Source: Candidatus Eiseniibacteriota bacterium (GTDB lineage: Bacteria; Eisenbacteria; RBG-16-71-46; CAIMUX01; WJJG01). From it: a DNA stretch of 64,000 bases. How positions within the stretch are numbered: the first letter of the stretch is position 1; every line of letters begins with the position of its first letter. The notes below the pieces were generated by a model that was not told where the DNA came from, made no database searches, and worked only from the letters and a program-made list of their open reading frames with translations. Of this stretch, positions 1 to 64,000 are shown piece after piece. Location of the stretch: assembly GCA_023129715.1 (NCBI GenBank), contig JAGMBO010000056.1, positions 1 through 64,000 of the forward strand. The letters are read 5' to 3'. The translations under genes and the position numbers were made by a program.

Positions 1-111
1 GAATACGTGCGTCTCGGCGGGCCCAACCAGTGCACATGCCACGCCAATCAGTAGCAGCACTATTCCGACAAGCCGGATCACTGCGATAGACCTCTGATCC
101 AAGATACTCAT
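1..111 (-). CDS. Small membrane protein, partial (runs off left edge)
   Basis: An ATG at 111 is preceded by an AGGAAGTGAG ribosome binding site, and the frame stays open to the window edge, giving 37 codons. The visible part is a short polar N-terminus (MSILDQRSIAVI) followed by one hydrophobic segment at about residues 13-30, so it is a membrane protein or a protein with an uncleaved signal anchor. It lies directly downstream of an attC-like site (145-216) in the same orientation as the other small genes here, so it is read as the next gene cassette. The family is not recognisable from this fragment. Confidence 0.6.
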   Translation of the reverse strand, partial: MSILDQRSIAVIRLVGIVLLLIGVACALVGPAETHVF

Positions 112-144
112 CTCACTTCCTCTGGATATGCAAGAGACCGCGCT

Positions 145-216
145 GCCTTACGACCAAACTCACCTGCCGCTATGAAGTGCAGCCAAGTGGCGGTCAGGTG
201 CAGCGCCTTGTTACGT
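145..216 (-). other. attC-like site (integron recombination site) 1
   Basis: On the minus strand the site runs from ACGTAAC through CAAGGCGCTGCACCTGACCG to GAGTTTGGTCGTAAGGC. The arms CACCTGACCGCCACT and AGCGGCAGGTG pair except for unpaired bases, the imperfect stem with extrahelical bases that marks attC sites. The outer boxes each differ from consensus (RYYYAAC / GTTRRRY) at one position. It lies between two small leftward genes, where a cassette attC should be. Confidence 0.6.
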
Positions 217-287
217 TTTGTTACGGTACGGTCCTCTGGTTGCCAAGCTCGTGTCTCGCACCTATTGCAGGCTGGCGAGGCTTCCAG

Positions 288-470
288 CTAGTCCTGTGGC
301 TTCTGCCGAGCGCCGGCAGCAACGACCAGCAGCGAGGCCGCAGCGCCTCCGCCAAGGATAAGTTGAATCTCCTTGAACGCTCCGGTACCTCTCAACGCAA
401 CCGCACTAGCGATCAGAACGAATCCCCAGATGACTGCGTTGACGATTACCACAACACTGGGTCTCTGCAT
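288..470 (-). CDS. Two-helix small membrane protein (cassette gene)
   Basis: This 60-residue protein has two hydrophobic segments, about residues 5-27 and 36-53, separated by a short polar loop with a Lys-Glu pair, and a polar tail QKPQD. The ATG at 470 is preceded by AAGGAAAA, a plausible ribosome binding site. The gene stands alone between two attC-like sites, the normal size and position for an integron cassette gene. No family is recognised; small membrane proteins are common cassette cargo. The coding call rests on the hydrophobic pattern and the start signal. Confidence 0.6.
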   Translation of the reverse strand: MQRPSVVVIVNAVIWGFVLIASAVALRGTGAFKEIQLILGGGAAASLLVVAAGARQKPQD

Positions 471-516
471 CGTGCTTTTCCTTGGTGAAGTCCTATTCGA
501 TAGTGTGTCGCCTGCA

Positions 517-662
517 GCCTAACGTAGCGCTGAGCGGCCGGCGCAGGCGACGAATCCCACCACGGCGCGGGCCTGCCCGGATGCTAGGTCGGCAACGATC
601 GCCCGGGCTCGGCCGCCGGGTCCGGGCCGGGTGAGCCCGACCGCGCGAGCGCATTGTCATGC
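517..662 (-). other. Probable attC-like site 2 (long form)
   Basis: The minus strand ends in GTTAGGC (517-523), a perfect attC R box (GTTRRRY), preceded by CAGCGCTAC. A partly complementary arm, GCATGACAATGCGCTCGC, lies near 645-662, giving a stem of about 146 bp with a GC-rich imperfectly paired interior. The outer edge is uncertain because the distal box is degenerate. It lies just downstream of the DUF3024 gene. Confidence 0.45.
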
Positions 663-687
663 GGTCAGAGGACTGCCGACCGGCATA

Positions 688-1032
688 CTAACCCCAGAAG
701 ATCCCGGTAGGATCATCGTCGATCTCGTCGAGTACCGCATCCAGTCGGCGCTGGGGACTTAGGTCGCGGTACGCATGCCATTTGGAGCTCCTGTCTGTGG
801 AGAACAGCTTCCAGGTCCGCGCGTCTTGCTCATAGCGCATTTGGGCGATCGCGATAGTGCCCCACTCGGAGGGGTCCCGGAAGCTAGGGCGCTCCTCGAA
901 GAGCGTGACCGAATTGCCGCGGATCTTGAAGCCTATCCGAATCTGATCGCGCATGTGCAGCGGGATTCTCTGCTGACAATAGGTCGAGAGCTTGGTCTCG
1001 AGATGCTGTCTGACCAGGGCCGGCAAAGACAT
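688..1032 (-). CDS. DUF3024 family protein
   Basis: The 114-residue protein matches the DUF3024 pattern along its length: a Cys-Gln-Gln-Arg-Ile-Pro segment followed by RDQIRIGF, the core GNSVTLFEERP then RDPSEW, a central MRYEQDARTWKLF, and the ending DDDPTGIFWG. The function of the family is unknown. It is full length for the family. It follows the DUF6429-like gene by 11 bp in the same direction, so the two probably form a two-gene cassette ahead of attC-like site 2. Confidence 0.85.
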   Translation of the reverse strand: MSLPALVRQHLETKLSTYCQQRIPLHMRDQIRIGFKIRGNSVTLFEERPSFRDPSEWGTIAIAQMRYEQDARTWKLFSTDRSSKWHAYRDLSPQRRLDAVLDEIDDDPTGIFWG

Positions 1033-1043
1033 GACAGATCTCC

Positions 1044-1253
1044 CTAGAATTCAGCCTGCTCTGCGCTTCCGAAGTACTGGCGAAACAGGTCCCTGGCGCT
1101 GGCCTCACCTTCCTCGGTGAGCATAACCGATTTCGCCTTACCCCTGGGATCAGAAACCCAACCCCTCCGGGCAAGGCGGTCAAGGGTTTCCCAGGCGTGA
1201 CCCTTCCAGGCTCGAGTCACTCGACCATGTCGGAACCTCGTCATGAACAACAA
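1044..1253 (-). CDS. DUF6429-like protein, N-terminus uncertain
   Basis: The 69-residue product carries the core TRAWKGHAWETLDRLARRGW, then DPRGKAKSV and LTEEG, which resembles DUF6429 proteins of unknown function. No good ATG start is in frame. The possible starts are a TTG at 1253 or the ATG at 1244, and an in-frame stop lies only a few codons upstream. Homologues carry a longer N-terminus, so the 5' end may be truncated or frameshifted. An ATG with a GGAGGTG ribosome binding site lies upstream in another frame, which would fit a small indel. It is paired with the DUF3024 gene downstream. Confidence 0.6.
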   Translation of the reverse strand: MLFMTRFRHGRVTRAWKGHAWETLDRLARRGWVSDPRGKAKSVMLTEEGEASARDLFRQYFGSAEQAEF

Positions 1254-1305
1254 TGCTGCTCACAACCATCATCGTCACCTCCAAATCCTAGATCCTTCCA
1301 GGTTC

Positions 1306-1363
1306 GTCTAACGATTGCATCCACCGGCGGCGGCACGGCGTCCCGTGCAGGGCTTGGTTGGCG
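1306..1363 (-). other. attC-like site 3
   Basis: On the minus strand the site reads CGCCAACCAAGCCCTGCACG through to GGATGCAATCGTTAGAC. It ends in GTTAGAC, a perfect GTTRRRY box, and has a central perfect hairpin GCACGG/CCGTGC. Its length of about 58 bp is typical of short attC sites. It sits 4 bp after the trmO stop codon, exactly where the attC of a trmO cassette would lie. Confidence 0.6.
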
Positions 1364-1366
1364 TTG

Positions 1367-1846
1367 CTATTTGAATCTGCCATCCGATTGGCGCTTTGAA
1401 ACTGTTTTCCTAGCGTGATCGAGCCACCCTGTCCGAACTTCGGTCTGCCTGTCGAATTGCGGCACGTAGGGTTTGATGTCGAGCAGTGGTGTCCCGTCCA
1501 GAATGTCCACATTCTGGACGTACAGAATGCCGTCCTCGATCCGGTCCAGTTGTACGACGGAAAGCCCGATCGGATTCGGTCTCTTGGGGGCACGGGTGGC
1601 GAAGACCCCGCGCGCCTGCGAATCCATGAACGGCACGACATGTAATGTGAATCCCTGGCTGCGGTGGAAATGATACAGGAGGATGATATGGGAGAAACCA
1701 TCAAGATCCTTTAGTCCAGCATGGTACTCCTCAAGCATCTCGACCGTGCCCTTGACACCGGCGGCGCCCGCCGGCTGGATTGGCATGCCTTCCAGTTTGC
1801 TGAAGGGTGTATGGATGACTCCGATGGGCTTCGCGTCAATCATCAT
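1367..1846 (-). CDS. trmO: tRNA (N6-threonylcarbamoyladenosine37-N6)-methyltransferase TrmO
   Basis: TrmO (also TsaA/YaeB) methylates N6 of threonylcarbamoyladenosine at position 37 of some tRNAs, using S-adenosylmethionine. The protein shows the family start PIGVIHTPF, the central LDGFSHIILLYHFH segment, the hallmark RAPKRPNPIGLS and the later ILDGTPLLDIKPYVP. At 159 residues it has the catalytic beta-barrel domain but not the C-terminal domain of the longer E. coli protein, as in many bacterial and archaeal versions. It is flanked by attC-like sites on both sides, an unusual place for a tRNA-modification gene, so it may be carried as a cassette. Confidence 0.9.
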   Translation of the reverse strand: MMIDAKPIGVIHTPFSKLEGMPIQPAGAAGVKGTVEMLEEYHAGLKDLDGFSHIILLYHFHRSQGFTLHVVPFMDSQARGVFATRAPKRPNPIGLSVVQLDRIEDGILYVQNVDILDGTPLLDIKPYVPQFDRQTEVRTGWLDHARKTVSKRQSDGRFK

Positions 1847-1853
1847 CTCCTCA

Positions 1854-1914
1854 GGCGACCCGCGAAGGTCAGCGGCCGAGCGCTAGCGAGGTCCGCTGCA
1901 CCTTGCTGTTGGCC
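1854..1914 (-). other. attC-like site 4, overlapping the end of a small gene
   Basis: On the minus strand the site reads GGCCAACAGCAAGGTGCAGC through CCGCTGACCTTCGCGGGTCGCC. The inner arms GGTGCAGCGG and CCGCTGACC pair with one extrahelical G, as in functional attC sites. The distal GTTRRRY box is degenerate, so this end may be decayed. The last codons of the 55-residue gene at 1869-2036 lie inside it, as often happens in cassettes. Confidence 0.5.
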
Positions 1915-2036
1915 GGGTATTTCAAGATCACATCACGGCCCGCACTTGATCGGGCCAGGGACAGACAAAGCTGGCGAAGTGCTCTGACTTGGTCAAGCCT
2001 TTGGCGAATGGCTGCCGGGCTCATGTCAATCTTCAT
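1869..2036 (-). CDS. Small unknown protein coupled to the nucleotidyltransferase gene
   Basis: This 55-residue frame starts at an ATG (2036) inside the last codons of the nucleotidyltransferase gene and overlaps it by 11 bp, which suggests translational coupling. The product begins MKIDMSPAAIRQRLDQVRAL and is predicted to be helical and basic. A gene of this size next to a MNT-type nucleotidyltransferase could encode a partner of a toxin-antitoxin-like pair, but no HEPN motif (RxxxxH) is visible, so the function is open. Its tail is encoded within attC-like site 4. Confidence 0.45.
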   Translation of the reverse strand: MKIDMSPAAIRQRLDQVRALRQLCLSLARSSAGRDVILKYPANSKVQRTSLALGR

Positions 2037-2490
2037 CAGTTATGCTCCTGAGGTAGTCAATATCGTCTTGATCCGTGCCGCTTCGACGAAGTTCTTTCAG
2101 CTGAATGAGTCCTTCTGGGGATACGACTCGGAGTTTTCCTCCCTCCCATTCAAAGTCACGCCGGCTTTCCCATGCGGATGCAGTCTTCTCGGTCACGAGA
2201 AGGAAATCAAGAACGAGCACTTCAGCGGTGCGCGAGTCGATCTTGGTGAAGCGTGATATCTTGATGTCCCCGCCGTGGAATTCCATTGGTGCGCTACTCG
2301 TCGTGAACCCAAGCGGCTCAATGGCTTGCGCGGCCTCGTCAAGGGAATCGATTTGGATCATGAGATCAATGTCCAGGGTGGCGCGAGGCATGGCGTAGAC
2401 GGCCATCGCTAATCCGCCGCAGAGTGCATAGTCAACCCCTTCTTGCTCTAGTCTTGCGACGATTCTCTGGAGTTCTTCAATAATATCCAT
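2026..2490 (-). CDS. Nucleotidyltransferase-fold protein (MNT/AbiEii-like)
   Basis: The 154-residue protein has the nucleotidyltransferase-fold pattern: YALCGGLAMAVYAMPRATLDIDLMI contains the GG motif and the Asp-x-Asp pair (DID) that binds metal, at about residues 24-45. A further acidic residue lies in VLVLDFLL. Proteins of this group include AbiEii-like toxins, MNT antitoxins and uncharacterised cassette-borne enzymes. It is single domain and full length for small members. It lies between a short upstream frame (touching at 2490/2491) and the coupled 55-residue gene, all inside the cassette array. Confidence 0.75.
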   Translation of the reverse strand: MDIIEELQRIVARLEQEGVDYALCGGLAMAVYAMPRATLDIDLMIQIDSLDEAAQAIEPLGFTTSSAPMEFHGGDIKISRFTKIDSRTAEVLVLDFLLVTEKTASAWESRRDFEWEGGKLRVVSPEGLIQLKELRRSGTDQDDIDYLRSITDED

Positions 2491-2637
2491 TCAGGTTCTC
2501 TCTCTGCGGCCATCGGCACTCATCTGGCCCGCAGTGGGCACAAGCTCAGCGAGTGTCTGGCGGTAACGCAACCCCAGTCCGTTCCATCGAATCTCCATCG
2601 ACTCGTGTCGTTCCACCAAATCCCTGTTAGGGCTCAT
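2491..2637 (-). pseudogene. Short frame or truncated gene upstream of the nucleotidyltransferase
   Basis: The frame ends with a TGA directly before the nucleotidyltransferase ATG, and it is open upstream to a stop at 2737-2739. From the first ATG (2637) it gives 48 residues beginning MSPNRDLVERHESMEIRW. The open stretch before it (FYEAPEVWIGSRVSSRIDFG and on) also looks protein-like in composition. It could be the C-terminal end of a broken partner gene or a small real gene with an unusual start. No family is recognised. Confidence 0.35.
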
Positions 2638-2904
2638 GCTTCGTATCAGTTCAGCCCGATTCAGAATCCCGAAGTCGATTCTAGACGATACTCGGCTTCC
2701 GATCCAGACCTCCGGCGCTTCATAGAAGCGGTACTGTCATATGATGCCTGCAGTTCCCATAGCAAAACCTGAGCTCGGGTTCATCGGAGGGGAGTGCTAG
2801 GTCATTTCGCCAATGTTTCATAGGTTCTGCAGCCCTGTGGCTGCAGTCCTGAAAGTGACACCGGAAATAGTGCCCGAACGGGCACCATCGCCTGTGTCTT
2901 CTTC

Positions 2905-2961
2905 GGCCAACATACGGCTCAGCGGTGAGCGAAGCGGATCCGCTGCGGCCGGTGGTTAGGC
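2905..2961 (-). other. attC-like site 5 (57 bp)
   Basis: On the minus strand the site runs from GCCTAAC, a perfect R box, through CACCGGCCGCAGCGG and CCGCTGAGCCGTAT to GTTGGCC. The arms CGCAGCGG and CCGCTGAG pair with mismatches and offset bases. Its 57 bp length equals the classical minimal attC. No gene is seen in the 470 bp to its right, so it may be the end of the array. Confidence 0.55.
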
Positions 2962-3432
2962 TGCAGCGAGAGCCCGGCGCGCGTTGGGATCGAGGCCCAA
3001 CGCGTGACAGCCTCCTGAGCGCCCTCCCGGCCGCTCCATTCACTCGTCAGATTGTGTCGTCTCAGCGCTGTTGCCGAACGGGTGCCCCGTCCAGATTATG
3101 GCAGAATGACGAGCTTTGCCACATCCGTCAGTCCTCCGGCACCCAGGCAGACATGGCACCGGCTCCGAGCACCGCTAAACACGAGGCGAGGAGCGACCGC
3201 GAGTCAAGCCACCCCGGCCATCTCCCCTGTGGCACGTCTCATGCCGTCCTGGTCCTGCGTGGTCGGGCATTACAGCGAACAGGAAGTTGCATTGCTCCCC
3301 ACGATCCGCCTAACTATCGGTCATGTCGTCTGCATCCCGGGTCTTCGCTCCGCAATCTTCGACCCACAACCAACGAGGCAGACACGCGCATCGGAGTCAT
3401 GGTCACCGGAGGCGGACTTTGTGAGGCGGAAC
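2962..3432. other. Intergenic stretch without a recognisable gene
   Basis: Open frames here have no family features, and their composition is typical of GC-rich noncoding shadow. A perfect 9-bp hairpin lies at 2980-3004 (CGCGTTGGG, 7-nt loop, CCCAACGCG). It has no following T run, so it is not a standard terminator. No integrase gene or attI site is visible. Confidence 0.5.
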
Positions 3433-4500
3433 ATGAACATGGTCATCGAAGGCAAGCTCGTAAGACTGCGGGATGTGGAGCCGGACGATTTCGGGCGTCA
3501 CAAGCGTTGGTGGCGGCCGGGCGCGGTCTGGCAGAACTGGGATGCCCCCTGGGAAATGAAGCGTATGCTGAACCCCGAGTCGATCGAGCACTGGCTGACG
3601 CGGCTGCGTGAACCACCCCCCTCTCCGCGACAGATCATGCAGATCGAGACGCGGGACGGAGAACACATCGGCTGGGTCGGCACCTACTGGGTCTCCCAGG
3701 AGACCGGCTGGCGCGACTGCGGCGTGGTCATCGCTGAAGAAGAGCACTGGGGGCACGGCTATGGGCAGGAGGCCTTCCGGCTGTGGGTCGACTACCTCAT
3801 CGACGCCCACCAGCTCACCCGGATCGGCATCGGAACCTGGGGCGGGAATGAGCGGATGATCCACCTCGCCGCCCGGGTGGGCATGCACGAGGAGGCCCGC
3901 TTCCCCGAAGCCCGCGTCGTTGAACAACGCCGTTGCGATGCCGTGCGCTGGGGCATGACACGGGCCGAATGGCAGGCCGACCGCGCGCCCGCCCGCGAGG
4001 GCTTCCGGCCCTACCGATCCGCCGACTGGCCGCGGGCGGTCGAGCTGATCCGCCAGCTCTTCCAATATCACCGCACGCTGCAGGAGGCACCGGAATTCAT
4101 CCTGGATGAGGCCCGCGAAACACTCTTCGGCTGGCTTCGCCGGCGCGAGGACCCGATCTGGGTGTGGCAGGAGGGCGGCGAACTGGCCGCGCTCGCCCAA
4201 GGACGTCATGCCGGAGCCATCTTTCTCGAGGCGTTCGTCGTCGCCGAGGGGCGGCGGGGCCAGGGGTTGGGGGCGCGGTTCCTTGAAGCCATCGAGACGC
4301 ATCTGAAAGAACGCGGCGAACAGGACCTTTTCCTCAGCATGGTCTGGCCGGGCAATCCCGGGGCGATCGACTTCTACCGCCGGCATGGCTATGACCTGCT
4401 CAACACCTTCGAGCTGCGCAAGGGACTGACCCAAGACCGGCGCGGGCGCAAGATCCGCTTCCTGGGTCGATCGTTTCACCTCGGAAAGAGCGTGCCATGA
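3433..4500 (+). CDS. Tandem GNAT acetyltransferase (two domains)
   Basis: This 355-residue protein holds two GNAT N-acetyltransferase domains. The N-terminal domain (about 1-165) is RimJ/RimL-like, starting GKLVRLRDVEPDD and with an acetyl-CoA loop HWGHGYGQEAFRL. The C-terminal domain (about 185-345) has EAFVVAEGRRGQGLGARFLE, the Q/RxxGxG/A pyrophosphate-binding loop, and FYRRHGY near its end. The substrate cannot be told. The ATG at 3433 is chosen because it follows GAGGCGGA and begins at the domain edge; the frame is open much further upstream but that sequence is not protein-like. It is the first rightward gene after the cassette array. Confidence 0.85.
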   Translation: MNMVIEGKLVRLRDVEPDDFGRHKRWWRPGAVWQNWDAPWEMKRMLNPESIEHWLTRLREPPPSPRQIMQIETRDGEHIGWVGTYWVSQETGWRDCGVVIAEEEHWGHGYGQEAFRLWVDYLIDAHQLTRIGIGTWGGNERMIHLAARVGMHEEARFPEARVVEQRRCDAVRWGMTRAEWQADRAPAREGFRPYRSADWPRAVELIRQLFQYHRTLQEAPEFILDEARETLFGWLRRREDPIWVWQEGGELAALAQGRHAGAIFLEAFVVAEGRRGQGLGARFLEAIETHLKERGEQDLFLSMVWPGNPGAIDFYRRHGYDLLNTFELRKGLTQDRRGRKIRFLGRSFHLGKSVP

Positions 4501-4727
4501 AGCCAGCCCAACACGGAGACTTGGGGGGCGCGCCCACGTGGCGCCGCTGTTCGTCTCGCCGGATCGCCGGGATTGGCCTTGCCTGCCGGCAAGGGCCTGA
4601 GCCAGACTCCAAGATGTCGACGCAGAAGACGAAAACCCTGGGCCGGACCATGGAGAATCGCCCCTCACCGCTCTAGCGATTCCCGGGCCGCCCGTAGAGG
4701 GTGGCGTACCAGCAGACGAGTGCAAAC

Positions 4728-6416
4728 ATGAGTTACCGCTTCTTCACTGCCGCCGAACCCGACGCCTTCCCCGAGCGTCTCGAGCCAGGGCGTCATCGCA
4801 TCGGCCGCGGCTCGCAGAACGACATCGTCGTCGTCGACCCCTCCGTCTCGCGTGAACATGCCGAGGTGATCGTCGAAGCCGACCGGGTTGCCATCCGCGA
4901 CCTGGGGAGCAGCAACGGCACTTGGGTCAATGGGCAACGGATCACCGAAGAAATCGATCTGCGCGCCGGCGACCGCCTCCGCCTGGGCAACCTGGAACTC
5001 GCCCTGGCCGACGACGACGGCAGCGCGGCCGGTGGCGGTGGTGCTGCCGGCGGTCCGCCCATCGAACTGCAGACCACGTTCAACGCGCCCTCGGCCTCGC
5101 TGGCCCCTCATGACGGCGTCAACACCCAGGAGAAACTGAGTTGGGAAGAGGCGCGCAGCGATATTGGCTCCCGTTCCCGCATCGGCCAGATGTTGCTGCG
5201 CGCCGTCACCGAGGCCGGCCAACTGCTCGTGCTGCCGCGTCCCCTCGAGGAGACCTTCGATCAAGTGCTCGGCGCGGTGGAGCGGGTGATCCCGTCCCGG
5301 CGGATCCTGTTGCTGCTGACCGACACCCCCGACGGCTCACCGGTCATCCGGGCCGCCCGCCCCGCGGGCCAGAGCAGCAGCGAGCAGCTGATCTTGAGTC
5401 AGACGATCCTCGGTACGGTGCTCCATGAGCAGCAGGCCCTCCTGCTCAACGACGTGCAGAGTGATCCCCGCTTCGGAGCCCAGGAGAGCGTGATCCTGCA
5501 GAATCTGCGTTCGGCCATGGTCGCCCCGCTCTTCGACAACCAGCAGGTGATCGGCCTGCTCTATGCCGACACCGACGATCCACGGGTCCGCTACGACCGG
5601 GACCAACTGCGGGCCTTCACCCTGTTGGGGAATCTGATCGCGGTCAAGATCACCAACGCCCGTCTGCTCGAGGCCCAGCGGGAGCAGGAGCGCATGGAGC
5701 AAGAGGTCGCTGCGGCGGCAAGCGTGCAGCAGACGCTTCTCGCCGGCGACTTGCCCACGATCCAGGGCTACGAGATCGCCGCCCGCCAGCTTCCCTGCTT
5801 CGAGGTCGCCGGCGATCTTTATGATATCACCCGGCTCGATGACGGCCGCATCGCCCTCGTCGTCGGGGATGTTACCGGCAAGGGACTCGGGGCGGCGATG
5901 CTGATGTCGAATGTGCTCGCCGGCCTGCGGGTTCTCTATCAGCAGGAGATCCCCCCGGCAGTTCTCGCCGAGCGGATCCACCGCCAGCTGCTGCGCTCAT
6001 CGGAAGACACCCGCTTCGTCACCCTCTTTCTGGGATTTCTCGACCCTGCCACGCACGTGCTCGAGTTCGTCAACGCCGGGCATAATGCGCCCTTCCTGCT
6101 CCGAGACGGTGAGGAGGTCTCGACGCTGGAGGCGACCGGCATGCCGCTCGGTTTGTTGCCGCAGGCGACCTACGAGGCCGGCCGCATCGAGATGCCTCCC
6201 GGGGCCTTGCTCTGCGTCTTCTCGGATGGGATCCCAGAGGCGATGGTCGGCGAGGAGTTCTATGGCGAGGAACGCTTCCTGAAAAGCCTGGACGATCTGC
6301 GCCGGCAGGGGATCGAGCAGATCGTCGATGGGACGCTCGAGGACTTGACCCGCTTCCTCGGCGAGGTGCCCCCCGCCGACGATATCACGCTATTGCTGCT
6401 GCGCCGGACGTCATAA
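4728..6416 (+). CDS. FHA-GAF-SpoIIE (PP2C) serine phosphatase
   Basis: The 562-residue protein combines three signalling domains. An FHA phosphothreonine-binding domain (about 15-100) shows HRIGRGSQNDIVV, SVSREHAEV and DLGSSNGTWVNGQ. A GAF sensor domain follows (about 160-320). The C-terminal SpoIIE/RsbU-type PP2C phosphatase (about 340-560) shows EVAGDLYDI, VVGDVTGKGLGAA, NAGHNAP, FSDGIPEA and PADDITLLLL, with the metal-binding aspartates present. Such proteins usually dephosphorylate an anti-sigma antagonist, and the FHA domain may recruit a phosphorylated partner; the kinase-TPR protein at 33892-37098 is one candidate in the window, by inference. The ATG at 4728 gives MSYRFFTAAEPD, directly ahead of the FHA domain. 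Confidence 0.9.
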   Translation: MSYRFFTAAEPDAFPERLEPGRHRIGRGSQNDIVVVDPSVSREHAEVIVEADRVAIRDLGSSNGTWVNGQRITEEIDLRAGDRLRLGNLELALADDDGSAAGGGGAAGGPPIELQTTFNAPSASLAPHDGVNTQEKLSWEEARSDIGSRSRIGQMLLRAVTEAGQLLVLPRPLEETFDQVLGAVERVIPSRRILLLLTDTPDGSPVIRAARPAGQSSSEQLILSQTILGTVLHEQQALLLNDVQSDPRFGAQESVILQNLRSAMVAPLFDNQQVIGLLYADTDDPRVRYDRDQLRAFTLLGNLIAVKITNARLLEAQREQERMEQEVAAAASVQQTLLAGDLPTIQGYEIAARQLPCFEVAGDLYDITRLDDGRIALVVGDVTGKGLGAAMLMSNVLAGLRVLYQQEIPPAVLAERIHRQLLRSSEDTRFVTLFLGFLDPATHVLEFVNAGHNAPFLLRDGEEVSTLEATGMPLGLLPQATYEAGRIEMPPGALLCVFSDGIPEAMVGEEFYGEERFLKSLDDLRRQGIEQIVDGTLEDLTRFLGEVPPADDITLLLLRRTS

Positions 6417-6555
6417 CAGTTCGGCATGAGCTCAGCGGACCGCGCGCCGGCCCCGCACATCGCGGCACCCCGGCCCGCGCCCACCACGCGGCGCATGTCC
6501 GAGCACCCGACGCACGTGACGCACGTGACGCACGCGCATCGCCGCCCCTCCGCGA

Positions 6556-8472
6556 TCAGCGCAAGTATCCAAGAGGACGCAGACGCTCGAGCGCCTCGGG
6601 GTCGGTCACCACGGCGGCCGGCTCGAGGTGTGCGCGCGAAAGGGCGGCGAGCTGACCGTCCAGGTAGCCGCGCAGCCAGGCAACGGTGTCGGGCAGGTCG
6701 GCAGCCAAGTTGGCCTGCTCCCGAGGATCCTCGCGCAGGTTGTACAAGCGCCAATCGGGCTCGTTCAGCGGGCCGCGCCTGATCAGGCGCCACTCGCCGA
6801 GCCGCAGCGCGTAGAGGTGCGGGGGGAGCTCGGAGAGCACCGGCAGCGGCTCGGCCGGTGGATCCTCTCCCACCAGCTCGGGGATCACCCGGCCCTGATG
6901 ATCGTCGGGCGCCTCGAAGCCGAGGCGGGCAAAGAGGGTCCGCACGAGATCGAGCATCGCCACCGGCCGGGCGATCTCCCGGCACGGGTGCACGCCGCCG
7001 GGGGGCCGGTAGGCCATCGCACAGCCGGTGACTTCCTCATAGATCGAATAGGTATGCCGCCACCCCTGATGATCAAAGAACTCTTCGCCATGATCCGAGA
7101 GGAAGAGGATGTGAGCCCGCTCGAGCAGGCCGCGTGCCCGCAGCGCATCGAGCAGCTCACCGATCAGCGTATCGACGCGACGGATCTCACCGTCGTAGTT
7201 GGCGATCATCCCGGCGAGGGCGTCGGGATCCAGCACCGGGAGATCTGCAACGCATTCCCAGTCGGCGCATCCCTCTCCCTCGGCATAGTCGAGGAAGTAG
7301 GGTGTCTCCTCAGGTCCCGGCGGCGCGCCCGGCGCCACCGCCATCCGATCTTCGGCCGCCGGCCGATAGGGATGGTGGGGTTCCATGTAGTGGAGATACG
7401 CGAAACGCGGCCCCGATCCGCTGCCGTCCAGCCAGCGCAGAAAGCTCGCGTTGATCTCCTCGCCGTAGCTCCTCTTCCAGTCGGCGCGCACACGCTCCCG
7501 CGACAGCCGCCGCATGACCCGCTCGATCAATGTGCGCCCATCGCGCCCCCACCAGGGCGCCCAGCGGGGATAGAAGGTCGCGAAGCCTTGATCGAAGCCA
7601 TGCCCCCCGTCCACTGCCGGATTGTCGATGAAGGCGGCCGTGTCGTAGCCGTAGCTGCGCAGGTGCTCGGCGAGGGTAATCGCATCCTGCGGCAAATGGA
7701 GGTTGAGGCCGTAGACGCCGTGGGAGGTCGGGTAGAGCCCGCTGAAGAGCGTGGCGACCGAGGGCACAGTCCAGTTGCTCGGCGTGTAGGCAGCCGGGAA
7801 GACGGTGCTTTGCTCGAAGAGGCGATCGATCTCCGGGCTCGTCGGACGGTCATAGCCGTAGAACGAGAGATGATCCCGCCGGAGCGTGTCGACCAAGATG
7901 ATGAAGACATCGGGCCGCTCGAGCCTGGCCGCGTCCTCGCGGACGGGTCCCCGCTCACGCGGGAACATACCGGCGCCGATCCAGATCCCGTTGGCGATCA
8001 CCAGCAAGAACCCCAGCAACATCCCGGCCGTCGCGCGGCCTCCGCGAGCCCAGGCGGACGTCAGGCGCACGCGGCGCGCGATCAGCGCCCGGCCGGCAAG
8101 GTGGATCGTCGCGTAAAGGCCGAGCAGGGCGGGAACGATGACGGCGATCTTGCCCGCAATGGTGGAAAAGGAAGGCACATAGGGCGAATGGGCCAGCCAG
8201 TAGGGCAGCATGATCGAGTACTCGACAAACACGATGCCGGAGAGTGCGATCCAGGGGAAGGTGCCGTCGGAGATCTTCCAGAAGAGCAGGCGCATCAGCA
8301 GCGTTCCTGCTAGGGTCAGCAGCAGATGGAGATTGAGCCCGTAGAGCAGATCGAGGAAGTCGGGCAGCGGCCGGCTTCCAAGGAAGCTCTCGACGAGGCT
8401 CGCAACCGCGGCGGCCAGAGCCGCCACGAACAGGCCGGCGCCCCACGCGCCCCATGCCCGCCGTCTGTTCAT
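6556..8472 (-). CDS. Membrane-anchored sulfatase / phosphotransferase-fold protein
   Basis: This 638-residue protein has an N-terminal membrane region of about five or six helices (residues 10-185) and a C-terminal alkaline phosphatase-superfamily domain. The metal site is visible in DVFIILVDTLRRDHLSFYGY and in LFLSDHGEEF. The nucleophile region is NWTVPSVATLFSGLYPTSHG, where Thr or Ser replaces the CxPSR of type I sulfatases, so it is probably a phosphotransferase or phosphodiesterase rather than a formylglycine sulfatase. It ends RLRPLGYLR, like the paralogue at 17587-19677. It is convergent with the SpoIIE-type phosphatase gene. Confidence 0.8.
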   Translation of the reverse strand: MNRRRAWGAWGAGLFVAALAAAVASLVESFLGSRPLPDFLDLLYGLNLHLLLTLAGTLLMRLLFWKISDGTFPWIALSGIVFVEYSIMLPYWLAHSPYVPSFSTIAGKIAVIVPALLGLYATIHLAGRALIARRVRLTSAWARGGRATAGMLLGFLLVIANGIWIGAGMFPRERGPVREDAARLERPDVFIILVDTLRRDHLSFYGYDRPTSPEIDRLFEQSTVFPAAYTPSNWTVPSVATLFSGLYPTSHGVYGLNLHLPQDAITLAEHLRSYGYDTAAFIDNPAVDGGHGFDQGFATFYPRWAPWWGRDGRTLIERVMRRLSRERVRADWKRSYGEEINASFLRWLDGSGSGPRFAYLHYMEPHHPYRPAAEDRMAVAPGAPPGPEETPYFLDYAEGEGCADWECVADLPVLDPDALAGMIANYDGEIRRVDTLIGELLDALRARGLLERAHILFLSDHGEEFFDHQGWRHTYSIYEEVTGCAMAYRPPGGVHPCREIARPVAMLDLVRTLFARLGFEAPDDHQGRVIPELVGEDPPAEPLPVLSELPPHLYALRLGEWRLIRRGPLNEPDWRLYNLREDPREQANLAADLPDTVAWLRGYLDGQLAALSRAHLEPAAVVTDPEALERLRPLGYLR

Positions 8473-8655
8473 CGATCCCTCCGGTGGCTCCCCGGGCCGA
8501 CATCGCACACCTGAGCCCGGCATTCTACCGACCTTCCGCCCCGCTGGCAAATGCTCGCGGAGGAGGTTGACGCCGGGCGGCCGTGGCGACAGAGTGGACC
8601 GTCGCCCGGCGCACACGTCCCTGCGCCCGTGGGGGCAGCAGAGGCGAGGCATCGA

Positions 8656-9414
8656 ATGAAGAACCCCAAGCAGAGCTCTTTCTCAACCGGAACAGGTCCC
8701 GTACGCCTGGAGGCGATCCTCTTCGATCTCTTCCACACGTTGATCGACCTGCGCGACGTGCCCGCCGGAACCTCGACACCCGAGTTGCTCGGCCTCGACC
8801 CGGTCACCTGGAGCCGCAAGGTCGTCGAGGACTCTCCTCACCATGCGCTCGGCACCGAGGCCGACCCGATCGAGTCGGTGCGCATGATCGCCCACGCGCT
8901 CGATCCATCGATCCCGATGGAGAAGATCATCGCCGCCGCCGAGGCTCGCCCGCGCCGCTTCCGGGCAGCCCTGCTCGGTGTGCGAGGCGAGGTCCTGGCG
9001 ATGTTGCAGTGCATCAAGGGGCTCGGCCTCAAGATGGCCCTGGTCAGCAATGCGGGCATCGATGAGGTCACGAGCTGGGAGGAATCACCACTAGCCCCGT
9101 TCTTCGATGCCGCCCTCTTCTCGTGCCACGAGAAGGTGATGAAACCCGATCCCGAGATCTATCACCGCGCCGCCGAGCTGCTCGACACCCGTCCCGAGAA
9201 CTGCCTCTTTGTCGGCGACGGCGGCAGTCGGGAGCACGAGGGGGCGGCGGCCGTGGGGATGCCCACGGTGCTGTTGTTGGCCTTGCTGCGGCCGAGCTAT
9301 CCCGCGGTCGCCGAGCGGAGGGCGAGGAACACTACCTGGGTCGTCGAGAGTTTCCCGGAGCTGACTACGCTGATCGAGCGGCTTCACTTGGATGGGTTGC
9401 CGTCCACGCCGTGA
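8656..9414 (+). CDS. HAD-superfamily hydrolase
   Basis: The 252-residue protein shows HAD motif I in modified form (LEAILFDLFHTLID, Asp-x-Phe-His-Thr, with DLFHT matching DxxxT), motif II in MALVSNAG, motif III Lys in EKVMKPDPEIY and motif IV in FVGDGGSREHEGA. This places it among phosphoglycolate phosphatase/haloacid dehalogenase-type phosphatases; the substrate is unknown. The second Asp of motif I is replaced by His, which may affect catalysis. The ATG at 8656 is diverging from the sulfatase-fold gene, with 183 bp between them. Confidence 0.8.
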   Translation: MKNPKQSSFSTGTGPVRLEAILFDLFHTLIDLRDVPAGTSTPELLGLDPVTWSRKVVEDSPHHALGTEADPIESVRMIAHALDPSIPMEKIIAAAEARPRRFRAALLGVRGEVLAMLQCIKGLGLKMALVSNAGIDEVTSWEESPLAPFFDAALFSCHEKVMKPDPEIYHRAAELLDTRPENCLFVGDGGSREHEGAAAVGMPTVLLLALLRPSYPAVAERRARNTTWVVESFPELTTLIERLHLDGLPSTP

Positions 9415-9445
9415 ACGAAGGGGCGAACATCAGATTCGAGGCCCA

Positions 9446-10972
9446 TCACCCACGCACCGGCTCAGCACGCCCCCCCGCTCCCTTCCTCCGCTCCTCCTCC
9501 CACAACTCGCGTGCCAGGATCCCGAACGCGAAGATGATCCACATCAGATAGACGTAGACGTCGCCGCGCTGGTGATCGGTGCGCATCTGTCCGATGATGA
9601 ACTGCACTAGAGCAATGTGCCAGACCGCCGTCAGGCCGCGCGCGAGTGAAATGCCGCCCACCTTGAGCCTCTTCCCCGCCCAGGTACGCCGCCACACCCG
9701 CCAGAGGAGCAGGAGGTAGCACGGCAGTCCGACGAGACCGATCGAGAAGAAGTAGTAGAGAAAGGCATTGTGGGGCCAGACCGCCTTGCCTCCCGGCGAG
9801 GCTTCCTCGTGCCCGAAGTAGGGACCATGCCCCAGGAACGGTCGCTCGCGGATCAAGTCCCAGGCATAAGCCCATGCCTGCCGGCGCGTGTCGGGCACGC
9901 CGCGCTCGACGTAGGTTCCCGCCATCCGGGTCAACAGCGTTACGTTACCCTCGAACCGACCGAGGGTTTTCTCGCCAACCATCAGAAGCGCGAAAAAGAT
10001 AGTCAACCCGACCAGCACGCGTTTCAAGGAGATCTCCCCACCGAAGATCCAGAAGAAGTAGAACAGGCCGCCCAGCATCGCAATCAGCGCCCCGCGGTTC
10101 CCGGTGAGCGAGACGATGTAGACCGAAACAAGGACCAGGAACCAATGTCCGATGCGCCACAGCGGCTTCCCCTTCGCCCGGATCGCCAAGTACATCTGAT
10201 GCACGCAGCCGATCGCTGCGAGATCCCCCATCAGGGCGTGGGTCAGCACACCGCCGATCCGATGGCGGACCCCCTCGGCAAAAAGCTGCTCCGCCCCCAG
10301 CGCGGTCACATACCACTGGGGAATGAACTCGAGGCCGGGCGCGAAGCGCTCCATGAATGCCGTGAAATAGAGAAACGCAATCGACACCGTGAACATCCGC
10401 GAGAGGAACAGTAATCGGCGCTCGCTGTGACCGACATGTACGATGGTGTAGTAGAGGATGATCGGAACGAACAGGTGGCGGATCGCGATCAAGGACCGCG
10501 ACAACGCAACGGGGGTCGAGATGTTGACGAAGGAGAGAATGTGAACAGCGACGTAGGCCACGATTGCCCAATCGAGGTATGTGCGGTGGGGACGCAGCTC
10601 CTTTCCCAACCCGACCCGGATCATCCATGCCACTGCCAGCAAGATGGTGAAGATGACGTTGGTGTCGCCGAGTTGAATCGTCGTCGGAAACGCATAGAGG
10701 ACCAGGAAGATGCCGGCACCGATGTAGGTCGGATAGCGGAAGATGACGAATATGAAGAACAGGCCGACGGCGAGCTTCGCATAGCGCTGGCTGATCCCCC
10801 CGGCCTGAGAACCGAGGAAATTGCCGACGATGACGGCGAGAAGCACCCAAACCGCCGGGTGGAGCAAGAGATCCTGGATTCGCCGGCGCCGGGGGAGGCG
10901 TGGGGGCGCCGCGAGCCGTTGCCGCAGAGAGAGTTCCGGCAGTGGAACGCTGCCTTTCTCCGGCGTGGTCAT
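9446..10972 (-). CDS. O-antigen ligase / polymerase-like membrane protein
   Basis: The 508-residue protein has about ten to twelve membrane helices between residues 40 and 490. The late segment carries the Wzy/WaaL-type signature, including GNRGALIAMLGG, RRQAWAYAWDLIRERPFLGHGPYFGH and HNAFLYYFFSIG, which form the periplasmic loop and catalytic region of O-antigen ligases and polymerases. It probably joins or polymerises a surface polysaccharide at the outer face of the inner membrane. The ATG at 10972 (MTTPEKGSVPLPEL) has GGGGAGACGAG upstream; the longer open frame upstream is low-complexity and Arg/Gly rich. Confidence 0.8.
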   Translation of the reverse strand: MTTPEKGSVPLPELSLRQRLAAPPRLPRRRRIQDLLLHPAVWVLLAVIVGNFLGSQAGGISQRYAKLAVGLFFIFVIFRYPTYIGAGIFLVLYAFPTTIQLGDTNVIFTILLAVAWMIRVGLGKELRPHRTYLDWAIVAYVAVHILSFVNISTPVALSRSLIAIRHLFVPIILYYTIVHVGHSERRLLFLSRMFTVSIAFLYFTAFMERFAPGLEFIPQWYVTALGAEQLFAEGVRHRIGGVLTHALMGDLAAIGCVHQMYLAIRAKGKPLWRIGHWFLVLVSVYIVSLTGNRGALIAMLGGLFYFFWIFGGEISLKRVLVGLTIFFALLMVGEKTLGRFEGNVTLLTRMAGTYVERGVPDTRRQAWAYAWDLIRERPFLGHGPYFGHEEASPGGKAVWPHNAFLYYFFSIGLVGLPCYLLLLWRVWRRTWAGKRLKVGGISLARGLTAVWHIALVQFIIGQMRTDHQRGDVYVYLMWIIFAFGILARELWEEERRKGAGGRAEPVRG

Positions 10973-11211
10973 CGGCCGCTCGTCTCCCCGCTGCGCCTGG
11001 CGCGGCGCCCGCATGATCGTCGTGCCGTTGCCGGCCCCGGCTATCCGCCGCCCGACCCACCCGGTCGAGCCGGCGAGCGACGGCTTCCCCCGAGGGCCCT
11101 CTTTCAGTCTTCGTCCGGCGCGGCTTCGATCTTGCTCACCGGGCCGGGCATGCGTCAAGGTTCTTGGTCATGGACCGGCGTCACGCGAGGCAGGGGGATT
11201 CCGCTGGAGAG

Positions 11212-11853
11212 ATGATGCGGGCCTACCGCATCTTGCGGCGGATGAACGGCCATCTCGGCTGGTGGCCGGGCAGAACGCGCCTCGAGATCATCGTCGGGGC
11301 CATTCTGACGCAGAATACCGCCTGGACCAATGTGGAACAGGCGATCGCCACCTTGCGAGCGGGCTGTCTGCTCTCGGTGCGGGCCCTGCGCGCGGCCCCC
11401 TCTTCCGAGCTGGAAACGGCGATTCGTCCCTCGGGCTACTTCCGCCAGAAGGCCCGCAAGCTGAAGGCATTCATCGCGATGCTCGACCTGGAGTTCGGGG
11501 GCAGTCTGGCGCGGATGGGGCGCGTACCGGCGAGAGAGCTGCGCGAGCGGCTGCTGGCGACCTGGGGCATCGGGCCCGAGACGGCCGACAGCATCTTACT
11601 CTATGCCTTCGACCACCCTACCTTCGTCGTCGATGCCTATACCCAGCGCGTCGCCGAACGTCACGGCTGGAAACCGGCGCGCCCCGGCTACGAGGGACTC
11701 CAGGAACTCTTCACCCGCAATCTGCCTTGCCGGCGGGAGCTCTACAACGACTACCATGCCCAGGTCGTCTGGGTCGGTAAGCACTTCTGCCGCACGCGCC
11801 CCCGCTGCGAGGGCTGCCCCCTGCGGGTTCTCTTCAAACGCGGGAATCAGTGA
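11212..11853 (+). CDS. Endonuclease III-like DNA glycosylase (HhH-GPD, 4Fe-4S)
   Basis: The 213-residue protein contains the HhH-GPD fold: EIIVGAILTQNTAWTNVEQAI, a helix-hairpin-helix LLATWGIGPETADSILLY, and the catalytic Asp in FVVDAYTQRV. The usual catalytic Lys of the hairpin is replaced by Glu-Thr (GPETAD), as in the monofunctional or archaeal-type branch. The C-terminal Cys set (C...CRTRPRCEGCPL) matches a 4Fe-4S loop. It acts in base-excision repair. Alternative starts are 11170 and 11215; the ATG pair at 11212 lies next to GGAGAG. Its end overlaps the convergent NifX-like gene by 7 bp. Confidence 0.85.
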   Translation: MMRAYRILRRMNGHLGWWPGRTRLEIIVGAILTQNTAWTNVEQAIATLRAGCLLSVRALRAAPSSELETAIRPSGYFRQKARKLKAFIAMLDLEFGGSLARMGRVPARELRERLLATWGIGPETADSILLYAFDHPTFVVDAYTQRVAERHGWKPARPGYEGLQELFTRNLPCRRELYNDYHAQVVWVGKHFCRTRPRCEGCPLRVLFKRGNQ

Positions 11854-12185
11854 TCGCAGGGATTGACGCCGCCGGCCAGGTTCCCGGCGCAATATGACTG
11901 GACCAACTGCTCCGGAGTCTCCGTCGGAGCGCCGATGATGACACCAACGCCCGCCTGCTCGAAGAGCATCTGGGCGCGTTGCCCCATACCTCCGGAGATG
12001 ATCAACTCGGCGCCCTGCTCGGCGAGCCATCCGGGAAGCATCCCCGGTTGATGGGGGGGGGATGTAGTCAGCGTTTGCCCGGTGATCTTCCCACCCTCCC
12101 GCTCTACGTCGATCAAGGCGAACGCCTCACAGTGGCCGAAGTGGGCCGCCAGCTTTCCATCCAAGACCGGAATCGCAATCCGCAT
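11847..12185 (-). CDS. NifX/NifB-type metal-cluster binding protein (ORP-like), copy 3
   Basis: The 112-residue protein is a single dinitrogenase Fe-Mo cofactor biosynthesis-type domain: MRIAIPVLDGKLAAHFGHCE, the conserved AHFGHC, a SPPHQPG loop, LISGGMGQRA, and TPEQLVQSYCAG near the end. This small fold binds metal-sulfur clusters, as in NifX and the Mo-Cu orange protein of Desulfovibrio. The Cys in GHCE is kept. It is the last gene of the leftward cluster, about 150 bp after the second ATPase gene. A run of nine G (12053-12061) lies in the SPP codons. Confidence 0.85.
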   Translation of the reverse strand: MRIAIPVLDGKLAAHFGHCEAFALIDVEREGGKITGQTLTTSPPHQPGMLPGWLAEQGAELIISGGMGQRAQMLFEQAGVGVIIGAPTETPEQLVQSYCAGNLAGGVNPCDH

Positions 12186-12215
12186 CGCTCCCCCTTCTCC
12201 TATTCCTCCTGTCTC

Positions 12216-12328
12216 GCCCCTCGTGCTCTGCCTGCCGTGTCTTGTTCTTGGGCCTTGCCCCTCGTGTTCCGCCTGCCGTGTCTTGCTCTTGGGCCTTACC
12301 CCTCCTGCTCCGCCTCACGTGTCTTCCT
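12216..12328. repeat. 41-bp tandem repeat (about 2.7 copies) between operon genes
   Basis: Two 41-bp units (12216-12256 and 12257-12297) beginning GCCCCTCGTG and differing at three or four positions are followed by a partial third unit beginning ACCCCTCCTG. The array fills most of the gap between the ATPase gene (ends 12339) and the NifX-like gene (starts 12185). It is not clearly coding; it may be a spacer that grew by slippage. Confidence 0.8.
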
Positions 12329-12338
12329 CCGCGAGTCT

Positions 12339-13280
12339 TCAGCTTGCCCATTCACGTGACAGCGTGGCCCACAGGGCTCGGATGTCATGCGCGGCGGGCG
12401 TGTCACCGTATTCGATGATGCTCCGCCCGGCGACTTGCGCTTCGGTGACGGCGGGATCGTACCGGATTCTCCCCGCCACCGGCACATCTCTTTCGGCGCA
12501 GGCTGCTTCGATCTTGGCGGCCATCTCGGGGTTGAGGTCGACCTTGTTGATGCAGACCATCGCCGGAATCCCGAAGTGACCGGCGAGTTGCAACACGCGT
12601 TCGAGATCATGTTGTCCCGAGAGGGTCGGCTCGGTCACCGCCAGCACCTGCGAGGCCCCGGTGATCGAGGCAATCACCGGACAGCCGATGCCGGGCGGAC
12701 CGTCGGTGATCAACAGCCGACTCTCCTGCTCAACCGCGATCTTGCGCGCCGCCTGGCGCACCAGGGTGACCAGTTTCCCTGAGTTTTCCTCGGCAACACC
12801 GAGGCGGGCATGGACCAGGGGACCGTGCCGGGTTCGCGAGACGAACCACTCACCGCTGATCGACTCGGGGAAATCGATTGCCTGCTCGGGGCAGAAGTGC
12901 ACACAGACGCCGCAACCCTCACAGGCGACGGGATCGATCTCGTAGCGCGCATTCGGGCCCGGGTCGTGCACCTGCACGGCATCGAAGCGACAGACTTCCT
13001 TGCAGGTGCCACTGCGCCGGCAGTCCTCGGTCCGGATCACGGCACGATGCCCCGCCCGAAAGGTCTCGCGACGCAATGGCTCGGGTTGGAGGAGCAAGTG
13101 CAGATCGGCGGCATCGACGTCGCAATCGGCAAGCACGGCGCCGGACGCCAATGCAGCGAAGGCGCCGACGATGCTCGTCTTGCCGGTTCCCCCCTTGCCG
13201 CTGATGACGACCAGTTCGATCGGCGACGCCCCTTTCGCCGGGGATGTCCGGTCAGTCGCGGGTGTGTGCGGTGTGTGCAT
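12339..13280 (-). CDS. MinD/Mrp-type ATPase with ferredoxin insert (ORP cluster), second
   Basis: The 313-residue protein is a P-loop ATPase of the Mrp/MinD family (SGKGGTGKTS deviant Walker A at about residue 29, DCDVDAADLH) with a ferredoxin segment inserted after the first lobe. The second cluster motif is canonical (CEGCGVCVHFCP). The first is CRRSGTCKEVC, where the second Cys of CxxCxxCxxxC is Ser, so one cluster may be absent or bound differently. Paired ATPases of this type are part of the Desulfovibrio orange protein complex and of related anaerobe clusters. It overlaps the upstream ATPase gene by 29 bp (13252-13280). Confidence 0.9.
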   Translation of the reverse strand: MHTPHTPATDRTSPAKGASPIELVVISGKGGTGKTSIVGAFAALASGAVLADCDVDAADLHLLLQPEPLRRETFRAGHRAVIRTEDCRRSGTCKEVCRFDAVQVHDPGPNARYEIDPVACEGCGVCVHFCPEQAIDFPESISGEWFVSRTRHGPLVHARLGVAEENSGKLVTLVRQAARKIAVEQESRLLITDGPPGIGCPVIASITGASQVLAVTEPTLSGQHDLERVLQLAGHFGIPAMVCINKVDLNPEMAAKIEAACAERDVPVAGRIRYDPAVTEAQVAGRSIIEYGDTPAAHDIRALWATLSREWAS

Positions 13281-14205
13281 GGCGGTCGTATTCCTTCAGG
13301 GCGGCATACAGGGCGGCGAATTGCTCCCGGTACTCCGGCAGCGCCTCCACGATTGCCTCGCCGCGCGAGTAGGCGTGCGCGACGCGCCGATCGTCGGGGA
13401 TCCGCTGGAGGATCGGGATCTCTTCGGCTAGACAGTATTGCTCGACCCCGTCATCGCCGATGCCGTCACGGTTGATGACGACGCCGCAGGGCAGATCGAG
13501 ACGGCGGACCAGCTCGACAGCCAGACGGAGGTCGTGAAGCCCAAAGGGGGTCGGTTCGGTGACCAGGAGCACGAAGTCCGACCCACGAACCGCCTCGATC
13601 ACCGGACAGGAGGTACCCGGCGGGGCATCGATCAGCGTCATCGCGGGACTCTCGGCGGGTGGGTCCCCGTCCCCCGTGGCGGCCGGCTGCACCTGGATGA
13701 ACGGGGTCTTCGCGAGTCCGGCCCCAGCGCTCGCCGGCGGCCGACCCCATCGCTTGACGGCGCGGATGACCGGGGGCGCCATCGCCTCGCCGACGTTCAG
13801 CCGGCCATGGGCAAAGAGGAGTTCTCCCCGCCGTCCCCACTCTAGTTCCCCGATCGGGCGCAGGACTTCACGGATCGCGCCGGTCGGACAGACGCGCTGG
13901 CAGCCGCCGCATCCATGGCAGAGCTGCGGGAAGAGAATCGGCTTGGTCTTCAGGGCAACGATCGCGCTGTATTGGCAGATCTCGCCACAGGCCCCACAGG
14001 CCGTACAACGCTCCTCGTTCACCTCCGGCACCGGGATGCCGACCAGCTCGCGCCCCTCGATGCGGACACCCAGGAAGAGATGGGCATTCGGTTCCTCGAC
14101 ATCGCAGTCGAGCAATCTGACCGGACCGGGCGCCGCGAGCGCCAGATTCACCGCCAGGGTTGTCTTCCCCGTGCCGCCCTTGCCGCTGGCGATGGCCACC
14201 TGCAT
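13252..14205 (-). CDS. MinD/Mrp-type ATPase with two 4Fe-4S motifs (ORP cluster), first
   Basis: The 317-residue protein begins MQVAIASGKGGTGKTTLAVN, the deviant Walker A of the MinD/Mrp family, followed by DCDVEEPNAH and a ferredoxin insert with both cluster motifs complete (CTACGACGEICQ and CHGCGGCQRVCP). LIDAPPGTSCPVIEA is the Walker B/switch region. It probably acts with the second ATPase in assembly or delivery of a metal-sulfur cluster in the cytoplasm. It overlaps the next gene, so the two are likely translated together in fixed ratio. Confidence 0.9.
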   Translation of the reverse strand: MQVAIASGKGGTGKTTLAVNLALAAPGPVRLLDCDVEEPNAHLFLGVRIEGRELVGIPVPEVNEERCTACGACGEICQYSAIVALKTKPILFPQLCHGCGGCQRVCPTGAIREVLRPIGELEWGRRGELLFAHGRLNVGEAMAPPVIRAVKRWGRPPASAGAGLAKTPFIQVQPAATGDGDPPAESPAMTLIDAPPGTSCPVIEAVRGSDFVLLVTEPTPFGLHDLRLAVELVRRLDLPCGVVINRDGIGDDGVEQYCLAEEIPILQRIPDDRRVAHAYSRGEAIVEALPEYREQFAALYAALKEYDRHAHTAHTRD

Positions 14206-14278
14206 GCTCGCGCCCTCTCCTCCGCACCTGCCACGCGCAGCGCCGTGGATCTCCCGCGGCGGGCCCTGCGTCCTCTTC

Positions 14279-14330
14279 CTACCAGTGCCCGCTGCCAGTG
14301 CCCTCTACCAGTGCCCTCTACCAGTGCCCC
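14279..14330. repeat. 13-bp tandem repeat, four copies, at a gene end
   Basis: Four 13-bp units of the form CTACCAGTGCCCT lie end to end. On the minus strand the unit carries CACTGGTAG, and the stop codon of the NifX-like gene (14318) is inside it, so the array copies the last codons and stop of that gene. It fills the start of the gap to the next ATPase gene. Confidence 0.85.
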
Positions 14331-14704
14331 TGAACATCGGCGCCGTTCGCCGGTTTCAGACTCCCCTCCTGGAACCGGGTCAGCGCATCCGAGATACGCC
14401 CCTCGACACCGGTGATGACCTGTATGCCGGCGGCTTCGAGGGTGCGAAACGCATTCGGGCCGCAATGACCAGTGATCAAGGCCTCGGCGCCACTCTCGGC
14501 GACGCGCTTCGCCGTCTGGATTCCCGCTCCCTGGGTGGCGCCGAGATTGGCGCTGTTGTCCAGAATCTCGTGCTCGCCGGTCTCCGTATCGAAGATCAGC
14601 AAGTTCTTGACTCGGCCGAACCGTGGATCGACATCGGCGTTCGCATCATTGCCCGCCGTGGTCACCGCGACTTTCATCTGCTTGCCTCCCGGAATTGCAG
14701 ACAC
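14318..14704 (-). CDS. NifX/NifB-type metal-cluster binding protein (ORP-like), copy 2
   Basis: The 128-residue protein is one NifX-type domain: MKVAVTTAGNDANADVDPRFGR, the conserved DPRFGR in place of AHFGHC, FDTETGEHEILDNSAN, a glycine-rich LITGHCGPNAFRTLEAAG, and ALTRFQEGSL near the end. This form, with DPRFGRA/V and NxAN, is the one typical of orange-protein-like and DUF5320-associated genes in anaerobes. It binds a metal-sulfur cluster in known relatives. It lies between the DUF5320 gene (12 bp) and the first ATPase gene; its last codons fall in the 13-bp repeat. Confidence 0.9.
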   Translation of the reverse strand: MSAIPGGKQMKVAVTTAGNDANADVDPRFGRVKNLLIFDTETGEHEILDNSANLGATQGAGIQTAKRVAESGAEALITGHCGPNAFRTLEAAGIQVITGVEGRISDALTRFQEGSLKPANGADVQGHW

Positions 14705-14716
14705 GTTGCCTGCGGG

Positions 14717-15190
14717 TTACTTGTCCCCGCCACTCGAGTTCTCTTCCGCCTCACCGGCGCCAAGTTGCTCCAAACGCCGGCGGACCTGATCGGATTGGCT
14801 GCGCAGCGCTTCCATCTCGGCATGCAGCGCGTCCATCTCGCCCTTCAGCATCAGCCGTTCGTCGGCTTCGGTCGCCGGCCCCGGCGCATACCCGTAGGGG
14901 CCCTGGGGAACCGCCCAGCCGGTCCCGGCAGGCCAGCCGCGGCCCGCGCCGCGCCCGAAGCCTCCCCACCCCAGGCCCGCGCCGAAGCCACCGCCGTAGC
15001 CGACTCCGTATCCGCGCCCACGCCCGCGTCCGAATCCACGGCCTCCGTACCCGCCGCGAAACCCGAATCCCATCCCGCCTCCCGGGGCCGGGCTCATCCA
15101 ACCCGGCGCCCCGTAGCCGGAGCAATACCCTTGCTGTCTACCCGTTCGCGAGCCCGCGCCCGCCGGACCTGTGCGATCACCGCCTGGCAT
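14717..15190 (-). CDS. DUF5320 family protein
   Basis: The 157-residue protein has a Gly/Arg/Tyr-rich low-complexity region (about residues 15-110, with GRGFGRGRGRGYG-type repeats) and a C-terminal coiled coil (EMDALHAEMEALRSQSDQVR). It begins MPGGDRTGPAG, the standard DUF5320 start (MPxGDxTGPxG). DUF5320 proteins accompany NifX-like and MinD-type genes in many anaerobes; their role is unknown. The ATG at 15190 is chosen from this conserved start. Confidence 0.85.
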   Translation of the reverse strand: MPGGDRTGPAGAGSRTGRQQGYCSGYGAPGWMSPAPGGGMGFGFRGGYGGRGFGRGRGRGYGVGYGGGFGAGLGWGGFGRGAGRGWPAGTGWAVPQGPYGYAPGPATEADERLMLKGEMDALHAEMEALRSQSDQVRRRLEQLGAGEAEENSSGGDK

Positions 15191-15209
15191 AATATCACCT
15201 CCCGTGCAT

Positions 15210-15659
15210 TCAGCTCCGCTCTGTCGGAGCAGACCGTTCGCCGTGCCGGCCCCAACGCCCTCGCGGGCCGCCGCGGCCGCTACCGCCACGATAACCACCT
15301 TGGCGGAATTGCCAGCGCCCCCGGCACCGGCCGCCATGGCCCATCATCATGCGCGGCTCCAATTCGCCATTGAGGAAGCATTGCAGCGCGTCGTCCGCCT
15401 CTCCGGTAATCCAGGGCACGACCTGGATGCCTTGAAGCGCGAGTTGCGCGGCCGAGAAGCGATCGATCCCTCCGCAAACCACGAGGGCGATTCCCCGATC
15501 CACCAGACGTTGGATCCGATGGGCGAGCACCGCATCATCGACGGTCTGCACTCGGCGATCAACGACCCGGCCCCCCTCGACTTCAGCGACCAGAAACTCA
15601 CCGGCGCAATCGAAGCGCGGGGAGACTCGGGTGCCGAAGAGCGGAATGGCGAGCTTCAT
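15210..15659 (-). CDS. NifX/NifB-type metal-cluster binding protein (ORP-like), copy 1, first gene of cluster
   Basis: The 149-residue protein begins MKLAIPLFGTRVSPRFDCAGEF and has LVVCGGIDRFSAAQLALQGIQVV, a NifX-type domain with SPRFDCA and VCGGID motifs. Beyond about residue 105 there is a Gly/Arg-rich tail (RGGSGRGGPRGRWG), like that of the neighbouring DUF5320 protein. It is the first gene behind the sigma-54 promoter at 15684-15700. GGAGGC just upstream of the ATG is a good ribosome binding site. Confidence 0.85.
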   Translation of the reverse strand: MKLAIPLFGTRVSPRFDCAGEFLVAEVEGGRVVDRRVQTVDDAVLAHRIQRLVDRGIALVVCGGIDRFSAAQLALQGIQVVPWITGEADDALQCFLNGELEPRMMMGHGGRCRGRWQFRQGGYRGGSGRGGPRGRWGRHGERSAPTERS

Positions 15660-15683
15660 TCATGCCTCCTGTGTGCAGACCCA

Positions 15684-15700
15684 TTGCAAGAACAGTGCCT
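15684..15700 (-). promoter_or_regulatory. Sigma-54 (-24/-12) promoter of the ORP-like cluster
   Basis: On the minus strand the sequence AGGCACTGTTCTTGCA has GG and GC separated by exactly 10 bp, as required for sigma-54 promoters (consensus TGGCACG-N4-TTGCA). Transcription would start near 15673, just ahead of the first NifX-like gene (ATG 15659). A sigma-54 activator gene is next door (16116-17576). Confidence 0.85.
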
Positions 15701-15834
15701 CACGGCAGCCGTGTTCATCCCATGGATCCGGGGCGAATTGTCAACGTGTTGTAATTGTTTGTGTTACGAGACTCAGCGAGGTTGGATCGACATCCGGCTG
15801 GCCATGCCACGGTACCCATCCGCAGCGATAGCGT

Positions 15835-15901
15835 TGCATATATGCATCGCTATGTGTTGCGTATACGCAGGCCCGCGTTGTTTGTGCGTTGCGAATGTGC
15901 A
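15835..15901. promoter_or_regulatory. Three enhancer-like palindromes (putative activator binding sites)
   Basis: Two perfect 12-bp palindromes, TGCATATATGCA (15835-15846) and TGCGTATACGCA (15858-15869), and a third weaker copy, TGCGAATGTGCA (15890-15901), lie 135-215 bp upstream of the sigma-54 promoter. Centre-to-centre distances are 23 and 32 bp. The common half-site is TGCRNA. The position is typical of upstream activating sequences for a sigma-54 activator, here probably the one encoded at 16116-17576. Confidence 0.7.
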
Positions 15902-16115
15902 TTCTTCCCCGCAACGCCTCATCCACCCATCCGGACGCCCGACGCCATCGTCACCCTCATAGTCACAGTCATAGTCATCGCCATCGCCATCGCCGGCTTG
16001 CCGGGTGTCGATCTACCGCGGTTCTTCTTTCCACAGTATGGCTTCGCCGCCGGCCAGTTCGGCAGCGGCAGGGCATGGCTCGCGATCCCATCGTCGGACG
16101 GCTCGGCTCCCGGAC

Positions 16116-17576
16116 CTATGCCTGCGACCCTCGCGGCGCTTCCCCTCGCGGCCCTTCCCGTCGCGGCGCTTCCAGACCCAGCTTCTTCATCCGCCGCCAC
16201 AGCGTCGTCGGGTGAATCCCCAGTTCCGCCGCCGCCCTCCGCCGGTTTCCCCCATGACGTTCCAGCGTCTCGATGATCGCCGCCGCCTCGGCGCGCGCCA
16301 GAGCATTGCCGGCCGCACGCTCTGTCGGAACGGCACCGTGCGTGTCTTTCTCCAATCCTTCCGGCGTGGGGAGCGCCGCCCGGGAGGGCCCGGCAGGCTC
16401 GTCCCTATCGCCCCCGCGGCCCCGGACAGCCACGATCAACTCATCAGGCAGATGCTCCTTCGTGACCCAGCGCCCGTGACAGAGGATCATGGCGTGTTCG
16501 ATGACATTCTCCAGCTCGCGGATATTGCCCGGGTAGGAATGGCGCATCAGCAGCTCGAGCGCATCGTCGGCGACTCCCTCAATGCTCTTCCCCATGCGCG
16601 CGTTCATGCGCGCAATGAAGTGATCGATGAGCAGCGGGATGTCCTCACGGCGGCGCGCCAGGGGCGGCAGGGTCAGCCGGACGACATTGATCCGATAGTA
16701 GAGATCGTCGCGGAACTCGCCCGCCGCGACCGCCTTAGCCAGGTCGCGATTCGTCGACGCGATGATGCGCACATCGGCCTTCACCGGCTCGGTGGCGCCG
16801 AGCGGCTCGTATTCCCGCTCCTGGAGGACACGCAGCAGCTTGACCTGCAGCGCTCTCGGTAGCTCCCCGATCTCATCGAGCAGAATCGTCCCTCCCTCGG
16901 CCAGCGCGAAGCGTCCCGGCTTGTCCCGTTTCGCATCGGTGAAGGCGCCGCGCCGATAGCCGAAGAGCTCCGACTCGAGCAAGGTCGCCGGCAACGCGCC
17001 GCAGTTGACGACGACGTACTTCTGCTTCCCCCGGCCGCTCAGGTCGTGGATCGCGCGGGCAAAGAGCTCCTTGCCCGATCCGCTCGGCCCCTCGATGAGC
17101 ACCGTGCTCTCACTCGCCGCGACATCGGGCAGGATGCGGAAGATGCGTTGGATCTCACGACTCTTGCTGATGATCTCGCCCAGCCGATAGCTGCCGCGGA
17201 TCTCCTCGCGCAGGGTCTCGATCGCCGAGAGGTCACGGAAGGTCTCGACGCCGCCGGTGATCACGCCCTGATCGTTGCGCAGAACCGCCGTACTGATGCT
17301 GACCGGAATCCGCTCACCATCCCCGTCGATGATCGTCGCCCGATGGTCGATCAGCGGTTCACCGGTCGCGATCGTCTGGCGCAGGGCGCACGCCGTCTGG
17401 CAGATATCCGCACGGAAGACATCGAAGCACTTCTGGCCCACCGCCTGCTCGCGCGAGACGCCGGTGATCTGCTCGGCGGCCCGGTTGAAGGAGGTGATGT
17501 TCCAGTCCGGGTCGACGGTGAAGACACCATCCGTGATGCTGTCGAGAATGATCTCCGTGTGAGGACGGCTCGCCAT
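16116..17576 (-). CDS. Sigma-54-dependent activator with PAS domain (ORP-cluster regulator)
   Basis: The 486-residue protein has an N-terminal PAS domain (about 8-115) with three cysteines in the stretch CFDVFRADICQTACAL that could sense redox state or hold a cofactor. The central AAA+ domain (about 140-370) shows Walker A GPSGSGKE, the sigma-54 contact loop GAFTDA (consensus GAFTGA) and Walker B ILLDEIGE. A Fis-type helix-turn-helix (GGNRRRAAAELGIHPTTLW) ends the protein. It should activate the nearby sigma-54 promoter. The ATG at 17576 follows GGGAG; an ATG at 17597 would overlap the previous gene. The tail is coded by three 15-bp repeats. Confidence 0.9.
   Translation of the reverse strand: MASRPHTEIILDSITDGVFTVDPDWNITSFNRAAEQITGVSREQAVGQKCFDVFRADICQTACALRQTIATGEPLIDHRATIIDGDGERIPVSISTAVLRNDQGVITGGVETFRDLSAIETLREEIRGSYRLGEIISKSREIQRIFRILPDVAASESTVLIEGPSGSGKELFARAIHDLSGRGKQKYVVVNCGALPATLLESELFGYRRGAFTDAKRDKPGRFALAEGGTILLDEIGELPRALQVKLLRVLQEREYEPLGATEPVKADVRIIASTNRDLAKAVAAGEFRDDLYYRINVVRLTLPPLARRREDIPLLIDHFIARMNARMGKSIEGVADDALELLMRHSYPGNIRELENVIEHAMILCHGRWVTKEHLPDELIVAVRGRGGDRDEPAGPSRAALPTPEGLEKDTHGAVPTERAAGNALARAEAAAIIETLERHGGNRRRAAAELGIHPTTLWRRMKKLGLEAPRREGPRGEAPRGSQA
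16131..16175. repeat. 15-bp tandem repeat, three copies, in the 3' end of the regulator gene
   Basis: Units TCGCGGCGCTTCCCC, TCGCGGCCCTTCCCG and TCGCGGCGCTTCCAG are adjacent and in frame. They encode the arginine/glycine-rich tail of the sigma-54 activator and end a few codons from its stop. Confidence 0.8.
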
Positions 17577-17586
17577 CGCGGCTCCC

Positions 17587-19677
17587 TCAGCGGACATAGC
17601 CCAGACCGCGCAGCCGCTCCCGCGTCGCCTCGTCGATGGTCACATCGACCGCTTGCCGGGCGCCCTCGCGGACAGCAGCGCGGAACTCCTCGAGTTCCTC
17701 GTGGGCGGCTTCGGCGCGGGCCGGCTGCTCGCCGGCGAGATCCCGCTGTTCGCCTGGATCACTGGCCAGGTCGAAAAGCATCAAGGACGTTTCCCCGCCC
17801 CGCCTACTGAGAATCACCTTCTGCGGACCTCGTTGCAAGGCGTAGGCGTAGTGTCCGCCATGATCGACTTCACTGTAGAGCGGGCGTGGCGGTTCGCGCA
17901 TCTCGGCACCGGTCAGAATCGGGATCAGGCTCGCGCCATCCAGCGCTGAAGGCGCCGAAATGTCGCAGATCTCGAGGATCGTCGGGACAAGGTCGATGTG
18001 ACGGACGATGTGGGAAATAGTGCGGCCGCCATGGCCCTGCAGACCGGGGACCTGCGGGCAACTCATCATCAGAGGAACATGGAGCAACTCGTTGTAGAGC
18101 GAGTGCCCATGCCCCCAGCCACCGCGTTCACAGAACTCCTCACCATGATCGGCGGTGAGCACGATCAGCGTCTCCTTGGTGAGTTCCCGCCGGTCGAGCT
18201 CGTTGAAGAGCGCCCCCAGCCAACGGTCGGCATGGAAGATCTCGCCGTCATAGAGGGCGAGCATGTTGGCCAGGCTGTCGGCTGAGATCTCCGGGCCTCG
18301 CTCGAAAGGCAGGAACCCGTGATAGGCCGGGAAGTAGCTGACCCGGCCCAACCGCGCCAGCCGTGGGGTGAGGAATCGCCCGTCATCGGGAGGCGGCGGA
18401 TCATAGGGAACGTGGGGTTCCATCAGGTGAAGGTAGGCGAAGAAGGGGCGCTGCGGGTTGGCGTCCCCTGCGCCGGCTTCCCCCGCCCCGGCCGCCCCCG
18501 CAAAGACCTCCTCGTCCAGCCAGTCGAGGAATGCCCGGGTCAGTCCGTCGGCACGCAAGCCTCCCTCCGGCGCTCCACCGCCAATAAGGGCACGCTCGAT
18601 CGTCTCGAGCAGGCGGAAAAGCCCCTTGGCGACCTCGCTCCATTCGGTCAGTCGATGGAGCAAGTGGCCCATCATCAGTTGGACGAGCCTCGGCGGGTTG
18701 CTCGCGTAGAAGTGATCGACGCCGCGCCCGAAACCGAACATCGGAGTGATAAAGCTATTGGCGGTGAAGAGACCGGTCCGGTAACCGGCGCCGCGCATCG
18801 TCTCGGCGAGCAGCGGGGCCGACACGGGTACCCCGCTCGCCATCAGATTGACTCCGTGCGCAGAAGGGTAGAGACCGGTCAAGATCGAGGCGGTCGACGG
18901 CTTCGTCCACGAGGTCTGGGCATAGGCCCGCTCGAAGAGGATCCCCGCGCCAGCGAAGGCATCGATCCACGGACTCGTCTCCCGCGCATAGCCGTGGATC
19001 GAGAGGTGATCGTAGCGCACGGCATCGATCAGGATGATCAGGACGTTCGGTTTCCCCGTTGCGTCACCGGCCGCCCGATCCGACCCACTGGGCACCGGAA
19101 GATAGGAAACGAGCGCGAGGATCAGGGCCACACCGGTGCCGAGTGCCCACCCCGCCCAGCGGCAACGGGGCGTTGCGCCATCGCCTCGGTCGCCACTCCG
19201 CCGGGGCGCGCGCCCGCGCGCGACGGCCCGCGCGACAGAGTAGACGCACACGCCGAGAAGCACGGCCCCCACGAGGATGCCGCCCGTATAGATCAACGAC
19301 GCCCGCGCCATCGCCTCGGGGAGATAGTAGAGATTGACATAGCCGGCCACGAGCAGGAAGCCGAAGGCGGCGACGGGAACCGCGACGGTCAGTGAGCGCG
19401 ACGGTGCCCGTCGCCTGAGCAGGAGCATCGCCGCGAGCAACAGGAAGCCGAGCAGGCACCCGGCGATACCATAGAGCAGGGCCGCCTCGAAGAGGTGGGC
19501 TCGCTGAATCGCCGAACCCGACCTGCCGACCTGAAAGAGGACCTCGAGCAGCCCCGCCAATCCTCCGACGCAAAGTCCGGCGCCGGGGGCGGTCATCCAG
19601 CCCGCGGGTCTCATAGGTTGCCTCGGGTCCGGATGGAAGTCGTCCTGCCGATCACGTCCGCCCGAACCATTGTGCAT
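17587..19677 (-). CDS. Membrane-anchored sulfatase / phosphotransferase-fold protein (possible lipid head-group enzyme)
   Basis: This 696-residue protein has about five membrane helices (residues 28-195) and an alkaline phosphatase-superfamily domain. NVLIILIDAVRYDHLSIHGY and VLTADHGEEF supply metal ligands; the nucleophile region is SWTKPSTASILTGLYPSAHG with Thr/Ser and no formylglycine Cys. It ends RLRGLGYVR, like the paralogue at 6556-8472. Its ATG directly follows the stop codon of the PAP2 gene (TAGATG), so the two are probably translated together. With the ceramide genes upstream it may transfer a phospho-head group to a sphingolipid, as inference from context only. Confidence 0.8.
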   Translation of the reverse strand: MHNGSGGRDRQDDFHPDPRQPMRPAGWMTAPGAGLCVGGLAGLLEVLFQVGRSGSAIQRAHLFEAALLYGIAGCLLGFLLLAAMLLLRRRAPSRSLTVAVPVAAFGFLLVAGYVNLYYLPEAMARASLIYTGGILVGAVLLGVCVYSVARAVARGRAPRRSGDRGDGATPRCRWAGWALGTGVALILALVSYLPVPSGSDRAAGDATGKPNVLIILIDAVRYDHLSIHGYARETSPWIDAFAGAGILFERAYAQTSWTKPSTASILTGLYPSAHGVNLMASGVPVSAPLLAETMRGAGYRTGLFTANSFITPMFGFGRGVDHFYASNPPRLVQLMMGHLLHRLTEWSEVAKGLFRLLETIERALIGGGAPEGGLRADGLTRAFLDWLDEEVFAGAAGAGEAGAGDANPQRPFFAYLHLMEPHVPYDPPPPDDGRFLTPRLARLGRVSYFPAYHGFLPFERGPEISADSLANMLALYDGEIFHADRWLGALFNELDRRELTKETLIVLTADHGEEFCERGGWGHGHSLYNELLHVPLMMSCPQVPGLQGHGGRTISHIVRHIDLVPTILEICDISAPSALDGASLIPILTGAEMREPPRPLYSEVDHGGHYAYALQRGPQKVILSRRGGETSLMLFDLASDPGEQRDLAGEQPARAEAAHEELEEFRAAVREGARQAVDVTIDEATRERLRGLGYVR

Positions 19678-20802
19678 CTATGCGGTCCTCGGTCTCAGGC
19701 GGGCCGCTCGTTCGATCCAGCCATGGATCCGTGGCCCGAGCAGTCCGGTGGTGATGCCAACCACAAGACCCGCCAGCGCGTCGATCGCGTAGTGGAACCC
19801 CCCATAGACCGTCCCGATCGTGATGCCCCCGGCGATCAAGAGCACGGCCCACGAGAACCGCCGCAGATACCGGCGGCAGACCAGCCAGGCCGCCACCGAG
19901 GCCGCCACGTGAGACGAAGGAAACGCTGTCCCGACCGAGGAGGCCTGCGTCAGCAGTCGATGGGTCAGGGATTGGAAGACCCCTCCTTCACCAGTCGGCA
20001 CGAGCGGCCCGAAATGATGGAAGGGTCCCTGCACGGGGAAGAAGGTGAAGATCAAGTAACAGGAGAGAAAGGTGAGCATGATCGTGCTGATGAAGACCTT
20101 GAGCGGCTCATACCTGCGCGAGAAATAGAGGGTGAGAGCGATCACCGCGAAGACCAAGGTGTAGGAGAGATAGGCCACGTGCAAGAGCTCCGAGAGAACC
20201 GCCCACGGCAGGATGGCATGAAACACTTGACTTGGCTGGCAGCTGAACAGCAGGGCTTCCTGTTGGATGATCAGATCGTCGAAGTAATTCTGCGTCGTGA
20301 TCCGATTGAGATGCTGCACCCCCTGGTACAGTAATGGAAGGCTCGCAAGAGGATAGGTGAGGCGGAAAAAGTGCAGCAGCGGCGGGCCACTGCGCCGCGC
20401 CAAGGCCAACAGAGCAACAGCGAGCAGATAGCCGAAGTGGATGGCGACGTAGTCCTCTTTGGTACGCCAACCATCGGCAGAGAAGAGAACCAGCACACCC
20501 GTGATCGCGAGATAGGCCAGCACGATCAAATCGGCGGGGATGTATCCGCGATCGGCCCGGGCACCCGGGCGCGCGGGCGCCGGCAGACGTGCCGGCCGGG
20601 GACCACCGGTGGAGGCCTGCCCGGGCCGGGATGAGCGGCGCCCGTCGGCGTCGCCGCCTGCGGGAGTCCCGGGCGTCGAGACTCCGGGAAGCGTCGTCTC
20701 CTCGATCGGTGCCGCGATCTCCCCCTCCGCAACCGTCGTCATTGACGGCCAGGACTTCTCCACCCCTTCGTCGGTTCCCGTGACGCGCGTCTTGGAACTC
20801 AC
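19678..20802 (-). CDS. PAP2-superfamily membrane phosphotransferase (inositol-phosphoceramide synthase-like)
   Basis: The 374-residue protein has a disordered Pro/Gly-rich N-terminus (about 1-90), then about six helices and PAP2 motifs TAFPSSHVAASVAAWL and GTVYGGFHYAIDALAG, with the catalytic histidines present. Relatives include AUR1/IPC synthase-like enzymes and lipid phosphatases. The GTG start at 20802 overlaps the stop of the upstream gene (GTGA) and has GGAGGG ahead of it; the longer frame from 20826 overlaps too far. Its place behind three ceramide genes suggests it makes or trims the sphingolipid head group. The substrate is not shown by the sequence. Confidence 0.85.
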   Translation of the reverse strand: MSSKTRVTGTDEGVEKSWPSMTTVAEGEIAAPIEETTLPGVSTPGTPAGGDADGRRSSRPGQASTGGPRPARLPAPARPGARADRGYIPADLIVLAYLAITGVLVLFSADGWRTKEDYVAIHFGYLLAVALLALARRSGPPLLHFFRLTYPLASLPLLYQGVQHLNRITTQNYFDDLIIQQEALLFSCQPSQVFHAILPWAVLSELLHVAYLSYTLVFAVIALTLYFSRRYEPLKVFISTIMLTFLSCYLIFTFFPVQGPFHHFGPLVPTGEGGVFQSLTHRLLTQASSVGTAFPSSHVAASVAAWLVCRRYLRRFSWAVLLIAGGITIGTVYGGFHYAIDALAGLVVGITTGLLGPRIHGWIERAARLRPRTA

Positions 20803-21779
20803 AGCCAACCCTCCTGCCGGTACCACTCTAGCGTCTCGCGCATCCCGTCGGCTACACCAACCCGCGGCTCGAAGCCGACTCCCCGGAGCTTATCCACGCT
20901 GCAGATCCAATAGGGTTGCAGGATATCCTCGACCTTATCACGATTGATGACCGGCTGGCGCCCGGTCAGCTTGCCGACCAGCTCGCCCCACCATCCGGCA
21001 AGCCGGATCGCCGCCGACGGGATCCGCACGCGACGCAGTGGGCGGCCGAAGTAGTCGCCGAGGAGCTCTCCCACCGACTCCCACGAGTAGAAGCCCCCGT
21101 CACTAGCGTGGAAGATCCCCGCGGCCTCCCGCTCGGCGAGCAGGAGACACGCGGCGGCCAGATCGCGGGCATGGATGATGCTGACCAGACTGCCGCGCGG
21201 GGCGGGCAGCGGCAACCAGCCACGCCGCGCCCATGTCATCAGCTCCAGCAGGGCCACATCCCGCGGACCATAGATGGCCGGCGGGCGGACGATCACCAGG
21301 CGGCGGCCCGGCCTGCTCTGGTCCAGCAGCCAGCGTTCCGCGGCCAACTTGCTCTCCCCATAGGGCGTGCGGGGTGCCGGCGGGTCCTCCTCCGTGCGGG
21401 GCCGGTCGGCGGAGGGCGCCGGACCGCTGGCGGCGAGGCTGCTGCAGAAGAGAAAGAGTTCGAATTGGTCCTGCTCCGCCGCAATTCGGTAGAGCTGAAT
21501 GGTGCCCTCGGTGTTGACCTGAAAGTAGCCCTCCCGCGTGGGGACCCGGGTCACGCCACCGAAGTGGAAGACCCAGGAGACATCGCGCACGAGTTCCCGT
21601 AAGGAATCGGGGTCGCGCAGGTCGGCGGGAACGAGATCGATTCCGGTTGCCGGCAGCCAGCGCCGGTTGCTGACCGGACGCACCGGGATGCGCACCTGGT
21701 AGCCCGCGGCCAGGAGCGCCTCCATGACGGAGGATCCCGCGAATCCCGTAGCTCCGGTGACCAGAACGAGGCGGCTCAT
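20799..21779 (-). CDS. NAD-dependent epimerase/dehydratase, likely ceramide reductase (CerR-like)
   Basis: The 326-residue protein is an extended short-chain dehydrogenase: VLVTGATGFAGSSV (NAD binding), VFHFGGVTRVP, and the catalytic YxxxK in TPYGESKLAAERWL. In Caulobacter the third enzyme of bacterial ceramide synthesis is a reductase of this superfamily that reduces the 3-oxo group of the lipid. Here it follows serine palmitoyltransferase and a ceramide synthase candidate, which supports that role. No standard ribosome binding site is close to the ATG, but GGAGGAG lies further upstream. Confidence 0.75.
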   Translation of the reverse strand: MSRLVLVTGATGFAGSSVMEALLAAGYQVRIPVRPVSNRRWLPATGIDLVPADLRDPDSLRELVRDVSWVFHFGGVTRVPTREGYFQVNTEGTIQLYRIAAEQDQFELFLFCSSLAASGPAPSADRPRTEEDPPAPRTPYGESKLAAERWLLDQSRPGRRLVIVRPPAIYGPRDVALLELMTWARRGWLPLPAPRGSLVSIIHARDLAAACLLLAEREAAGIFHASDGGFYSWESVGELLGDYFGRPLRRVRIPSAAIRLAGWWGELVGKLTGRQPVINRDKVEDILQPYWICSVDKLRGVGFEPRVGVADGMRETLEWYRQEGWL

Positions 21780-21838
21780 CGTGCGTGTCCGTTCAACTCC
21801 TCCGCTTCCCTGCCCGGGCGGGAAGGAGCGCCGTGTAC

Positions 21839-23014
21839 CTAGACCGCCGCGGCGAGCGGCCGCTCGTAGATGCGATAGGTCTTGTAGACGTGGGCCCCCA
21901 TGTTGACCAGGGCCTGCCGCATGGCGTGGTTGTCTTCCAGGATCCAGGAGAACTCTCCGCCGCGGATCCCATGCTCTGCAACTGCCTGAAACAGCCGCAA
22001 GTATAGTAACTGATCGAGCCCCTTGCCTTGCAGCTCGGGCACGATGCCCAACGCGGGGATCCTGAGCATGTCGATCTTGCGGGCATGCCAGAGAATCTTG
22101 ATCAGTCCGAACGGAAACAGCCGGCCATTGGCGTGAATGAGCGCCATGTTCGCATCGGGCAACCCCAACGCGAACCCGACCGGCTCCTCTCCCCGCTCGA
22201 GAATGATCATGTACTGTGGTTTGACAATCGGCTTCATCTCCTTGGCGAAGTGCGTGATCTCCGCCTCGGTCATCGGAACGAAACCCCAGTTCTTCTCCCA
22301 CGCGCGGTTGTAGACCTCGCGCACGCGGGCGACATCTTCCTCGTAGTGTTTCATGTCGAGCGGACGGGCGGTCACCCCTCGCCGGGCGGCGATCTTCTCT
22401 GCCGCGCGCACCATCCGTTCGGGAGTCCCCCCCACAATCAAGAAATAGGCAAGCAGGTCCTTGGCCTTGCGGAGGCCGTAGCCCTCCAGCAGTTCGACGT
22501 ATCCGGGCGGATTGTGGGTCATCATGATGCGCGGCGGAGAATCGAACCCATCGACGAGCAGGCCCCACTCCTCGTTGCTCGAGAACGAAGCCGGCCCACG
22601 CAGGATCGTCAGGCCGCGTTCCCGGGCCCAGCGCCCAACTTCCGCGAAGAGCGCCGCCACGATCTCCGCGCCCCTCGCGGGCGCCTCCCCGGCTCCGAGA
22701 ATGTCGAAGAAACCGAAGAAGCAGACCTTCTCGTCGTGCACCTCGTTGTGCAGGCGGTTCTCGATCGCCGCGATCCGTCCGACGATTTCATCGCCTTTGT
22801 AGGCAAGGTAGTACTCGACCTCGGCATGCTCGAGAAAGGGATGCCGGGTCAACATCTTCTTCATATCCCCGATCAGCGGAGGCACCCAGTTGGGATCCCC
22901 GGCATAGACCTTCCAGGGAAAGGTGACGAAGCGATGGAGTTGACGGCGGCCGGAAACCCGCTCGATGCGTAGCCGCCCACCCAGAAAAGACGTGCTCTCG
23001 GACTGAACCATCAT
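21839..23014 (-). CDS. GNAT-fold acyltransferase, likely bacterial ceramide synthase (bCerS-like)
   Basis: The 391-residue protein has the features of a family often annotated as GNAT or dATP pyrophosphohydrolase: FPWKVYAGDPNWVPPL, FLEHAEVEYYLAYKGDEIVGRIAAIENR, FFGFFDIL, RGPASFSSNEEWGLLVDGFD, and a second GNAT lobe with IVPELQGKGLDQLLYLRLF. The Caulobacter ceramide synthase that acylates 3-oxosphinganine belongs to this superfamily. The location next to serine palmitoyltransferase and a reductase gives the rest of the argument. It has no membrane segment. I am confident of the family and less so of the exact substrate. Confidence 0.75.
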   Translation of the reverse strand: MMVQSESTSFLGGRLRIERVSGRRQLHRFVTFPWKVYAGDPNWVPPLIGDMKKMLTRHPFLEHAEVEYYLAYKGDEIVGRIAAIENRLHNEVHDEKVCFFGFFDILGAGEAPARGAEIVAALFAEVGRWARERGLTILRGPASFSSNEEWGLLVDGFDSPPRIMMTHNPPGYVELLEGYGLRKAKDLLAYFLIVGGTPERMVRAAEKIAARRGVTARPLDMKHYEEDVARVREVYNRAWEKNWGFVPMTEAEITHFAKEMKPIVKPQYMIILERGEEPVGFALGLPDANMALIHANGRLFPFGLIKILWHARKIDMLRIPALGIVPELQGKGLDQLLYLRLFQAVAEHGIRGGEFSWILEDNHAMRQALVNMGAHVYKTYRIYERPLAAAV

Positions 23015-23104
23015 TACGAAAACGTCCGTGTTCGCCCACTAAGAACCAGCCGGCCCCGCCCCGATGAACCCGGCTCGCTGCACCCGCCGGAAAGCGCGGC
23101 CGGC

Positions 23105-23172
23105 GCAGACCTCGAATTAGATCAGCCCGACTTCCCTCGCAGACCTCGAACTAGATCAGCCCGACTTTCTTG
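23105..23172. repeat. 34-bp tandem duplication at the 3' end of the serine palmitoyltransferase gene
   Basis: Copies at 23105-23138 and 23139-23172 begin GCAGACCTCGAA and differ at about four positions. The right copy carries the last codons and stop of the gene (VGLI then TAG); the left copy is outside the gene and keeps a stop in the same place (TAA). Confidence 0.85.
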
Positions 23173-24368
23173 CCGGCCTTCTTGTAGATTTCGAGCGCAC
23201 GCGCGAGCAGATCCTCATCATGCGTCGCCATGACGCTGTTGCGGATGCGGCAGGTGTTCTCTGGCACCGCCGGCGGGATCACCGGATTGGCGAAAACCCC
23301 TGCCTTGAGGAGTTCCTTCCAGAAATAGAAGGTATCCATCATCTGGCCGACGATGACTGGAATGACCGGGCTGTCACAGGGTCCGGTGTTGAAGCCGAGG
23401 GATTGGATGCCCTCTTTCAAGAACTGCGCGTTGCGCCATAGCCGCTCGCGGCGTTCGGGCTCGCTCTTCAGAATATCGAGGCAAGCCTGGACGGTCGCCA
23501 CCGCATAGGGTGGCAGCGCGGCTGAGAAGATCATCGCGCGGCCGTGGTGCTTGACATACTCGACTACCTTGGCCTCGCCGGCGACGAACCCACCGATGGA
23601 AGCGAAGGACTTGCTAAATGTCCCCATGATCAAGTCGACATCATCGAGGACTCCGAAGTGCTCCGCCGCACCGGCGCCCGTCTTGCCCATAACGCCCACC
23701 GAGTGGGCCTCATCGACCATCAGCTTTGCATCGTACTCCTTGGACAACCTGACAATCTCAGGCAGGTTGCTGAGATCGCCTTCCATACTGAAAACGCCGT
23801 CGACGACGATCAGCTTGCCGCCGGGGCGTTGGGCGGCCTTCTTCAAGATCCGCTCGAGATCGGGCATGTCGTTGTGCCGGTAGCGGAGGGTCTCCCCCAT
23901 CGCGAGGCGGCACCCATCGACGATACTGGCGTGGTCGAGCTTGTCGATGATGACCGTGTCGTTGCGCCCGATCAGGGTGGAGATCGCCGCCAGATTGACC
24001 TGGAACCCGGTCGAGAAGACGAGCGCGGTCTCCTTGCCGACTAAGTCGGCGAGATCGATCTCGAGCTTCTCGTGAAGATCCAGTGTGCCATTGAGGAGGC
24101 GACTGCCGGTGCAGCCGGTGCCGTATCGGCGGGCAACTTCCTCGGCGCGGCTGATGACGCGCGGATCGTGGGTCAGGCCGAGGTAGTTGTTGGAGCCGAG
24201 CATGATCTTCTGCTCGCCAGCGATGGTAACAACCGTGCCTTCAGAGCCCTCGATCGGGATGAAGAAGGGATAGAGCCCCTTGGCGGCGACCTCTTCGGCG
24301 CGGGTATCGGCATAGCACTTGGCAAAGAGGTCCGCGCGGCCGGCACGGGCCTCAGTGGCCCCGGTCAT
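23151..24368 (-). CDS. spt: Serine palmitoyltransferase-type alpha-oxoamine synthase
   Basis: This 405-residue PLP enzyme condenses serine with an acyl-CoA or acyl-ACP to 3-oxosphinganine, the first step of sphingolipid synthesis. It shows MLGSNNYLGLTHDPRV, TGCTGSRLLNGTLDLHEKLE, the DEAHSVGVMGKTGAG segment, and the PLP lysine in GTFSKSFASIGGF. Other family members (KBL, BioF, ALAS) share these motifs; the call as SPT rests on the close match around STGFQVNL and on the two ceramide genes that follow. The start at 24368 is chosen because a promoter lies at 24444-24472. The gene is first in a six-gene leftward run. Confidence 0.85.
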   Translation of the reverse strand: MTGATEARAGRADLFAKCYADTRAEEVAAKGLYPFFIPIEGSEGTVVTIAGEQKIMLGSNNYLGLTHDPRVISRAEEVARRYGTGCTGSRLLNGTLDLHEKLEIDLADLVGKETALVFSTGFQVNLAAISTLIGRNDTVIIDKLDHASIVDGCRLAMGETLRYRHNDMPDLERILKKAAQRPGGKLIVVDGVFSMEGDLSNLPEIVRLSKEYDAKLMVDEAHSVGVMGKTGAGAAEHFGVLDDVDLIMGTFSKSFASIGGFVAGEAKVVEYVKHHGRAMIFSAALPPYAVATVQACLDILKSEPERRERLWRNAQFLKEGIQSLGFNTGPCDSPVIPVIVGQMMDTFYFWKELLKAGVFANPVIPPAVPENTCRIRNSVMATHDEDLLARALEIYKKAGKKVGLI

Positions 24369-24443
24369 GTGCACCCCCAATTCGCGAAAGACAACACGGC
24401 CAACCCGCCAACCGGGGTTAGCCGAAAGGGTCACGAGGACAGT

Positions 24444-24472
24444 ATGTTAGGACGGCGTGCCGAAAGTGTCAA
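24444..24472 (-). promoter_or_regulatory. Sigma-70-type promoter of the ceramide operon
   Basis: On the minus strand TTGACA (24467-24472, perfect -35) is followed after 17 bp by TAACAT (24444-24449, 4 of 6 for the -10). Transcription would start near 24437, about 70 nt ahead of the ATG at 24368, which also argues against the longer start at 24434. The rest of the 306-bp divergent gap holds no other recognised site. Confidence 0.6.
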
Positions 24473-24674
24473 CTACGGAGGGAAGCGGGAAGTCCAGCGG
24501 GACCACCGGGGCTCGGACAATCGCCCGGGCCGGCCTACTTCTCAGCGAGAACTGGGATTCGCTGTCGGCCGCCAGACTCCATTGCTATGATCACGGCGGC
24601 TGGTAGGACCACCGGCCGCCACCGGCGGCTGCCTGCGTTCTTGCCGTTGTCCCGCCCACCCCGGGAGTAGAGCC

Positions 24675-25163
24675 ATGAACATCAGGCCCGCCATCGCCGA
24701 AGACATCGCCGCGATCTGCGCCTGTGATCATCTCGCCGGCGAGCCCGCCCGGCGGCGCTTCATTCGGGACGCCGTGGCGTCGGGAACCGCCGATGTGGCC
24801 GAGCGCGAGGCCCGGGTCATCGGATATGCTGTTCTCGACTACAGCTTCTATGGGCACGGCTTCATCGCGATGCTCTATGTCCATCCTGCTCATCGACGAG
24901 CGGGGGTCGGGGCCGGGCTCATCCGCCATGTCGAAACGCGCTGCAAGACCGCAAAACTCTTCACCTCCACGAACGAGCGCAATCGTCCCATGCAGGCGCT
25001 GCTGGTGAAGCTTGGCTATTCACCCAGTGGCGTGATCAACAATCTGGATGAGGGCGACCCCGAGATCGTCTATTTCAAACGCGGCGAGAAGCTCCCCTTC
25101 GATCGCGATACCGAGGAGGCGACTGCCCGATCTTCTGTCCCCCGCAAGGACCCGAACCGATAG
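24675..25163 (+). CDS. GNAT-family N-acetyltransferase
   Basis: The 162-residue protein shows MNIRPAIAEDIAAICACD at the start and the acetyl-CoA loop YVHPAHRRAGVGAGLIRH (HRRAGVG), followed by FTSTNERNRPMQALLVKLGY, which has the Asn and late Tyr typical of GNAT folds. The substrate is unknown. It heads a short rightward run and is divergent from the ceramide operon. The ATG at 24675 follows GGGAGTAG. Confidence 0.85.
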   Translation: MNIRPAIAEDIAAICACDHLAGEPARRRFIRDAVASGTADVAEREARVIGYAVLDYSFYGHGFIAMLYVHPAHRRAGVGAGLIRHVETRCKTAKLFTSTNERNRPMQALLVKLGYSPSGVINNLDEGDPEIVYFKRGEKLPFDRDTEEATARSSVPRKDPNR

Positions 25164-25174
25164 GGGCGCTGCCC

Positions 25175-25936
25175 ATGGACATCCAGCGGATGATCTGCGC
25201 CGGGTTCGATTCCCTGACGCCCGCACGCCTGACGTTCCTGCACAAAGCCTTTCACACGCTTCCTCCGCTGGATCGCCCGCGGATCCTCGACCTCGGTTGT
25301 GGTCGCGGCGGCCCCACGCTCGAGCTGGCCCGGCTGAGCGGAGGTGAGATCATCGCCATCGACACCGACGCGGAGGCCCTCGATGCACTCGCGGCAAGCG
25401 CCGCGTCGGCGGGTCTGGCGGATCGCATTCATATCAGGAAGCACTCGATGGATGCGCTCGACTTCGCCCAGGACTCCTTCGACATCATCTGGGCGGAGGC
25501 CTCGATTCACGCCATCGGCTTCGAGGAGGGGCTGCGGGATTGGCGGCGGATGTTGAAGCCCGATGGATTTCTGGTGATCCACGAGATGGCTTGGTTGCGT
25601 CCTGATCCACCTGCAGAGATCGCAGCGTATTGGATGCGATACTTCCCCGGCATTCGCACGGTGGACGAGTATACGTCAGCGATCCGGCGCGGCGGCTATC
25701 GCCTCTTGGATGCCTTCGCACTCCCGAAGGACTTCTGGTGGCAGAACTTCTTCCATCCCCTGGAGCTTCGCCTGCAGGCCTTGAACAGTGACTTCCAGGG
25801 AAACGACGAAGCCCTGGCCGCGCTGCGCCCGCACCAGAGAGAGGTCGATCTCTGCAGGCAATACCCGGATTGGTATGGTTCCGCCTATCTGGTGATGCAG
25901 AAGGATCGGGGATCGGGGAAAGAGGAGGGAACCTAA
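25175..25936 (+). CDS. SAM-dependent class I methyltransferase
   Basis: The 253-residue protein has the SAM-binding motif I ILDLGCGRGGPTLELA, motif II acidic end IIAIDTDAEAL, and later DIIWAEASIHAIGF and WRRMLKPDGFLVIHE. These are typical of small-molecule methyltransferases. The substrate is not indicated. Its TAA stop overlaps the next ATG (TAATG), so it is probably co-translated with the flavodoxin-like gene, and it starts 11 bp after the GNAT gene. Confidence 0.85.
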   Translation: MDIQRMICAGFDSLTPARLTFLHKAFHTLPPLDRPRILDLGCGRGGPTLELARLSGGEIIAIDTDAEALDALAASAASAGLADRIHIRKHSMDALDFAQDSFDIIWAEASIHAIGFEEGLRDWRRMLKPDGFLVIHEMAWLRPDPPAEIAAYWMRYFPGIRTVDEYTSAIRRGGYRLLDAFALPKDFWWQNFFHPLELRLQALNSDFQGNDEALAALRPHQREVDLCRQYPDWYGSAYLVMQKDRGSGKEEGT

Positions 25937-26631
25937 TGAGCAGAGCCGTCGCCATCAATGGCAGTCCCCGCATGCAGAACGGAAACACCGCGCTGATCCT
26001 AGATGCCTTCATTCAAGGAATGAGGGATGCTGGGACAGAGGTCGATCTGATCTATGCCAACCGCGTGAAGGCCCAGGCCTGCACGGGCGAGCTCCACTGC
26101 TGGCTCAAGCATCCGGGCGAGTGTTACATCCGCGATGAGATGCAGGAGCTCTACCCCGCCCTACGAGCAACCCAGCTCCTCGTGCTCGCCACACCGGTCT
26201 ACATCCCGCTGCCCGGCGAAATGCAGAATCTGATCAACAGACTGTGCCCCCTCCTCGAACCGGTGCTCGAAACCCGCGAAGGACGCACCCGCGGCCGGCT
26301 CCGCCAGGGCGTCGCAATTGAGAGCGTGGCACTTGTCTCGACGTGCGGCTGGTGGGAGTTGGAGAACTTCGACACCGTTGTCCGGATCGCCGAGGAGTTC
26401 GCCGCGGACGCCGGCGTTCCCTTTGCCGGGGCGGTCTTGCGTCCTCACGCTCCCGTCATGCGGCCGGGCGGGAAGGTCACTGCCGAGGGCCAGGCCATTC
26501 TGGATGCCGTCCGCACGGCCGGCGGCCAGCTCGCGACCGCCGGGGCAATGGATGAGCAAACGCTCGCGGCGATCCGCCGCCCCCTGCTACCCCAGGAAGA
26601 CTATCGGCGCAGGCTCAACGCACTCGGCTGA
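25936..26631 (+). CDS. NADPH-dependent FMN reductase / flavodoxin-like protein
   Basis: The 231-residue protein begins SRAVAINGSPRMQNGNTALI, the FMN-binding GSPRxxxNT loop of the flavodoxin-like reductases, and has LVLATPVYIPLPGEMQNLINRLCP, the second FMN loop. A Cys pair (ACTGELHCW) resembles that of iron-sulfur flavoprotein-type members. The ATG overlaps the previous stop codon. It probably transfers electrons in the cytoplasm; partners are unknown. Confidence 0.85.
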   Translation: MSRAVAINGSPRMQNGNTALILDAFIQGMRDAGTEVDLIYANRVKAQACTGELHCWLKHPGECYIRDEMQELYPALRATQLLVLATPVYIPLPGEMQNLINRLCPLLEPVLETREGRTRGRLRQGVAIESVALVSTCGWWELENFDTVVRIAEEFAADAGVPFAGAVLRPHAPVMRPGGKVTAEGQAILDAVRTAGGQLATAGAMDEQTLAAIRRPLLPQEDYRRRLNALG

Positions 26632-26651
26632 GGGGCCGTTGCGGGCACGGT

Positions 26652-26828
26652 GAACTCATCACGCGGCTGGAGCAGATGAATGATCAGGACATCGCCCGGA
26701 CTGCCATCCACCCCCGGCTGAATCAGCCCATGCGCGTCCTCGATTTGATGATCTTCGCCGCGGAGCACGACGACCATCACCTCGTGCGCATTACCGAGCT
26801 GCTTCAGATCCTCGGCAGAGAAGCATAG
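26652..26828 (+). pseudogene. DinB-family remnant (C-terminal fragment)
   Basis: The frame ending at 26828 reads LEQMNDQDIARTAIHPRLNQ and then MRVLDLMIFAAEHDDHHLVRI, the C-terminal metal-binding motif of DinB-like proteins (HPRxNxxMRxxD...EHDxHHLxxI). No N-terminal half or proper start precedes it; the flavodoxin-like gene ends just upstream. It looks like the end of a gene truncated by deletion. Confidence 0.65.
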
Positions 26829-27144
26829 GTGGCCGCTTCCTCGGCGGCGGTGATGCTTCCCTCGTTGGTCGTCGCCCTTGTCGATCGGTGCCGCGTGAGG
26901 CGTTGGTTCGAGCTCAGCAGGACGACAGAGGTCTCCTGGCGAATCCAATCAACTTGTTCCTTCCCTATTGGGATGCGATCATAGCGCTTCACAATGTCGC
27001 CGCCGCCGAGAGCTGCCGCGAGATCTGTGGGATTTCGGGTTGTCAAGAACGCTGGATGCGTAGCACGATGCACGGCGGCTCGCGGACACGCCATCGCGCT
27101 CGACGCCGCGAGACATAAGCTTGTCCGGCCAAAGGAGTTAGCAT
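26829..27144. other. Intergenic stretch after the DinB remnant
   Basis: I see no recognisable gene. Frames of about 75-120 residues occur on both strands but carry no family motif and lack convincing starts. The ATG of the next gene is preceded by AAAGGAG, at its right end. Confidence 0.4.
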
Positions 27145-27555
27145 ATGATCGGTCAACTGGATCCAGCAATCCTGGACGCCTTGCTCGAGACGCTGCCGCT
27201 CGAGTTCTCGGTCGTCGACCGCAACGACGAGGTGCTTGCCTGGAACAAGCACGAGACGCGGATCTTCAAGCGCCCCCGCGGAGTCCTCGGCCGCAACGTC
27301 CGCAACTGCCATCCCAAGAGGAGTATCGAGTTGGTCGCGCGGATCATCGAGGAAATGAAGGCGGGTACCCGGAACAAGGCGCGCTTCTGGATCGACATGC
27401 CGCTCGGTCCAAGCAAGGAACCGCAGAAGATCCTCATCGAATACTACGCACTGCGCGATGCCAAAGGCGCCTACCTCGGCTGTCTCGAAGCCTCACAGAA
27501 TATCGCCGAGATTCAAGGGCTCACCGGGCAGAAGCGGCTGCTCGACGAAGCATAG
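27145..27555 (+). CDS. Single-domain PAS protein
   Basis: The 136-residue protein is one PAS domain: LPLEFSVVDRNDEVLAWNKH, RPRGVLGRNVRNCHP, ARFWIDMP and ILIEYYALRDAKGAYLGCLEASQNIAEIQ. It matches the PAS domain found at the end of DUF438 and hemerythrin-type proteins, including the closing TGQKRLLDEA. It carries no output domain, so it may be a stand-alone sensor or a fragment of a longer ancestral protein. AAAGGAG ahead of the ATG is a strong ribosome binding site. Confidence 0.8.
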   Translation: MIGQLDPAILDALLETLPLEFSVVDRNDEVLAWNKHETRIFKRPRGVLGRNVRNCHPKRSIELVARIIEEMKAGTRNKARFWIDMPLGPSKEPQKILIEYYALRDAKGAYLGCLEASQNIAEIQGLTGQKRLLDEA

Positions 27556-27618
27556 AGTTCTCTGCGTCTGCACCGGCCGGCACGCGAGGGGGTGTCAGGC
27601 TCCAGAGGATGCTCGGTG

Positions 27619-28155
27619 ATGGAAGCTCCCCCGACACGCACCTACTGGATCGTGCCCGAGAGGATCCTCGCCGGCCCCTATCCCGGATCGCCCTGGCCCC
27701 ACGAGCGGCCGCCGCTGTTGATCGCACTGCTCGAGCGCGGCTTTTCCTTCTTCCTCGATCTCACCGAGCTCTATGAGAACGACACCCATCCTTATAAAGA
27801 GGATCTCGCCGACCTGGCCGCGGCGGCCGGACGGCCGGCGATCCATCGCCGCATCGCGGTGCCCGATTTCGGTACGCCCTCCACCGCACAGATGCACGAG
27901 ATCCTCGCGGTGATCGACGCTGCCTTCGAGGAGGGCCACCGGATCTACGTCCATTGCTTCGCCGGGGTTGGGCGCACGGCGACCGTCAGTGGTTGTTACC
28001 TCGTCCACCATGGCTGCAATGTGCGTAGGGCGTTGAAGATCCTCAATCCCGAGAGCAGGGGGATCTTCTCGCGGAGCGTGCGGCGGCCCGGAGCGCCGGA
28101 GCAACGACGGATGGTCGAGACCTGGGCAGCCGCGGAGCAAGAAAAGCGAGGATGA
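27619..28155 (+). CDS. Protein-tyrosine/dual-specificity phosphatase-like protein
   Basis: The 178-residue protein has the CX5R active site in YVHCFAGVGRTATVSGCYL and a plausible general-acid Asp in AVPDFGTPS. It starts TYWIVPERILAGPYPGS, as in bacterial dual-specificity phosphatases. It may act on tyrosine-phosphorylated proteins or other phosphoesters. The stop overlaps the next ATG (ATGA). The ATG at 27619 is the best supported start; an upstream alternative at 27592 lacks a clear ribosome binding site. Confidence 0.85.
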   Translation: MEAPPTRTYWIVPERILAGPYPGSPWPHERPPLLIALLERGFSFFLDLTELYENDTHPYKEDLADLAAAAGRPAIHRRIAVPDFGTPSTAQMHEILAVIDAAFEEGHRIYVHCFAGVGRTATVSGCYLVHHGCNVRRALKILNPESRGIFSRSVRRPGAPEQRRMVETWAAAEQEKRG

Positions 28156-28631
28156 TCACCGCCGGGGTGGCCGCGTCAGCCTCGGACCGGGGCGCGTCCG
28201 AGACCAGGGAGGGCATGGTGATCGAGTACCGCCAAACCGCCGCCGGGCTGGCCCCCGCCCAGCTCCCGGGGTTCTTTGAGGGATGGAGGAACCCACCCGA
28301 CCCGCCGACCCATCTCCGGCTGCTCGAAGGCAGTGACCTGGTCGAGCTTGCGGTGGACACCGCAACCGGGGAGGTCGCCGGCTTCATCACCGCGATCACC
28401 GACGGAGTTCTCGCCGCCTACATCCCCCTTCTCGAAGTCCGTCCCGAGTACCGGCGCCGCGGAATCGGCCGCGAGCTGGTTCAGAGGATGCTGGACCGGC
28501 TCGGTTCCTTGTATATGATCGATCTGGTGTGTGACCCGGCGTTGCAGGGTTTCTATCGCCGATTCGGGATGGCGCCGCTGGCCGCCATGGCCCAGCGTAA
28601 CTACGACCGGCAGTCGGGGCACCAGGCTTGA
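28152..28631 (+). CDS. GNAT-family N-acetyltransferase
   Basis: The 159-residue protein has the GNAT core: AAYIPLLEVRPEYRRRGIGRELV with the acetyl-CoA loop RRRGIG, and GFYRRFGM near the end. The ATG overlaps the phosphatase stop codon. An internal ATG at residue 22 (MVIEYRQTAAG) could be the true start, since the first 21 residues look less conserved. The substrate is unknown. Confidence 0.85.
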   Translation: MITAGVAASASDRGASETREGMVIEYRQTAAGLAPAQLPGFFEGWRNPPDPPTHLRLLEGSDLVELAVDTATGEVAGFITAITDGVLAAYIPLLEVRPEYRRRGIGRELVQRMLDRLGSLYMIDLVCDPALQGFYRRFGMAPLAAMAQRNYDRQSGHQA

Positions 28632-28896
28632 GGCTTGAGCCTTGAGCTTGCTGTTCCGGCAGAGATGGACGTCGACATCGTCAGCCTTTTCCGTCGCATC
28701 CCGGATGACGATGCACCCGAACAGGAGCGTGAACCGTGAGTCAGCGACAGTTCGGGGACCGCTATCGCGCGTACGCTCGCCCGCGGGGGCATGCTACCGG
28801 GTGTGCTCTAACCCCCGTCTGCGGTAGTCTTGTTGCTACCCGAGCGCCGCCCCTCTCGGGCGGCGCCCCGGTGACAACCGGCAAGGAGAACCAACC

Positions 28897-30105
28897 ATGC
28901 ACCGATTCGCCCGCCTGACCGCCACCCTCCCGGCCCTCTTTCTACTGTTCTCCTGCGGTGGACCGCCCGGACCGGTGGTGGAGGCCCCATCCTTCGATGA
29001 AGCCCGCCGCCTTGCCGTCGAGAACGACGATCTCATCGTGATCGACTTCTGGCACGACGGCTGTCCGCCGTGCGCCGACTTCGCCCTCGCGGTGGAGGAA
29101 GATGCCGGCATCAGGCGCGCCCTCGACGGTCTCGTCCTCGTCAAGATCGATACCCGCAACCCCGAGCAGAACGCGCTCGCCGATTCCCACGACGTTCGGA
29201 TGTTCCCGACCTTCGTGATGACCGACTCCCACGGGGAGGTCCTCTCGCGTTGGATCGGATATGGGGATCCCGAGGACTGGATCGCTACAGTCGCGGCGAT
29301 CAAAGATGATCCGGTCACCGCCGCCGAGCGCGCCGCCCGCCACCAATCCAATCCCAGCTTCCGCGATGCGCTCGCGCTCGGCAGGCTCTCCCTGGCCCGC
29401 AGGGAATGCGCCGACGCCGAGCGTTTCTTCCGCGATGCGCTGCGTCTGGATCCATCCAAGGCCAAGGAGGCCGACGTCCCGATCAGGATCTTTCGCGCTG
29501 CCTACCATGGTGTCGGGGAAGAACAGATCGCCGTGGATCACGCCACCCGCATCGCCTCGGGGCTCCTCCAGGAACCGCGGTTGAAACCCGAGTATGCCTT
29601 CGAGGTCACCGAGCGATTCGTGGACGCCATCGACCAGGTCGGCGAGGAACGCGTCATTCCCTGCTTGCGCATGGCCTATCCTCACATCGTCGACTTGGCC
29701 GATGCCGAGTTCCAGGAGCGCCAGAACGAGTTCTTCATCAACTACGCGATCTATGTCGAGAAGAACGCCACCCAGGCGCTGCGCCTGAAGCGCGCCGGAC
29801 TGCCCGAAGCCTGGTCGGAGGATCCGGACGCACTCAACAGCTTCGCCTGGTGGTGTTTCGAGCACGACCTCAACTTGGAGGAGGCCGAGCAGGTCGCCGC
29901 CCGCGGCGTAGAGCTCGCTACGTCCGAGGCCGCGCGGGCCAACGTGCTCGACACGCAGGCCGAGATCGTCAATGCGCTCGGCCGGACGCAGGCAGCCTTC
30001 GCCCTGATCGAGCGCGCACTCGAACTCGATCCGCAGAGCGAGTACCTGCAACACCAGCACGAGCGCTTCAACGACTTGGTCAACGGGAGCGCGGAGATGC
30101 CATGA
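28897..30105 (+). CDS. Thioredoxin-like lipoprotein with C-terminal helical repeats
   Basis: The 402-residue protein has a lipobox (LFLLFSC at residues 15-21), so it is a membrane-anchored lipoprotein. A thioredoxin-like domain follows (about 30-140) with the redox motif in DFWHDGCPPCADF (CPPC) and the cis-Pro in VRMFPTFVMT. The rest (about 150-400) is helical and TPR-like (FFRDALRLDPSKAKEADV, LIERALELDPQSEYL). It probably acts in disulfide chemistry of exported proteins. It overlaps the next gene by ATGA. Confidence 0.8.
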   Translation: MHRFARLTATLPALFLLFSCGGPPGPVVEAPSFDEARRLAVENDDLIVIDFWHDGCPPCADFALAVEEDAGIRRALDGLVLVKIDTRNPEQNALADSHDVRMFPTFVMTDSHGEVLSRWIGYGDPEDWIATVAAIKDDPVTAAERAARHQSNPSFRDALALGRLSLARRECADAERFFRDALRLDPSKAKEADVPIRIFRAAYHGVGEEQIAVDHATRIASGLLQEPRLKPEYAFEVTERFVDAIDQVGEERVIPCLRMAYPHIVDLADAEFQERQNEFFINYAIYVEKNATQALRLKRAGLPEAWSEDPDALNSFAWWCFEHDLNLEEAEQVAARGVELATSEAARANVLDTQAEIVNALGRTQAAFALIERALELDPQSEYLQHQHERFNDLVNGSAEMP

Positions 30106-30599
30106 GCGGCTTCGCCTCCAGTCATGAGGTCCATTTCCGCAAGCGCACCGCTCCGGTATTCGCCAATCTGCTCGCCGCGGGAGCGGTCATTCTGGCGGGC
30201 CACTGGACCGGCCGGCGGCGATGGGCACTGCTCGTGGCCGCCATCCCGCTCGGGCTCGCACTCGTCGATTTTGTCTGGTCCTATCTGCGGCCATTGCTTA
30301 CCGTCACTCCCTGGAGCCTGACCTATCGGCCGGGCCCCTTGCAGGGCGCGCGGGAGATCTCGCAGGCAGAGATCCACCGTTGGATCCTGGTGAAGAAGCA
30401 ATTGACCCTGGAATTCGCCGCCCAGCCGCCGCTGAAGATCGGGCTCGGAAACCTCTCCGAGGATGGCCGCCGGGAGTTGGGCCGGCTGCTCCAGACGTTT
30501 GGCTACCGGGGCTCAGTAGGCGCGCCCGCGAAATCCGCAGATCTCGACACTCAACAGGATGCCCACACTTCGCAGAAGGGGGAGGTACTCAATGGCTGA
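30102..30599 (+). CDS. Small membrane protein, unknown
   Basis: The 165-residue protein has two hydrophobic segments (about residues 18-37 and 43-62) followed by a soluble part with beta-strand-like PH-domain features (TPWSLTYRPGPLQGAREI, WILVKKQLTLEFAAQPPLKI). It resembles bacterial PH-like membrane proteins, but no named family can be assigned. It begins at an ATG overlapping the lipoprotein stop and ends 8 bp inside the aminopeptidase gene, so it sits in a tightly coupled three-gene unit. Confidence 0.6.
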   Translation: MSGFASSHEVHFRKRTAPVFANLLAAGAVILAGHWTGRRRWALLVAAIPLGLALVDFVWSYLRPLLTVTPWSLTYRPGPLQGAREISQAEIHRWILVKKQLTLEFAAQPPLKIGLGNLSEDGRRELGRLLQTFGYRGSVGAPAKSADLDTQQDAHTSQKGEVLNG

Positions 30600-31698
30600 T
30601 CCACGCATCGCCAAGTTGGCCAAGGTCCTCGTGCAATACAGCCTCGATGTCCGGAAGGGCGACTGGGTCCGTATCGACGGCTCATCACTGGCCGGAGACC
30701 TGATGGCGGCGGCCTACGCCGAGGTGCTCGCTCGCGGCGGCCATCCATCGATCCAGGCCTCGCTGCCCGGGATCCGCCACCACTTTCTGAAAAACGCCAC
30801 CAAGCAACAGCTCGCCTATCTCTCGCCCGCCGAGCGGCTCGCTTTCCGCAAGGTGGACAAGATCCTCAACATCTTGGGAGGCTGGAACAGCAAGGAGATG
30901 ACGCATGTCGACCCCCAGGCACTCGGCCTGCTCCAATCCTCCCGCAAGGCGGTCTTCGATATGATCATGCGCCGGGTCAGCTCCGGCTCCCTCGGTCTCT
31001 GCATCACGCAGTTTCCCTGTGACTCCTCCGCCCAGGATGCCGAGATGGCGCTGAGTGAATACGAGGAGTTCATCTTCCGCGCCGCCTTGCTTGATAAACG
31101 CGATCCCGTCGCAGCCTGGCGTGAGCTCTCCCGTCGTCAGGAGAAGATCATCAAGCACTTGAGCCGTCTGAAGACGATCCACATCGTCGGCCCCGATACC
31201 GATCTCAGCTTCCGCGTCGCGGGACGCATCTGGGTCAACTGCGACGGCAAGATCAACTTCCCCGACGGTGAGATCTTCACCGGTCCCTGGGAGAATTCCG
31301 CGGAAGGGCATATCCGTTACGCCTTCCCCGCGGTCTATGCCGGCCGCGAGGTCTCCGATGTCCGGCTGACCTTCAAGAAGGGCAAGGTGGTTGAAGCCAC
31401 CGCGGAGAAGGGCGCGGAGCTTCTAGACACGCTCCTCGACACCGATCCCGGCGCGCGACGAGTCGGGGAACTCGCCTTCGGCACCAATCCGGCGATCAAG
31501 GAGTTCACCAAGAACACGCTCTTCGACGAGAAGATCGGCGGAACGATGCACATCGCCCTCGGGGCCTCGCTGCCCCAGTCGGGGGCCAAAAACAAGTCCG
31601 CGATCCACTGGGATATGGTCTGCGACACGCGCCGGGGGTTCACGATCTACGGCGACGGCAAGCCGATTCACAGGAACGGGAAGTTCCTGATCAAGTAG
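30592..31698 (+). CDS. M29-family aminopeptidase
   Basis: The 368-residue protein resembles the thermophilic M29 aminopeptidases (AmpS/aminopeptidase T). It shows LVQYSLDVRKGDWVRIDGSS at the start, LSFRVAGRIWVNCDGKINFPDGEIFTGP with the conserved N-x-PDGE-x-F metal site, NSAEGHIRYAFPAV, and IGGTMHIALGASLPQSGA then SAIHWDMV near the end, with the His and Asp metal ligands. GGGGGAGG ahead of the ATG at 30592 is a strong ribosome binding site. Confidence 0.9.
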   Translation: MADPRIAKLAKVLVQYSLDVRKGDWVRIDGSSLAGDLMAAAYAEVLARGGHPSIQASLPGIRHHFLKNATKQQLAYLSPAERLAFRKVDKILNILGGWNSKEMTHVDPQALGLLQSSRKAVFDMIMRRVSSGSLGLCITQFPCDSSAQDAEMALSEYEEFIFRAALLDKRDPVAAWRELSRRQEKIIKHLSRLKTIHIVGPDTDLSFRVAGRIWVNCDGKINFPDGEIFTGPWENSAEGHIRYAFPAVYAGREVSDVRLTFKKGKVVEATAEKGAELLDTLLDTDPGARRVGELAFGTNPAIKEFTKNTLFDEKIGGTMHIALGASLPQSGAKNKSAIHWDMVCDTRRGFTIYGDGKPIHRNGKFLIK

Positions 31699-31938
31699 AC
31701 GCCGATTCCGCGGGATCACACCCGGGGGTGGGGCGCGAGGTCGGAGAGCCCGAGCGGGGTGCCCGGAGGCGAGCGGTGACCTCAAGCATCAGTCTGTATT
31801 TCCGGCGAGGCTCTGCGTTCTGGGCGGCTGCTGCGGAACCGACGGCCGGCACATTCGCGCCATTGCGCAGCGTCTCGCCGCCGGGAAATCTCGATCTCGA
31901 TAGCGTAGCGCCTCACCGCCAGGAGGATCCACGGACCA

Positions 31939-32622
31939 ATGCCGCGACGAAACGACACCCTAGACGCCGAGGCGCTCTGCACCAAGATCGCTCGCCGCCT
32001 GGCGCGTCTTCCCGCCTCGGCGAAGACTCCCGAGATCCGTGCCATCCGCCGCGAATACTCACGCCGAATCGCCGGCGCGGGTGAGCGGCAGGTGCTGCGC
32101 CTGGCGCTCTGCCTGCTGGAGCGGCATCATCACCGGGGATTCGCCTATGAGTTGCTCCACCACCATGCCCCGGCGTTGCGCAGTCTGGGCGCGCGGGACC
32201 TCGCGCGCCTCGGGCGCGGCATTGATGCCTGGTGGAAGGTCGATACCTTCGGGCTCTACCTGGCGGGGCCCGCCTGGCGGGAGGGGCAGATCAACGATGC
32301 GCGCATCATCGCGTGGGCCCGCGCGGACGACCGCTGGTGGCGCCGCACCGCCTTGGTCTGCACCGTCGCGCTCAATGTCAAGGCTCGCGGCGGCAACGGT
32401 GATGTCCGCCGGACCCTGCGGATCTGCCGGTTGCTTCTGGACGATCATGATGACATGGTCGTCAAGGCGCTCTCCTGGGCCCTGCGCGCCCTCGTGAGCC
32501 ATGACCGGCGCGCAGTGAGGGCATTCCTGGCGCGGTACGATGGCCGGCTGGCCGCCCGCGTCAAGCGCGAGGTGACCCACAAACTGCGTACGGGCCTGAA
32601 GCATCCCCGCCGGAGAAGGTAG
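31939..32622 (+). CDS. AlkD-like DNA alkylation repair protein (HEAT-repeat)
   Basis: The 227-residue protein is all-helical with the AlkD pattern: SAKTPEIRAIRREYSRRIAG at the start, LLERHHHRGFAYELLHHH, WWKVDTFGLYLAGPAWREG, WARADDRWWRRTALVCTVAL and LRICRLLLDDHDDMVVKALSWALRAL, with aligned Trp and Asp residues as in HEAT-like glycosylases. These bind alkylated or bulky DNA lesions. An AGGAGG lies 12 bp upstream of the ATG. Confidence 0.8.
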   Translation: MPRRNDTLDAEALCTKIARRLARLPASAKTPEIRAIRREYSRRIAGAGERQVLRLALCLLERHHHRGFAYELLHHHAPALRSLGARDLARLGRGIDAWWKVDTFGLYLAGPAWREGQINDARIIAWARADDRWWRRTALVCTVALNVKARGGNGDVRRTLRICRLLLDDHDDMVVKALSWALRALVSHDRRAVRAFLARYDGRLAARVKREVTHKLRTGLKHPRRRR

Positions 32623-32836
32623 CGCAGCCGAGATCGATTGCCCCGCGGACGGATACCGCCCCAGCGGGCCGCTCGGGTCAAGCAAGACCGCTGAAGCGGA
32701 ATCGCCCGCGCGCCGGCCGAAACCTCGCCCGGTCGGCGACGTAGATCACCGTGATTGATCAACCTGCAACCCGTTCGCCTGCGAGCGGCCATTCGCCCTG
32801 GGCAAGACCCCGGGAACCGGAGAGAAGGGGGACGCC

Positions 32837-33247
32837 TTGAGAAACCATCTCACGCTTGTTGGCGCATTCCATCTCGGCTTCGGCCTGCTGGGAATCGTCA
32901 TCGCGGTCTTCATCTACAGCATTGTTGCCGGCGCCGGGATCCTCTCGGGAGAGCCGGAGGCGATCGCGATCACCTCTTTTGTCGGCTCCGCCGTCGCGAT
33001 GCTCATCGCCGTCACCTCAATCCCTGCCGTGATCGGCGGAATCGGGCTTCTGAAGCGGCGCCCATGGGCCCGGATTCTCGTGCTGATCGTCTCGGTTCTG
33101 GAGCTCTTCAACATCCCGATCGGAACCGCGCTCGGCGCCTATAGTATCTGGGTGCTGCTCCAGGATGAGACCGAGCAGCTCCTGCGCAATCCTCAGGATC
33201 GGGACGCAGCGGCGATCGTGCCGTCCCCGGCGGCGCCCCCCATGTAG
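32837..33247 (+). CDS. Four-helix membrane protein, unknown
   Basis: The 136-residue protein has four hydrophobic segments (about residues 5-30, 40-63, 75-90 and 93-110) and a charged tail. The segment RRPWARILVLIVSVLEL, with a basic cluster between helices, resembles small bacterial membrane proteins of the DUF4064-like type. It starts with TTG at 32837, after GAAGGGGGAC. No function is known. It is monocistronic in appearance. Confidence 0.65.
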   Translation: MRNHLTLVGAFHLGFGLLGIVIAVFIYSIVAGAGILSGEPEAIAITSFVGSAVAMLIAVTSIPAVIGGIGLLKRRPWARILVLIVSVLELFNIPIGTALGAYSIWVLLQDETEQLLRNPQDRDAAAIVPSPAAPPM

Positions 33248-33348
33248 CCGGTCACGCGGGGAGCAAATCGCCCGGGCGATCGCGGAGGCAGTCGGCGCCG
33301 GCGAGAATGCACCCGGCACCCGTAACGCAGAGTCCACCGGAGGGACCG

Positions 33349-33819
33349 ATGTTGACACTCGAGATCCCGGGACATGAGCCCCTGCTCCTCGATCAGCTCG
33401 TCCTCGACTACAACGGCACCCTTGCTGCCGACGGGAAGCTCTTGGCCGGTGTTGCCCCCCGTCTCGAGACCCTCGGCATCCGGCTCGCGATCCATGTCGT
33501 CACCGCCGACACCTTTGGGCAAGCCGCCGAGCAACTCGCCGGATTGGCCGTGGACGTCGTTGTCTTGCCCACGGGGGATCAGGCGGCCGCGAAGCGCAAG
33601 GTGGTCCAGGATCTGGGTCCCGGACGCGTGGCGGCGATCGGCAACGGCCGCAACGACCACCAGATGCTCGCCGACGCGGCCCTCGGCATCGCGGTGATCC
33701 AGGAAGAAGGCGCCTGCACACAGGCGCTGCTCGCCGCCGATGTCATTACCCCGACCATCACCGCCGCGCTCGATCTACTTCTCCACCCGCTGCGGCTCGC
33801 GGCGACGCTGCGTTCCTAG
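33349..33819 (+). CDS. HAD-type phosphatase, soluble P-type-ATPase-like
   Basis: The 156-residue protein has LVLDYNGTLAADGKLL, where the catalytic Asp lies in a DxNGT variant, and VAAIGNGRNDHQMLADAALGIAV, motif III/IV of the P-type-ATPase-like HAD group. Such small proteins resemble the phosphorylation domain of P-type ATPases without the membrane part. The CCGGAGGGA ahead of the ATG is a good ribosome binding site. It is convergent with the kinase gene, with 72 bp between. Confidence 0.85.
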   Translation: MLTLEIPGHEPLLLDQLVLDYNGTLAADGKLLAGVAPRLETLGIRLAIHVVTADTFGQAAEQLAGLAVDVVVLPTGDQAAAKRKVVQDLGPGRVAAIGNGRNDHQMLADAALGIAVIQEEGACTQALLAADVITPTITAALDLLLHPLRLAATLRS

Positions 33820-33891
33820 ATTGCAGAAGCGAGTCTCACCGCAAGGCAGGCTCGGCGGAGACGCAAACCTACCGCAAGCGCGCGGGATGAA

Positions 33892-36800
33892 TCATGCCTC
33901 GGCCTCCCAGCGCGCCAGCGTCGCGCGGGCCCGCTCGGCGGAAATGAACCCCGGGTCGGCGACTTGCCAGACTTCCAGTGCCCGGCTCATCACCGCGCGC
34001 GCCTCGTCGTGCTCTCCCCGTGCCCAGGCGATCCGGGCAGCCTCGGCGAGCGCGCGGGGCTCGCGGGGATCGACGTCCAGGATGCGCCGGATCCAGCGCT
34101 CGGCCGGCTCCAGCTCTCCCAGGTTGCGATGGCAGCGGGAGAGACCGAGATAGGCTTCGCGCTTGGCCTCATCATCGGGGTAGGAGATCTCCAGGCTCCG
34201 CTCGAATTCGGCAATCGCCTGCCGGTAGTTTTGCTCCATGATCAGGATATAGCCCCGCGACAGAATTACCGGCACGGCTGCCAGCTCGAAGCCGGTTGCC
34301 TCAACGCCCTGCTGCGCCCGCTCGAGCGCCTCGCGGGCATCCTCCAAGTAGGCGGGATCCTCCAGCGTCGTGTAGACGCCCAGGTACCCGAGCGCCAGGA
34401 TCCAACTCGTGCCCGGCAGGGCGAAGAAGCCTTCCTGCCCCAGCGCATCGAGTTCCGCAAGGGCCGCTTCATCCCGGGCGACCCGGGCGAGCAGGGCCGG
34501 GATCGTCAGCCGCAGGGAGGTCACCTGCGCGGGAGCACCAATTTCCTTGAATGTCTCGATGAACTGCTCGCTACTCTCCAGGGCCCTCTCGATCTGTCCC
34601 CGCCGCACGTATAGTTGAGCGAGCGACTGGTAGACGCGCCCGCGATCCTCGGCCGTCTCGGCCTGGCCGAGGGCTTCGACAAGCTGCCCTTCGGCCTCCT
34701 CATAGTTGCCGAGGAGCACCTCCAGATCGGCGATTCGGCGCAGGGTCGAGATCTTGTCCGGCTCGAGCACCCTGGCCTTCTCATAGTAGCGCTTCGCCTT
34801 GTCGAACTCGCCCTTCTCCCGGTAGACCGCGGCGATCGCCATGTACGACCCGGCGTCTTCCGGGAGGCGTGTTGCGTACTCCTCGTAATACTCAAGCGCC
34901 TCGTCGTAGCGGCCGGCGTCCTGGCAGAGTTCACCGATCTCCTGCAGGAGGTCGTGCCGGTCGGGATCGAGCGCCAGCAACTTCTTCATCTCGGCGATCG
35001 CCGAGTCGGGCAAGCTGGCATAGACGTATCCCAACGCCAGCAGTTCGTGGGCATCGGTCGACTGCGGCTGCAGCCCGGCCCAGTTCTGCGCCGCGGCGAG
35101 ACCGGCGCGGAAGTCCTGTCGCGCATAGTGATACTGTGCCCGCAACATGAACCGGTAAGTCTCGGACAGCTTGTAGTCATGCTTCAGCGCCTGACGGTAG
35201 GCGACCTGCGCCTCATCCGGCCGGCCCTGTCCCGTATAGGCGATTCCCAAGAACAAGTAGGCCCAGGCAAAGGTCGGGTCGAGGTCCACGGCGCGCTCGA
35301 AATGCTCCCCCGCGCCGGGATAGTCATTGGCGTAGCGCCACACATAGAACCCCAGCGCTGCCTCCCGGGCAGCCTCCATCGATTCGGTCAATAGAGTCGT
35401 GAGCGGCAGATCTTCGACCTGGGCGATGTGGTAGGCCGGAATCCCGAGATCCCATTTCAGCTGTACGGTGAGTGAATCGATCAATCCGAGGTCGAGCGGT
35501 CCTCGCAGTGAACCGCGGGCCATCAGGTCACCGGAAGCCGTTTCGTAGAGCATCGGCTCGACCAGCAACGAGTCATTCCCCGCGCGATAGGTGCCGCTCA
35601 CAAAGTAGGGGTAGTGCTGCTGCTCGGCGATCTCGCGCTTGAGCCCCCAGGGGACCCCCGTGCCGCGGGGGAAGCCCGCCTCCTTCATCGCGCTCACGAA
35701 TCCGCTCCCCGTATGCACATAGGGATCCTGGGAAAGATCGACATCGATCGCGTCCACGATCCCGTGCGCAAGCCAGTCACTGGTCGAGTCCGCCGCGCTG
35801 TTGTCGAAAGGAAAGAGGGCTAGGCGCTTGCGGAATTCGTTGCGCGGAACCTCGCGCGTGATCAGTCCCCCATCCTCGGTGTGCAATGAGATCGTCGTCG
35901 TCGTCGCCCCAAGCTGCTGTCCCTGGAAGAGGATGAAGAGCAGAGCCGCAGCCACCAGTATGTTGAGCGGCACACCGATGTAGGGGATCCGGGCGCGCGT
36001 CTTCTCCCCCAGCGCGACACCCGCTCTGCGGCGGAAGTAGGAGAGCAGGATCACCGAGGGCAGCAGGGAGGCGAGGAGCACGAGGGCGAAGTCGGGCAGC
36101 CGGGGCGAGATCGGATAGCGCTCGACCAGCCAGTGCAGCAGCACCACGATCACCGCCGCTCCCGCGGCATAGACGCCAACCGCCTGCGGCACGCGACGCG
36201 CCCGGAGCTTCTGCCAGAAGGACTCCCCCCGCGTCGGCCCGCTGACTCCCGATGCTACGATCACCGTCTCCGTGGAGTCGCGCTCACCCGCCGTGATGCC
36301 CCCGCGCAGGTCGGTCAACATCTCATCGATGTGCTGATAACGCTCTGCCGGATCCTTGGCGAGCGCTCGGCTCACGATCCGCTCGAGCTCGGCCGGCACG
36401 CCGCTGCGTGCCGCAGATAGCGCCGCGGGCTCTTCGTTGAGCACCGCGTGCAGGACGGCGGCGGGGTTCTCCGCGCGGAAGGGGAGCTGCCCGGCGAGCA
36501 TCTCATAGAGCATGACGCCCAGAGACCAGATATCGGTGCGCTGATCGGCCTGTTCGCCACGCGCCTGCTCGGGCGACATGCAGGCGACCGTGCCGAGGAT
36601 CGTTCCCACCTGGGTCATCTCCGCTTCCCCGGCGCGCTTGGCGAGACCGAAGTCGAGCAGCTTCGCCTGGCCGCGGGAGGTGATGCGCACATTGGCGCTC
36701 TTGATGTCGCGGTGGATCAGTCCACGGTCGTGCGCATGGCGCAGTGCCTCGCCGACCTGGATGGCGATGCCGACAATCTCCGCGGTGGGAACCTCGCCGG

Positions 36801-37098
36801 ACTTGATCTTCTCATCGAGTCCCACACCGTCGATGAAGGCCATCGCGATGAAAACATCTCCATCGACCTCGCCGATCTCGTAGACCGTGCAGATGTTGGG
36901 ATGATCGAGCGCGGCGGCCGCGCGCGCCTCGCGCAGGAAGCGGGCGCGGTGCTCTTCGTTACCAAGCACTTCAGGGCGTAGGAACTTGAGCGCAACAATC
37001 CGCTGGAGCTTCGTATCCTCGGCCTTGTACACAACGCCGAGCCCGCCGGCCCCGAGCTTCCCGAGGATCTTATACTGCGCGATCGTCTTGCCGATCAT
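33892..37098 (-). CDS. Ser/Thr protein kinase with membrane segments and TPR domain
   Basis: The 1068-residue protein begins with a PknB/Stk1-type kinase domain (about 8-275): GAGGLGVVYKAED (Gly loop), ALKFL (Lys), LIHRDIKSANV (catalytic loop) and LLDFGLAKRAG (DFG), then GTVACMSPEQARGE. Three membrane helices lie at about 310-420. The C-terminal two thirds contain many TPR-like repeats (FAWAYLFLGIAYTGQGRPDEA and EALEYYEEYATRLPEDAGSY types). The TPR part is after the last helix, so outside the cytoplasm if the topology has an odd number of helices. It probably senses envelope or partner proteins. Confidence 0.9.
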   Translation of the reverse strand: MIGKTIAQYKILGKLGAGGLGVVYKAEDTKLQRIVALKFLRPEVLGNEEHRARFLREARAAAALDHPNICTVYEIGEVDGDVFIAMAFIDGVGLDEKIKSGEVPTAEIVGIAIQVGEALRHAHDRGLIHRDIKSANVRITSRGQAKLLDFGLAKRAGEAEMTQVGTILGTVACMSPEQARGEQADQRTDIWSLGVMLYEMLAGQLPFRAENPAAVLHAVLNEEPAALSAARSGVPAELERIVSRALAKDPAERYQHIDEMLTDLRGGITAGERDSTETVIVASGVSGPTRGESFWQKLRARRVPQAVGVYAAGAAVIVVLLHWLVERYPISPRLPDFALVLLASLLPSVILLSYFRRRAGVALGEKTRARIPYIGVPLNILVAAALLFILFQGQQLGATTTTISLHTEDGGLITREVPRNEFRKRLALFPFDNSAADSTSDWLAHGIVDAIDVDLSQDPYVHTGSGFVSAMKEAGFPRGTGVPWGLKREIAEQQHYPYFVSGTYRAGNDSLLVEPMLYETASGDLMARGSLRGPLDLGLIDSLTVQLKWDLGIPAYHIAQVEDLPLTTLLTESMEAAREAALGFYVWRYANDYPGAGEHFERAVDLDPTFAWAYLFLGIAYTGQGRPDEAQVAYRQALKHDYKLSETYRFMLRAQYHYARQDFRAGLAAAQNWAGLQPQSTDAHELLALGYVYASLPDSAIAEMKKLLALDPDRHDLLQEIGELCQDAGRYDEALEYYEEYATRLPEDAGSYMAIAAVYREKGEFDKAKRYYEKARVLEPDKISTLRRIADLEVLLGNYEEAEGQLVEALGQAETAEDRGRVYQSLAQLYVRRGQIERALESSEQFIETFKEIGAPAQVTSLRLTIPALLARVARDEAALAELDALGQEGFFALPGTSWILALGYLGVYTTLEDPAYLEDAREALERAQQGVEATGFELAAVPVILSRGYILIMEQNYRQAIAEFERSLEISYPDDEAKREAYLGLSRCHRNLGELEPAERWIRRILDVDPREPRALAEAARIAWARGEHDEARAVMSRALEVWQVADPGFISAERARATLARWEAEA

Positions 37099-37188
37099 GA
37101 CCGCCTCCCTATGGGATTGGATCGCATCGTCTTTCCCCTGGGCGCCGGCCGGAAGGGCGCGGGCGCCGATCGGGCTCTGCGCGATCGT

Positions 37189-38640
37189 TCATTCGCCGAT
37201 CCGCGGTGGACGGTAGCTCGCACACGGATCGACCTCGTGGGCGTAGGGCCCTTCCCACCCATCGCGGAAGAGGCCCTCGAGCTGCCCCGCGAAAGCCGCT
37301 CCCTCGATCACTAGTCCGACATTGCGGCTGGCGTAGAAGTAGTCTCGTTCCCAGTTGCTCGTTCCGATCCATGCCGCGCGGCCATCGACGACCATGTACT
37401 TGGCATGGATCACCCGGGCATAGGGAACGAACCCGCCCGACCAGAGCGGGATCGTGACGAGTTTGACGGTGATGCCCGGCAGGGCTTGCAGGCTCTGCAG
37501 CCCTTCGATCGTCCCCCGGCGCATCGACCAGTCGGCCAGCAGCATCTCGACACGCACCCCGCGGGCCGCCGCCCGGCGCAACGCTGACTCCAGAGTGTCG
37601 AAGTAGGTCCCGTCGCGCCCGACGGTGCGGTAGCTGAGGAGCTGGATCCGCGCGGTCGCCTCGGCTCCATCGATCATGCGCAGGATGACAGGAAGATCCC
37701 ACGCCAGGCCCGGCGGCAGCCATTCGCGGGGACTGGCCACGATTGCGGCCCGCACGGGCGCATCACCGATGTGCACGACCGTCGCGCCCGGCAGGCTCGC
37801 GGTCGGACCAGGCGGACTCGCGCCCGGGGCCGGCAGACTCGCGCTCGCGTCCGGCAGGCTCGCCCCCGGGCTCTTCCCCGGCGATGCTTCCGGGGGCCAG
37901 CTTCCGCCCAATTGCAGCGCCGGTTGCTCGCCGGCCGCGAGCCCCCAGTCGGTCTCGAAGACCTTCGCCAGTGCCGCCACCAGCGCCGGCTCGCCGAGCC
38001 GCACACCGAGTTCCTGAATATGCGTCAGCGCGCGCCAATCGAAGTTCTGGCTGCCGAGAAAGGCCTCGCGATCATCGACCAGGAAGTACTTCGCGTGTAG
38101 CACGCCACCCATCAGTGCACCGACGTTGTAGCGACGTACCTCGATCCCGGCGTGTGCCGCCAGGCGGTCGAGGGTGGCGGGATAGGTCTTGTAAAACTTC
38201 TCCTCCGCCAGAAAACGCACGTGTACACCGCGCGCGGCGGCTGCCTCGATCGCCGCGATGATCGGCTCGAGCCGGCTGCCGGGCTCGTTGCTCGCGTAGA
38301 ACTCGGCAAAGGCGAGCGATTCGCCCGCGCTCGCGATCATCTCGAGCCAAACCTCGTGGGCTTCGGGCAGCGCAGGATGATCGAGGGGCGTCTCGATGGG
38401 GAAGGTCTCGACGAGTTGCAGGGGCGGCGCCGACCCCGCCGGGGCTGTCGCGCCCCCGGCCGGGCCCGCTGAGGCGAGCGGCGAGGCGGCCGCAAGCCGA
38501 ACCGCGCTGGCCGCAGGCGGGACGGCCCCGTCCAGGAACCCACCGGAAGCGATCGATACGCCGGCCGCCAGGGCGATCGCCGGGGCGATGAGCCGCCGGG
38601 GGATGGCTGCCAAGCGTCTTACTGATCGCGCAGTGTTCAT
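37189..38640 (-). CDS. Exported phospholipase D-like protein (two HKD motifs)
   Basis: The 483-residue protein has an N-terminal hydrophobic segment with a signal-like Ala-rich stretch (about residues 15-50). Two PLD phosphodiesterase motifs are present: HAKYFLVDDREAFLGSQN in the first half and HAKYMVVDGRAAWIGTSN in the second (HxKxxxxD). A low-complexity Pro/Ala/Ser linker of repeats (SPGKSPGASLPDA, PAPGASPPGPTASLPGA) separates them. It is likely active on a phosphodiester lipid or nucleic acid outside the cytoplasmic membrane. The ATG at 38640 follows the glycosyltransferase stop by 1 bp (stop ends 38642). Confidence 0.85.
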   Translation of the reverse strand: MNTARSVRRLAAIPRRLIAPAIALAAGVSIASGGFLDGAVPPAASAVRLAAASPLASAGPAGGATAPAGSAPPLQLVETFPIETPLDHPALPEAHEVWLEMIASAGESLAFAEFYASNEPGSRLEPIIAAIEAAAARGVHVRFLAEEKFYKTYPATLDRLAAHAGIEVRRYNVGALMGGVLHAKYFLVDDREAFLGSQNFDWRALTHIQELGVRLGEPALVAALAKVFETDWGLAAGEQPALQLGGSWPPEASPGKSPGASLPDASASLPAPGASPPGPTASLPGATVVHIGDAPVRAAIVASPREWLPPGLAWDLPVILRMIDGAEATARIQLLSYRTVGRDGTYFDTLESALRRAAARGVRVEMLLADWSMRRGTIEGLQSLQALPGITVKLVTIPLWSGGFVPYARVIHAKYMVVDGRAAWIGTSNWERDYFYASRNVGLVIEGAAFAGQLEGLFRDGWEGPYAHEVDPCASYRPPRIGE

Positions 38641-38641
38641 C

Positions 38642-40030
38642 CTAGCCCTCGCCGGTGACGGAGCCGACGTCCGGTCGCGCCGCGGGCCCGGTGTCATCGA
38701 AGACCAAGCCCCCGGGGACGACCTCCCGCGTGCGCGCGACGCGTTCGATGATCTCGACCTCGCGGAGCATGCGCTGCTCCCAGTTGCCGCAGAGCTCCGT
38801 GACCAGCGCACGGGCGTTGCGACCGAGCGCGGCCCTGCGCTCGGGGTCACGGGCCAGCTCGGCAAGTACCGTCGGCAGCTCAGCGATCCGGCCCGGCGGC
38901 ACGAGCACTCCGGTCACGCCCCCACGGACGACCTCGGCGGTCGTGCCGACATCGAGGGCGACCACGCAACGCTGGCAGGCCATCGCCTCGAAGACCGGGT
39001 TGCTCGCGTTCGTCCGATCAAGCAGCGAGAGGACCACATCGGCGAGGCGGTACCAGTCGGGCAGATCGACATTGAGCACCGGGCCCGGGAAACGCACCGC
39101 ATCACGCAGGCCGAGTCGCTCGGCCAGGCCCTCCAACGAGGCCCGCTCGGGCCCGTCGCCCAGCAGAACCGCAACCGCCTGCGGCACCTGCGCGCGCAGG
39201 CCCGCCAGGGCGTGCAGCATCCGCTCGAGTCGCTTCTCGGAGTGGAGGCGCGTCGCGGTCAACAGGACGAAGGCATCCTCGGGAAGCCCGAGCTCGGCAA
39301 GTCGCGCGGTGGGTCGCGGGCCCGGGGTGAAGAGATCGAGCGCCAGCCCATTGCGCAGAAAATGCACCGGACGCAAGTCGACCTCCAGCCGGTGCAAGAC
39401 ATCGAGGACCGGCGAGCCGTCGTTGGTCAAGATCATCGCCTGGACCGGAATCCGAAAGCCGACCCGCTCCATGAAGTTGCCCAGCCAGCGCAGCCGGTTC
39501 GCGAGCGCGAGGCTAAGCGTATTGCCGAAGTAGCGGCCGACGAGCGGCAGGCGCCGGCGCCGGGCGAGATCCCGGGCCGCCGGCGCGGTCATGATCCCGT
39601 AGGCGATGACGAGATCGGGACGTATCTCACGGGCGAGCCGCAGGGCGGCGCGACGGGCGGTCCACTGGAAGACACCATAGCGCCACGCGCGGGAGGTGAG
39701 CCGTACCGGCAGGGGCCGTTCGGGATTGGAGAAGACCTCCGGCGCCCGGAAGCGGTGGAAGTGTACGCCGGCGAAAGTGAGGCGCTGCTCCTCGCCGCGG
39801 GCACAGGGTTGGGCGATGTGCAGGCGGTGGCCGCGGGCGGCGAGCGCGACCGGGGAGCGGGTGAACGCCGTCGCCCCGGCGCCGACTCCCATCGACCAGA
39901 GCTCGCGCCAGGGGACGATCCCGAGGATCGTCAGGGGCGCATCGGTCTGCTCGGCGAACTCGAAGCCGAGCACCTGCTGCTGCTCCCGGCGGGCCCGCTC
40001 GGCGCGCCGCTCGCTCTGCACCCGTGTCAT
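38642..40030 (-). CDS. Glycosyltransferase family 4 protein
   Basis: The 462-residue protein has a GT-B fold with the GT4 C-terminal signature: LLTATRLHSEKRLERMLHAL, VLLGDGPERASLEGLAERLGL, and NASNPVFEAMACQRCVVALDVG (the ExxAxxxPVVA-type motif, with NPVFEAMACQRCVV). The N-terminal domain (about 30-205) holds the acceptor site. It probably adds a sugar to a lipid-linked glycan. The acceptor is unknown. Confidence 0.85.
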   Translation of the reverse strand: MTRVQSERRAERARREQQQVLGFEFAEQTDAPLTILGIVPWRELWSMGVGAGATAFTRSPVALAARGHRLHIAQPCARGEEQRLTFAGVHFHRFRAPEVFSNPERPLPVRLTSRAWRYGVFQWTARRAALRLAREIRPDLVIAYGIMTAPAARDLARRRRLPLVGRYFGNTLSLALANRLRWLGNFMERVGFRIPVQAMILTNDGSPVLDVLHRLEVDLRPVHFLRNGLALDLFTPGPRPTARLAELGLPEDAFVLLTATRLHSEKRLERMLHALAGLRAQVPQAVAVLLGDGPERASLEGLAERLGLRDAVRFPGPVLNVDLPDWYRLADVVLSLLDRTNASNPVFEAMACQRCVVALDVGTTAEVVRGGVTGVLVPPGRIAELPTVLAELARDPERRAALGRNARALVTELCGNWEQRMLREVEIIERVARTREVVPGGLVFDDTGPAARPDVGSVTGEG

Positions 40031-40165
40031 CGTGCTGGTCCCCAGAAAATCCCCGGCGGTCCGCCGCGCTTGGCCCGCGGCCAGATTGTCCGGCCCGCGC
40101 GCGCGTCTCGCCCTCCGTCTTTCTGCTGGTTCGGCGCTCCCGGCAGCGGGGGCTCGCGCTGGATC

Positions 40166-42097
40166 CTACGGGCGTGAGGAACAGGGGCAATCGGAAACCA
40201 GCCGGCCGCCGCTGATCCCGACCGCGCATCCATTCCGGCGCGGGTCGGCCGCCCCCAGCAGCAGCGGCGTCTCCCCGGGCCGCGCGACGACCTGGATACC
40301 CTGCATCGAGCCGACCTGCCGGATCCCGCCCAGCGGCTGTCCGCGCAGGCGCAGCGCCTCGCGGACATCGGCGACCAGCGCGCGGGGCTCGGCATAGAGC
40401 GTGTCTGGCCACCACTGGTGGTGTACGCGCGGCGCATCGATCGCTTCCTGGACGTGCATTCCGTGATCGATCACATTGATCAGTGACTGCAGCACCGCGG
40501 TGATGATCCGGGGTCCGCCCGGGGACCCGAGGGCCAGCACCACTCGATCTTCCTCCAGCACGAGGGTCGGCGTCATCGAGCTCAGCGGCCGCGCATAGGG
40601 GCGCACGGCATTCGCCTCGCCCTGGATCAGGCCGTAGTAGTTGGGCACTCCGGGTGCCGCGGCGAAATCGTCGAGCTCGTTGTTGAGCAGGAACCCGGCG
40701 CCGGTGACCATGATCCCGGTGCCGAAGCTGGTGTTGAGCGTCGTCGTCACCGCAACCGCATTGCCGTGGCTGTCGACGATGTTGAAGTGGGTCGTCTCCT
40801 GCCCCGCCGGGCCCTCCGCGCCCGGCGTCGCGCGCAGATCGGCCCCGGGGGTGTCACCGGTCTCCTCGTAGAAGAGCCCCGCGCCCGCGGGGAGTCCGGG
40901 GCCGGCGCCCAGGCTCGGAGTCGCCCGGCCCAGATCGATCGCCTGCGCCAAGCTGTCGATGTAGCCCCTGGCGATTAACCCGGCAACCGGCAGGGAAGTG
41001 AAATCGGGATCGCCGAGGAACTCGGCCCGGTCGGCGAAGGCGTGCCTCATCACCTCGGCCATCACATGCAACGTCTGCGAGGAAAGCGCCCCCCACTCGG
41101 CGAGAGGGAAGCGCTCGAGCATGCCCAGCATCTGCAGCATCGCAACACCGCCCGAGCTGGGCGGGGGCATCGTCAGAATCGTCCGGCCGCGATAGCTCCC
41201 TTGCAGCGGACCGCGCACCTTGGCGCGGTAATCGCGCAGATCAACAGCGGTGATCAGCCCGCCCCCGCGCTCCACCTCGGCGAGCAGCGACTCGGCCGTC
41301 GCCCCCTCGTAGAACTCGCGCGGTCCTTCCCGGGCGATGCGTTCGAGCGTCGCCGCCAGCTCCGGCTGGCGCAACGTATCGCCCTCGGCGTAGTAGTCCC
41401 CGTCGCGCAGGAAGACGCGTCGCGACTCCGGATGGCGCCCCAGCCGCGCTTCGGAGACCCTCAACTTGCGGGCGAGATGGCGATCAAGAACGAACCCTTC
41501 GCGCGCCAAGCGGATCGCCGGTTCGAGCAGCGCCTTCCAGGGCAGGGTAGCGTGCCGCTCGTGCGCCAGGGCCATGCCGGCGACCGCCCCCGGCACACCG
41601 GTGCCGAAGAGCGTCGCGGTGGAAAGCTCTGGATCGGGTCGGCCGTCGGGCCCCAGGAAAAGGTCGCGCGTGGCCGCCCCGGGAGCGATCTCGCGGAAAT
41701 CGATCGCCTCGCGCGTCCCATCAGCCATGTTCAGCAGCAGGAATCCCCCGCCCCCGAGATTGCCCGCCTCGGGATAGGTAACCGCGAGGGCGAAGTGCGT
41801 GGCGATCGCCGCATCGATCGCATTGCCTCCTTCCCGCAGAATCTCCGCCCCCACCCATGAGGCGGGCGGGCTCTCGGTCACCACCATGCCGTCGGTGGCG
41901 ATCGCCGGCAGCGGAGAGGCGGCCCACACAACGGCAGGCACGAAGATGCTTGGCACGAAGGCGCCCGGCACGACGGCACCTAGCACGAAGGCACCCGGCA
42001 CGAACAGCGCTATAGCCAGAAGCGTGCGCTGTACTCGGTTCAGCCGCCGCCACGGGCTGCGCCGCCGGCTGCAGGAATGATCGACATACCCCCTCAT
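40166..42097 (-). CDS. ggt: Gamma-glutamyltranspeptidase
   Basis: The 643-residue protein cleaves gamma-glutamyl bonds, such as in glutathione, and is exported. It has a hydrophobic N-terminal segment (about residues 22-60) that serves as a signal. The autoprocessing and catalytic Thr is in QETTHFNIVDSHGNAVAVTTTLN, followed by GAGFLLNNELDDF and SSMTPTLVL with GSPGGPRI, all classical in this family. The size is normal. GGAAGGGGACG ahead of the ATG at 42097 and an ATGA overlap with the upstream gene stop support this start. The signal is encoded by a 15-bp tandem repeat. Confidence 0.95.
   Translation of the reverse strand: MRGYVDHSCSRRRSPWRRLNRVQRTLLAIALFVPGAFVLGAVVPGAFVPSIFVPAVVWAASPLPAIATDGMVVTESPPASWVGAEILREGGNAIDAAIATHFALAVTYPEAGNLGGGGFLLLNMADGTREAIDFREIAPGAATRDLFLGPDGRPDPELSTATLFGTGVPGAVAGMALAHERHATLPWKALLEPAIRLAREGFVLDRHLARKLRVSEARLGRHPESRRVFLRDGDYYAEGDTLRQPELAATLERIAREGPREFYEGATAESLLAEVERGGGLITAVDLRDYRAKVRGPLQGSYRGRTILTMPPPSSGGVAMLQMLGMLERFPLAEWGALSSQTLHVMAEVMRHAFADRAEFLGDPDFTSLPVAGLIARGYIDSLAQAIDLGRATPSLGAGPGLPAGAGLFYEETGDTPGADLRATPGAEGPAGQETTHFNIVDSHGNAVAVTTTLNTSFGTGIMVTGAGFLLNNELDDFAAAPGVPNYYGLIQGEANAVRPYARPLSSMTPTLVLEEDRVVLALGSPGGPRIITAVLQSLINVIDHGMHVQEAIDAPRVHHQWWPDTLYAEPRALVADVREALRLRGQPLGGIRQVGSMQGIQVVARPGETPLLLGAADPRRNGCAVGISGGRLVSDCPCSSRP
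41937..42011. repeat. 15-bp tandem repeat, five copies, in the signal region of the ggt gene
   Basis: Five 15-bp units of the form GGCACGAAGGCGCCC lie end to end. On the minus strand they encode five-residue repeats of the form FVPGA in the hydrophobic signal segment, so the signal core looks built by slippage duplication. Confidence 0.8.
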
Positions 42098-43404
42098 CGT
42101 CCCCTTCCTCTCGCCTCCGCGGCGGGCCGCGCCCACAAGTGGGCCAGTCCCGCCTGCTCCCAAACCGTATCCCCCGTGAAGCGGTAGAGTATCGGCATCT
42201 CGGCGGCAAGGTAGACCTGGAGCGTCTCGGGCGCCGCCGGATCGACTGCCCGGTAATGTCCCCGCCAGGGGTCGACGACACACCAGATTCCACCCGCCTC
42301 GTCCACGGTCACTCCCTCGACCGTCGGCACACCGTAGCGGAAGCCGCCGGGCGCAGGCAGGTCGAGAAAGAAGCGGTGACAGGCGACGAGCTCACCGGCA
42401 CGTTTCGGGTTCCAGCGCAGGATACTCAGCGCCTGCCGACTGCGATCGACGACCAGGGTCACCGAGTCGGAGAGCGCCTCGAGGCCCCCGATGCTGTAGA
42501 TGCCGAAAGGCGCGGTGGGGATCCGCGCGATCTCTCCGCGACCACGGTCGTAGAGGAAGAGCAGCGTCCCATGGACCCGCACGTCTCCACGGAACCCGAG
42601 ATCGGAGAGGCCGGCGTAGAGAAACCCGGCGCTGCGCGCCAGGCCCTTGAATCCGCGCTCGGCGCCGATGATGCCGTTCCAGATGCGCGCGCCGGGAATC
42701 GCATCCCCAAGCACCTCGGCCTGCCAGCGTGATGCGCCGGAAATGCGGCTGCGCACCAGGCGGATGTCGAGCAGGCGCGTCTGCTCCTCTACCCGCGCGC
42801 CCCGCCCCTCGATGGAGAGCAGGCCGGTCAGCGTATCGCCGGCGCACTCGGCGAAGAGATCGTCCCCGCCCCCGTCGGCGCCGGCGCCACGGATCTCGTC
42901 ACCACGCGCACCGGCAGCATGAGCGGCAATCGTGCCCTGGCGGAGGGCGGGATCGATGGACAATGCCTCGAAGTCCCAGACTTCGTGATCGGCGAGATGC
43001 TCTTCGAGGCTCTCGCCGGCAGTGATGGTCCCGAGGCGCACTTCCACGCCGCCGGTGTCACTCTCCTGATGAACCCGGCAGAGCCGCAGGAACCCCACCT
43101 CGTCGGCGAGGACGAAGCACCTCCCGCGAAGAACATCTCCGCCGGCGAAGGCGATGCCTGAAGTCTTCTCGCCCCGCGCGCTCGTCGTGTAGTCCTTCAG
43201 CCAAACCGGCCAGCCGGGGGCGGGATGGAGGGTGTCGCCGACGGTGACGGGAAACGACTCGCGTCCATCGGAGATCCGCACGAGCCCCGCGCCGGCGATC
43301 GCCGGGCCGCGGTACGAGAGGCAGAGAATGAACCCGAGCGCGGCTCCGAGCAAGAGGCGCGCGGATCGACGCGCCGCGCTCTCCCTGCTGGCAAGGCCAC
43401 CCAT
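42094..43404 (-). CDS. Exported protein of unknown function
   Basis: The 436-residue protein begins with a basic stretch and a hydrophobic segment (LLLGAALGFILCLSY, about residues 17-31), suggesting export. The rest is rich in beta structure with repeated short blades (GIYSIGGLEALSDSVTLVVD, YGVPTVEGVTVDEAGGIWCV), which could form a propeller. No named family is recognised. Its stop overlaps the ggt start (ATGA), so it may act with that enzyme. The start lies 9 bp after the upstream gene. Confidence 0.6.
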   Translation of the reverse strand: MGGLASRESAARRSARLLLGAALGFILCLSYRGPAIAGAGLVRISDGRESFPVTVGDTLHPAPGWPVWLKDYTTSARGEKTSGIAFAGGDVLRGRCFVLADEVGFLRLCRVHQESDTGGVEVRLGTITAGESLEEHLADHEVWDFEALSIDPALRQGTIAAHAAGARGDEIRGAGADGGGDDLFAECAGDTLTGLLSIEGRGARVEEQTRLLDIRLVRSRISGASRWQAEVLGDAIPGARIWNGIIGAERGFKGLARSAGFLYAGLSDLGFRGDVRVHGTLLFLYDRGRGEIARIPTAPFGIYSIGGLEALSDSVTLVVDRSRQALSILRWNPKRAGELVACHRFFLDLPAPGGFRYGVPTVEGVTVDEAGGIWCVVDPWRGHYRAVDPAAPETLQVYLAAEMPILYRFTGDTVWEQAGLAHLWARPAAEARGRGR

Positions 43405-43413
43405 CGGGTCCCC

Positions 43414-45582
43414 CTATTCCGGCGTTTGCCGAGGGTCCGAGCCGGTGGGTGTTCCCGATCTCGATTCCGATTCAGGTTCCGAACCGAATCCTGATTCCGC
43501 CTCGGATTCCGATCCCGGCTCCGCGGCCTCGTCCGTCTCCCACTGATCCTCGGGGAAACCGAGGTTTCTGGCGGCTCGCCGGCGCACGTAGCCGATCCTC
43601 TCGGCGAGTGCGCCGAGAGGACCGGGTTCACCGCGCTGACGGATCTCGCGGTCCAGGTCGAGCGCCCGGGTCATCAGGCGGATCCCATCCTCGGCGGTGC
43701 TGTAGCTCAATGCCAGCAAGAGACCCAGCTGGCCCAAGGCCTTCACGTTGGTCGAGTCGGCGGCGACGGCGAGATGGAGTTGCGTGGTCCCTGCCTCCTC
43801 GAGATTCTGGCAGCCGAACAAGGTCGCCATGGCGAGATGGCTGTTCGAGTGCAGGCGCGAGCCCGGGTAGACGCGCCCCGCCACGATGATCGCGTCGTGA
43901 AGGATGCGTCCCGCCACGCCATACTGCCTCTGCTGGGCGCGGATGAGCCCGAGATTGAGCAGCGCCACTGGATTGCGCGGAAAGAACCCGATCGTCTCCT
44001 CGTAGAACTCCGCCGCCCGCTCGTTCTGCCCCTGACTGATCGCAAGGCTGCCGAGAATAAACCCGGGCACCGGCGAGTCGGGAGCCGCCGCCCGCAGACG
44101 GCTCAGGTAGTTCGCTGGATCAGTCCACTGAAGCGTGTAGGCACGCGCCTCGTGCCCCAGGCTCCAGGCCAGGGCGAGAATCACCACGCCAAGCCCACCG
44201 ACAAGGCAACCCTGCACCCAGACCGCCCGCGCGCGGGCCCACAGGCGGCAGGCCAATCTCTCGACCAGCCCGCCGAGCATGAGCAGCAGGCCGAGGAGCG
44301 GCAGGAAGAGATGGCGCAGGCTCGCGACCGCCCCATTGGGTTCGAGCAGCGGAAGGACCGCCAGAAGGCTGGTGCCGAAGATCCAGGCGCCCAGCGCGGC
44401 CCGCGGCTCCCGGCGGCGCAACAACAAGACGAGCCCCACCCAGAGAACGATCACCAGCACACCGGGCAGCACCTCGCCTCCCGATGGAGACCGCACGCCG
44501 AAGGTGCCCGGATCGCCGAGAATGACATCGGGCGCATCCGCCGGACGCGCGATCAGATGGGTATAGTCGGGCAACAACGGCCCCGCCAGGAAGAGGATCC
44601 GCAGATAGAGCCACGGCAAGGCGAGGGCCAGCCGAATGCGTTCGTCAGGATCGAGGGCTTGGGTGAAATCGAGGACCGGGGCAAGACGGAACGCGGCCGG
44701 CAGCCCGGCGAGAACTCCGGCGCGCACGCCCGCCCACAGCGCGCCGAGAACCACACAGATCGCGAGGCCGATCAGCAGGCTGCGCCGACATCCTGCGCCG
44801 CTCCCTTTGACGGCCGATCCGTCGCGCGGTCCCCACCGCCACGCGCCACCCAGCGTCAGCTCGTAGCCGATCAGGAAGACCGGCAGCAACAGGGCGGTCT
44901 CGCGCGCCAGCAGAGAAGCGAGCGCGCAGCTGCCGAAGCCGACCCAGGCAAGCGCATGCCGACCACGCGTGGGGCGGGGCTGATCACCCCGGCCCACCGG
45001 GGGCGAGAGGTGCGCGACGTAGATCAAGAACGCCGACAACAAGAAGAAATGTCCGAGCAACTCGGAGCGGCCCGCGAGCCGCCAGACCGACTCGCAGTTG
45101 ACCGGATGGAGCACGAGCAGCGCGGCCGCGACGGCGCCGGCCCCGAGAGAGAGGCCGGTGCGGCGCAGCCACAGGAAGGCCAGGCCCGCGAGGGCAGCGA
45201 AGAGCACCACGTGGGTCCAGATCATCGCCGCCTGTGCGGCGGCTTGCACGTCGGACCGGCCGGGTGGCCGCGCGTCGACCGCGAGAAGCCAGTTGGCGCG
45301 CAACGATGCGGTCGCCAGCGGGCGCCACAGCGGCCGGTAGCCATCAGCGTAGTAGGTTGCGACCGTCCAGGGAGGAGATCCGGAATGCACCGCGCCGTTC
45401 TCGAGCGCCACGGGGCCATCATCGAGAACCGGCTCAGGGGGCAGCACCGGAGCGTAGAGCAGAACCGCCAGCCCACCAAGGATGAGGATGATCAGGACCA
45501 ACGAGGCCCAGTCCGGCCACCCCCCGGCGCCTGCCGGCGATGCCGGGCCTCCGGAAGCGTGCCCCTTGGCGCGACCGATCAT
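43414..45582 (-). CDS. Polytopic membrane protein with C-terminal TPR domain
   Basis: The 722-residue protein has about eleven membrane helices in residues 25-470 and TPR-like helices after that (GQNERAAEFYEETIGFFPRN, ALLNLGLIRAQQRQYGVAGR). This layout is that of bacterial TMTC/PMT-like mannosyltransferase-type proteins, and an Asp at the first loop (EPVLDDGPVAL) fits a GT-C enzyme. The C-terminus ends in a Ser/Glu-rich low-complexity tail (GSESEAESGFGSEPESES). The ATG at 45582 is 2 bp after the upstream stop. Confidence 0.7.
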   Translation of the reverse strand: MIGRAKGHASGGPASPAGAGGWPDWASLVLIILILGGLAVLLYAPVLPPEPVLDDGPVALENGAVHSGSPPWTVATYYADGYRPLWRPLATASLRANWLLAVDARPPGRSDVQAAAQAAMIWTHVVLFAALAGLAFLWLRRTGLSLGAGAVAAALLVLHPVNCESVWRLAGRSELLGHFFLLSAFLIYVAHLSPPVGRGDQPRPTRGRHALAWVGFGSCALASLLARETALLLPVFLIGYELTLGGAWRWGPRDGSAVKGSGAGCRRSLLIGLAICVVLGALWAGVRAGVLAGLPAAFRLAPVLDFTQALDPDERIRLALALPWLYLRILFLAGPLLPDYTHLIARPADAPDVILGDPGTFGVRSPSGGEVLPGVLVIVLWVGLVLLLRRREPRAALGAWIFGTSLLAVLPLLEPNGAVASLRHLFLPLLGLLLMLGGLVERLACRLWARARAVWVQGCLVGGLGVVILALAWSLGHEARAYTLQWTDPANYLSRLRAAAPDSPVPGFILGSLAISQGQNERAAEFYEETIGFFPRNPVALLNLGLIRAQQRQYGVAGRILHDAIIVAGRVYPGSRLHSNSHLAMATLFGCQNLEEAGTTQLHLAVAADSTNVKALGQLGLLLALSYSTAEDGIRLMTRALDLDREIRQRGEPGPLGALAERIGYVRRRAARNLGFPEDQWETDEAAEPGSESEAESGFGSEPESESRSGTPTGSDPRQTPE

Positions 45583-45584
45583 CA

Positions 45585-47270
45585 CTAGAATTCCGTATAG
45601 GCCGTGCGGAAGCCGATCCAGTTGCCCTTCTTGTACGGTGGAGCCGCGAAGCGATTGGTGACCCGCAGCTCCCAGGGATACTGGAAGTAGCTCCCCCCTC
45701 GCAGCACACGCTCGGTTCCGGTCTCCGGTCCCATCGGATCGATCGGTGGCTTGGGCCGCAGCGGGTTCCGCAGGTATTCCGCGAGCAGCGCTGGATACGT
45801 GGTCGCCGAATACCAATCCCTGACCCACTCGAGGACATTGCCCGCCTGGTCCATGGTGCCCATCGGGCTTATGGCGGGCAGTGTCGGGAAGCCGTGCTCG
45901 GGGGTGCCGATATAGGTGCTGCACGGCGTCGTCGATCCCTCGACGCCTCCGGCCTCGAAGGGATCGCCCGAGTTGCGGAAATTGGCATAGCTGCCGTCGA
46001 TCACTGTATCGAGCGACCAGGGGTAGAAGTCTCCGGCCCGGACAATCTGGCCGCGGGCCGCGAGCTCCCACTCGACCTCGGTCGGCAAGCGCATGCCGTA
46101 GAAGCCCGCATACGCGGTCGCCCCATAGTGGGTCACGCCGGTCACCGGATGGTTCTCGAAGCTCTGGTCGACCCAGAACGTGGTGTCGACGAGCTGACAC
46201 TTGACTCGTGTGTAGATCTTGTTGATCACCAGCAAGACCCTGCCGTTTTCCCTCAAGCGCACCTCCTCGGATGCGAGATCGAAGGCGACCCAACCGGAAT
46301 CCCGCGCCGCGTTGAGGTAGTTGACATACCACTCGTTTTTCACTTCGCACGCATCGATGTAGAAGGGATTCGAGACGTGCACGTAGAGCTGCTGCTCGAG
46401 CACCTCGTCCTCGTCGCCCTCGAAACAGCCATCGCCCGTCGTGCAGGATTGTGCCCCGAAGGGAAACGTCCCCGGATCGATACGGATGAAGCTATGGTAC
46501 TCGGGCGGACGCGGAATCCCCTCGGCCGGCTTGACGACCAGCTGCTTGGTCACCGTGCCGGGGTCGTCATTGGGGATGCTGTGGTAGCTGTTGTAGGCCT
46601 CGAGCTTGATCGTATATGTGTCGGGCACCGCGTACCGGCGGGTGATCTTGTCGGCAGCGGTCATCCGCGCAGTGGTATCGATGTCCCAGATCCCGTCGTT
46701 CTCGAAATCCCAACGCACGAGAATGTCGATCGGACTCTCGACATCGTCGTCGGTGACGCTCGCGTCGAACTCGAACTGCGTATCGACGGTGCCCTCGTTG
46801 GGGGTGATGATGAAGTCTGGTCTTGGGGGCCCGACCTCGCTCTGATTGATGATCAACACCCGCAGTTTCTCCGAGGCCGCCCGATTGCCCGCCGCATCGA
46901 CTGCGATGGCATAGAGCACGCCGGTCGTGCCGTTGTCGATCCCCTCGATTCTCCAGTGGTGGGTGTAATACCCGCTGGTATCGGGACTGGTCAGCGTGGC
47001 GACCCGCTGCTCTTCATCTTCGCCGTGGAAGAGCGCCCAGATCTCCACCTGCGCGATCCCCGCCGCATCGGCCGCCTCAACCTTGATGTCGACCGAATCG
47101 ACGATCCGCGCGCCATAGACATCGGTGGCCCGCGGGCTGGTGATCGCTACCGATGGGGGAGTCTGGTCGGCATCGGCCGTCGGGCTCTCCTCGGTGCACC
47201 CGCCCGAGGCCAGGAGGTAGATGAACCCGCCGAGGAGGAAAATGAAGACGCTTGCTGAGTGAATCCGCAT
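45585..47270 (-). CDS. Lipoprotein with Ig/PKD-like domains and formylglycine-generating enzyme-type domain
   Basis: The 561-residue protein has a lipobox (LLASGGC, residues 19-25) and so is a lipoprotein. Two beta-sandwich domains follow (SVDIKVEAADAAGIAQVEIWAL at about 40-140, and a PKD-like domain with WDFENDGIWDIDTTAR at about 150-250). A C-terminal SUMF1/FGE-sulfatase domain (about 265-560) shows GFYGMRLPTEVEWELAARG, GNVLEWVRDW and RVLRGGSYF. Secreted members usually lack the catalytic copper-binding Cys pair and serve as binding or scaffold modules, so activity is doubtful. It is not clearly linked to the sulfatase-fold genes. Confidence 0.8.
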   Translation of the reverse strand: MRIHSASVFIFLLGGFIYLLASGGCTEESPTADADQTPPSVAITSPRATDVYGARIVDSVDIKVEAADAAGIAQVEIWALFHGEDEEQRVATLTSPDTSGYYTHHWRIEGIDNGTTGVLYAIAVDAAGNRAASEKLRVLIINQSEVGPPRPDFIITPNEGTVDTQFEFDASVTDDDVESPIDILVRWDFENDGIWDIDTTARMTAADKITRRYAVPDTYTIKLEAYNSYHSIPNDDPGTVTKQLVVKPAEGIPRPPEYHSFIRIDPGTFPFGAQSCTTGDGCFEGDEDEVLEQQLYVHVSNPFYIDACEVKNEWYVNYLNAARDSGWVAFDLASEEVRLRENGRVLLVINKIYTRVKCQLVDTTFWVDQSFENHPVTGVTHYGATAYAGFYGMRLPTEVEWELAARGQIVRAGDFYPWSLDTVIDGSYANFRNSGDPFEAGGVEGSTTPCSTYIGTPEHGFPTLPAISPMGTMDQAGNVLEWVRDWYSATTYPALLAEYLRNPLRPKPPIDPMGPETGTERVLRGGSYFQYPWELRVTNRFAAPPYKKGNWIGFRTAYTEF

Positions 47271-47810
47271 AACCCCATCCCTTGCGGCGGGATCCGCCGC
47301 TAGTCGGAGCCTGGTCCGAGCACCTTTATCCAGAATATGCCACTAACCTTTAGAGTCTAGGTGCAGTGCGGAGCAAGTGTCAACCGGATGACATGCATCT
47401 CGGGCACCGGACCGCGCGCCCCACCACCACCCAGGGCACCAAGCGCACAAGCGCACTGACTCGCCGCCTCCAACGCACGCGGCCGTCGAGCACGCCGGAC
47501 GGCTGGTCGGATCCCGGGGTCGGTCACGCCGGGCAATCGGTCACGTTGCCGGTCAGTTCCGGTCAGTCATACCGGCATGCCGGCGAGTCAACTCCGGCCA
47601 CGCCTCCTCATCGATCCCCTCGCCGCGCTGGGTCACATTCGCTCTGGGAATCGGTGGGGGGGGGCGAGAACCACCGGCAGCTGGTGTCGGGTTACTCGTA
47701 CAGTCTGTGGATAACCGTGACTCAATGGGCCTGCGAACAACGCAACACAAACAAAAACATCAAGATACGAAATCTACAAGTTCTCCACACCTATCCCCTG
47801 GGCCCTCCGC
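47271..47810. other. 540-bp intergenic region upstream of the lipoprotein gene, with DnaA-box-like sites
   Basis: No gene is recognised here. A perfect DnaA box in reverse (TGTGGATAA, 47706-47714) and an 8-of-9 match (TTCTCCACA, 47781-47789) flank a relatively AT-rich stretch (ACACAAACAAAAACATCAAG). A run of nine G lies at 47656-47664. The region lies 13 kb from dnaA. Confidence 0.55.
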
Positions 47811-48527
47811 TCACCGTCGGTCGCGATTCGCCGAGGGGCCGGTGGGCCTTCCCGCAGAGGAATCGGGGCGCGGTGGCGAGGCCGGCGATGTGCTGCGCAC
47901 GGCCGGGCCCGATGCGACCCCTGTGTGGGCCGTGGTCGGCACCATCCCTGAACTCGAGGGTGCCGGACGGCCGGGATCCCCTGGGGCCGATCCCTGGCGG
48001 TGTGGATCAGGCCCCCGCTCCTGCGTTCCGCTTGCCGCAAGAGGCGCAGGAGCGGAACCCGTGCCGGCCCCACCCCCGCTCGCAGCGATCGCTCCCGACT
48101 CCTTGGCCGTGACCTTGCCGCCACTGCCCGCCTCGGCGAAGCGCGGAATCGGTTCTCCCATGTGGGAACGGCCATGGAAGAAGACGCCATCTTCTATGAT
48201 CAAGGCCTTGCAGTAGAGATCGCAGGCGACCTTCGCGCCCCGGGCGAGATGGATGCGCTCCTCGGCCTGGATCGTCCCACGCACCTTGCCATGGACGATG
48301 ATCTCACGACCGCCCAGGGCACCATCGATCTCTGCTCTGGGCCCGATGGTCAGCAGCCCTGTAACCCCGAGGCGTCCAAGGGCTTGCCCTTCTACTCGCA
48401 GATCGCCCTCGACGGTGAGATCGCCATCCAGCTTGGCGCCGCTCTGCAGGAAAGACTGCTCGCGGCGCTCCGCGCGCTCGATCTTGGGTGTCGGCGCCGC
48501 CGGCCGTGGTGATGACTTCTTGAACAT
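47811..48527 (-). CDS. Bactofilin
   Basis: The 238-residue protein has the bactofilin beta-helix core (about residues 25-125) with repeating short strands: GAKLDGDLTVEGDLRVEGQALG, GLLTIGPRAEIDGALGGREIIVHGKVRGTI. The C-terminal half is a Pro/Ser/Gly-rich tail that is not conserved. Bactofilins form filaments and often recruit M23 peptidases; the M23 gene is directly upstream and transcribed the same way. It lies near parA-parB, as in some Myxococcus systems. Confidence 0.9.
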   Translation of the reverse strand: MFKKSSPRPAAPTPKIERAERREQSFLQSGAKLDGDLTVEGDLRVEGQALGRLGVTGLLTIGPRAEIDGALGGREIIVHGKVRGTIQAEERIHLARGAKVACDLYCKALIIEDGVFFHGRSHMGEPIPRFAEAGSGGKVTAKESGAIAASGGGAGTGSAPAPLAASGTQERGPDPHRQGSAPGDPGRPAPSSSGMVPTTAHTGVASGPAVRSTSPASPPRPDSSAGRPTGPSANRDRR

Positions 48528-48572
48528 CGCTTCCCCCTATCGAATCGGGTTCGCTGCACTATGGCATTGGTC

Positions 48573-49448
48573 CTAGGTCCCTTCCAGGAATGAAAGGTCT
48601 TGCTGGAATGCTGGGAAGACCAATGCAGGATCGATGGCCTTGCCGACCCAATGCACCTCGAAGTGCAGGTGCGGCGCCGAGCTCAGGCCCGTGCTACCAA
48701 CTTCGGCAACCGGTTGCCCCGCGGCGATTGAATCCCCCACGCGGACGAGGATGGCCGAGTTGTGGCCATACATCGTCCCGAGGCGAGCGCTGTGGGCGAT
48801 GACCAGAACCCAGCCGAAGGCCTCGTCCCACCCGACGAATGAGACCACCCCCTCGCCGGCGGCGTGGACCGCGGCCCCGGTCTCTCCTGCTATATCAATG
48901 CCAGTATGGAAGATACCACTATCGCCTAGTCGACCAAAGCCGCGTGTCAGCGGCCCGTCGAGCGGCACGTGCCGCAACGCGTGCGCCATTGCCTTGGTGG
49001 CCTCGCCCTGCACGACCGTATCCGGCTCTGCCCGCGCGTAGGCGAAATCCGGCGTCTCCATCTTCTGCCCTTCGACCCGATCGTTCCCGGGACGATCCTC
49101 GGGATCCTCGACGCCGACGATTCTCATCAAGGACCGGCGAGTTGCGTCCAACTGCTGGATGCGCGACTCCAGTTCGTTCAGCCGGCCGAGTTGACTGCGC
49201 AACTGCACATTCTCCGCCCTCAATTCCCGAACCCTTCCGGCCTGTCGCAGCAGATAGCCGGCCGAGAGCAGGGTCGCAATCAGGGTCAGAACGATGACTC
49301 CGGCGGCCACAAGTCCGGCCACGACCCACCGGCGCGATATGCGGAACTGCAGACTCCGCGCCCCGGCGGATGGAGAAATCGTGATATCGAACGTCTCCCC
49401 GGGGGAGGAGTGGCTCGCCTGCTGCTCTCGCTTGCCGAAAAGGCCCAT
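48573..49448 (-). CDS. Membrane-anchored M23 peptidase (LysM-less, coiled-coil type)
   Basis: The 291-residue protein has a single hydrophobic segment (about residues 40-65), a coiled coil (VRELRAENVQLRSQLGRLNE) and a C-terminal M23 domain with HTGIDIAGETGAAVHAAGEG, HSARLGTMYGHNS and HLHFEVHW, which carries the zinc ligands (HxxxD, HLHF). It is a peptidoglycan endopeptidase of the type paired with bactofilins. It is upstream of the bactofilin gene by 45 bp. Confidence 0.9.
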   Translation of the reverse strand: MGLFGKREQQASHSSPGETFDITISPSAGARSLQFRISRRWVVAGLVAAGVIVLTLIATLLSAGYLLRQAGRVRELRAENVQLRSQLGRLNELESRIQQLDATRRSLMRIVGVEDPEDRPGNDRVEGQKMETPDFAYARAEPDTVVQGEATKAMAHALRHVPLDGPLTRGFGRLGDSGIFHTGIDIAGETGAAVHAAGEGVVSFVGWDEAFGWVLVIAHSARLGTMYGHNSAILVRVGDSIAAGQPVAEVGSTGLSSAPHLHFEVHWVGKAIDPALVFPAFQQDLSFLEGT

Positions 49449-49517
49449 GATCGAGTCCCTGATCCTATTGCTGATCCCGTTGCCGATCCCTCATGCAACC
49501 GCTCGGATGATCCATCC

Positions 49518-50477
49518 TCAAGCCACGACGACGCCGATGATCTCGAGCAGCCGACTCAGCTCTTCGTCGTCATGGAAATGCAGCTCGATTCTCCCGCCGC
49601 GCCGATTCATCCGGATCTTGGCCTGGCTTCCAAAGTGCCGGCAGAGGTCGTCCTCGATCCGTCGGATCTCCGGGGGCTTGGGCCGTCCGCGCCGGGCCGG
49701 GCGCGGACGACTCTCACTCCGCCCCTCCAGAACGCTCTTCACCCACGCTTCCGTCTCGCGCACCGTCCACTTCTCTTGCGTGATTCTCTCGGCCGCCGCC
49801 ACGCGCTGATCATCGGGCAGGCCCAGCAGCACTCGCGCGTGGCCCACCGTAAGTGTTCCACGTGAAACATCGCGCAGCACTGCAGCTGGTAATCGCAACA
49901 CCCGAATCAGGTTGGAGATAGTTGAGCGATCCTTGCCCACCCGCCGAGCGGTCTCCTCGTGACTGAGGCCGTACACGTCGATGAGCATCTCGTAGGCTCG
50001 AGCCTCCTCAACCGGACTCAGGTCCTCTCTTTGGATGTTCTCGATGAGGGCCGCCTCGAGGCTCTCCTGGTCCTCGTAGGAGCGGATGAGGGCCGGAATC
50101 GCCTCCCACCCGAGAATCCGACACGCCCGCCAACGCCGTTCCCCGGCAACGATCTCGAAGCGTGCTCCCATCGGACGCACGATAATCGGCTCCAACAAGC
50201 CCTTTTCGGCAATGCTGTGGGCCAGCTGCTCCATGGCCACAGGATCCCACTCGGTCCGCGGCTGGCGATCGCTCGGCACGATCAGATCGAGCAACAATGA
50301 GCGAACCCCCTCCACTGTGGGAAAAGGATCCCGCTCTTCGCCCTGCAGCTCTCGGAGATGCCCGCCCGAGTACTGATCACCACTTCCAGGATCGCCGGTT
50401 TCTGCGGCGGGCTGCGGGGCAGCTTCAGGCTCAGGAATAAGCGCCCGCAACCCTCTCCCAAGTGCTTTTCTCGCCAT
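49518..50477 (-). CDS. parB: Chromosome partitioning protein ParB
   Basis: The 319-residue protein begins [16 protein letters not shown], the ParB start with a ParA-stimulating arginine-rich motif (LGRGLRAL). The central domain shows [17 protein letters not shown], the CTP-binding GERRWRA motif in [14 protein letters not shown], and [21 protein letters not shown]. The helix-turn-helix ([23 protein letters not shown]-type, residues about 175-200) binds parS. It overlaps parA by 47 bp. A near-perfect parS lies inside this gene (49854-49869). Confidence 0.95.
49854..49869. promoter_or_regulatory. parS site 1 (inside parB)
   Basis: TGTTCCACGTGAAACA differs from the parS consensus TGTTTCACGTGAAACA at one position. 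It lies within the parB coding region. Confidence 0.9.
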
Positions 50478-51231
50478 GGCTTGCAACTTCCTTTGCTAAT
50501 TCCATGTAACTGACAGACCCGCTACAGTGGGGGTCGTAGAGCACTGCCGGTTTCCCGAAGCTGGGTGCCTCACCCAGCCGGACATTCCGCGGGATCGTGG
50601 TGCTGAAGACTCGTTCGCCGAAGAAGCGCCGGGCCTCATCGGCAACCTGCTGCGAGAGGGTCAGACGCCCATCGTACATCGTCAGCAAGATCCCCTCGAC
50701 GCGCAGCGGCGCATTCAGGCTTTCCTGGACCATCCGAATCGTCTGCAGGAGCTGGCTTAGCCCCTCGAGCGCGAAGTACTCGCACTGCATTGGAATCAGG
50801 ACCGAGTGCGCCGCGGTCAGCCCGTTGATCGTCAGAAGCCCCAGAGAAGGAGGACAATCGATCACCACATAGTTGTACCGGTGGGCATGGGGTGCAAGGC
50901 GCTCACGCAGCACTCTCTCCCGGCGCTCCACTTGGACGAGTTCGATCTCGGCGCCGAAGAGCCTCGGTGCGGAGACCAGCCCTTCGAGCCCATCCAGCTC
51001 AGTGGGAACGATTGCCTCCCAGATCTGCCGCTCTCCCAGCAGGACTTCATAGAGGCTGGGGGCCGGCTCCTCGGCACTCAACCCCAGGCCGGAGGTCGAA
51101 TTCGCCTGCGGGTCGAGGTCGACGATCAGGACGCGATAGCCGAGCTTGGCCAGCGAGGCGGAGAGATTGACAGCGGTCGTCGTCTTGCCGACACCGCCCT
51201 TCTGATTGGCAACGGCGATGATCTTGCCCAC
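50431..51231 (-). CDS. parA: Chromosome partitioning ATPase ParA (Soj)
   Basis: The 266-residue protein has the deviant Walker A of ParA/MinD ([16 protein letters not shown]), the A' motif [16 protein letters not shown] and the Walker [13 protein letters not shown]. It lacks an N-terminal helix-turn-helix, as in chromosomal Soj. It moves ParB-parS complexes by ATP-driven DNA binding. A promoter and parS sites lie in the gap to rsmG (51232-51687). The parB gene overlaps its end by 47 bp. Confidence 0.95.
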
Positions 51232-51387
51232 GTTACACCTATGCCTCGACGTTGTGCCGGCCTGCTGTGCCGACCGGTGTGGATTGCCGTCTGGGCGGGA
51301 CGCTCAGCCTAGGGCGAGGTGGCATACGACGCGGCAACGCCTCCCTGCTCGAGAAGTACGCGCCAGCGAGATCCCTCAAGGCGCTCA

Positions 51388-51396
51388 AGTGGATAA
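51388..51396 (-). promoter_or_regulatory. DnaA-box-like site in the parA leader
   Basis: On the minus strand TTATCCACT matches the DnaA box (TTATCCACA) at 8 of 9 positions. It lies between the putative parA promoter and the parA start, so DnaA could regulate parA. Confidence 0.4.
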
Positions 51397-51431
51397 GATA
51401 CACGTTGTTGTCAGCTTCATCGAACTTGCGC

Positions 51432-51460
51432 AGCGTAGCACTAGCCGCGGGGTCTGTCAA
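51432..51460 (-). promoter_or_regulatory. Putative parA-parB promoter
   Basis: On the minus strand a perfect -35 TTGACA (51455-51460) is followed after 17 bp by TACGCT (51432-51437), a weak -10. Transcription would start near 51425, about 190 nt before parA. The remaining 456-bp gap also holds the parS pair and a duplicated rsmG tail. Confidence 0.5.
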
Positions 51461-51572
51461 CGAGCAGCGTTGAGTGAATCGGTTTCCCGGCTCCGGAGAA
51501 CGCCCGAATCTTCTTCGAAGCGCTGGGCTTCGGGCCTAGGCTCTTCCGGCGTGAGGCACCTCGCTCCAGCGA

Positions 51573-51588
51573 TGTTTCACGTGAAACA
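51573..51588. promoter_or_regulatory. parS site 2 (perfect)
   Basis: TGTTTCACGTGAAACA, identical to the parS consensus, in the parA-rsmG gap. It is one half of a 78-bp tandem duplication. Confidence 0.97.
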
Positions 51589-51650
51589 TCGCGCGGTGCC
51601 GATACCTGACTACCCTGCTTTCTTGCGCAGGAGGCAACTCGCGCCGATGG

Positions 51651-51666
51651 TGTTTCACGTGAAACA
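51651..51666. promoter_or_regulatory. parS site 3 (perfect)
   Basis: A second perfect TGTTTCACGTGAAACA, 22 bp downstream of the rsmG stop codon and 78 bp from parS site 2. Confidence 0.97.
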
Positions 51667-51687
51667 TCGCACGGTGCCGAGGCCGAA

Positions 51688-52386
51688 CTACCCTGCTTTC
51701 TTGCGCATGCGGAGGAGTCGCGGCCGCGCCCACGGGATTTGAAGCGCGTCGACGAACTCCCAGCCGAGCTCTTGGGACACATGCCGCGCCTCCCCGACCT
51801 CACTCTCCCACCGCGATCCCTTGAAGGTCATGAATCGGGCCCCTGATGCTGAGAGCGAATCGATCAACCGGAGCGCCTTGGCAAGGGAAGTCACGGCCCG
51901 CATCAGAATGACATCATAGGTGCATTGCCCCTCGGCGGCAGCAAGTTGCTCGACCCGCTGGTGGAGGACCCTGAATTCCTGGAGGCCCAACCGTCGCCCC
52001 ACCCGCTCCAAGAACAGGATCTTCTTCTCGGACGAGTCAAGCAGGTCCATCGAGATCTCCGGGCAGCAGACCTTGACGATCATCCCGGGAAGGCCACCTC
52101 CGGTGCCGACATCGATCCAGCGTTCCGGAGGCTTGGGACGCTCGGCCCACAGCACCCCGAGGCTTGCCGCTATGTGCGTGGTGACCAGGTTCGGGAGGTC
52201 TTTGATCGAGATGAGATCAGCGGGACCGGCCCATTGCTCCACCTCACCGCAGTAGAGATCCAGCCGCTCGGGAGCAGCCGCATCGCAGACTACGCCATCG
52301 CCCCGGGCCCTGGCCAAGAGTCCCTCAACATCTTCTCTCCATATGCGTTGAAGCCCTGAAGGATGGCGGTTCGATCCCTTTGACAA
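51688..52386 (-). CDS. rsmG: 16S rRNA (guanine527-N7)-methyltransferase RsmG
   Basis: The 232-residue protein methylates N7 of G527 in 16S rRNA. It shows LVTTHIAASLGVL, the SAM-binding WIDVGTGGGLPGMIVKV, LDSSEKKILFLERV and the ending segment RAVTSLAKALRLI. The N-terminus is somewhat longer than in E. coli. It stands between mnmG and parA in the conserved origin block. Its 3' end is duplicated in the parS region. Confidence 0.9.
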   Translation of the reverse strand: MSKGSNRHPSGLQRIWREDVEGLLARARGDGVVCDAAAPERLDLYCGEVEQWAGPADLISIKDLPNLVTTHIAASLGVLWAERPKPPERWIDVGTGGGLPGMIVKVCCPEISMDLLDSSEKKILFLERVGRRLGLQEFRVLHQRVEQLAAAEGQCTYDVILMRAVTSLAKALRLIDSLSASGARFMTFKGSRWESEVGEARHVSQELGWEFVDALQIPWARPRLLRMRKKAG

Positions 52387-52436
52387 TGAAGATTCTCCTG
52401 TCCGACCGCGTGGCCATCAAGGCCTGACGGTGGCGA

Positions 52437-54491
52437 TCAAGGCTTCACAACGTCCTTGCGCAGAGCTCGAATGCGAACCGCCAGCAACGAAATATCGCAG
52501 GGCGTGACCCCGGGGATCCTCCCTGCCTGACCCAAGGTCCGTGGGCGGTGCAGGCGAAGCCGCTCACGAGCTTCGCGGGAAAGGCTTTGCGGCGGATCTT
52601 CCGCGACTCGAAACGGGATCACGGTCTCCTCGAGCGCTCTACGCGCAGCGATGTCTCTCAACAATCTGGGAATATATCCCTCATATTTGACATCCGCTTC
52701 CAGGCTCTTCCACTCCCCCTGGGGCAGTTCGAGTTGACAGCCGAGGCGCGGCAAGGCCTCGACGGTGACCTCCGGCTTGCGTAACAGCTCTTCATAGGTC
52801 TTTCCCCAGTCTCTCTCGCTCACAACCGCGGTCTGCGCCTCCTCCGATTCGCTACGGCTCGTCGCTGCGTGCAGCGCGGCGCGGGTCACCGTCCGCGCAC
52901 CGAGCCGCCGCCGTGCGGCTGCAATTCGCCCCCAGCGCTCTTCGACCCACCGGTAGTCTTCCTCCGCGAGCAGGCCCCGCTTCCAACCGATGCGACTGAG
53001 ACGCTGGTCGGCGTTGTCCTGTCGGAGTAGCAAGCGGTATTCCGATTGCGAGGTAAACATCCGGTAGGGTTCGGTCGGCACCTTGGTGATCAAGTCGTCG
53101 ATCAAGACACCGATGTAGGCTTGATCACGGCGGAGCACGAGCGGCGCGCGGCCCTCGAGCTCAGCGCAGGCGTTCAACCCCGCGATCACCCCCTGAGCCG
53201 CGGCCTCTTCATAACCCGACGTTCCATTGATCTGCCCCGCTGCGTAGAGACCCGTAACGCCCCGCACCGACAGGCTCGGATCGAGGCCCGAAGTCTGCAG
53301 GAAGTCGTACTCGACGGCGTAGCCAGGATGCACGATCTGTGCGCATTCGAGGCCCGGGATCGTCCGCACGTAGGCGAGTTGTACATCCACCGGCAACGAG
53401 GTCGAGATCCCGTTAGGGTAGATCTCCTCGGACTCGAGCCCCTCTGGTTCGAGAAAGATCTGATGGCTCGTGCGGTCGGGAAAGCGAACGACCTTGTCCT
53501 CGATCGACGGACAATAGCGGGGCCCAACGCCATGGATCAGCCCGCCGAAGAGCGGCGAGCGATCGAGCCCGGCGCGAATCGCCTCGTGCGTGCGCGCATT
53601 CGTGCGGGTCAGGTAGCAGAGCACCCGGTTGCGCACCGGGGATTCCTCGAAGAAGGAGAAGCGTGGGGGCGGCTCATCTCCCGGTTGTTCTTCCAGAGAC
53701 GCGAAGTCGATCGATGCGCGCTGCAGGCGCGGCGGAGTGCCGGTCTTGAGCCGGGCGAGCGGAAGGCCGAGCCCGCGCAGGCACTCCCCGAGCGCTCCGG
53801 CGGGCGGTTCTCCCCGCCGGCCCCCGTGACGTGGATCGAGCCCACTGAATAAGGTCGCCTCGAGAAACGTGCCGATCGTCAGAATCACCCGTGGAGCGGC
53901 GATCTCCGCCGCGCCCGCGAGACGCACGACTCCCGGCGGCGGTGGTGCGTCGGGTCGGCGCGCGCCGCTCGAGTGGGCGCTCCCCGGCTCGACTCGCGAC
54001 CAACGCGGGGGCGCCAGGCGAACCCCGGTGACCCGCCGTGCGCCCGCGCGCGAGCTTTCGGTCTCGATTTCCGTGACTTCCGCCTCGACGACGCGCAGAG
54101 AGGGGAGGGTTGCCAGAAAGCGCCAAGCCTCCCGGCAGTAGGCCGGCTTGTCGGCCTGGGCGCGCGGGCCATGCACCGCGGGCCCCTTACGCCGATTGAG
54201 CATGCGGAAGTGGATCCCGGCGCGGTCGATCAGCCGACCCATGAGACCGCCGAGCGCATCGACCTCCCGGGCGAGCTGGCCCTTGGCCAGGCCACCGACC
54301 GAGGGGTTGCAAGACATCCGGCCGAGCGCGCGGGCATCGAAGGTCACCAGCACGACCTTATGCCCCCGGCGCCCGAGGGCCCAGGCCGCCTCGATGCCGG
54401 CATGCCCGCCGCCGACGACGACGGCGTCGCAGTTCGCCGGTAGGGACATTTGGCTCTGGCTTTCCGTCGGTTCCACGGAGAATCGCCTCAT
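52437..54491 (-). CDS. mnmG: tRNA uridine-5-carboxymethylaminomethyl modification protein MnmG (GidA)
   Basis: The 684-residue FAD protein acts with MnmE to modify wobble uridine in tRNA. It has the FAD-binding VVVGGGHAGIEAAWALGRRG, SCNPSVGGLAKGQLAREVDALGG, MLNRRKGPAVHGPRAQADK and the late GLYAAGQINGTSGYEEAAAQG. It is longer than E. coli MnmG (629) because of an insert of about 30-40 residues near position 155-190 (Ser/Gly/Pro-rich). The ATG overlaps the mnmE stop (ATGA), which supports 54491; a later ATG at 54449 (MSLPANCDAVVVGG) is possible. Confidence 0.95.
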   Translation of the reverse strand: MRRFSVEPTESQSQMSLPANCDAVVVGGGHAGIEAAWALGRRGHKVVLVTFDARALGRMSCNPSVGGLAKGQLAREVDALGGLMGRLIDRAGIHFRMLNRRKGPAVHGPRAQADKPAYCREAWRFLATLPSLRVVEAEVTEIETESSRAGARRVTGVRLAPPRWSRVEPGSAHSSGARRPDAPPPPGVVRLAGAAEIAAPRVILTIGTFLEATLFSGLDPRHGGRRGEPPAGALGECLRGLGLPLARLKTGTPPRLQRASIDFASLEEQPGDEPPPRFSFFEESPVRNRVLCYLTRTNARTHEAIRAGLDRSPLFGGLIHGVGPRYCPSIEDKVVRFPDRTSHQIFLEPEGLESEEIYPNGISTSLPVDVQLAYVRTIPGLECAQIVHPGYAVEYDFLQTSGLDPSLSVRGVTGLYAAGQINGTSGYEEAAAQGVIAGLNACAELEGRAPLVLRRDQAYIGVLIDDLITKVPTEPYRMFTSQSEYRLLLRQDNADQRLSRIGWKRGLLAEEDYRWVEERWGRIAAARRRLGARTVTRAALHAATSRSESEEAQTAVVSERDWGKTYEELLRKPEVTVEALPRLGCQLELPQGEWKSLEADVKYEGYIPRLLRDIAARRALEETVIPFRVAEDPPQSLSREARERLRLHRPRTLGQAGRIPGVTPCDISLLAVRIRALRKDVVKP

Positions 54492-55945
54492 TTCCCAACG
54501 CAGAAGCGCGAGAAGATCTGCTCCAGGACCTCATGCCCCACGCGCCGGCCGAGGAGCTCGCCGAGCGCATCGAGCGCGCCGCGCGTCTCGAAGGCGATCA
54601 GTTCGGCCCCGGCGCCTTCCCGCAATAGACCCTCGGCCCGTTCGAGCGCCTCGACCGCCCGGGTGATGCGTTCGGCCTGCCGCTCGGCAACGATCAGGGT
54701 TGCCTGCGCCTCGGAGCCGAGCACCCTCATGCGTGCCTCGATCGCGGCGCGCAGCGGCGCAACGTCCGGCGATGCCTTGACCGAGGAGGGCACCGCCGTG
54801 GGTGCCCTGGGCTTGCCCGCCGCGGGGCCAGCCGGGCCGGCAGCGCGTGCCTGACCCTCCCTCTCCGCGAGCCAAGCCTGCCACGCCCGGCCGGCACCCA
54901 GATCCCACTTGTGCAAGGCGACGATCACCTCGCCGGCGGGTCGGTTCAGCGCGGCCAGGTCTTCTGCAAGCTCCTCCGTCGACGTCGCGGCCACGTCGAC
55001 GACCTCGACAACCAAACTGGCGGCAGCGAGCGCCTCGCGCGTGCGGCGGTTGCTCGCCTCGGCGATCGCCCCCTTCGCGCGCTGGGCGCCGGCGGTGTCG
55101 GTCAAGACGATCCGCAGATCCTCCCAATCAAGTGGTTCATCCAGAAAGTCGCGCGTTGTTCCCGGCTCGGGCGAAACGATCGCTCGTTCCCGGCCGAGAA
55201 ACGCATTGAACAACGAAGACTTCCCCGCATTGGACCGGCCGGCGAAAACGATGCGATACCCGGCACGCAGCATGCGCCGGGCGCGCGCACCCTCCAGGAG
55301 CCGCCGCAGGCGGGCCCGCTCCCGGGCCAGCAACCGTCCGACCCGCGGCCCCATCGATTCCCTCGCCGGATCCCAGATCGGGGAGAGCGTATCGGGCGCG
55401 CCATCCTCCTGGATGTCGAGACTTGCCTCGAGCAGCGCCTGGGCCTCGACGAGTGCATCGATGCTCGCCGCGAGCACCTCGCGCAGCCCGCCCCCCAGCA
55501 CACGCAGAGCAGCTTGTGCCTCGATCGCCGAACGCGCGGTGATCAGTGACTCGACCGCCTCGGCCTGGGTCAGATCGAGCTTGCCGTTCAGATAGGCGCG
55601 CTGGGTGAACTCACCGGCGCGCGCCGGACGGGCACCGGAGGCATGCAGCAATTCCAAAACACGTTCCGGGACGATCTCGCCGCCATGGGTCATCAGCTCG
55701 ACGAGATCTTCACCGGTATAGGAGTGCGGCCCAGGGAAGAACAACGCGACGACCTGGTCGATGCGTTCTTCGCCGCACACCAGTTCGCCGAGCATCGCGC
55801 TGCGCGCCGGGAACGGCGGGCGCCGGCCCGCCGCCCGGAAGTGGCGTTCAAGAATCGGGATTGCCGCTGGTCCCGAGATGCGGATCACCGCTAGGGCGGC
55901 GATCCCGCGCGCCGTCGCCAGGGCGGCGATCGTATCTGTCGTCAT
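54488..55945 (-). CDS. mnmE: tRNA uridine-5-carboxymethylaminomethyl GTPase MnmE (TrmE)
   Basis: The 485-residue GTPase has the N-terminal TrmE domain (TIAALATARGIAALAVIRISG at the start), a central helical region, a G domain with GRSNAGKSSLFNAFLGRERAIVS (P-loop), LTDTAGAQRAKGAI (switch II) and the C-terminal cysteine motif in FSRFCVGK, which binds the formyl-folate-dependent site. One usual feature is altered: the T-loop after SPEPGTTRDFLDE is normal, and the NKxD motif is replaced by HKWD. It works with MnmG, whose gene overlaps its stop. Confidence 0.95.
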   Translation of the reverse strand: MTTDTIAALATARGIAALAVIRISGPAAIPILERHFRAAGRRPPFPARSAMLGELVCGEERIDQVVALFFPGPHSYTGEDLVELMTHGGEIVPERVLELLHASGARPARAGEFTQRAYLNGKLDLTQAEAVESLITARSAIEAQAALRVLGGGLREVLAASIDALVEAQALLEASLDIQEDGAPDTLSPIWDPARESMGPRVGRLLARERARLRRLLEGARARRMLRAGYRIVFAGRSNAGKSSLFNAFLGRERAIVSPEPGTTRDFLDEPLDWEDLRIVLTDTAGAQRAKGAIAEASNRRTREALAAASLVVEVVDVAATSTEELAEDLAALNRPAGEVIVALHKWDLGAGRAWQAWLAEREGQARAAGPAGPAAGKPRAPTAVPSSVKASPDVAPLRAAIEARMRVLGSEAQATLIVAERQAERITRAVEALERAEGLLREGAGAELIAFETRGALDALGELLGRRVGHEVLEQIFSRFCVGK

Positions 55946-55986
55946 GATGGCGTCCCGCCCGCGCGCCTGGAGCGCGCGGTGGCGCG

Positions 55987-57177
55987 CTAGCGCCGACCTC
56001 TTCTGGCAGGACGGCGGCGGCGACCGAAGGTGACCTCCTGATCCTTCTCCGACTCGTCCTCGCTATTCCCCGCCGTTCCCTCCTCGCTGCGGCTCGGACT
56101 GCTGACGATCCCGATGCTCTCGGGGATCTTGAAGTAGGACTCTTCCGTCTCGGGCGCCGGACTCGGCGATGAGCTCGGCGGCGAACTCGGCGGCGAACTC
56201 GGCGGCGGCGTGTCACTCGGCGACTCCCGCCGCGGCTCCCGCAGATCCTCCCGTTCGGCAGCGACAAGCGGCTCCGGCTCGCGCGAGCGGCGCGGCCCAC
56301 GTCCCCGACGCGGGCGCCCGCCTTCGGTGCCGCGGCCGCCATCAGCACTGCGGTCCCCCTCGGATCCACGGCTGCCCTCGACGCTGCGGCCCCCGCCGGA
56401 TCCACGGCCGCCGTCAGCGCTGCGCCCTTCCTCGGATCCACGCCCGCCGGGGCGATCACTGCGCCCGCGCCCGGCGCGGTCACCGGCCCCCCGGCTGCGG
56501 GAACGGCCGTCGCCACGGGAACCGCCATTGCCGCTCCTCGCCCCGACCGGCACGACGATCACACGCTTGGTCAGTCCCTCACCCACCGCGCGGGTCTCGA
56601 CGCGCGGGTTATCGCCGAGCGCCAGGTGGACGATGCGGCGCTCATCGGCGGGCAGCAGATCGGTCGCCATTTCCTTGCCTGCGGTCAGGACCCGCTCGGC
56701 CAGGTCGTGCGCCTTGTGCCGCAGCTGATCCTGGCGGCGCTTGCGGTATCCGGCCACATCGACGCGCACGCGCAAGTCCTGATCCATGTGCGAGACCATC
56801 CGCGAGACCAGATGCTGCAGCGCGGCCAGTGTTTCCCCCCCGCGGCCGATCAACAGGCCGTCGGAAACCTCGCTGCGGATGTCGACCTCATAGGCGTCCT
56901 CGCCGCGGTCGATATCGAAGTCGATATCGAGGTCAAGCCGCTCGAAAAACCCCTTCAGCAGCTCGGTGATCTGGCGCTGGGCAGCCGGCTTCTTCCAGAC
57001 GCGGATCTTCGTCGAGCGCCCGCGCAGGAACCCGAGCATACCTCCGCTCGATCCCTCCGCCACGACTTCATACTCGACCTGATTGGGCGTGGTGTTGAGT
57101 TTGTCGCACGCTGCCTGCAAAGCCTCCTCGACATTGCGTCCTTCACAGAAGACTTGCTCGGTCTTGGTCTGCTCCAT
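55987..57177 (-). CDS. khpB: RNA-binding protein KhpB (Jag)
   Basis: The 396-residue protein has Jag-N (about 1-55, TEQVFCEGRNVEEALQAACDKL), a KH domain (about 75-150, LLIGRGGETLAALQHLVSRM with the GxxG loop), and R3H (about 155-215, RKRRQDQLRHKAHDLAERV with the conserved Arg and His). After about 215 there is a long low-complexity tail with repeated GGRGSEEGRSADG-type units, then RRGRGPRRSREPEP, and an acidic stretch. The tail is much longer than in typical Jag (about 210-260 residues). It probably binds RNA at the membrane near YidC. Confidence 0.9.
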   Translation of the reverse strand: MEQTKTEQVFCEGRNVEEALQAACDKLNTTPNQVEYEVVAEGSSGGMLGFLRGRSTKIRVWKKPAAQRQITELLKGFFERLDLDIDFDIDRGEDAYEVDIRSEVSDGLLIGRGGETLAALQHLVSRMVSHMDQDLRVRVDVAGYRKRRQDQLRHKAHDLAERVLTAGKEMATDLLPADERRIVHLALGDNPRVETRAVGEGLTKRVIVVPVGARSGNGGSRGDGRSRSRGAGDRAGRGRSDRPGGRGSEEGRSADGGRGSGGGRSVEGSRGSEGDRSADGGRGTEGGRPRRGRGPRRSREPEPLVAAEREDLREPRRESPSDTPPPSSPPSSPPSSSPSPAPETEESYFKIPESIGIVSSPSRSEEGTAGNSEDESEKDQEVTFGRRRRPARRGRR

Positions 57178-57225
57178 GCCTGTTTTCCTTCCTCTCCTCT
57201 TGCGGTCCGCGCGCCGGCAGCGGCG

Positions 57226-59196
57226 TCAGCGGGCCTTTGCGCGTTTAGCGCTCTTCTGCGGAGTTTCCTTCTGCTGCGCCGGAACCGTGGCAAGCGCTGG
57301 TGCCGTCTGCGGCTTCAACATAAACTGCCGGGCAATCGCCAGCAGGTTCGCCATGGTCCAGTAGAGCACGAGCCCCGATGGCAGGCCGTAGAAGAAGAAG
57401 ACCATCATCAGGGGCATCAATAAGAGCATCGGGGCTTGCCGCGGATCGGTCGGCGTCATGCGCTGTTGCCAGAACATCGTGGCCGCCATGAGCAACGGCA
57501 GGATGTTGATCGGAATTCCGAAGAGCTCTCCGACCGTATCCGGCGCCGAGAGATCCTGCATCCACAACACAAAGGGAGCCTTGCGCAATTCGAGCGCGTT
57601 CATCAGGACATTGTAGAGCGCGTAGATGACGGGCATCTGCACGATCAACGGGAGGCAGCCCCCCAGGGGATTGACCCCATGCTTCTTGTGCAGCTCCATC
57701 GTCTTCTTGGTTCGCTGCTCCGGCTTGTCCTTGTACTGCTTATTGATCTCATCCAGTTCGGGCTTGAGCATCTGCAGCTTGCGCTGCGACTGCAGGGACT
57801 TGATCGTCAGCGGATGGAAGATCACCTGCACCAGGATCGCGAGGAGCACGATGACGATCCCATAGTTGGGAATCACAGAGTGGGCCTTCACCAGGAACCA
57901 GTGGGTTACCTTGCTGATCGGCGCGATCAGCTTGCCGCCATAGTCGACCAGATCAGTGATCTTGCGCCCGACGCGATCATCGAGCGCGCTGAGCACGCCG
58001 TAGTCGATCGGCCCGAGGTAGAGCAGGTAGCGCTCGGCGGTGAGCCCATCACCGAGGATCTGGACCAGGCGCATGCCGACGATCGATTCCTCCGGACTCG
58101 AGTTGGCGACGATCGTCGTTGGTTCCTCCCGCTCGGGGATCACCAAGCCGGCGAAGTACTTACCTCGCACGCACGCCCAGTGCAGCGTGCCCTCGTAGAT
58201 CCGCTCGCCCGCCTTCGAGGCCTTCCCGCCCCCGCACTGGCAGCCAAATCCCGAACCGCCGTAGTTGTCCTTGACCAACTCCTCGCCGAGCAGCGCCACA
58301 ACCCCCTTGGCCCGCTTCTCCAGTCCCTTCTGGGTCTCGAGGTTGGGGATCCCGCGCTCCCAGGCGAGCACGTAGTGGTGGTCCTGGCGGGGATTGGCGA
58401 TCCCGTCGATGAGTAGCTCCATCTCGACGTCGTAGCCGGAACGATCGAGCCGGTAGATGCGCTCGATGCGTACCACCGGCTCGGCACCGTCGGACCCCTC
58501 ACCACCCGCACCCCGTACCAGGGGTCCCTCCGCGATGAAGCGCAACTCGCGGATCCGGCCATCCCCGGCAGGTTCCTCGCCGGCCGGTGGGGCGAAGAGC
58601 TCCTCTCCGGCGCGGCGCTCGACCGCCAGCCGTTCACGCTGCTCGAGGGTAAAGAGGGTTGTGCTCAGGTCGACTTGGCCCTCCGGACCCTCCACCCGTA
58701 GGGCCAACGCCCCGGATCCCTCGGCGGGGATCAGGTCGACCGGTTCTCCCTGCACGTCGGTATAGCGTTTCAGCTGCCAGGAACGCAGCACGCCCCCGCG
58801 CGAACTAAAGACCGCCCGGTAGAGATCGCCCTCGACGACGATTTCCTCCGGCCCCGGCGCCAGGCGGTTCTCGAGGCGCCAGCTCAGCGGGTCGGATCCA
58901 CCAAACGGGGCTCCCGGAGCGTCGGGCGCCGATCCCGCCTCTCCGCCCGCGGTCCACGAACCGCCATCCGATGCGGAGCGATCCGATCCGGCCATACCTT
59001 CTTCAGAGGGGCGGCCGAGTCCGGCTCCGGCGGAGGGATCGGCTTCTCCGGCAACCTCGGCCCCGGGGGCGCCCGGTTCCGGCACCGGCGGCTGCTTGGG
59101 CCCGAGGAACCGGCTGAAGACGACGAGAATAACGATCATTAAGGCGAACGCCAGCAGCGTGCGCCCATCCAATCCCTTAGAACTTCCTTGTTGCAT
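57226..59196 (-). CDS. yidC: Membrane protein insertase YidC (diderm type)
   Basis: The 656-residue protein has an N-terminal helix (about 10-30), a large periplasmic domain (about 80-400) and a C-terminal insertase domain with five helices (about 420-620), including WLVKAHSVIPNYGIVIVLLAILVQ, PLTIKSLQSQRKLQMLKPELDEI and NPLGGCLPLIVQMPVIYALYNVL. The long periplasmic domain marks a diderm bacterium. It inserts membrane proteins alone or with SecYEG. The linker has a Gly/Ser/Asp-rich segment. Confidence 0.95.
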   Translation of the reverse strand: MQQGSSKGLDGRTLLAFALMIVILVVFSRFLGPKQPPVPEPGAPGAEVAGEADPSAGAGLGRPSEEGMAGSDRSASDGGSWTAGGEAGSAPDAPGAPFGGSDPLSWRLENRLAPGPEEIVVEGDLYRAVFSSRGGVLRSWQLKRYTDVQGEPVDLIPAEGSGALALRVEGPEGQVDLSTTLFTLEQRERLAVERRAGEELFAPPAGEEPAGDGRIRELRFIAEGPLVRGAGGEGSDGAEPVVRIERIYRLDRSGYDVEMELLIDGIANPRQDHHYVLAWERGIPNLETQKGLEKRAKGVVALLGEELVKDNYGGSGFGCQCGGGKASKAGERIYEGTLHWACVRGKYFAGLVIPEREEPTTIVANSSPEESIVGMRLVQILGDGLTAERYLLYLGPIDYGVLSALDDRVGRKITDLVDYGGKLIAPISKVTHWFLVKAHSVIPNYGIVIVLLAILVQVIFHPLTIKSLQSQRKLQMLKPELDEINKQYKDKPEQRTKKTMELHKKHGVNPLGGCLPLIVQMPVIYALYNVLMNALELRKAPFVLWMQDLSAPDTVGELFGIPINILPLLMAATMFWQQRMTPTDPRQAPMLLLMPLMMVFFFYGLPSGLVLYWTMANLLAIARQFMLKPQTAPALATVPAQQKETPQKSAKRAKAR

Positions 59197-59339
59197 TCGT
59201 TCGTAACCCTTCGGATGTCGTTGCGGATCCCAGCCCCGCCCACTCCCCCGGCCCTGCGCGGCAGGTCCTCAGTGCCCAGCGCCGCGCCCGCCGGCCGGCC
59301 GGGAGCGATGATCACGGAATGAGGGATCCGCCGTGCGGA

Positions 59340-59633
59340 TCAGGGCACCGGATCCCATCCCCCCGCGCTGAACGGGTGGCACCGCGCGAGACGGCTCACC
59401 GCCAGCCGGCCGCCGCGCCAGACGCCATGCTTGCGCAGCGCCTCCCGCGCATAGCAGGAACAGCTCGGCGAGTACCGGCAGCTCGGCGGAAACAGGGGTG
59501 AGACAAGGTGCTGGTAGAACTGGACGATGCCCATCAGGCCGCGCGACACCCAGGTGTCGAGTGTCGTTAGCTTGGGGCGCCTGGCCGGCAGGGACCGAGG
59601 GGTTCCGGTGCCGGGCAAATGTGTTCCAGCCAT
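59340..59633 (-). CDS. yidD: Membrane protein insertion efficiency factor YidD
   Basis: The 97-residue protein has the YidD signature [32 protein letters not shown], then [16 protein letters not shown]. The Cys residues of [13 protein letters not shown] are conserved. It assists YidC and lies between yidC and rnpA. The N-terminus is extended by about 25 residues relative to most members. The ATG is 3 bp after the rnpA stop. Confidence 0.9.
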
Positions 59634-59636
59634 CGC

Positions 59637-60059
59637 TTATTCCGGGGGCGCGGCGCGCCCCTTGGTCTCACGCCTCGGGGTCCTGCTCATGTGGCCTCCG
59701 CCAGGAGTCGGGGCTCGCTCGGCGCGTACGCCGGCGCGGTTGAGGAGGCCTTGCATCTCCGTCCAGATTTCCCACATTCCCGCCCCGGCACACGAGGAGC
59801 GCGCGATCCATGCCAAATGCAGGCCAGCCTTCATCGAATCGGAGGTCAGGCGCTGGTAGGCGGCCCGCATCAGGCGCTTGGCGCGATTGCGGCGTACAGC
59901 CTTGCCCACCTTCCGGCTGGCGACGAAAAGAACCTTACGCGACTCCTCGGGCACGTGCCGAGCGATCAGCAACACATGTTCCCCGTGATAGACGACTCCT
60001 TCTCGAAACAGCTGTTTGATCGCCTCCCTGGATCTTAGTGCATCGTCTCCCCAGGGCAT
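59637..60059 (-). CDS. rnpA: Ribonuclease P protein component RnpA
   Basis: The 140-residue protein shows the RnpA features: REAIKQLFREGVVYHGEHVLLIAR at the start, and the RNR-type motif in SRKVGKAVRRNRAKRLMRAAYQRL. The C-terminus has an extra Arg/Gly/Pro-rich tail after the usual end. The ATG at 60059 is 14 bp after the rpmH stop and is preceded by GGCCGGGAG. The frame is open upstream through rpmH in another frame, but that part has no RnpA homology, so the short form is chosen. Confidence 0.9.
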   Translation of the reverse strand: MPWGDDALRSREAIKQLFREGVVYHGEHVLLIARHVPEESRKVLFVASRKVGKAVRRNRAKRLMRAAYQRLTSDSMKAGLHLAWIARSSCAGAGMWEIWTEMQGLLNRAGVRAERAPTPGGGHMSRTPRRETKGRAAPPE

Positions 60060-60073
60060 CGTGTCTCCCGGCC

Positions 60074-60214
60074 TTAGCCGGAAACGGTCAAACGTTGCTT
60101 TCCTCGGGATCGCCGCCGGGACAGAACTCGCCTCCCGGCAGGCGTACTCATGCGCCGCCGGAAACCGTGCACTCGACGGCGGCGGCGATTGTGTGGTTGG
60201 TAGGTACGTTTCAC
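60074..60214 (-). CDS. rpmH: 50S ribosomal protein L34
   Basis: This 46-residue protein reads (M)[20 protein letters not shown] at the start and ends with a basic tail, which is diagnostic for L34 (KRTYQPxxRRRxRxHGFRxRM). The start is GTG at 60214, after GGAGGAGAGG. It is the first gene of the leftward rpmH-rnpA-yidD-yidC run and was found by reading the frame directly, because of its small size and GTG start. Confidence 0.95.
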
Positions 60215-60406
60215 CGATCCTCTCCTCCATCCATCGAACTGCGGCCGGAATCCCGGGCAAGGAAGCGCCGGCGATCATCTCCCCGCGGAGCGCGCACCTG
60301 ACGCATGCTTTCGCGCTCAAGCCTGATACCCGGTTCCTGAACCGCCTCTTGGTCGGCCCCGCGCTCCCGCCCGGGGAATCCCAGACTCCTGGAATAGTAA
60401 CTCTTG

Positions 60407-60436
60407 ATAGTATGCAACCGAGGGGTCAAACGTCAA
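60407..60436 (-). promoter_or_regulatory. Putative promoter of rpmH-rnpA-yidD
   Basis: On the minus strand TTGACG (60431-60436) is separated by 18 bp from TACTAT (60407-60412). The start point would be near 60400, leaving a leader of about 185 nt before rpmH. Confidence 0.5.
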
Positions 60437-60542
60437 TTCGGAATTGCTCGCGCCGCTCGCCCCTATGGCGAACAGCCGTCCAGCCCTAGTTGCTTTGTTT
60501 GCAACGCAGTACATCCTCCGCCCGGCGTCTCCCAAAACCGTC

Positions 60543-60571
60543 TTGTCGCTTTCTGAACAGCGTGCTAGGAT
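60543..60571 (+). promoter_or_regulatory. Putative dnaA promoter
   Basis: TTGTCG (60543-60548) and TAGGAT (60566-60571) are 17 bp apart and each match consensus at four of six positions. The transcript would have a leader of about 315 nt containing the two DnaA boxes at 60849-60869. Confidence 0.4.
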
Positions 60572-60848
60572 CCGCGGGTCAGTTGAGCTTTCAGTGTTAG
60601 TAATCACTCCGTCTTGTCTGGGTTGCCATTTCGACCGACGCGAGCATCCCGCCCAGGGACGGATGTATGACAAGGGGTTTTCTGGCGGTGGGCGTCGTCG
60701 AACCGGAGGAAGCATCCCGTAACTGACTGCAGGATAAGCTCCTAACCACTCAGCAAGTGCTTTGCCTCTGCGGCTAGGAGTCTGTTCTGCAGATTGCCTC
60801 CAGTCCGGTCCGCTACGCAGTTACCCCGCAGGTTGTGCTTGGGATGGG

Positions 60849-60869
60849 TGTGGATAGCTCTGTGGATAA
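60849..60869 (+). promoter_or_regulatory. Two DnaA boxes just upstream of dnaA
   Basis: TGTGGATAG (60849-60857) and TGTGGATAA (60861-60869) are tandem DnaA boxes in reverse orientation, 12 bp apart; the second is perfect. They are placed to allow DnaA autoregulation and origin binding. They fall in the leader if dnaA starts at GTG 60895. Confidence 0.8.
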
Positions 60870-60894
60870 ACACCCGTCTCTCCCGGGGGCAGCG

Positions 60895-62262
60895 GTGAGA
60901 TCTTCACATTCCGAGGTCACTTGGAACGAAATCCTCGACCAGATTCGAAATCGGGTATCACCCCAGAAATTCCAGACTTGGTTCGAACCGATTCAGGTTC
61001 TCACCCTGGAGCCGGAGAAGCTCGTGCTGGAGGTACCCAACCCTTTCTTCAGCGACTGGTTCGAAGAACACAATCTGCCGGTGCTGCGCGAGGTGTTCCA
61101 GCAGCTCGCCGGCGCGACGCCGAAGGTCCACTTCGTCGTCAACGATGCCTACTATGAGCAGTCCCGCGAGGCCCTCGCCGCCGTCGCGCCTCCCGTCCGC
61201 TCGATGCCAACAAGATCGAGCACCGAGCGCTGGACTCACAATCTCTATCCGCGTTTCGTCTTCGACAACTTCGTCGTCGGCAAGAGCAACGAGTTCGCCC
61301 ACGCTGCCTCCCGCGCCGCCGCCCAAGAACCCGGCAGTGTCTACAATCCGCTGTTCATCTATGGAGGCACCGGGCTCGGCAAGACGCATCTGATGCAAGC
61401 CATCGGTCATACCGCGATCTCTCAGAACCCAAATGCGCGCGTCTACTATGCGCCTTCTGAGAAATTCATGAACGGCATGATTCAGGCGATCACCGCCGGG
61501 CGCACCCTCGACTTCCGCCGCAAGTACCGCAACCTCGACGTACTTCTCCTCGACGACATCCACTTCCTCTCGGGCCGCGACGCCACCCAAGAGGAGTTCT
61601 TTCACACGTTCAATGCCTTGCACCATGCACAGAAACAGATCGTCATCACCAGCGACCGGCCGCCGAAGGACATCCCCAAGATCGAAGAACGCCTCATCTC
61701 GCGCTTCAATTCCGGTCTGGTCACCGACATTCAGCCTCCCGACCTCGAAACCCGCGTTGCTATTCTGCGCGCCAAGGCCACACGTGAGAACATCATCGTT
61801 CCCGAAGATGTGATGTTCCTGATCGCCGAGCGCATCCAGCGCAACATCCGCGAGCTTGAAGGCTGTCTGGTGCGCCTCTCCGCCCTCAGCCGGCTACTGC
61901 GCGCCCCGGTCACCCTCGATCTCGCGCTCGAGGTCTTGCGCGTCTACGTGCGGCCCGGGGACGCCTCTATCGACGTCAGCCAAATTCAGCGGCGCGTTGC
62001 CAACACCTTCGACGTCACCGTCGAATCGTTGCGGGGCAAGCGGCGCACGAGCAGCATTGCCTTCGCGCGGCAAGTAGCGATGTACATGACAAAGCAACTC
62101 ACCCCGATGACCCTGGTCGAGATCGGCAAGAGTTTTGGAAACCGCGATCACAGCACGGTTCTCTATGCGATCGACAAGATCGCCGAGGCCCGCCGCGCGA
62201 ACCCCGATATCGGCCGCAAGATCGAGGCGATCGAGCACGATCTCAAGGGCCAAACCGTGTGA
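60895..62262 (+). CDS. dnaA: Chromosomal replication initiator protein DnaA
   Basis: The 455-residue protein opens the origin. Domain I reads TWNEILDQIRNRVSPQKFQTWF. Domain III (AAA+) has Walker A GGTGLGKTHLMQAIGH, Walker B VLLLDDIHFLSGR, and the arginine-finger region EERLISRFNSGLV. Domain IV carries the DnaA-box recognition segment GNRDHSTVLYAIDKI. The linker (domain II) is short. The GTG at 60895 gives a normal N-terminus and leaves the DnaA boxes outside the gene; the ATG at 60844 would put them inside the coding region and has no ribosome binding site. Confidence 0.95.
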   Translation: MRSSHSEVTWNEILDQIRNRVSPQKFQTWFEPIQVLTLEPEKLVLEVPNPFFSDWFEEHNLPVLREVFQQLAGATPKVHFVVNDAYYEQSREALAAVAPPVRSMPTRSSTERWTHNLYPRFVFDNFVVGKSNEFAHAASRAAAQEPGSVYNPLFIYGGTGLGKTHLMQAIGHTAISQNPNARVYYAPSEKFMNGMIQAITAGRTLDFRRKYRNLDVLLLDDIHFLSGRDATQEEFFHTFNALHHAQKQIVITSDRPPKDIPKIEERLISRFNSGLVTDIQPPDLETRVAILRAKATRENIIVPEDVMFLIAERIQRNIRELEGCLVRLSALSRLLRAPVTLDLALEVLRVYVRPGDASIDVSQIQRRVANTFDVTVESLRGKRRTSSIAFARQVAMYMTKQLTPMTLVEIGKSFGNRDHSTVLYAIDKIAEARRANPDIGRKIEAIEHDLKGQTV

Positions 62263-62271
62263 GCATTCGGT

Positions 62272-62445
62272 TGTGGATTACTCACCCTGGACAGGCTGTG
62301 GATATCTTTTCCCTGTCGAGAAGCCCCGCTCTCTCCACCGACGTGCACATTGGTTATCGACAGTGGCTGCGCGACCATCTCCAAGGCAGCCTTGACCCTC
62401 CATGTCAGTTACCTCCCTGCTGCGAGGATTACCCACATATCCACG
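62272..62445 (+). other. DnaA-box cluster of the putative oriC
   Basis: Five sites match the DnaA box TTATCCACA or its complement with one or two mismatches, in both orientations. The spacing narrows toward the right end, where two sites overlap by one base at 62437. Confidence 0.75.
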
Positions 62446-62455
62446 CCTCCTATTG

Positions 62456-62467
62456 CTACTACTGCTA
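62456..62467 (+). other. DnaA-trio-like element
   Basis: CTACTACTGCTA (complement 3'-GATGATGACGAT-5') follows the last DnaA boxes and a GC-rich patch, matching the box-GC-trio layout described for the basal unwinding system of bacterial origins. Confidence 0.55.
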
Positions 62468-62704
62468 ACTTGTATCTAAACAGCAGTAGGAAACTTCCCT
62501 AACCAAACAGTCTCTCAATCCTTCCATTGAGACCACCCATGCCAGTCGATTCCCATCCTTGACGGCCGTTGATTCATGTTCTTCGATGAGGATGTTGCTC
62601 CTCGAGACGTCCTCATTTTGGGCCCCCTTTTGCGTCTCCGGCCCGCTCCGCCACCAACCCCATCGCCCTGCTCTCGGAGGCGCGCTGCCGCGGTCTCTCC
62701 AGTC

Positions 62705-62733
62705 TTGTAATGCGCTTGAATACATGACATTAT
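62705..62733 (+). promoter_or_regulatory. Putative dnaN promoter
   Basis: TTGTAA (62705-62710) and CATTAT (62728-62733) are 17 bp apart, each with four of six matches. It lies about 300 bp before dnaN. Confidence 0.3.
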
Positions 62734-63030
62734 GGCGGCGGATCCACTGCGGTGGAACGCAAAATCACGCTTTACAGCTAGGGGGTGTTTTCTTAGACTC
62801 TCAAGGCGTTTCGCTGGCGCTGAAAAGGCGGGATCAGCCTCTGGTCGGTCTGCTTGCCCACCATCGATGCTGCGCCCAATGGCCCGCGCAACGCTAGCTG
62901 TTGTGCGGGGAGTACACGCCCAGCCACGGTGACTAGCCCGGCGAATCGAAGCACGCCGCATGCCCCCGCATGGGGCACCAGTGTACAAGGAGACGTAAGG
63001 CGCACTGCGCAGAGTAGGACGGGGGTCGAG

Positions 63031-64000
63031 ATGAAATTCACGCTGATGCAAAGCGATTTTCAGAAGGCGCTGCACCTGGTGGCGAGCGTCGTGCCGAGCA
63101 AGAGTACCCTGCCGATCCTCGAGACGGTCTTGATCGAAGTCGCGCCCAGCGGTGAACTCACCTTGACCACAACCGACTTGGACATCTCCGTCAAGGCGGG
63201 GCGCACCGCCACCGTCGAGGAAGGGGGACGCGTCGCCGTGGCCGCCCGACGCCTGCACGATGTTGTCCGCGAGTTGGCAGAGCAGGAACTCTCGCTCTCC
63301 GGCGATGAATCAGGTTTAACTCTGAAATGCGGCAGTGGACGCTATCGTTTTGTCGGCGCAGCGGTGGATGACTTCCCCGGCCTGCCCGACATTCCCGACG
63401 AGAAGAAAGTCGCGATCGAGCCCAAGCGCATCGAGAAGATGATCCGCCGCACGCTCTACGCGGTTTCCACCGACGAGACGCGCCCCGAACTCACGGGCGT
63501 TTTCGTTACGATTTCAGAGAGCGAAATGTCGATGGTCGCCACCAATGGCCACCGTCTGGCCCGCGCAGCATTTCAGCGTCCGTTCAAGCAGAAGTGCGAT
63601 ATGCTTTTTCCCCCCAAGGCGCTCAATCAAGTTCTGCGGCTCTTGCCCGAGGCGGATGGAGAGATCGAGATAAGCGGGGCGAAGAACTATGGTCGCTTCG
63701 TTTTTGGCGGCACCCAGCTGTACAGCCGTTTGCTCGAAGGTCCCTTCCCCGACTACGAGCGCGTGATTCCGAAGTCAAATCCACTGCGCGCGGAGATCCA
63801 GCGGGGTGATCTGCTGGCCTCGCTACGGCGCATCCTGGTCCTCTCGGATTCACAGACGCGGCAGGTGAAAATGGTCTTCGAACCCTCCCGCCTTCAGGTC
63901 TTGGCTGAGTACCAGGGCGCCGGCGAGGCGATGGAGGAGTTGCCCCTGGACTACAGTGGGGAGCCTCTGACGATCGGCTACAACGGCGGCTATCTACTCG
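63031..64000 (+). CDS. dnaN: DNA polymerase III beta subunit DnaN, partial (runs off right edge)
   Basis: The visible 323 codons start MKFTLMQSDFQKALHLVASV and continue with STLPILETVLIEV, LTTTDLDISVKAG, and later RPELTGVFV, MVATNGHRLARA and RLLEGPFPDYERVIP, all typical of the sliding clamp. The protein encircles DNA and tethers the polymerase. About 40-50 residues are missing at the C-terminus. The ATG at 63031 is preceded by GGGGGTCGAG. Confidence 0.95.
   Translation, partial: MKFTLMQSDFQKALHLVASVVPSKSTLPILETVLIEVAPSGELTLTTTDLDISVKAGRTATVEEGGRVAVAARRLHDVVRELAEQELSLSGDESGLTLKCGSGRYRFVGAAVDDFPGLPDIPDEKKVAIEPKRIEKMIRRTLYAVSTDETRPELTGVFVTISESEMSMVATNGHRLARAAFQRPFKQKCDMLFPPKALNQVLRLLPEADGEIEISGAKNYGRFVFGGTQLYSRLLEGPFPDYERVIPKSNPLRAEIQRGDLLASLRRILVLSDSQTRQVKMVFEPSRLQVLAEYQGAGEAMEELPLDYSGEPLTIGYNGGYLL

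Follow-up and report, generated by a model that had tools for sequence, protein, structure and literature searches.

A conserved ceramide operon with a predicted inositol-phosphoceramide-synthase-like PAP2 phosphotransferase in Candidatus Eiseniibacteriota

Ceramide synthesis is now predicted from genomes in dozens of bacterial phyla, and to our knowledge the enzymes that add head groups to bacterial ceramides are known for few organisms only. The closest described system for ceramide formation is the ceramide/CPG cluster of Caulobacter crescentus (spt, cerS, cerR, cpg), which uses, like the locus described here, a serine palmitoyltransferase, the N-acyltransferase CerS and the reductase CerR. 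In this organism cerS (CC_1154) is positioned between LptF/G and a nucleotidyltransferase, and the phosphoglycerate head group is made by a ceramide kinase together with nucleotidyl/CDP-alcohol enzymes (PMC11324152). For the head group, the inositol-phosphoceramide (IPC) synthase BT_1522 of B. thetaiotaomicron was described (PMC9246714, PMC8791184), and ceramide phosphoinositol was reported from M. xanthus (PMC9246714). Here we analyse a 64,000-nt contig stretch of Candidatus Eiseniibacteriota (the window), in which the ORF list and family profiles reveal a ceramide locus of five open reading frames on the minus strand (24368-17587). The first encodes a serine palmitoyltransferase (Spt; 23151..24368, minus strand, 405 aa), an alpha-oxoamine synthase and the first committed enzyme. 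It is followed on the same strand by a GNAT protein of the bacterial ceramide synthase (bCerS) type (21839..23014, 391 aa), by an extended SDR of the ceramide reductase (CerR) type (20799..21779, 326 aa; PF01370, NAD-epimerase/SDR), by a membrane PAP2_3 protein (PF14378; 19678..20802, longest frame from 20826) predicted to be an IPC-synthase-like ceramide phosphotransferase, and by an accessory five-helix membrane protein with an extracytoplasmic alkaline-phosphatase/sulfatase-fold domain (PF00884; 17587..19677).

An earlier note on this DNA had placed five genes of these families at this position, and all five are present; its statement that they follow each other with overlapping or touching stop and start codons applies to just the final two junctions, since 136 nt separate the Spt and GNAT genes and 59 nt the GNAT and SDR genes. 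The larger gap contains a duplication of approximately 34 nt of the 3' end of the Spt gene, and no terminator-like sites were found in the gaps between the operon genes. With the GTG at 20802 as the probable PAP2 start, the SDR and PAP2 genes share 4 nt (GTGA, preceded by GGAGGG); with the longest PAP2 frame the overlap is 28 nt. The PAP2 stop and the sulfatase-fold start are in exact contact (TAG|ATG). Downstream, the end of the sulfatase-fold gene lies within the frame of a PAS/sigma-54 activator (16116..17597, minus strand, start ATG at 17597 or 17576; PF00158, PAS and Fis HTH). The activator gene is possibly part of the operon transcript, and it is not conserved at the loci of relatives.

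The assignment of the first three genes, as proposed in the earlier note, is supported by profiles, motifs and synteny. Spt matches best the NCBIfam serine palmitoyltransferase model NF047600 with 518 bits, compared to 389 bits for BioF and Kbl, and it carries the catalytic stacking histidine (H146) and the PLP-binding lysine (K253). Although NF047600 ranks top among the alpha-oxoamine synthase models, its curated cut-off of 640 bits is not reached, and 1-deoxy and sulfono ceramides do occur in anoxic waters (PMC11334938), so that the enzyme might instead use cysteate, alanine or glycine to give a sulfonolipid or a 1-deoxyceramide, products on which no 1-O-phospho head group would be possible. 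We regard this as improbable, as the best PDB matches are the serine palmitoyltransferase structures 8guh/3a2b (422 bits, versus 246 bits for the cysteate acyltransferase 28eh) and as the conserved adjoining phosphotransferase would need a 1-OH group. The first gene is thus assigned as a serine palmitoyltransferase with serine as predicted substrate. The GNAT protein gave nothing significant in a sequence search of the PDB, and it is 38.6% identical over 98% to a Roseomonas protein whose gene is flanked by LptF/G and a nucleotidyltransferase within a sphingolipid cluster of the Caulobacter type. By this homology and synteny, drawn via the Roseomonas gene, GNAT is assigned as a putative Caulobacter-type CerS orthologue. 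The SDR (N-terminus MSRLVLVTGATG, without an N-terminal hydrophobic segment) carries the NAD motif TGxxGxxG and a YxxxK motif in the form YGESK, adjoins Spt and GNAT across phyla and shows 36% identity to the SDR of a Rubrobacter SPT-GNAT-SDR operon, which marks it as a candidate ceramide reductase of the CerR type.

The order SPT-GNAT-SDR-PAP2 was found in several families of Eisenbacteria and in 19 named loci, nearly all from Gemmatimonadota and one from Acidobacteria, and in dozens of genomes GNAT is the gene immediately after SPT. Conservation of the first four genes in the same order across phyla shows that the layout is not due to chance, and it makes the putative ceramide phosphotransferase a core part of the operon. 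On the GNAT tree, moreover, the presence of PAP2 shows strong clustering, with 4 changes versus 20 in shuffles. The earlier note had expected both the PAP2 and the sulfatase-fold gene to be kept with spt in relatives; PAP2 is so kept in two phyla and one Acidobacteria genome, while the sulfatase-fold gene follows PAP2 in two genomes only.

The PAP2 protein matches PF14378 with 67.8 bits. Among 37 sequences of this PAP2 family, the C2 motif PSxH is found in all 37 and the C3 motif HYxxD in 36. As the superfamily consists mostly of phosphatases, and as a model of undecaprenyl-diphosphate phosphatase is matched weakly by 8 of the 9 eisenbacterial members, a hydrolase that dephosphorylates a lipid such as a sphingoid-base or ceramide phosphate, or that recycles phospholipid, without adding any head group, has to be considered. 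However, the phosphatase motif C1 (KxxxxxxRP) is present in 1/37 and the C3 form SRxxxxxHxxxD in 0/37 of the family, while the two further PAP2 proteins encoded in this genome, which served as controls, contain C1 and the C3 arginine, one of them with the full SR motif. Furthermore, no ceramide kinase was seen in the operon, and a PDB fold search with the AF2 model (pLDDT 91.9) returned only two matches below E 0.001, both of them transferases, namely the IPC synthase 9vj4 with ceramide (E 2e-5) and Aur1-Kei1 (9ivc; E 6e-5); LpxE, PgpB and SMSr rank behind them. There is accordingly little to recommend a hydrolase, and the PAP2 protein is predicted, from its fold, its His/His/Asp site and the missing C1 and SR motifs, to be an Aur1-type, IPC-synthase-like lipid phosphotransferase at the superfamily level. 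A sequence search of the PDB gave no match, and a structure search of a viral structure library was without significant match. The best NCBIfam model is the BT_1522 family NF052609, phosphoinositol dihydroceramide synthase being matched weakly by all nine eisenbacterial members, and profile-profile comparison gives a match to BT_1522-type proteins (99%, E 9e-18, 214 columns). The earlier suggestion that the ceramide genes are extended by an IPC-synthase-like PAP2 enzyme, and the share of the predicted phosphosphingolipid that depends on it, are hence supported by kept gene order, by motifs and by fold.

Taken together, we consider it likely, judging from sequence, that the operon makes ceramide and then adds a phospho-head group in the membrane. 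Going by homology and synteny to enzymes known from experiment, Spt would form 3-ketosphinganine by condensing serine and an acyl thioester, GNAT would N-acylate this product and the SDR would reduce the 3-keto group to yield dihydroceramide. Fold, motifs and conserved linkage suggest that PAP2, using His306 (PSSH) together with His345 and Asp349 (HYxxD), would take a phospho-alcohol from a glycerophospholipid via a phospho-His intermediate and transfer it to the 1-OH of ceramide, by which diacylglycerol would be released. Of these steps, the choice of head group carries the greatest uncertainty, and phosphoinositol transfer is suggested only by the inositol genes of the host. The host has a myo-inositol-phosphate synthase (MIPS), a CDP-alcohol transferase that most resembles archaetidylinositol/PI-phosphate synthases (146/121 bits), a CDP-inositol-type bifunctional enzyme and a PgsA-like enzyme, while PS decarboxylase was found in none of the 17 Eisenbacteria searched. 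The presence of MIPS and the PI-phosphate-synthase-like enzyme together with the absence of PS decarboxylase makes phosphoinositol the most likely head group, followed by phosphoglycerol; phosphatidylinositol as donor with inositol phosphoceramide as product has slightly better than an even chance, and phosphatidylglycerol comes as a distant second. Phosphoethanolamine derived from PE is unlikely here, given the missing PS decarboxylase, which is present in most operon-bearing Gemmatimonadota.

In raw counts, MIPS is strongly associated with the operon PAP2 (26/31 versus 3/27 genomes, Fisher 3e-8). Even so, it was rejected as proof of an inositol head group because 106 of the 121 Gemmatimonadota have it and because the tree offers too few independent contrasts (sign test p = 1). 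Inositol is also not proven because MIPS is absent from the operon-bearing genomes G005 (100% complete) and G028 (98%), and because, in addition to the operon PAP2, the relatives G004, G007 and G010 encode a full-length BT_1522-type protein as a separate gene product, so that the two enzymes may differ in head group. Together with the PgsA-like enzyme and the lack of a PE route, these genomes would fit a synthase of ceramide phosphoglycerol, or of another non-inositol product, that draws on phosphatidylglycerol and divides labour with BT_1522-type IPC synthases. We hold this reading to be rather unlikely, given that IPC synthases are the closest folds in the PDB and that most operon genomes have MIPS and, among Gemmatimonadota as well as in this genome, lack a BT_1522-type enzyme. 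A Myxococcus PAP2 near SPT was rejected as an anchor for the head group since a BT_1522-type protein in a MIPS-IPCS-PIPS cluster explains the lipid of this organism better.

The sulfatase-fold protein matches PF00884 with 147 bits and has five N-terminal hydrophobic membrane segments. Thr258 occupies the sulfatase cysteine column (TKPST; the sulfatase pattern C/S-x-P-x-R does not apply), and the metal ligands are D218, D510, H511 and H523. A structural model from a two-row alignment (pLDDT 37) was set aside. The earlier note counted the gene as a part of the system, for which relatives gave no general support: apart from this locus, a position directly after PAP2 is seen just in G002, a genome of the same family, and at none of the remaining loci, and in a third family member, G001, the orthologue is located away from SPT. 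Since the genome holds a large paralogous family (17 matches, including one at another place in the window), the protein may be a general envelope phosphotransferase or phosphodiesterase that lies downstream by chance and has no sphingolipid role. We judge the chances of this to be evenly balanced, as the direct contact of its start codon with the end of PAP2 and the like arrangement in G002 (58% identity), along with an LTA-synthase-family protein that follows the Rubrobacter SPT-GNAT-SDR operon, point the other way. The protein is an accessory, a local addition of two close relatives, and might act on the head group outside the membrane, either decorating or hydrolysing it.

Gemmatimonadota are common soil bacteria, and the conserved four-gene operon with its own Aur1-like transferase would offer a single-transcript test for the identity of the phosphosphingolipid made by Gemmatimonadota and Eisenbacteria as well as a compact cassette to rebuild bacterial phosphosphingolipid synthesis. 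As Aur1 is an antifungal target, the operon PAP2 represents a bacterial relative of such a target. In a literature search of partial coverage, no paper was found that connects Gemmatimonadetes to both SPT and ceramide, or PAP2 to bacterial IPC synthase. Tentatively, and with more doubt than confidence, we propose that the operon PAP2 could found a separate class of bacterial ceramide head-group synthases, distinct from BT_1522 and possibly using phosphatidylglycerol, which would be hard-wired in a four-gene operon across Gemmatimonadota and Eisenbacteria for a phosphosphingolipid undescribed from these phyla.

Compared with known systems, the sulfatase-fold protein shares five N-terminal helices, an extracytoplasmic domain, the threonine at the nucleophile position and the metal ligands with the LTA synthase/EptA class, but by sequence its catalytic domain comes nearest to arylsulfatase/phosphonate monoester hydrolases, and the protein scores 29 bits against a cut-off of 500 with the phosphoethanolamine transferase model. 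Fungal Aur1 and the IPC synthase 9vj4 have the PAP2-type His/His/Asp set in common with the operon PAP2, yet identity is 17% or less and no Kei1-like partner was identified. BT_1522 shares fold class, detectable profile homology and proposed chemistry, whereas the operon PAP2 forms a separate, distant subfamily (16.5 bits versus the 480-bit cut-off of NF052609) and sits with ceramide genes, BT_1522 being placed with inositol-lipid genes (BT_1522-1526 operon) and not with spt. The locus described here showed no acyl-carrier-protein or acyl-ACP-synthetase gene of its own. While cerS lies in another operon in Caulobacter, this locus combines the three core genes and the PAP2 phosphotransferase in one operon.

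The window derives from contig C139 of a draft genome of 4.83 Mb (96% complete; hereafter G000), and the same-order relatives are Candidatus Eisenbacteria. On its minus strand, 24368-17587, five consecutive frames encode a serine palmitoyltransferase (SPT), a GNAT protein, a ceramide reductase-type SDR, a PAP2_3 protein and a sulfatase-fold (PF00884) protein, confirming the row of families given in an earlier note. The overlapping or touching junctions described there hold for the last three genes: SDR and PAP2 share the four bases GTGA, and a good Shine-Dalgarno sequence is present, provided that PAP2 starts at 20802, and the PAP2 and PF00884 frames abut (TAG-ATG). They do not hold for SPT and GNAT, which are 136 nt apart, or for GNAT and SDR, which are separated by 59 nt; part of the longer gap is explained by a tandem copy of about 34 nt of the SPT 3′ end (gtcgggctgatctagttcgaggtctgcg; window 23100-23170, minus strand). 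Consensus scans, which are weak evidence, found a sigma-70-like site (10/12) upstream of SPT at 24472-24444, minus strand, and no terminator-like site in the intergenic gaps of the operon. Within 24472-24397, minus strand, a 10-bp hairpin ending in a T-rich tail lies between the sigma-70-like TTGACA-N17-TAACAT and the SPT ATG; it could be a leader or attenuator. The sulfatase-fold gene ends within the frame of a PAS/sigma-54 activator (16116-17597, minus strand); the activator may regulate the operon or merely reflect read-through.

The top models of the first protein are serine palmitoyltransferases (518 bits, below the curated cut-off of 640; 422 bits against SPT structures), scoring well over Kbl, BioF and cysteate acyltransferase. 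The GNAT protein belongs to no curated family, and a tblastn search against plasmids matched it to Roseomonas (39% identity over 98%). The Roseomonas homolog is flanked by LptF/LptG genes and a nucleotidyltransferase, and its cluster also contains an acyl carrier protein, an SPT-type aminotransferase, a CDP-alcohol transferase and a metallophosphoesterase. This corresponds to the arrangement of Caulobacter CC_1163-CC_1153, in which cerS is CC_1154 (PMC11324152), and the operon GNAT is accordingly assigned to the bCerS type. The SDR, which is found alongside SPT and GNAT in many phyla, contains the NAD and YxxxK motifs.

GNAT homologs occur in 25 of 39 related genomes, and SPT-GNAT-SDR is intact in most relatives having enough contig; PAP2 comes next in f1-f4 and f11 but is missing in family f7. 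The order SPT-GNAT-SDR-PAP2 is found in 19 of 80 named loci, from Gemmatimonadota bins, the HRbin33 bin, Candidatus Benthicola (counted within Gemmatimonadota, as filed in the tree) and one Acidobacteria bin. In the Gemmatimonadota loci the gene 3′ of PAP2 is usually on the opposite strand or unrelated, and GNAT is carried by 63 of 121 sampled Gemmatimonadota.

In 37 operon-type or SPT-adjacent PAP2 proteins, PSxH is kept throughout and HYxxD in 36; the SR of the phosphatase C3 motif is absent from all 37, and a C1-like string occurs in a single protein. The other two PAP2 proteins of G000 possess C1 and the C3 Arg. An AlphaFold2 model built from 29 sequences (mean pLDDT 91.9) matched in the PDB at E <0.001 only 9vj4 (inositol phosphorylceramide synthase with ceramide; 1.8e-5) and 9ivc (Aur1-Kei1; 6.2e-5), LpxE, PgpB and a sphingomyelin-synthase-related protein ranking lower. 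Profile comparison aligned the PAP2 with proteins of the type of BT_1522 (99%, E 9e-18, 214 columns), the experimentally known inositol phosphoceramide (IPC) synthase of B. thetaiotaomicron (PMC9246714, PMC8791184), and the NCBIfam phosphoinositol dihydroceramide synthase model matched 9/9 eisenbacterial PAP2 proteins, all far under cut-off. These PDB and profile matches, with the low NCBIfam scores, indicate an IPC-synthase-like protein in a subfamily of its own; the earlier reading of it as an IPC-synthase-like extension of the ceramide operon is borne out by the conserved order, the two folds and the missing SR motif.

For the sulfatase-fold protein, about five membrane helices are predicted at the N terminus, and the catalytic domain is nearest arylsulfatases and phosphonate monoester hydrolases. 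Its metal ligands are retained, but Thr258 (TKPST) occupies the formylglycine cysteine position, so the protein is no classical sulfatase; it might reasonably be supposed to act as a Thr-nucleophile phosphotransferase or phosphodiesterase. With 17 matches in G000, such proteins form a large paralogous family there, including a membrane paralog in the window (8652-6556, minus strand; Thr for Cys, 34% identity). While PAP2 stays with SPT in relatives of several families, as expected earlier, the sulfatase-fold gene as a rule does not: its ortholog directly follows PAP2 in the relative G002 (58%), lies on a different contig away from SPT in G001 (51%), and no such gene follows PAP2 at the remaining loci compared.

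Regarding the head group, phosphoinositol is moderately favoured. G000 encodes myo-inositol-phosphate synthase (MIPS), a CDP-alcohol transferase whose nearest models are archaetidylinositol-phosphate synthase (146 bits, cut-off 180) and PI-phosphate synthase (121 bits, cut-off 170), and a cytidylyltransferase/CDP-alcohol fusion enzyme resembling CDP-inositol enzymes. PAP2 in the operon associates with MIPS across 58 genomes (26/31 vs 3/27, Fisher 3e-8), an association comprising only two supported independent contrasts on the tree, so that a sign test is uninformative; almost all Gemmatimonadota have MIPS in any case (106/121). Counting against inositol, PAP2 occurs without MIPS in G005 and G028, and G004, G007 and G010 encode a separate BT_1522-type protein. 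Phosphoglycerol is a considerably less probable head group, and PE is an unlikely donor since PS decarboxylase is absent from all 17 Eisenbacteria searched (G000 and relatives), which may be without PE.

Further inositol-related loci were observed. On contig C113 of G000 (L183, 5724-7202), a fused inositol-phosphate cytidylyltransferase/CDP-alcohol transferase-like gene adjoins an inositol-phosphatase family gene, likened to thermophile di-inositol-phosphate pathways. At the MIPS loci of G000, G002, G004 and G007 (L180, L184, L185, L186), MIPS has in 4/4 a neighbouring gene whose beginning, judged by eye, looks like an LpxL/PatA-type acyltransferase, suggesting an acylated inositol lipid. Overlapping MIPS, BT_1522-type IPC synthase and PI-phosphate-synthase-like genes in Myxococcus dinghuensis (L272, 6934-10580) are candidate ceramide phosphoinositol genes of myxobacteria.

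Ceramide or ceramide-like operons were also seen on plasmids. On one of the actinobacterium Rubrobacter radiotolerans (L188, 6728-12320), SPT-GNAT-SDR is followed by an LTA-synthase-family protein (24% identity to the operon sulfatase-fold protein); therefore such operons may recruit sulfatase-fold-type enzymes repeatedly, two or three cases being too few to establish a role. A mobilizable Streptomyces sp. plasmid (L286, 3748-8274) carries a ceramide-like operon in which the genes for an SPT-type enzyme, a GNAT, an SDR and a condensation-domain protein overlap by 4 nt. The literature searched, with partial coverage, yielded no description of an operon like the eisenbacterial one. As judged from sequences and models, that cluster would be a self-contained ceramide operon with its own Aur1-like transferase, and differs thereby from known bacterial ceramide clusters.
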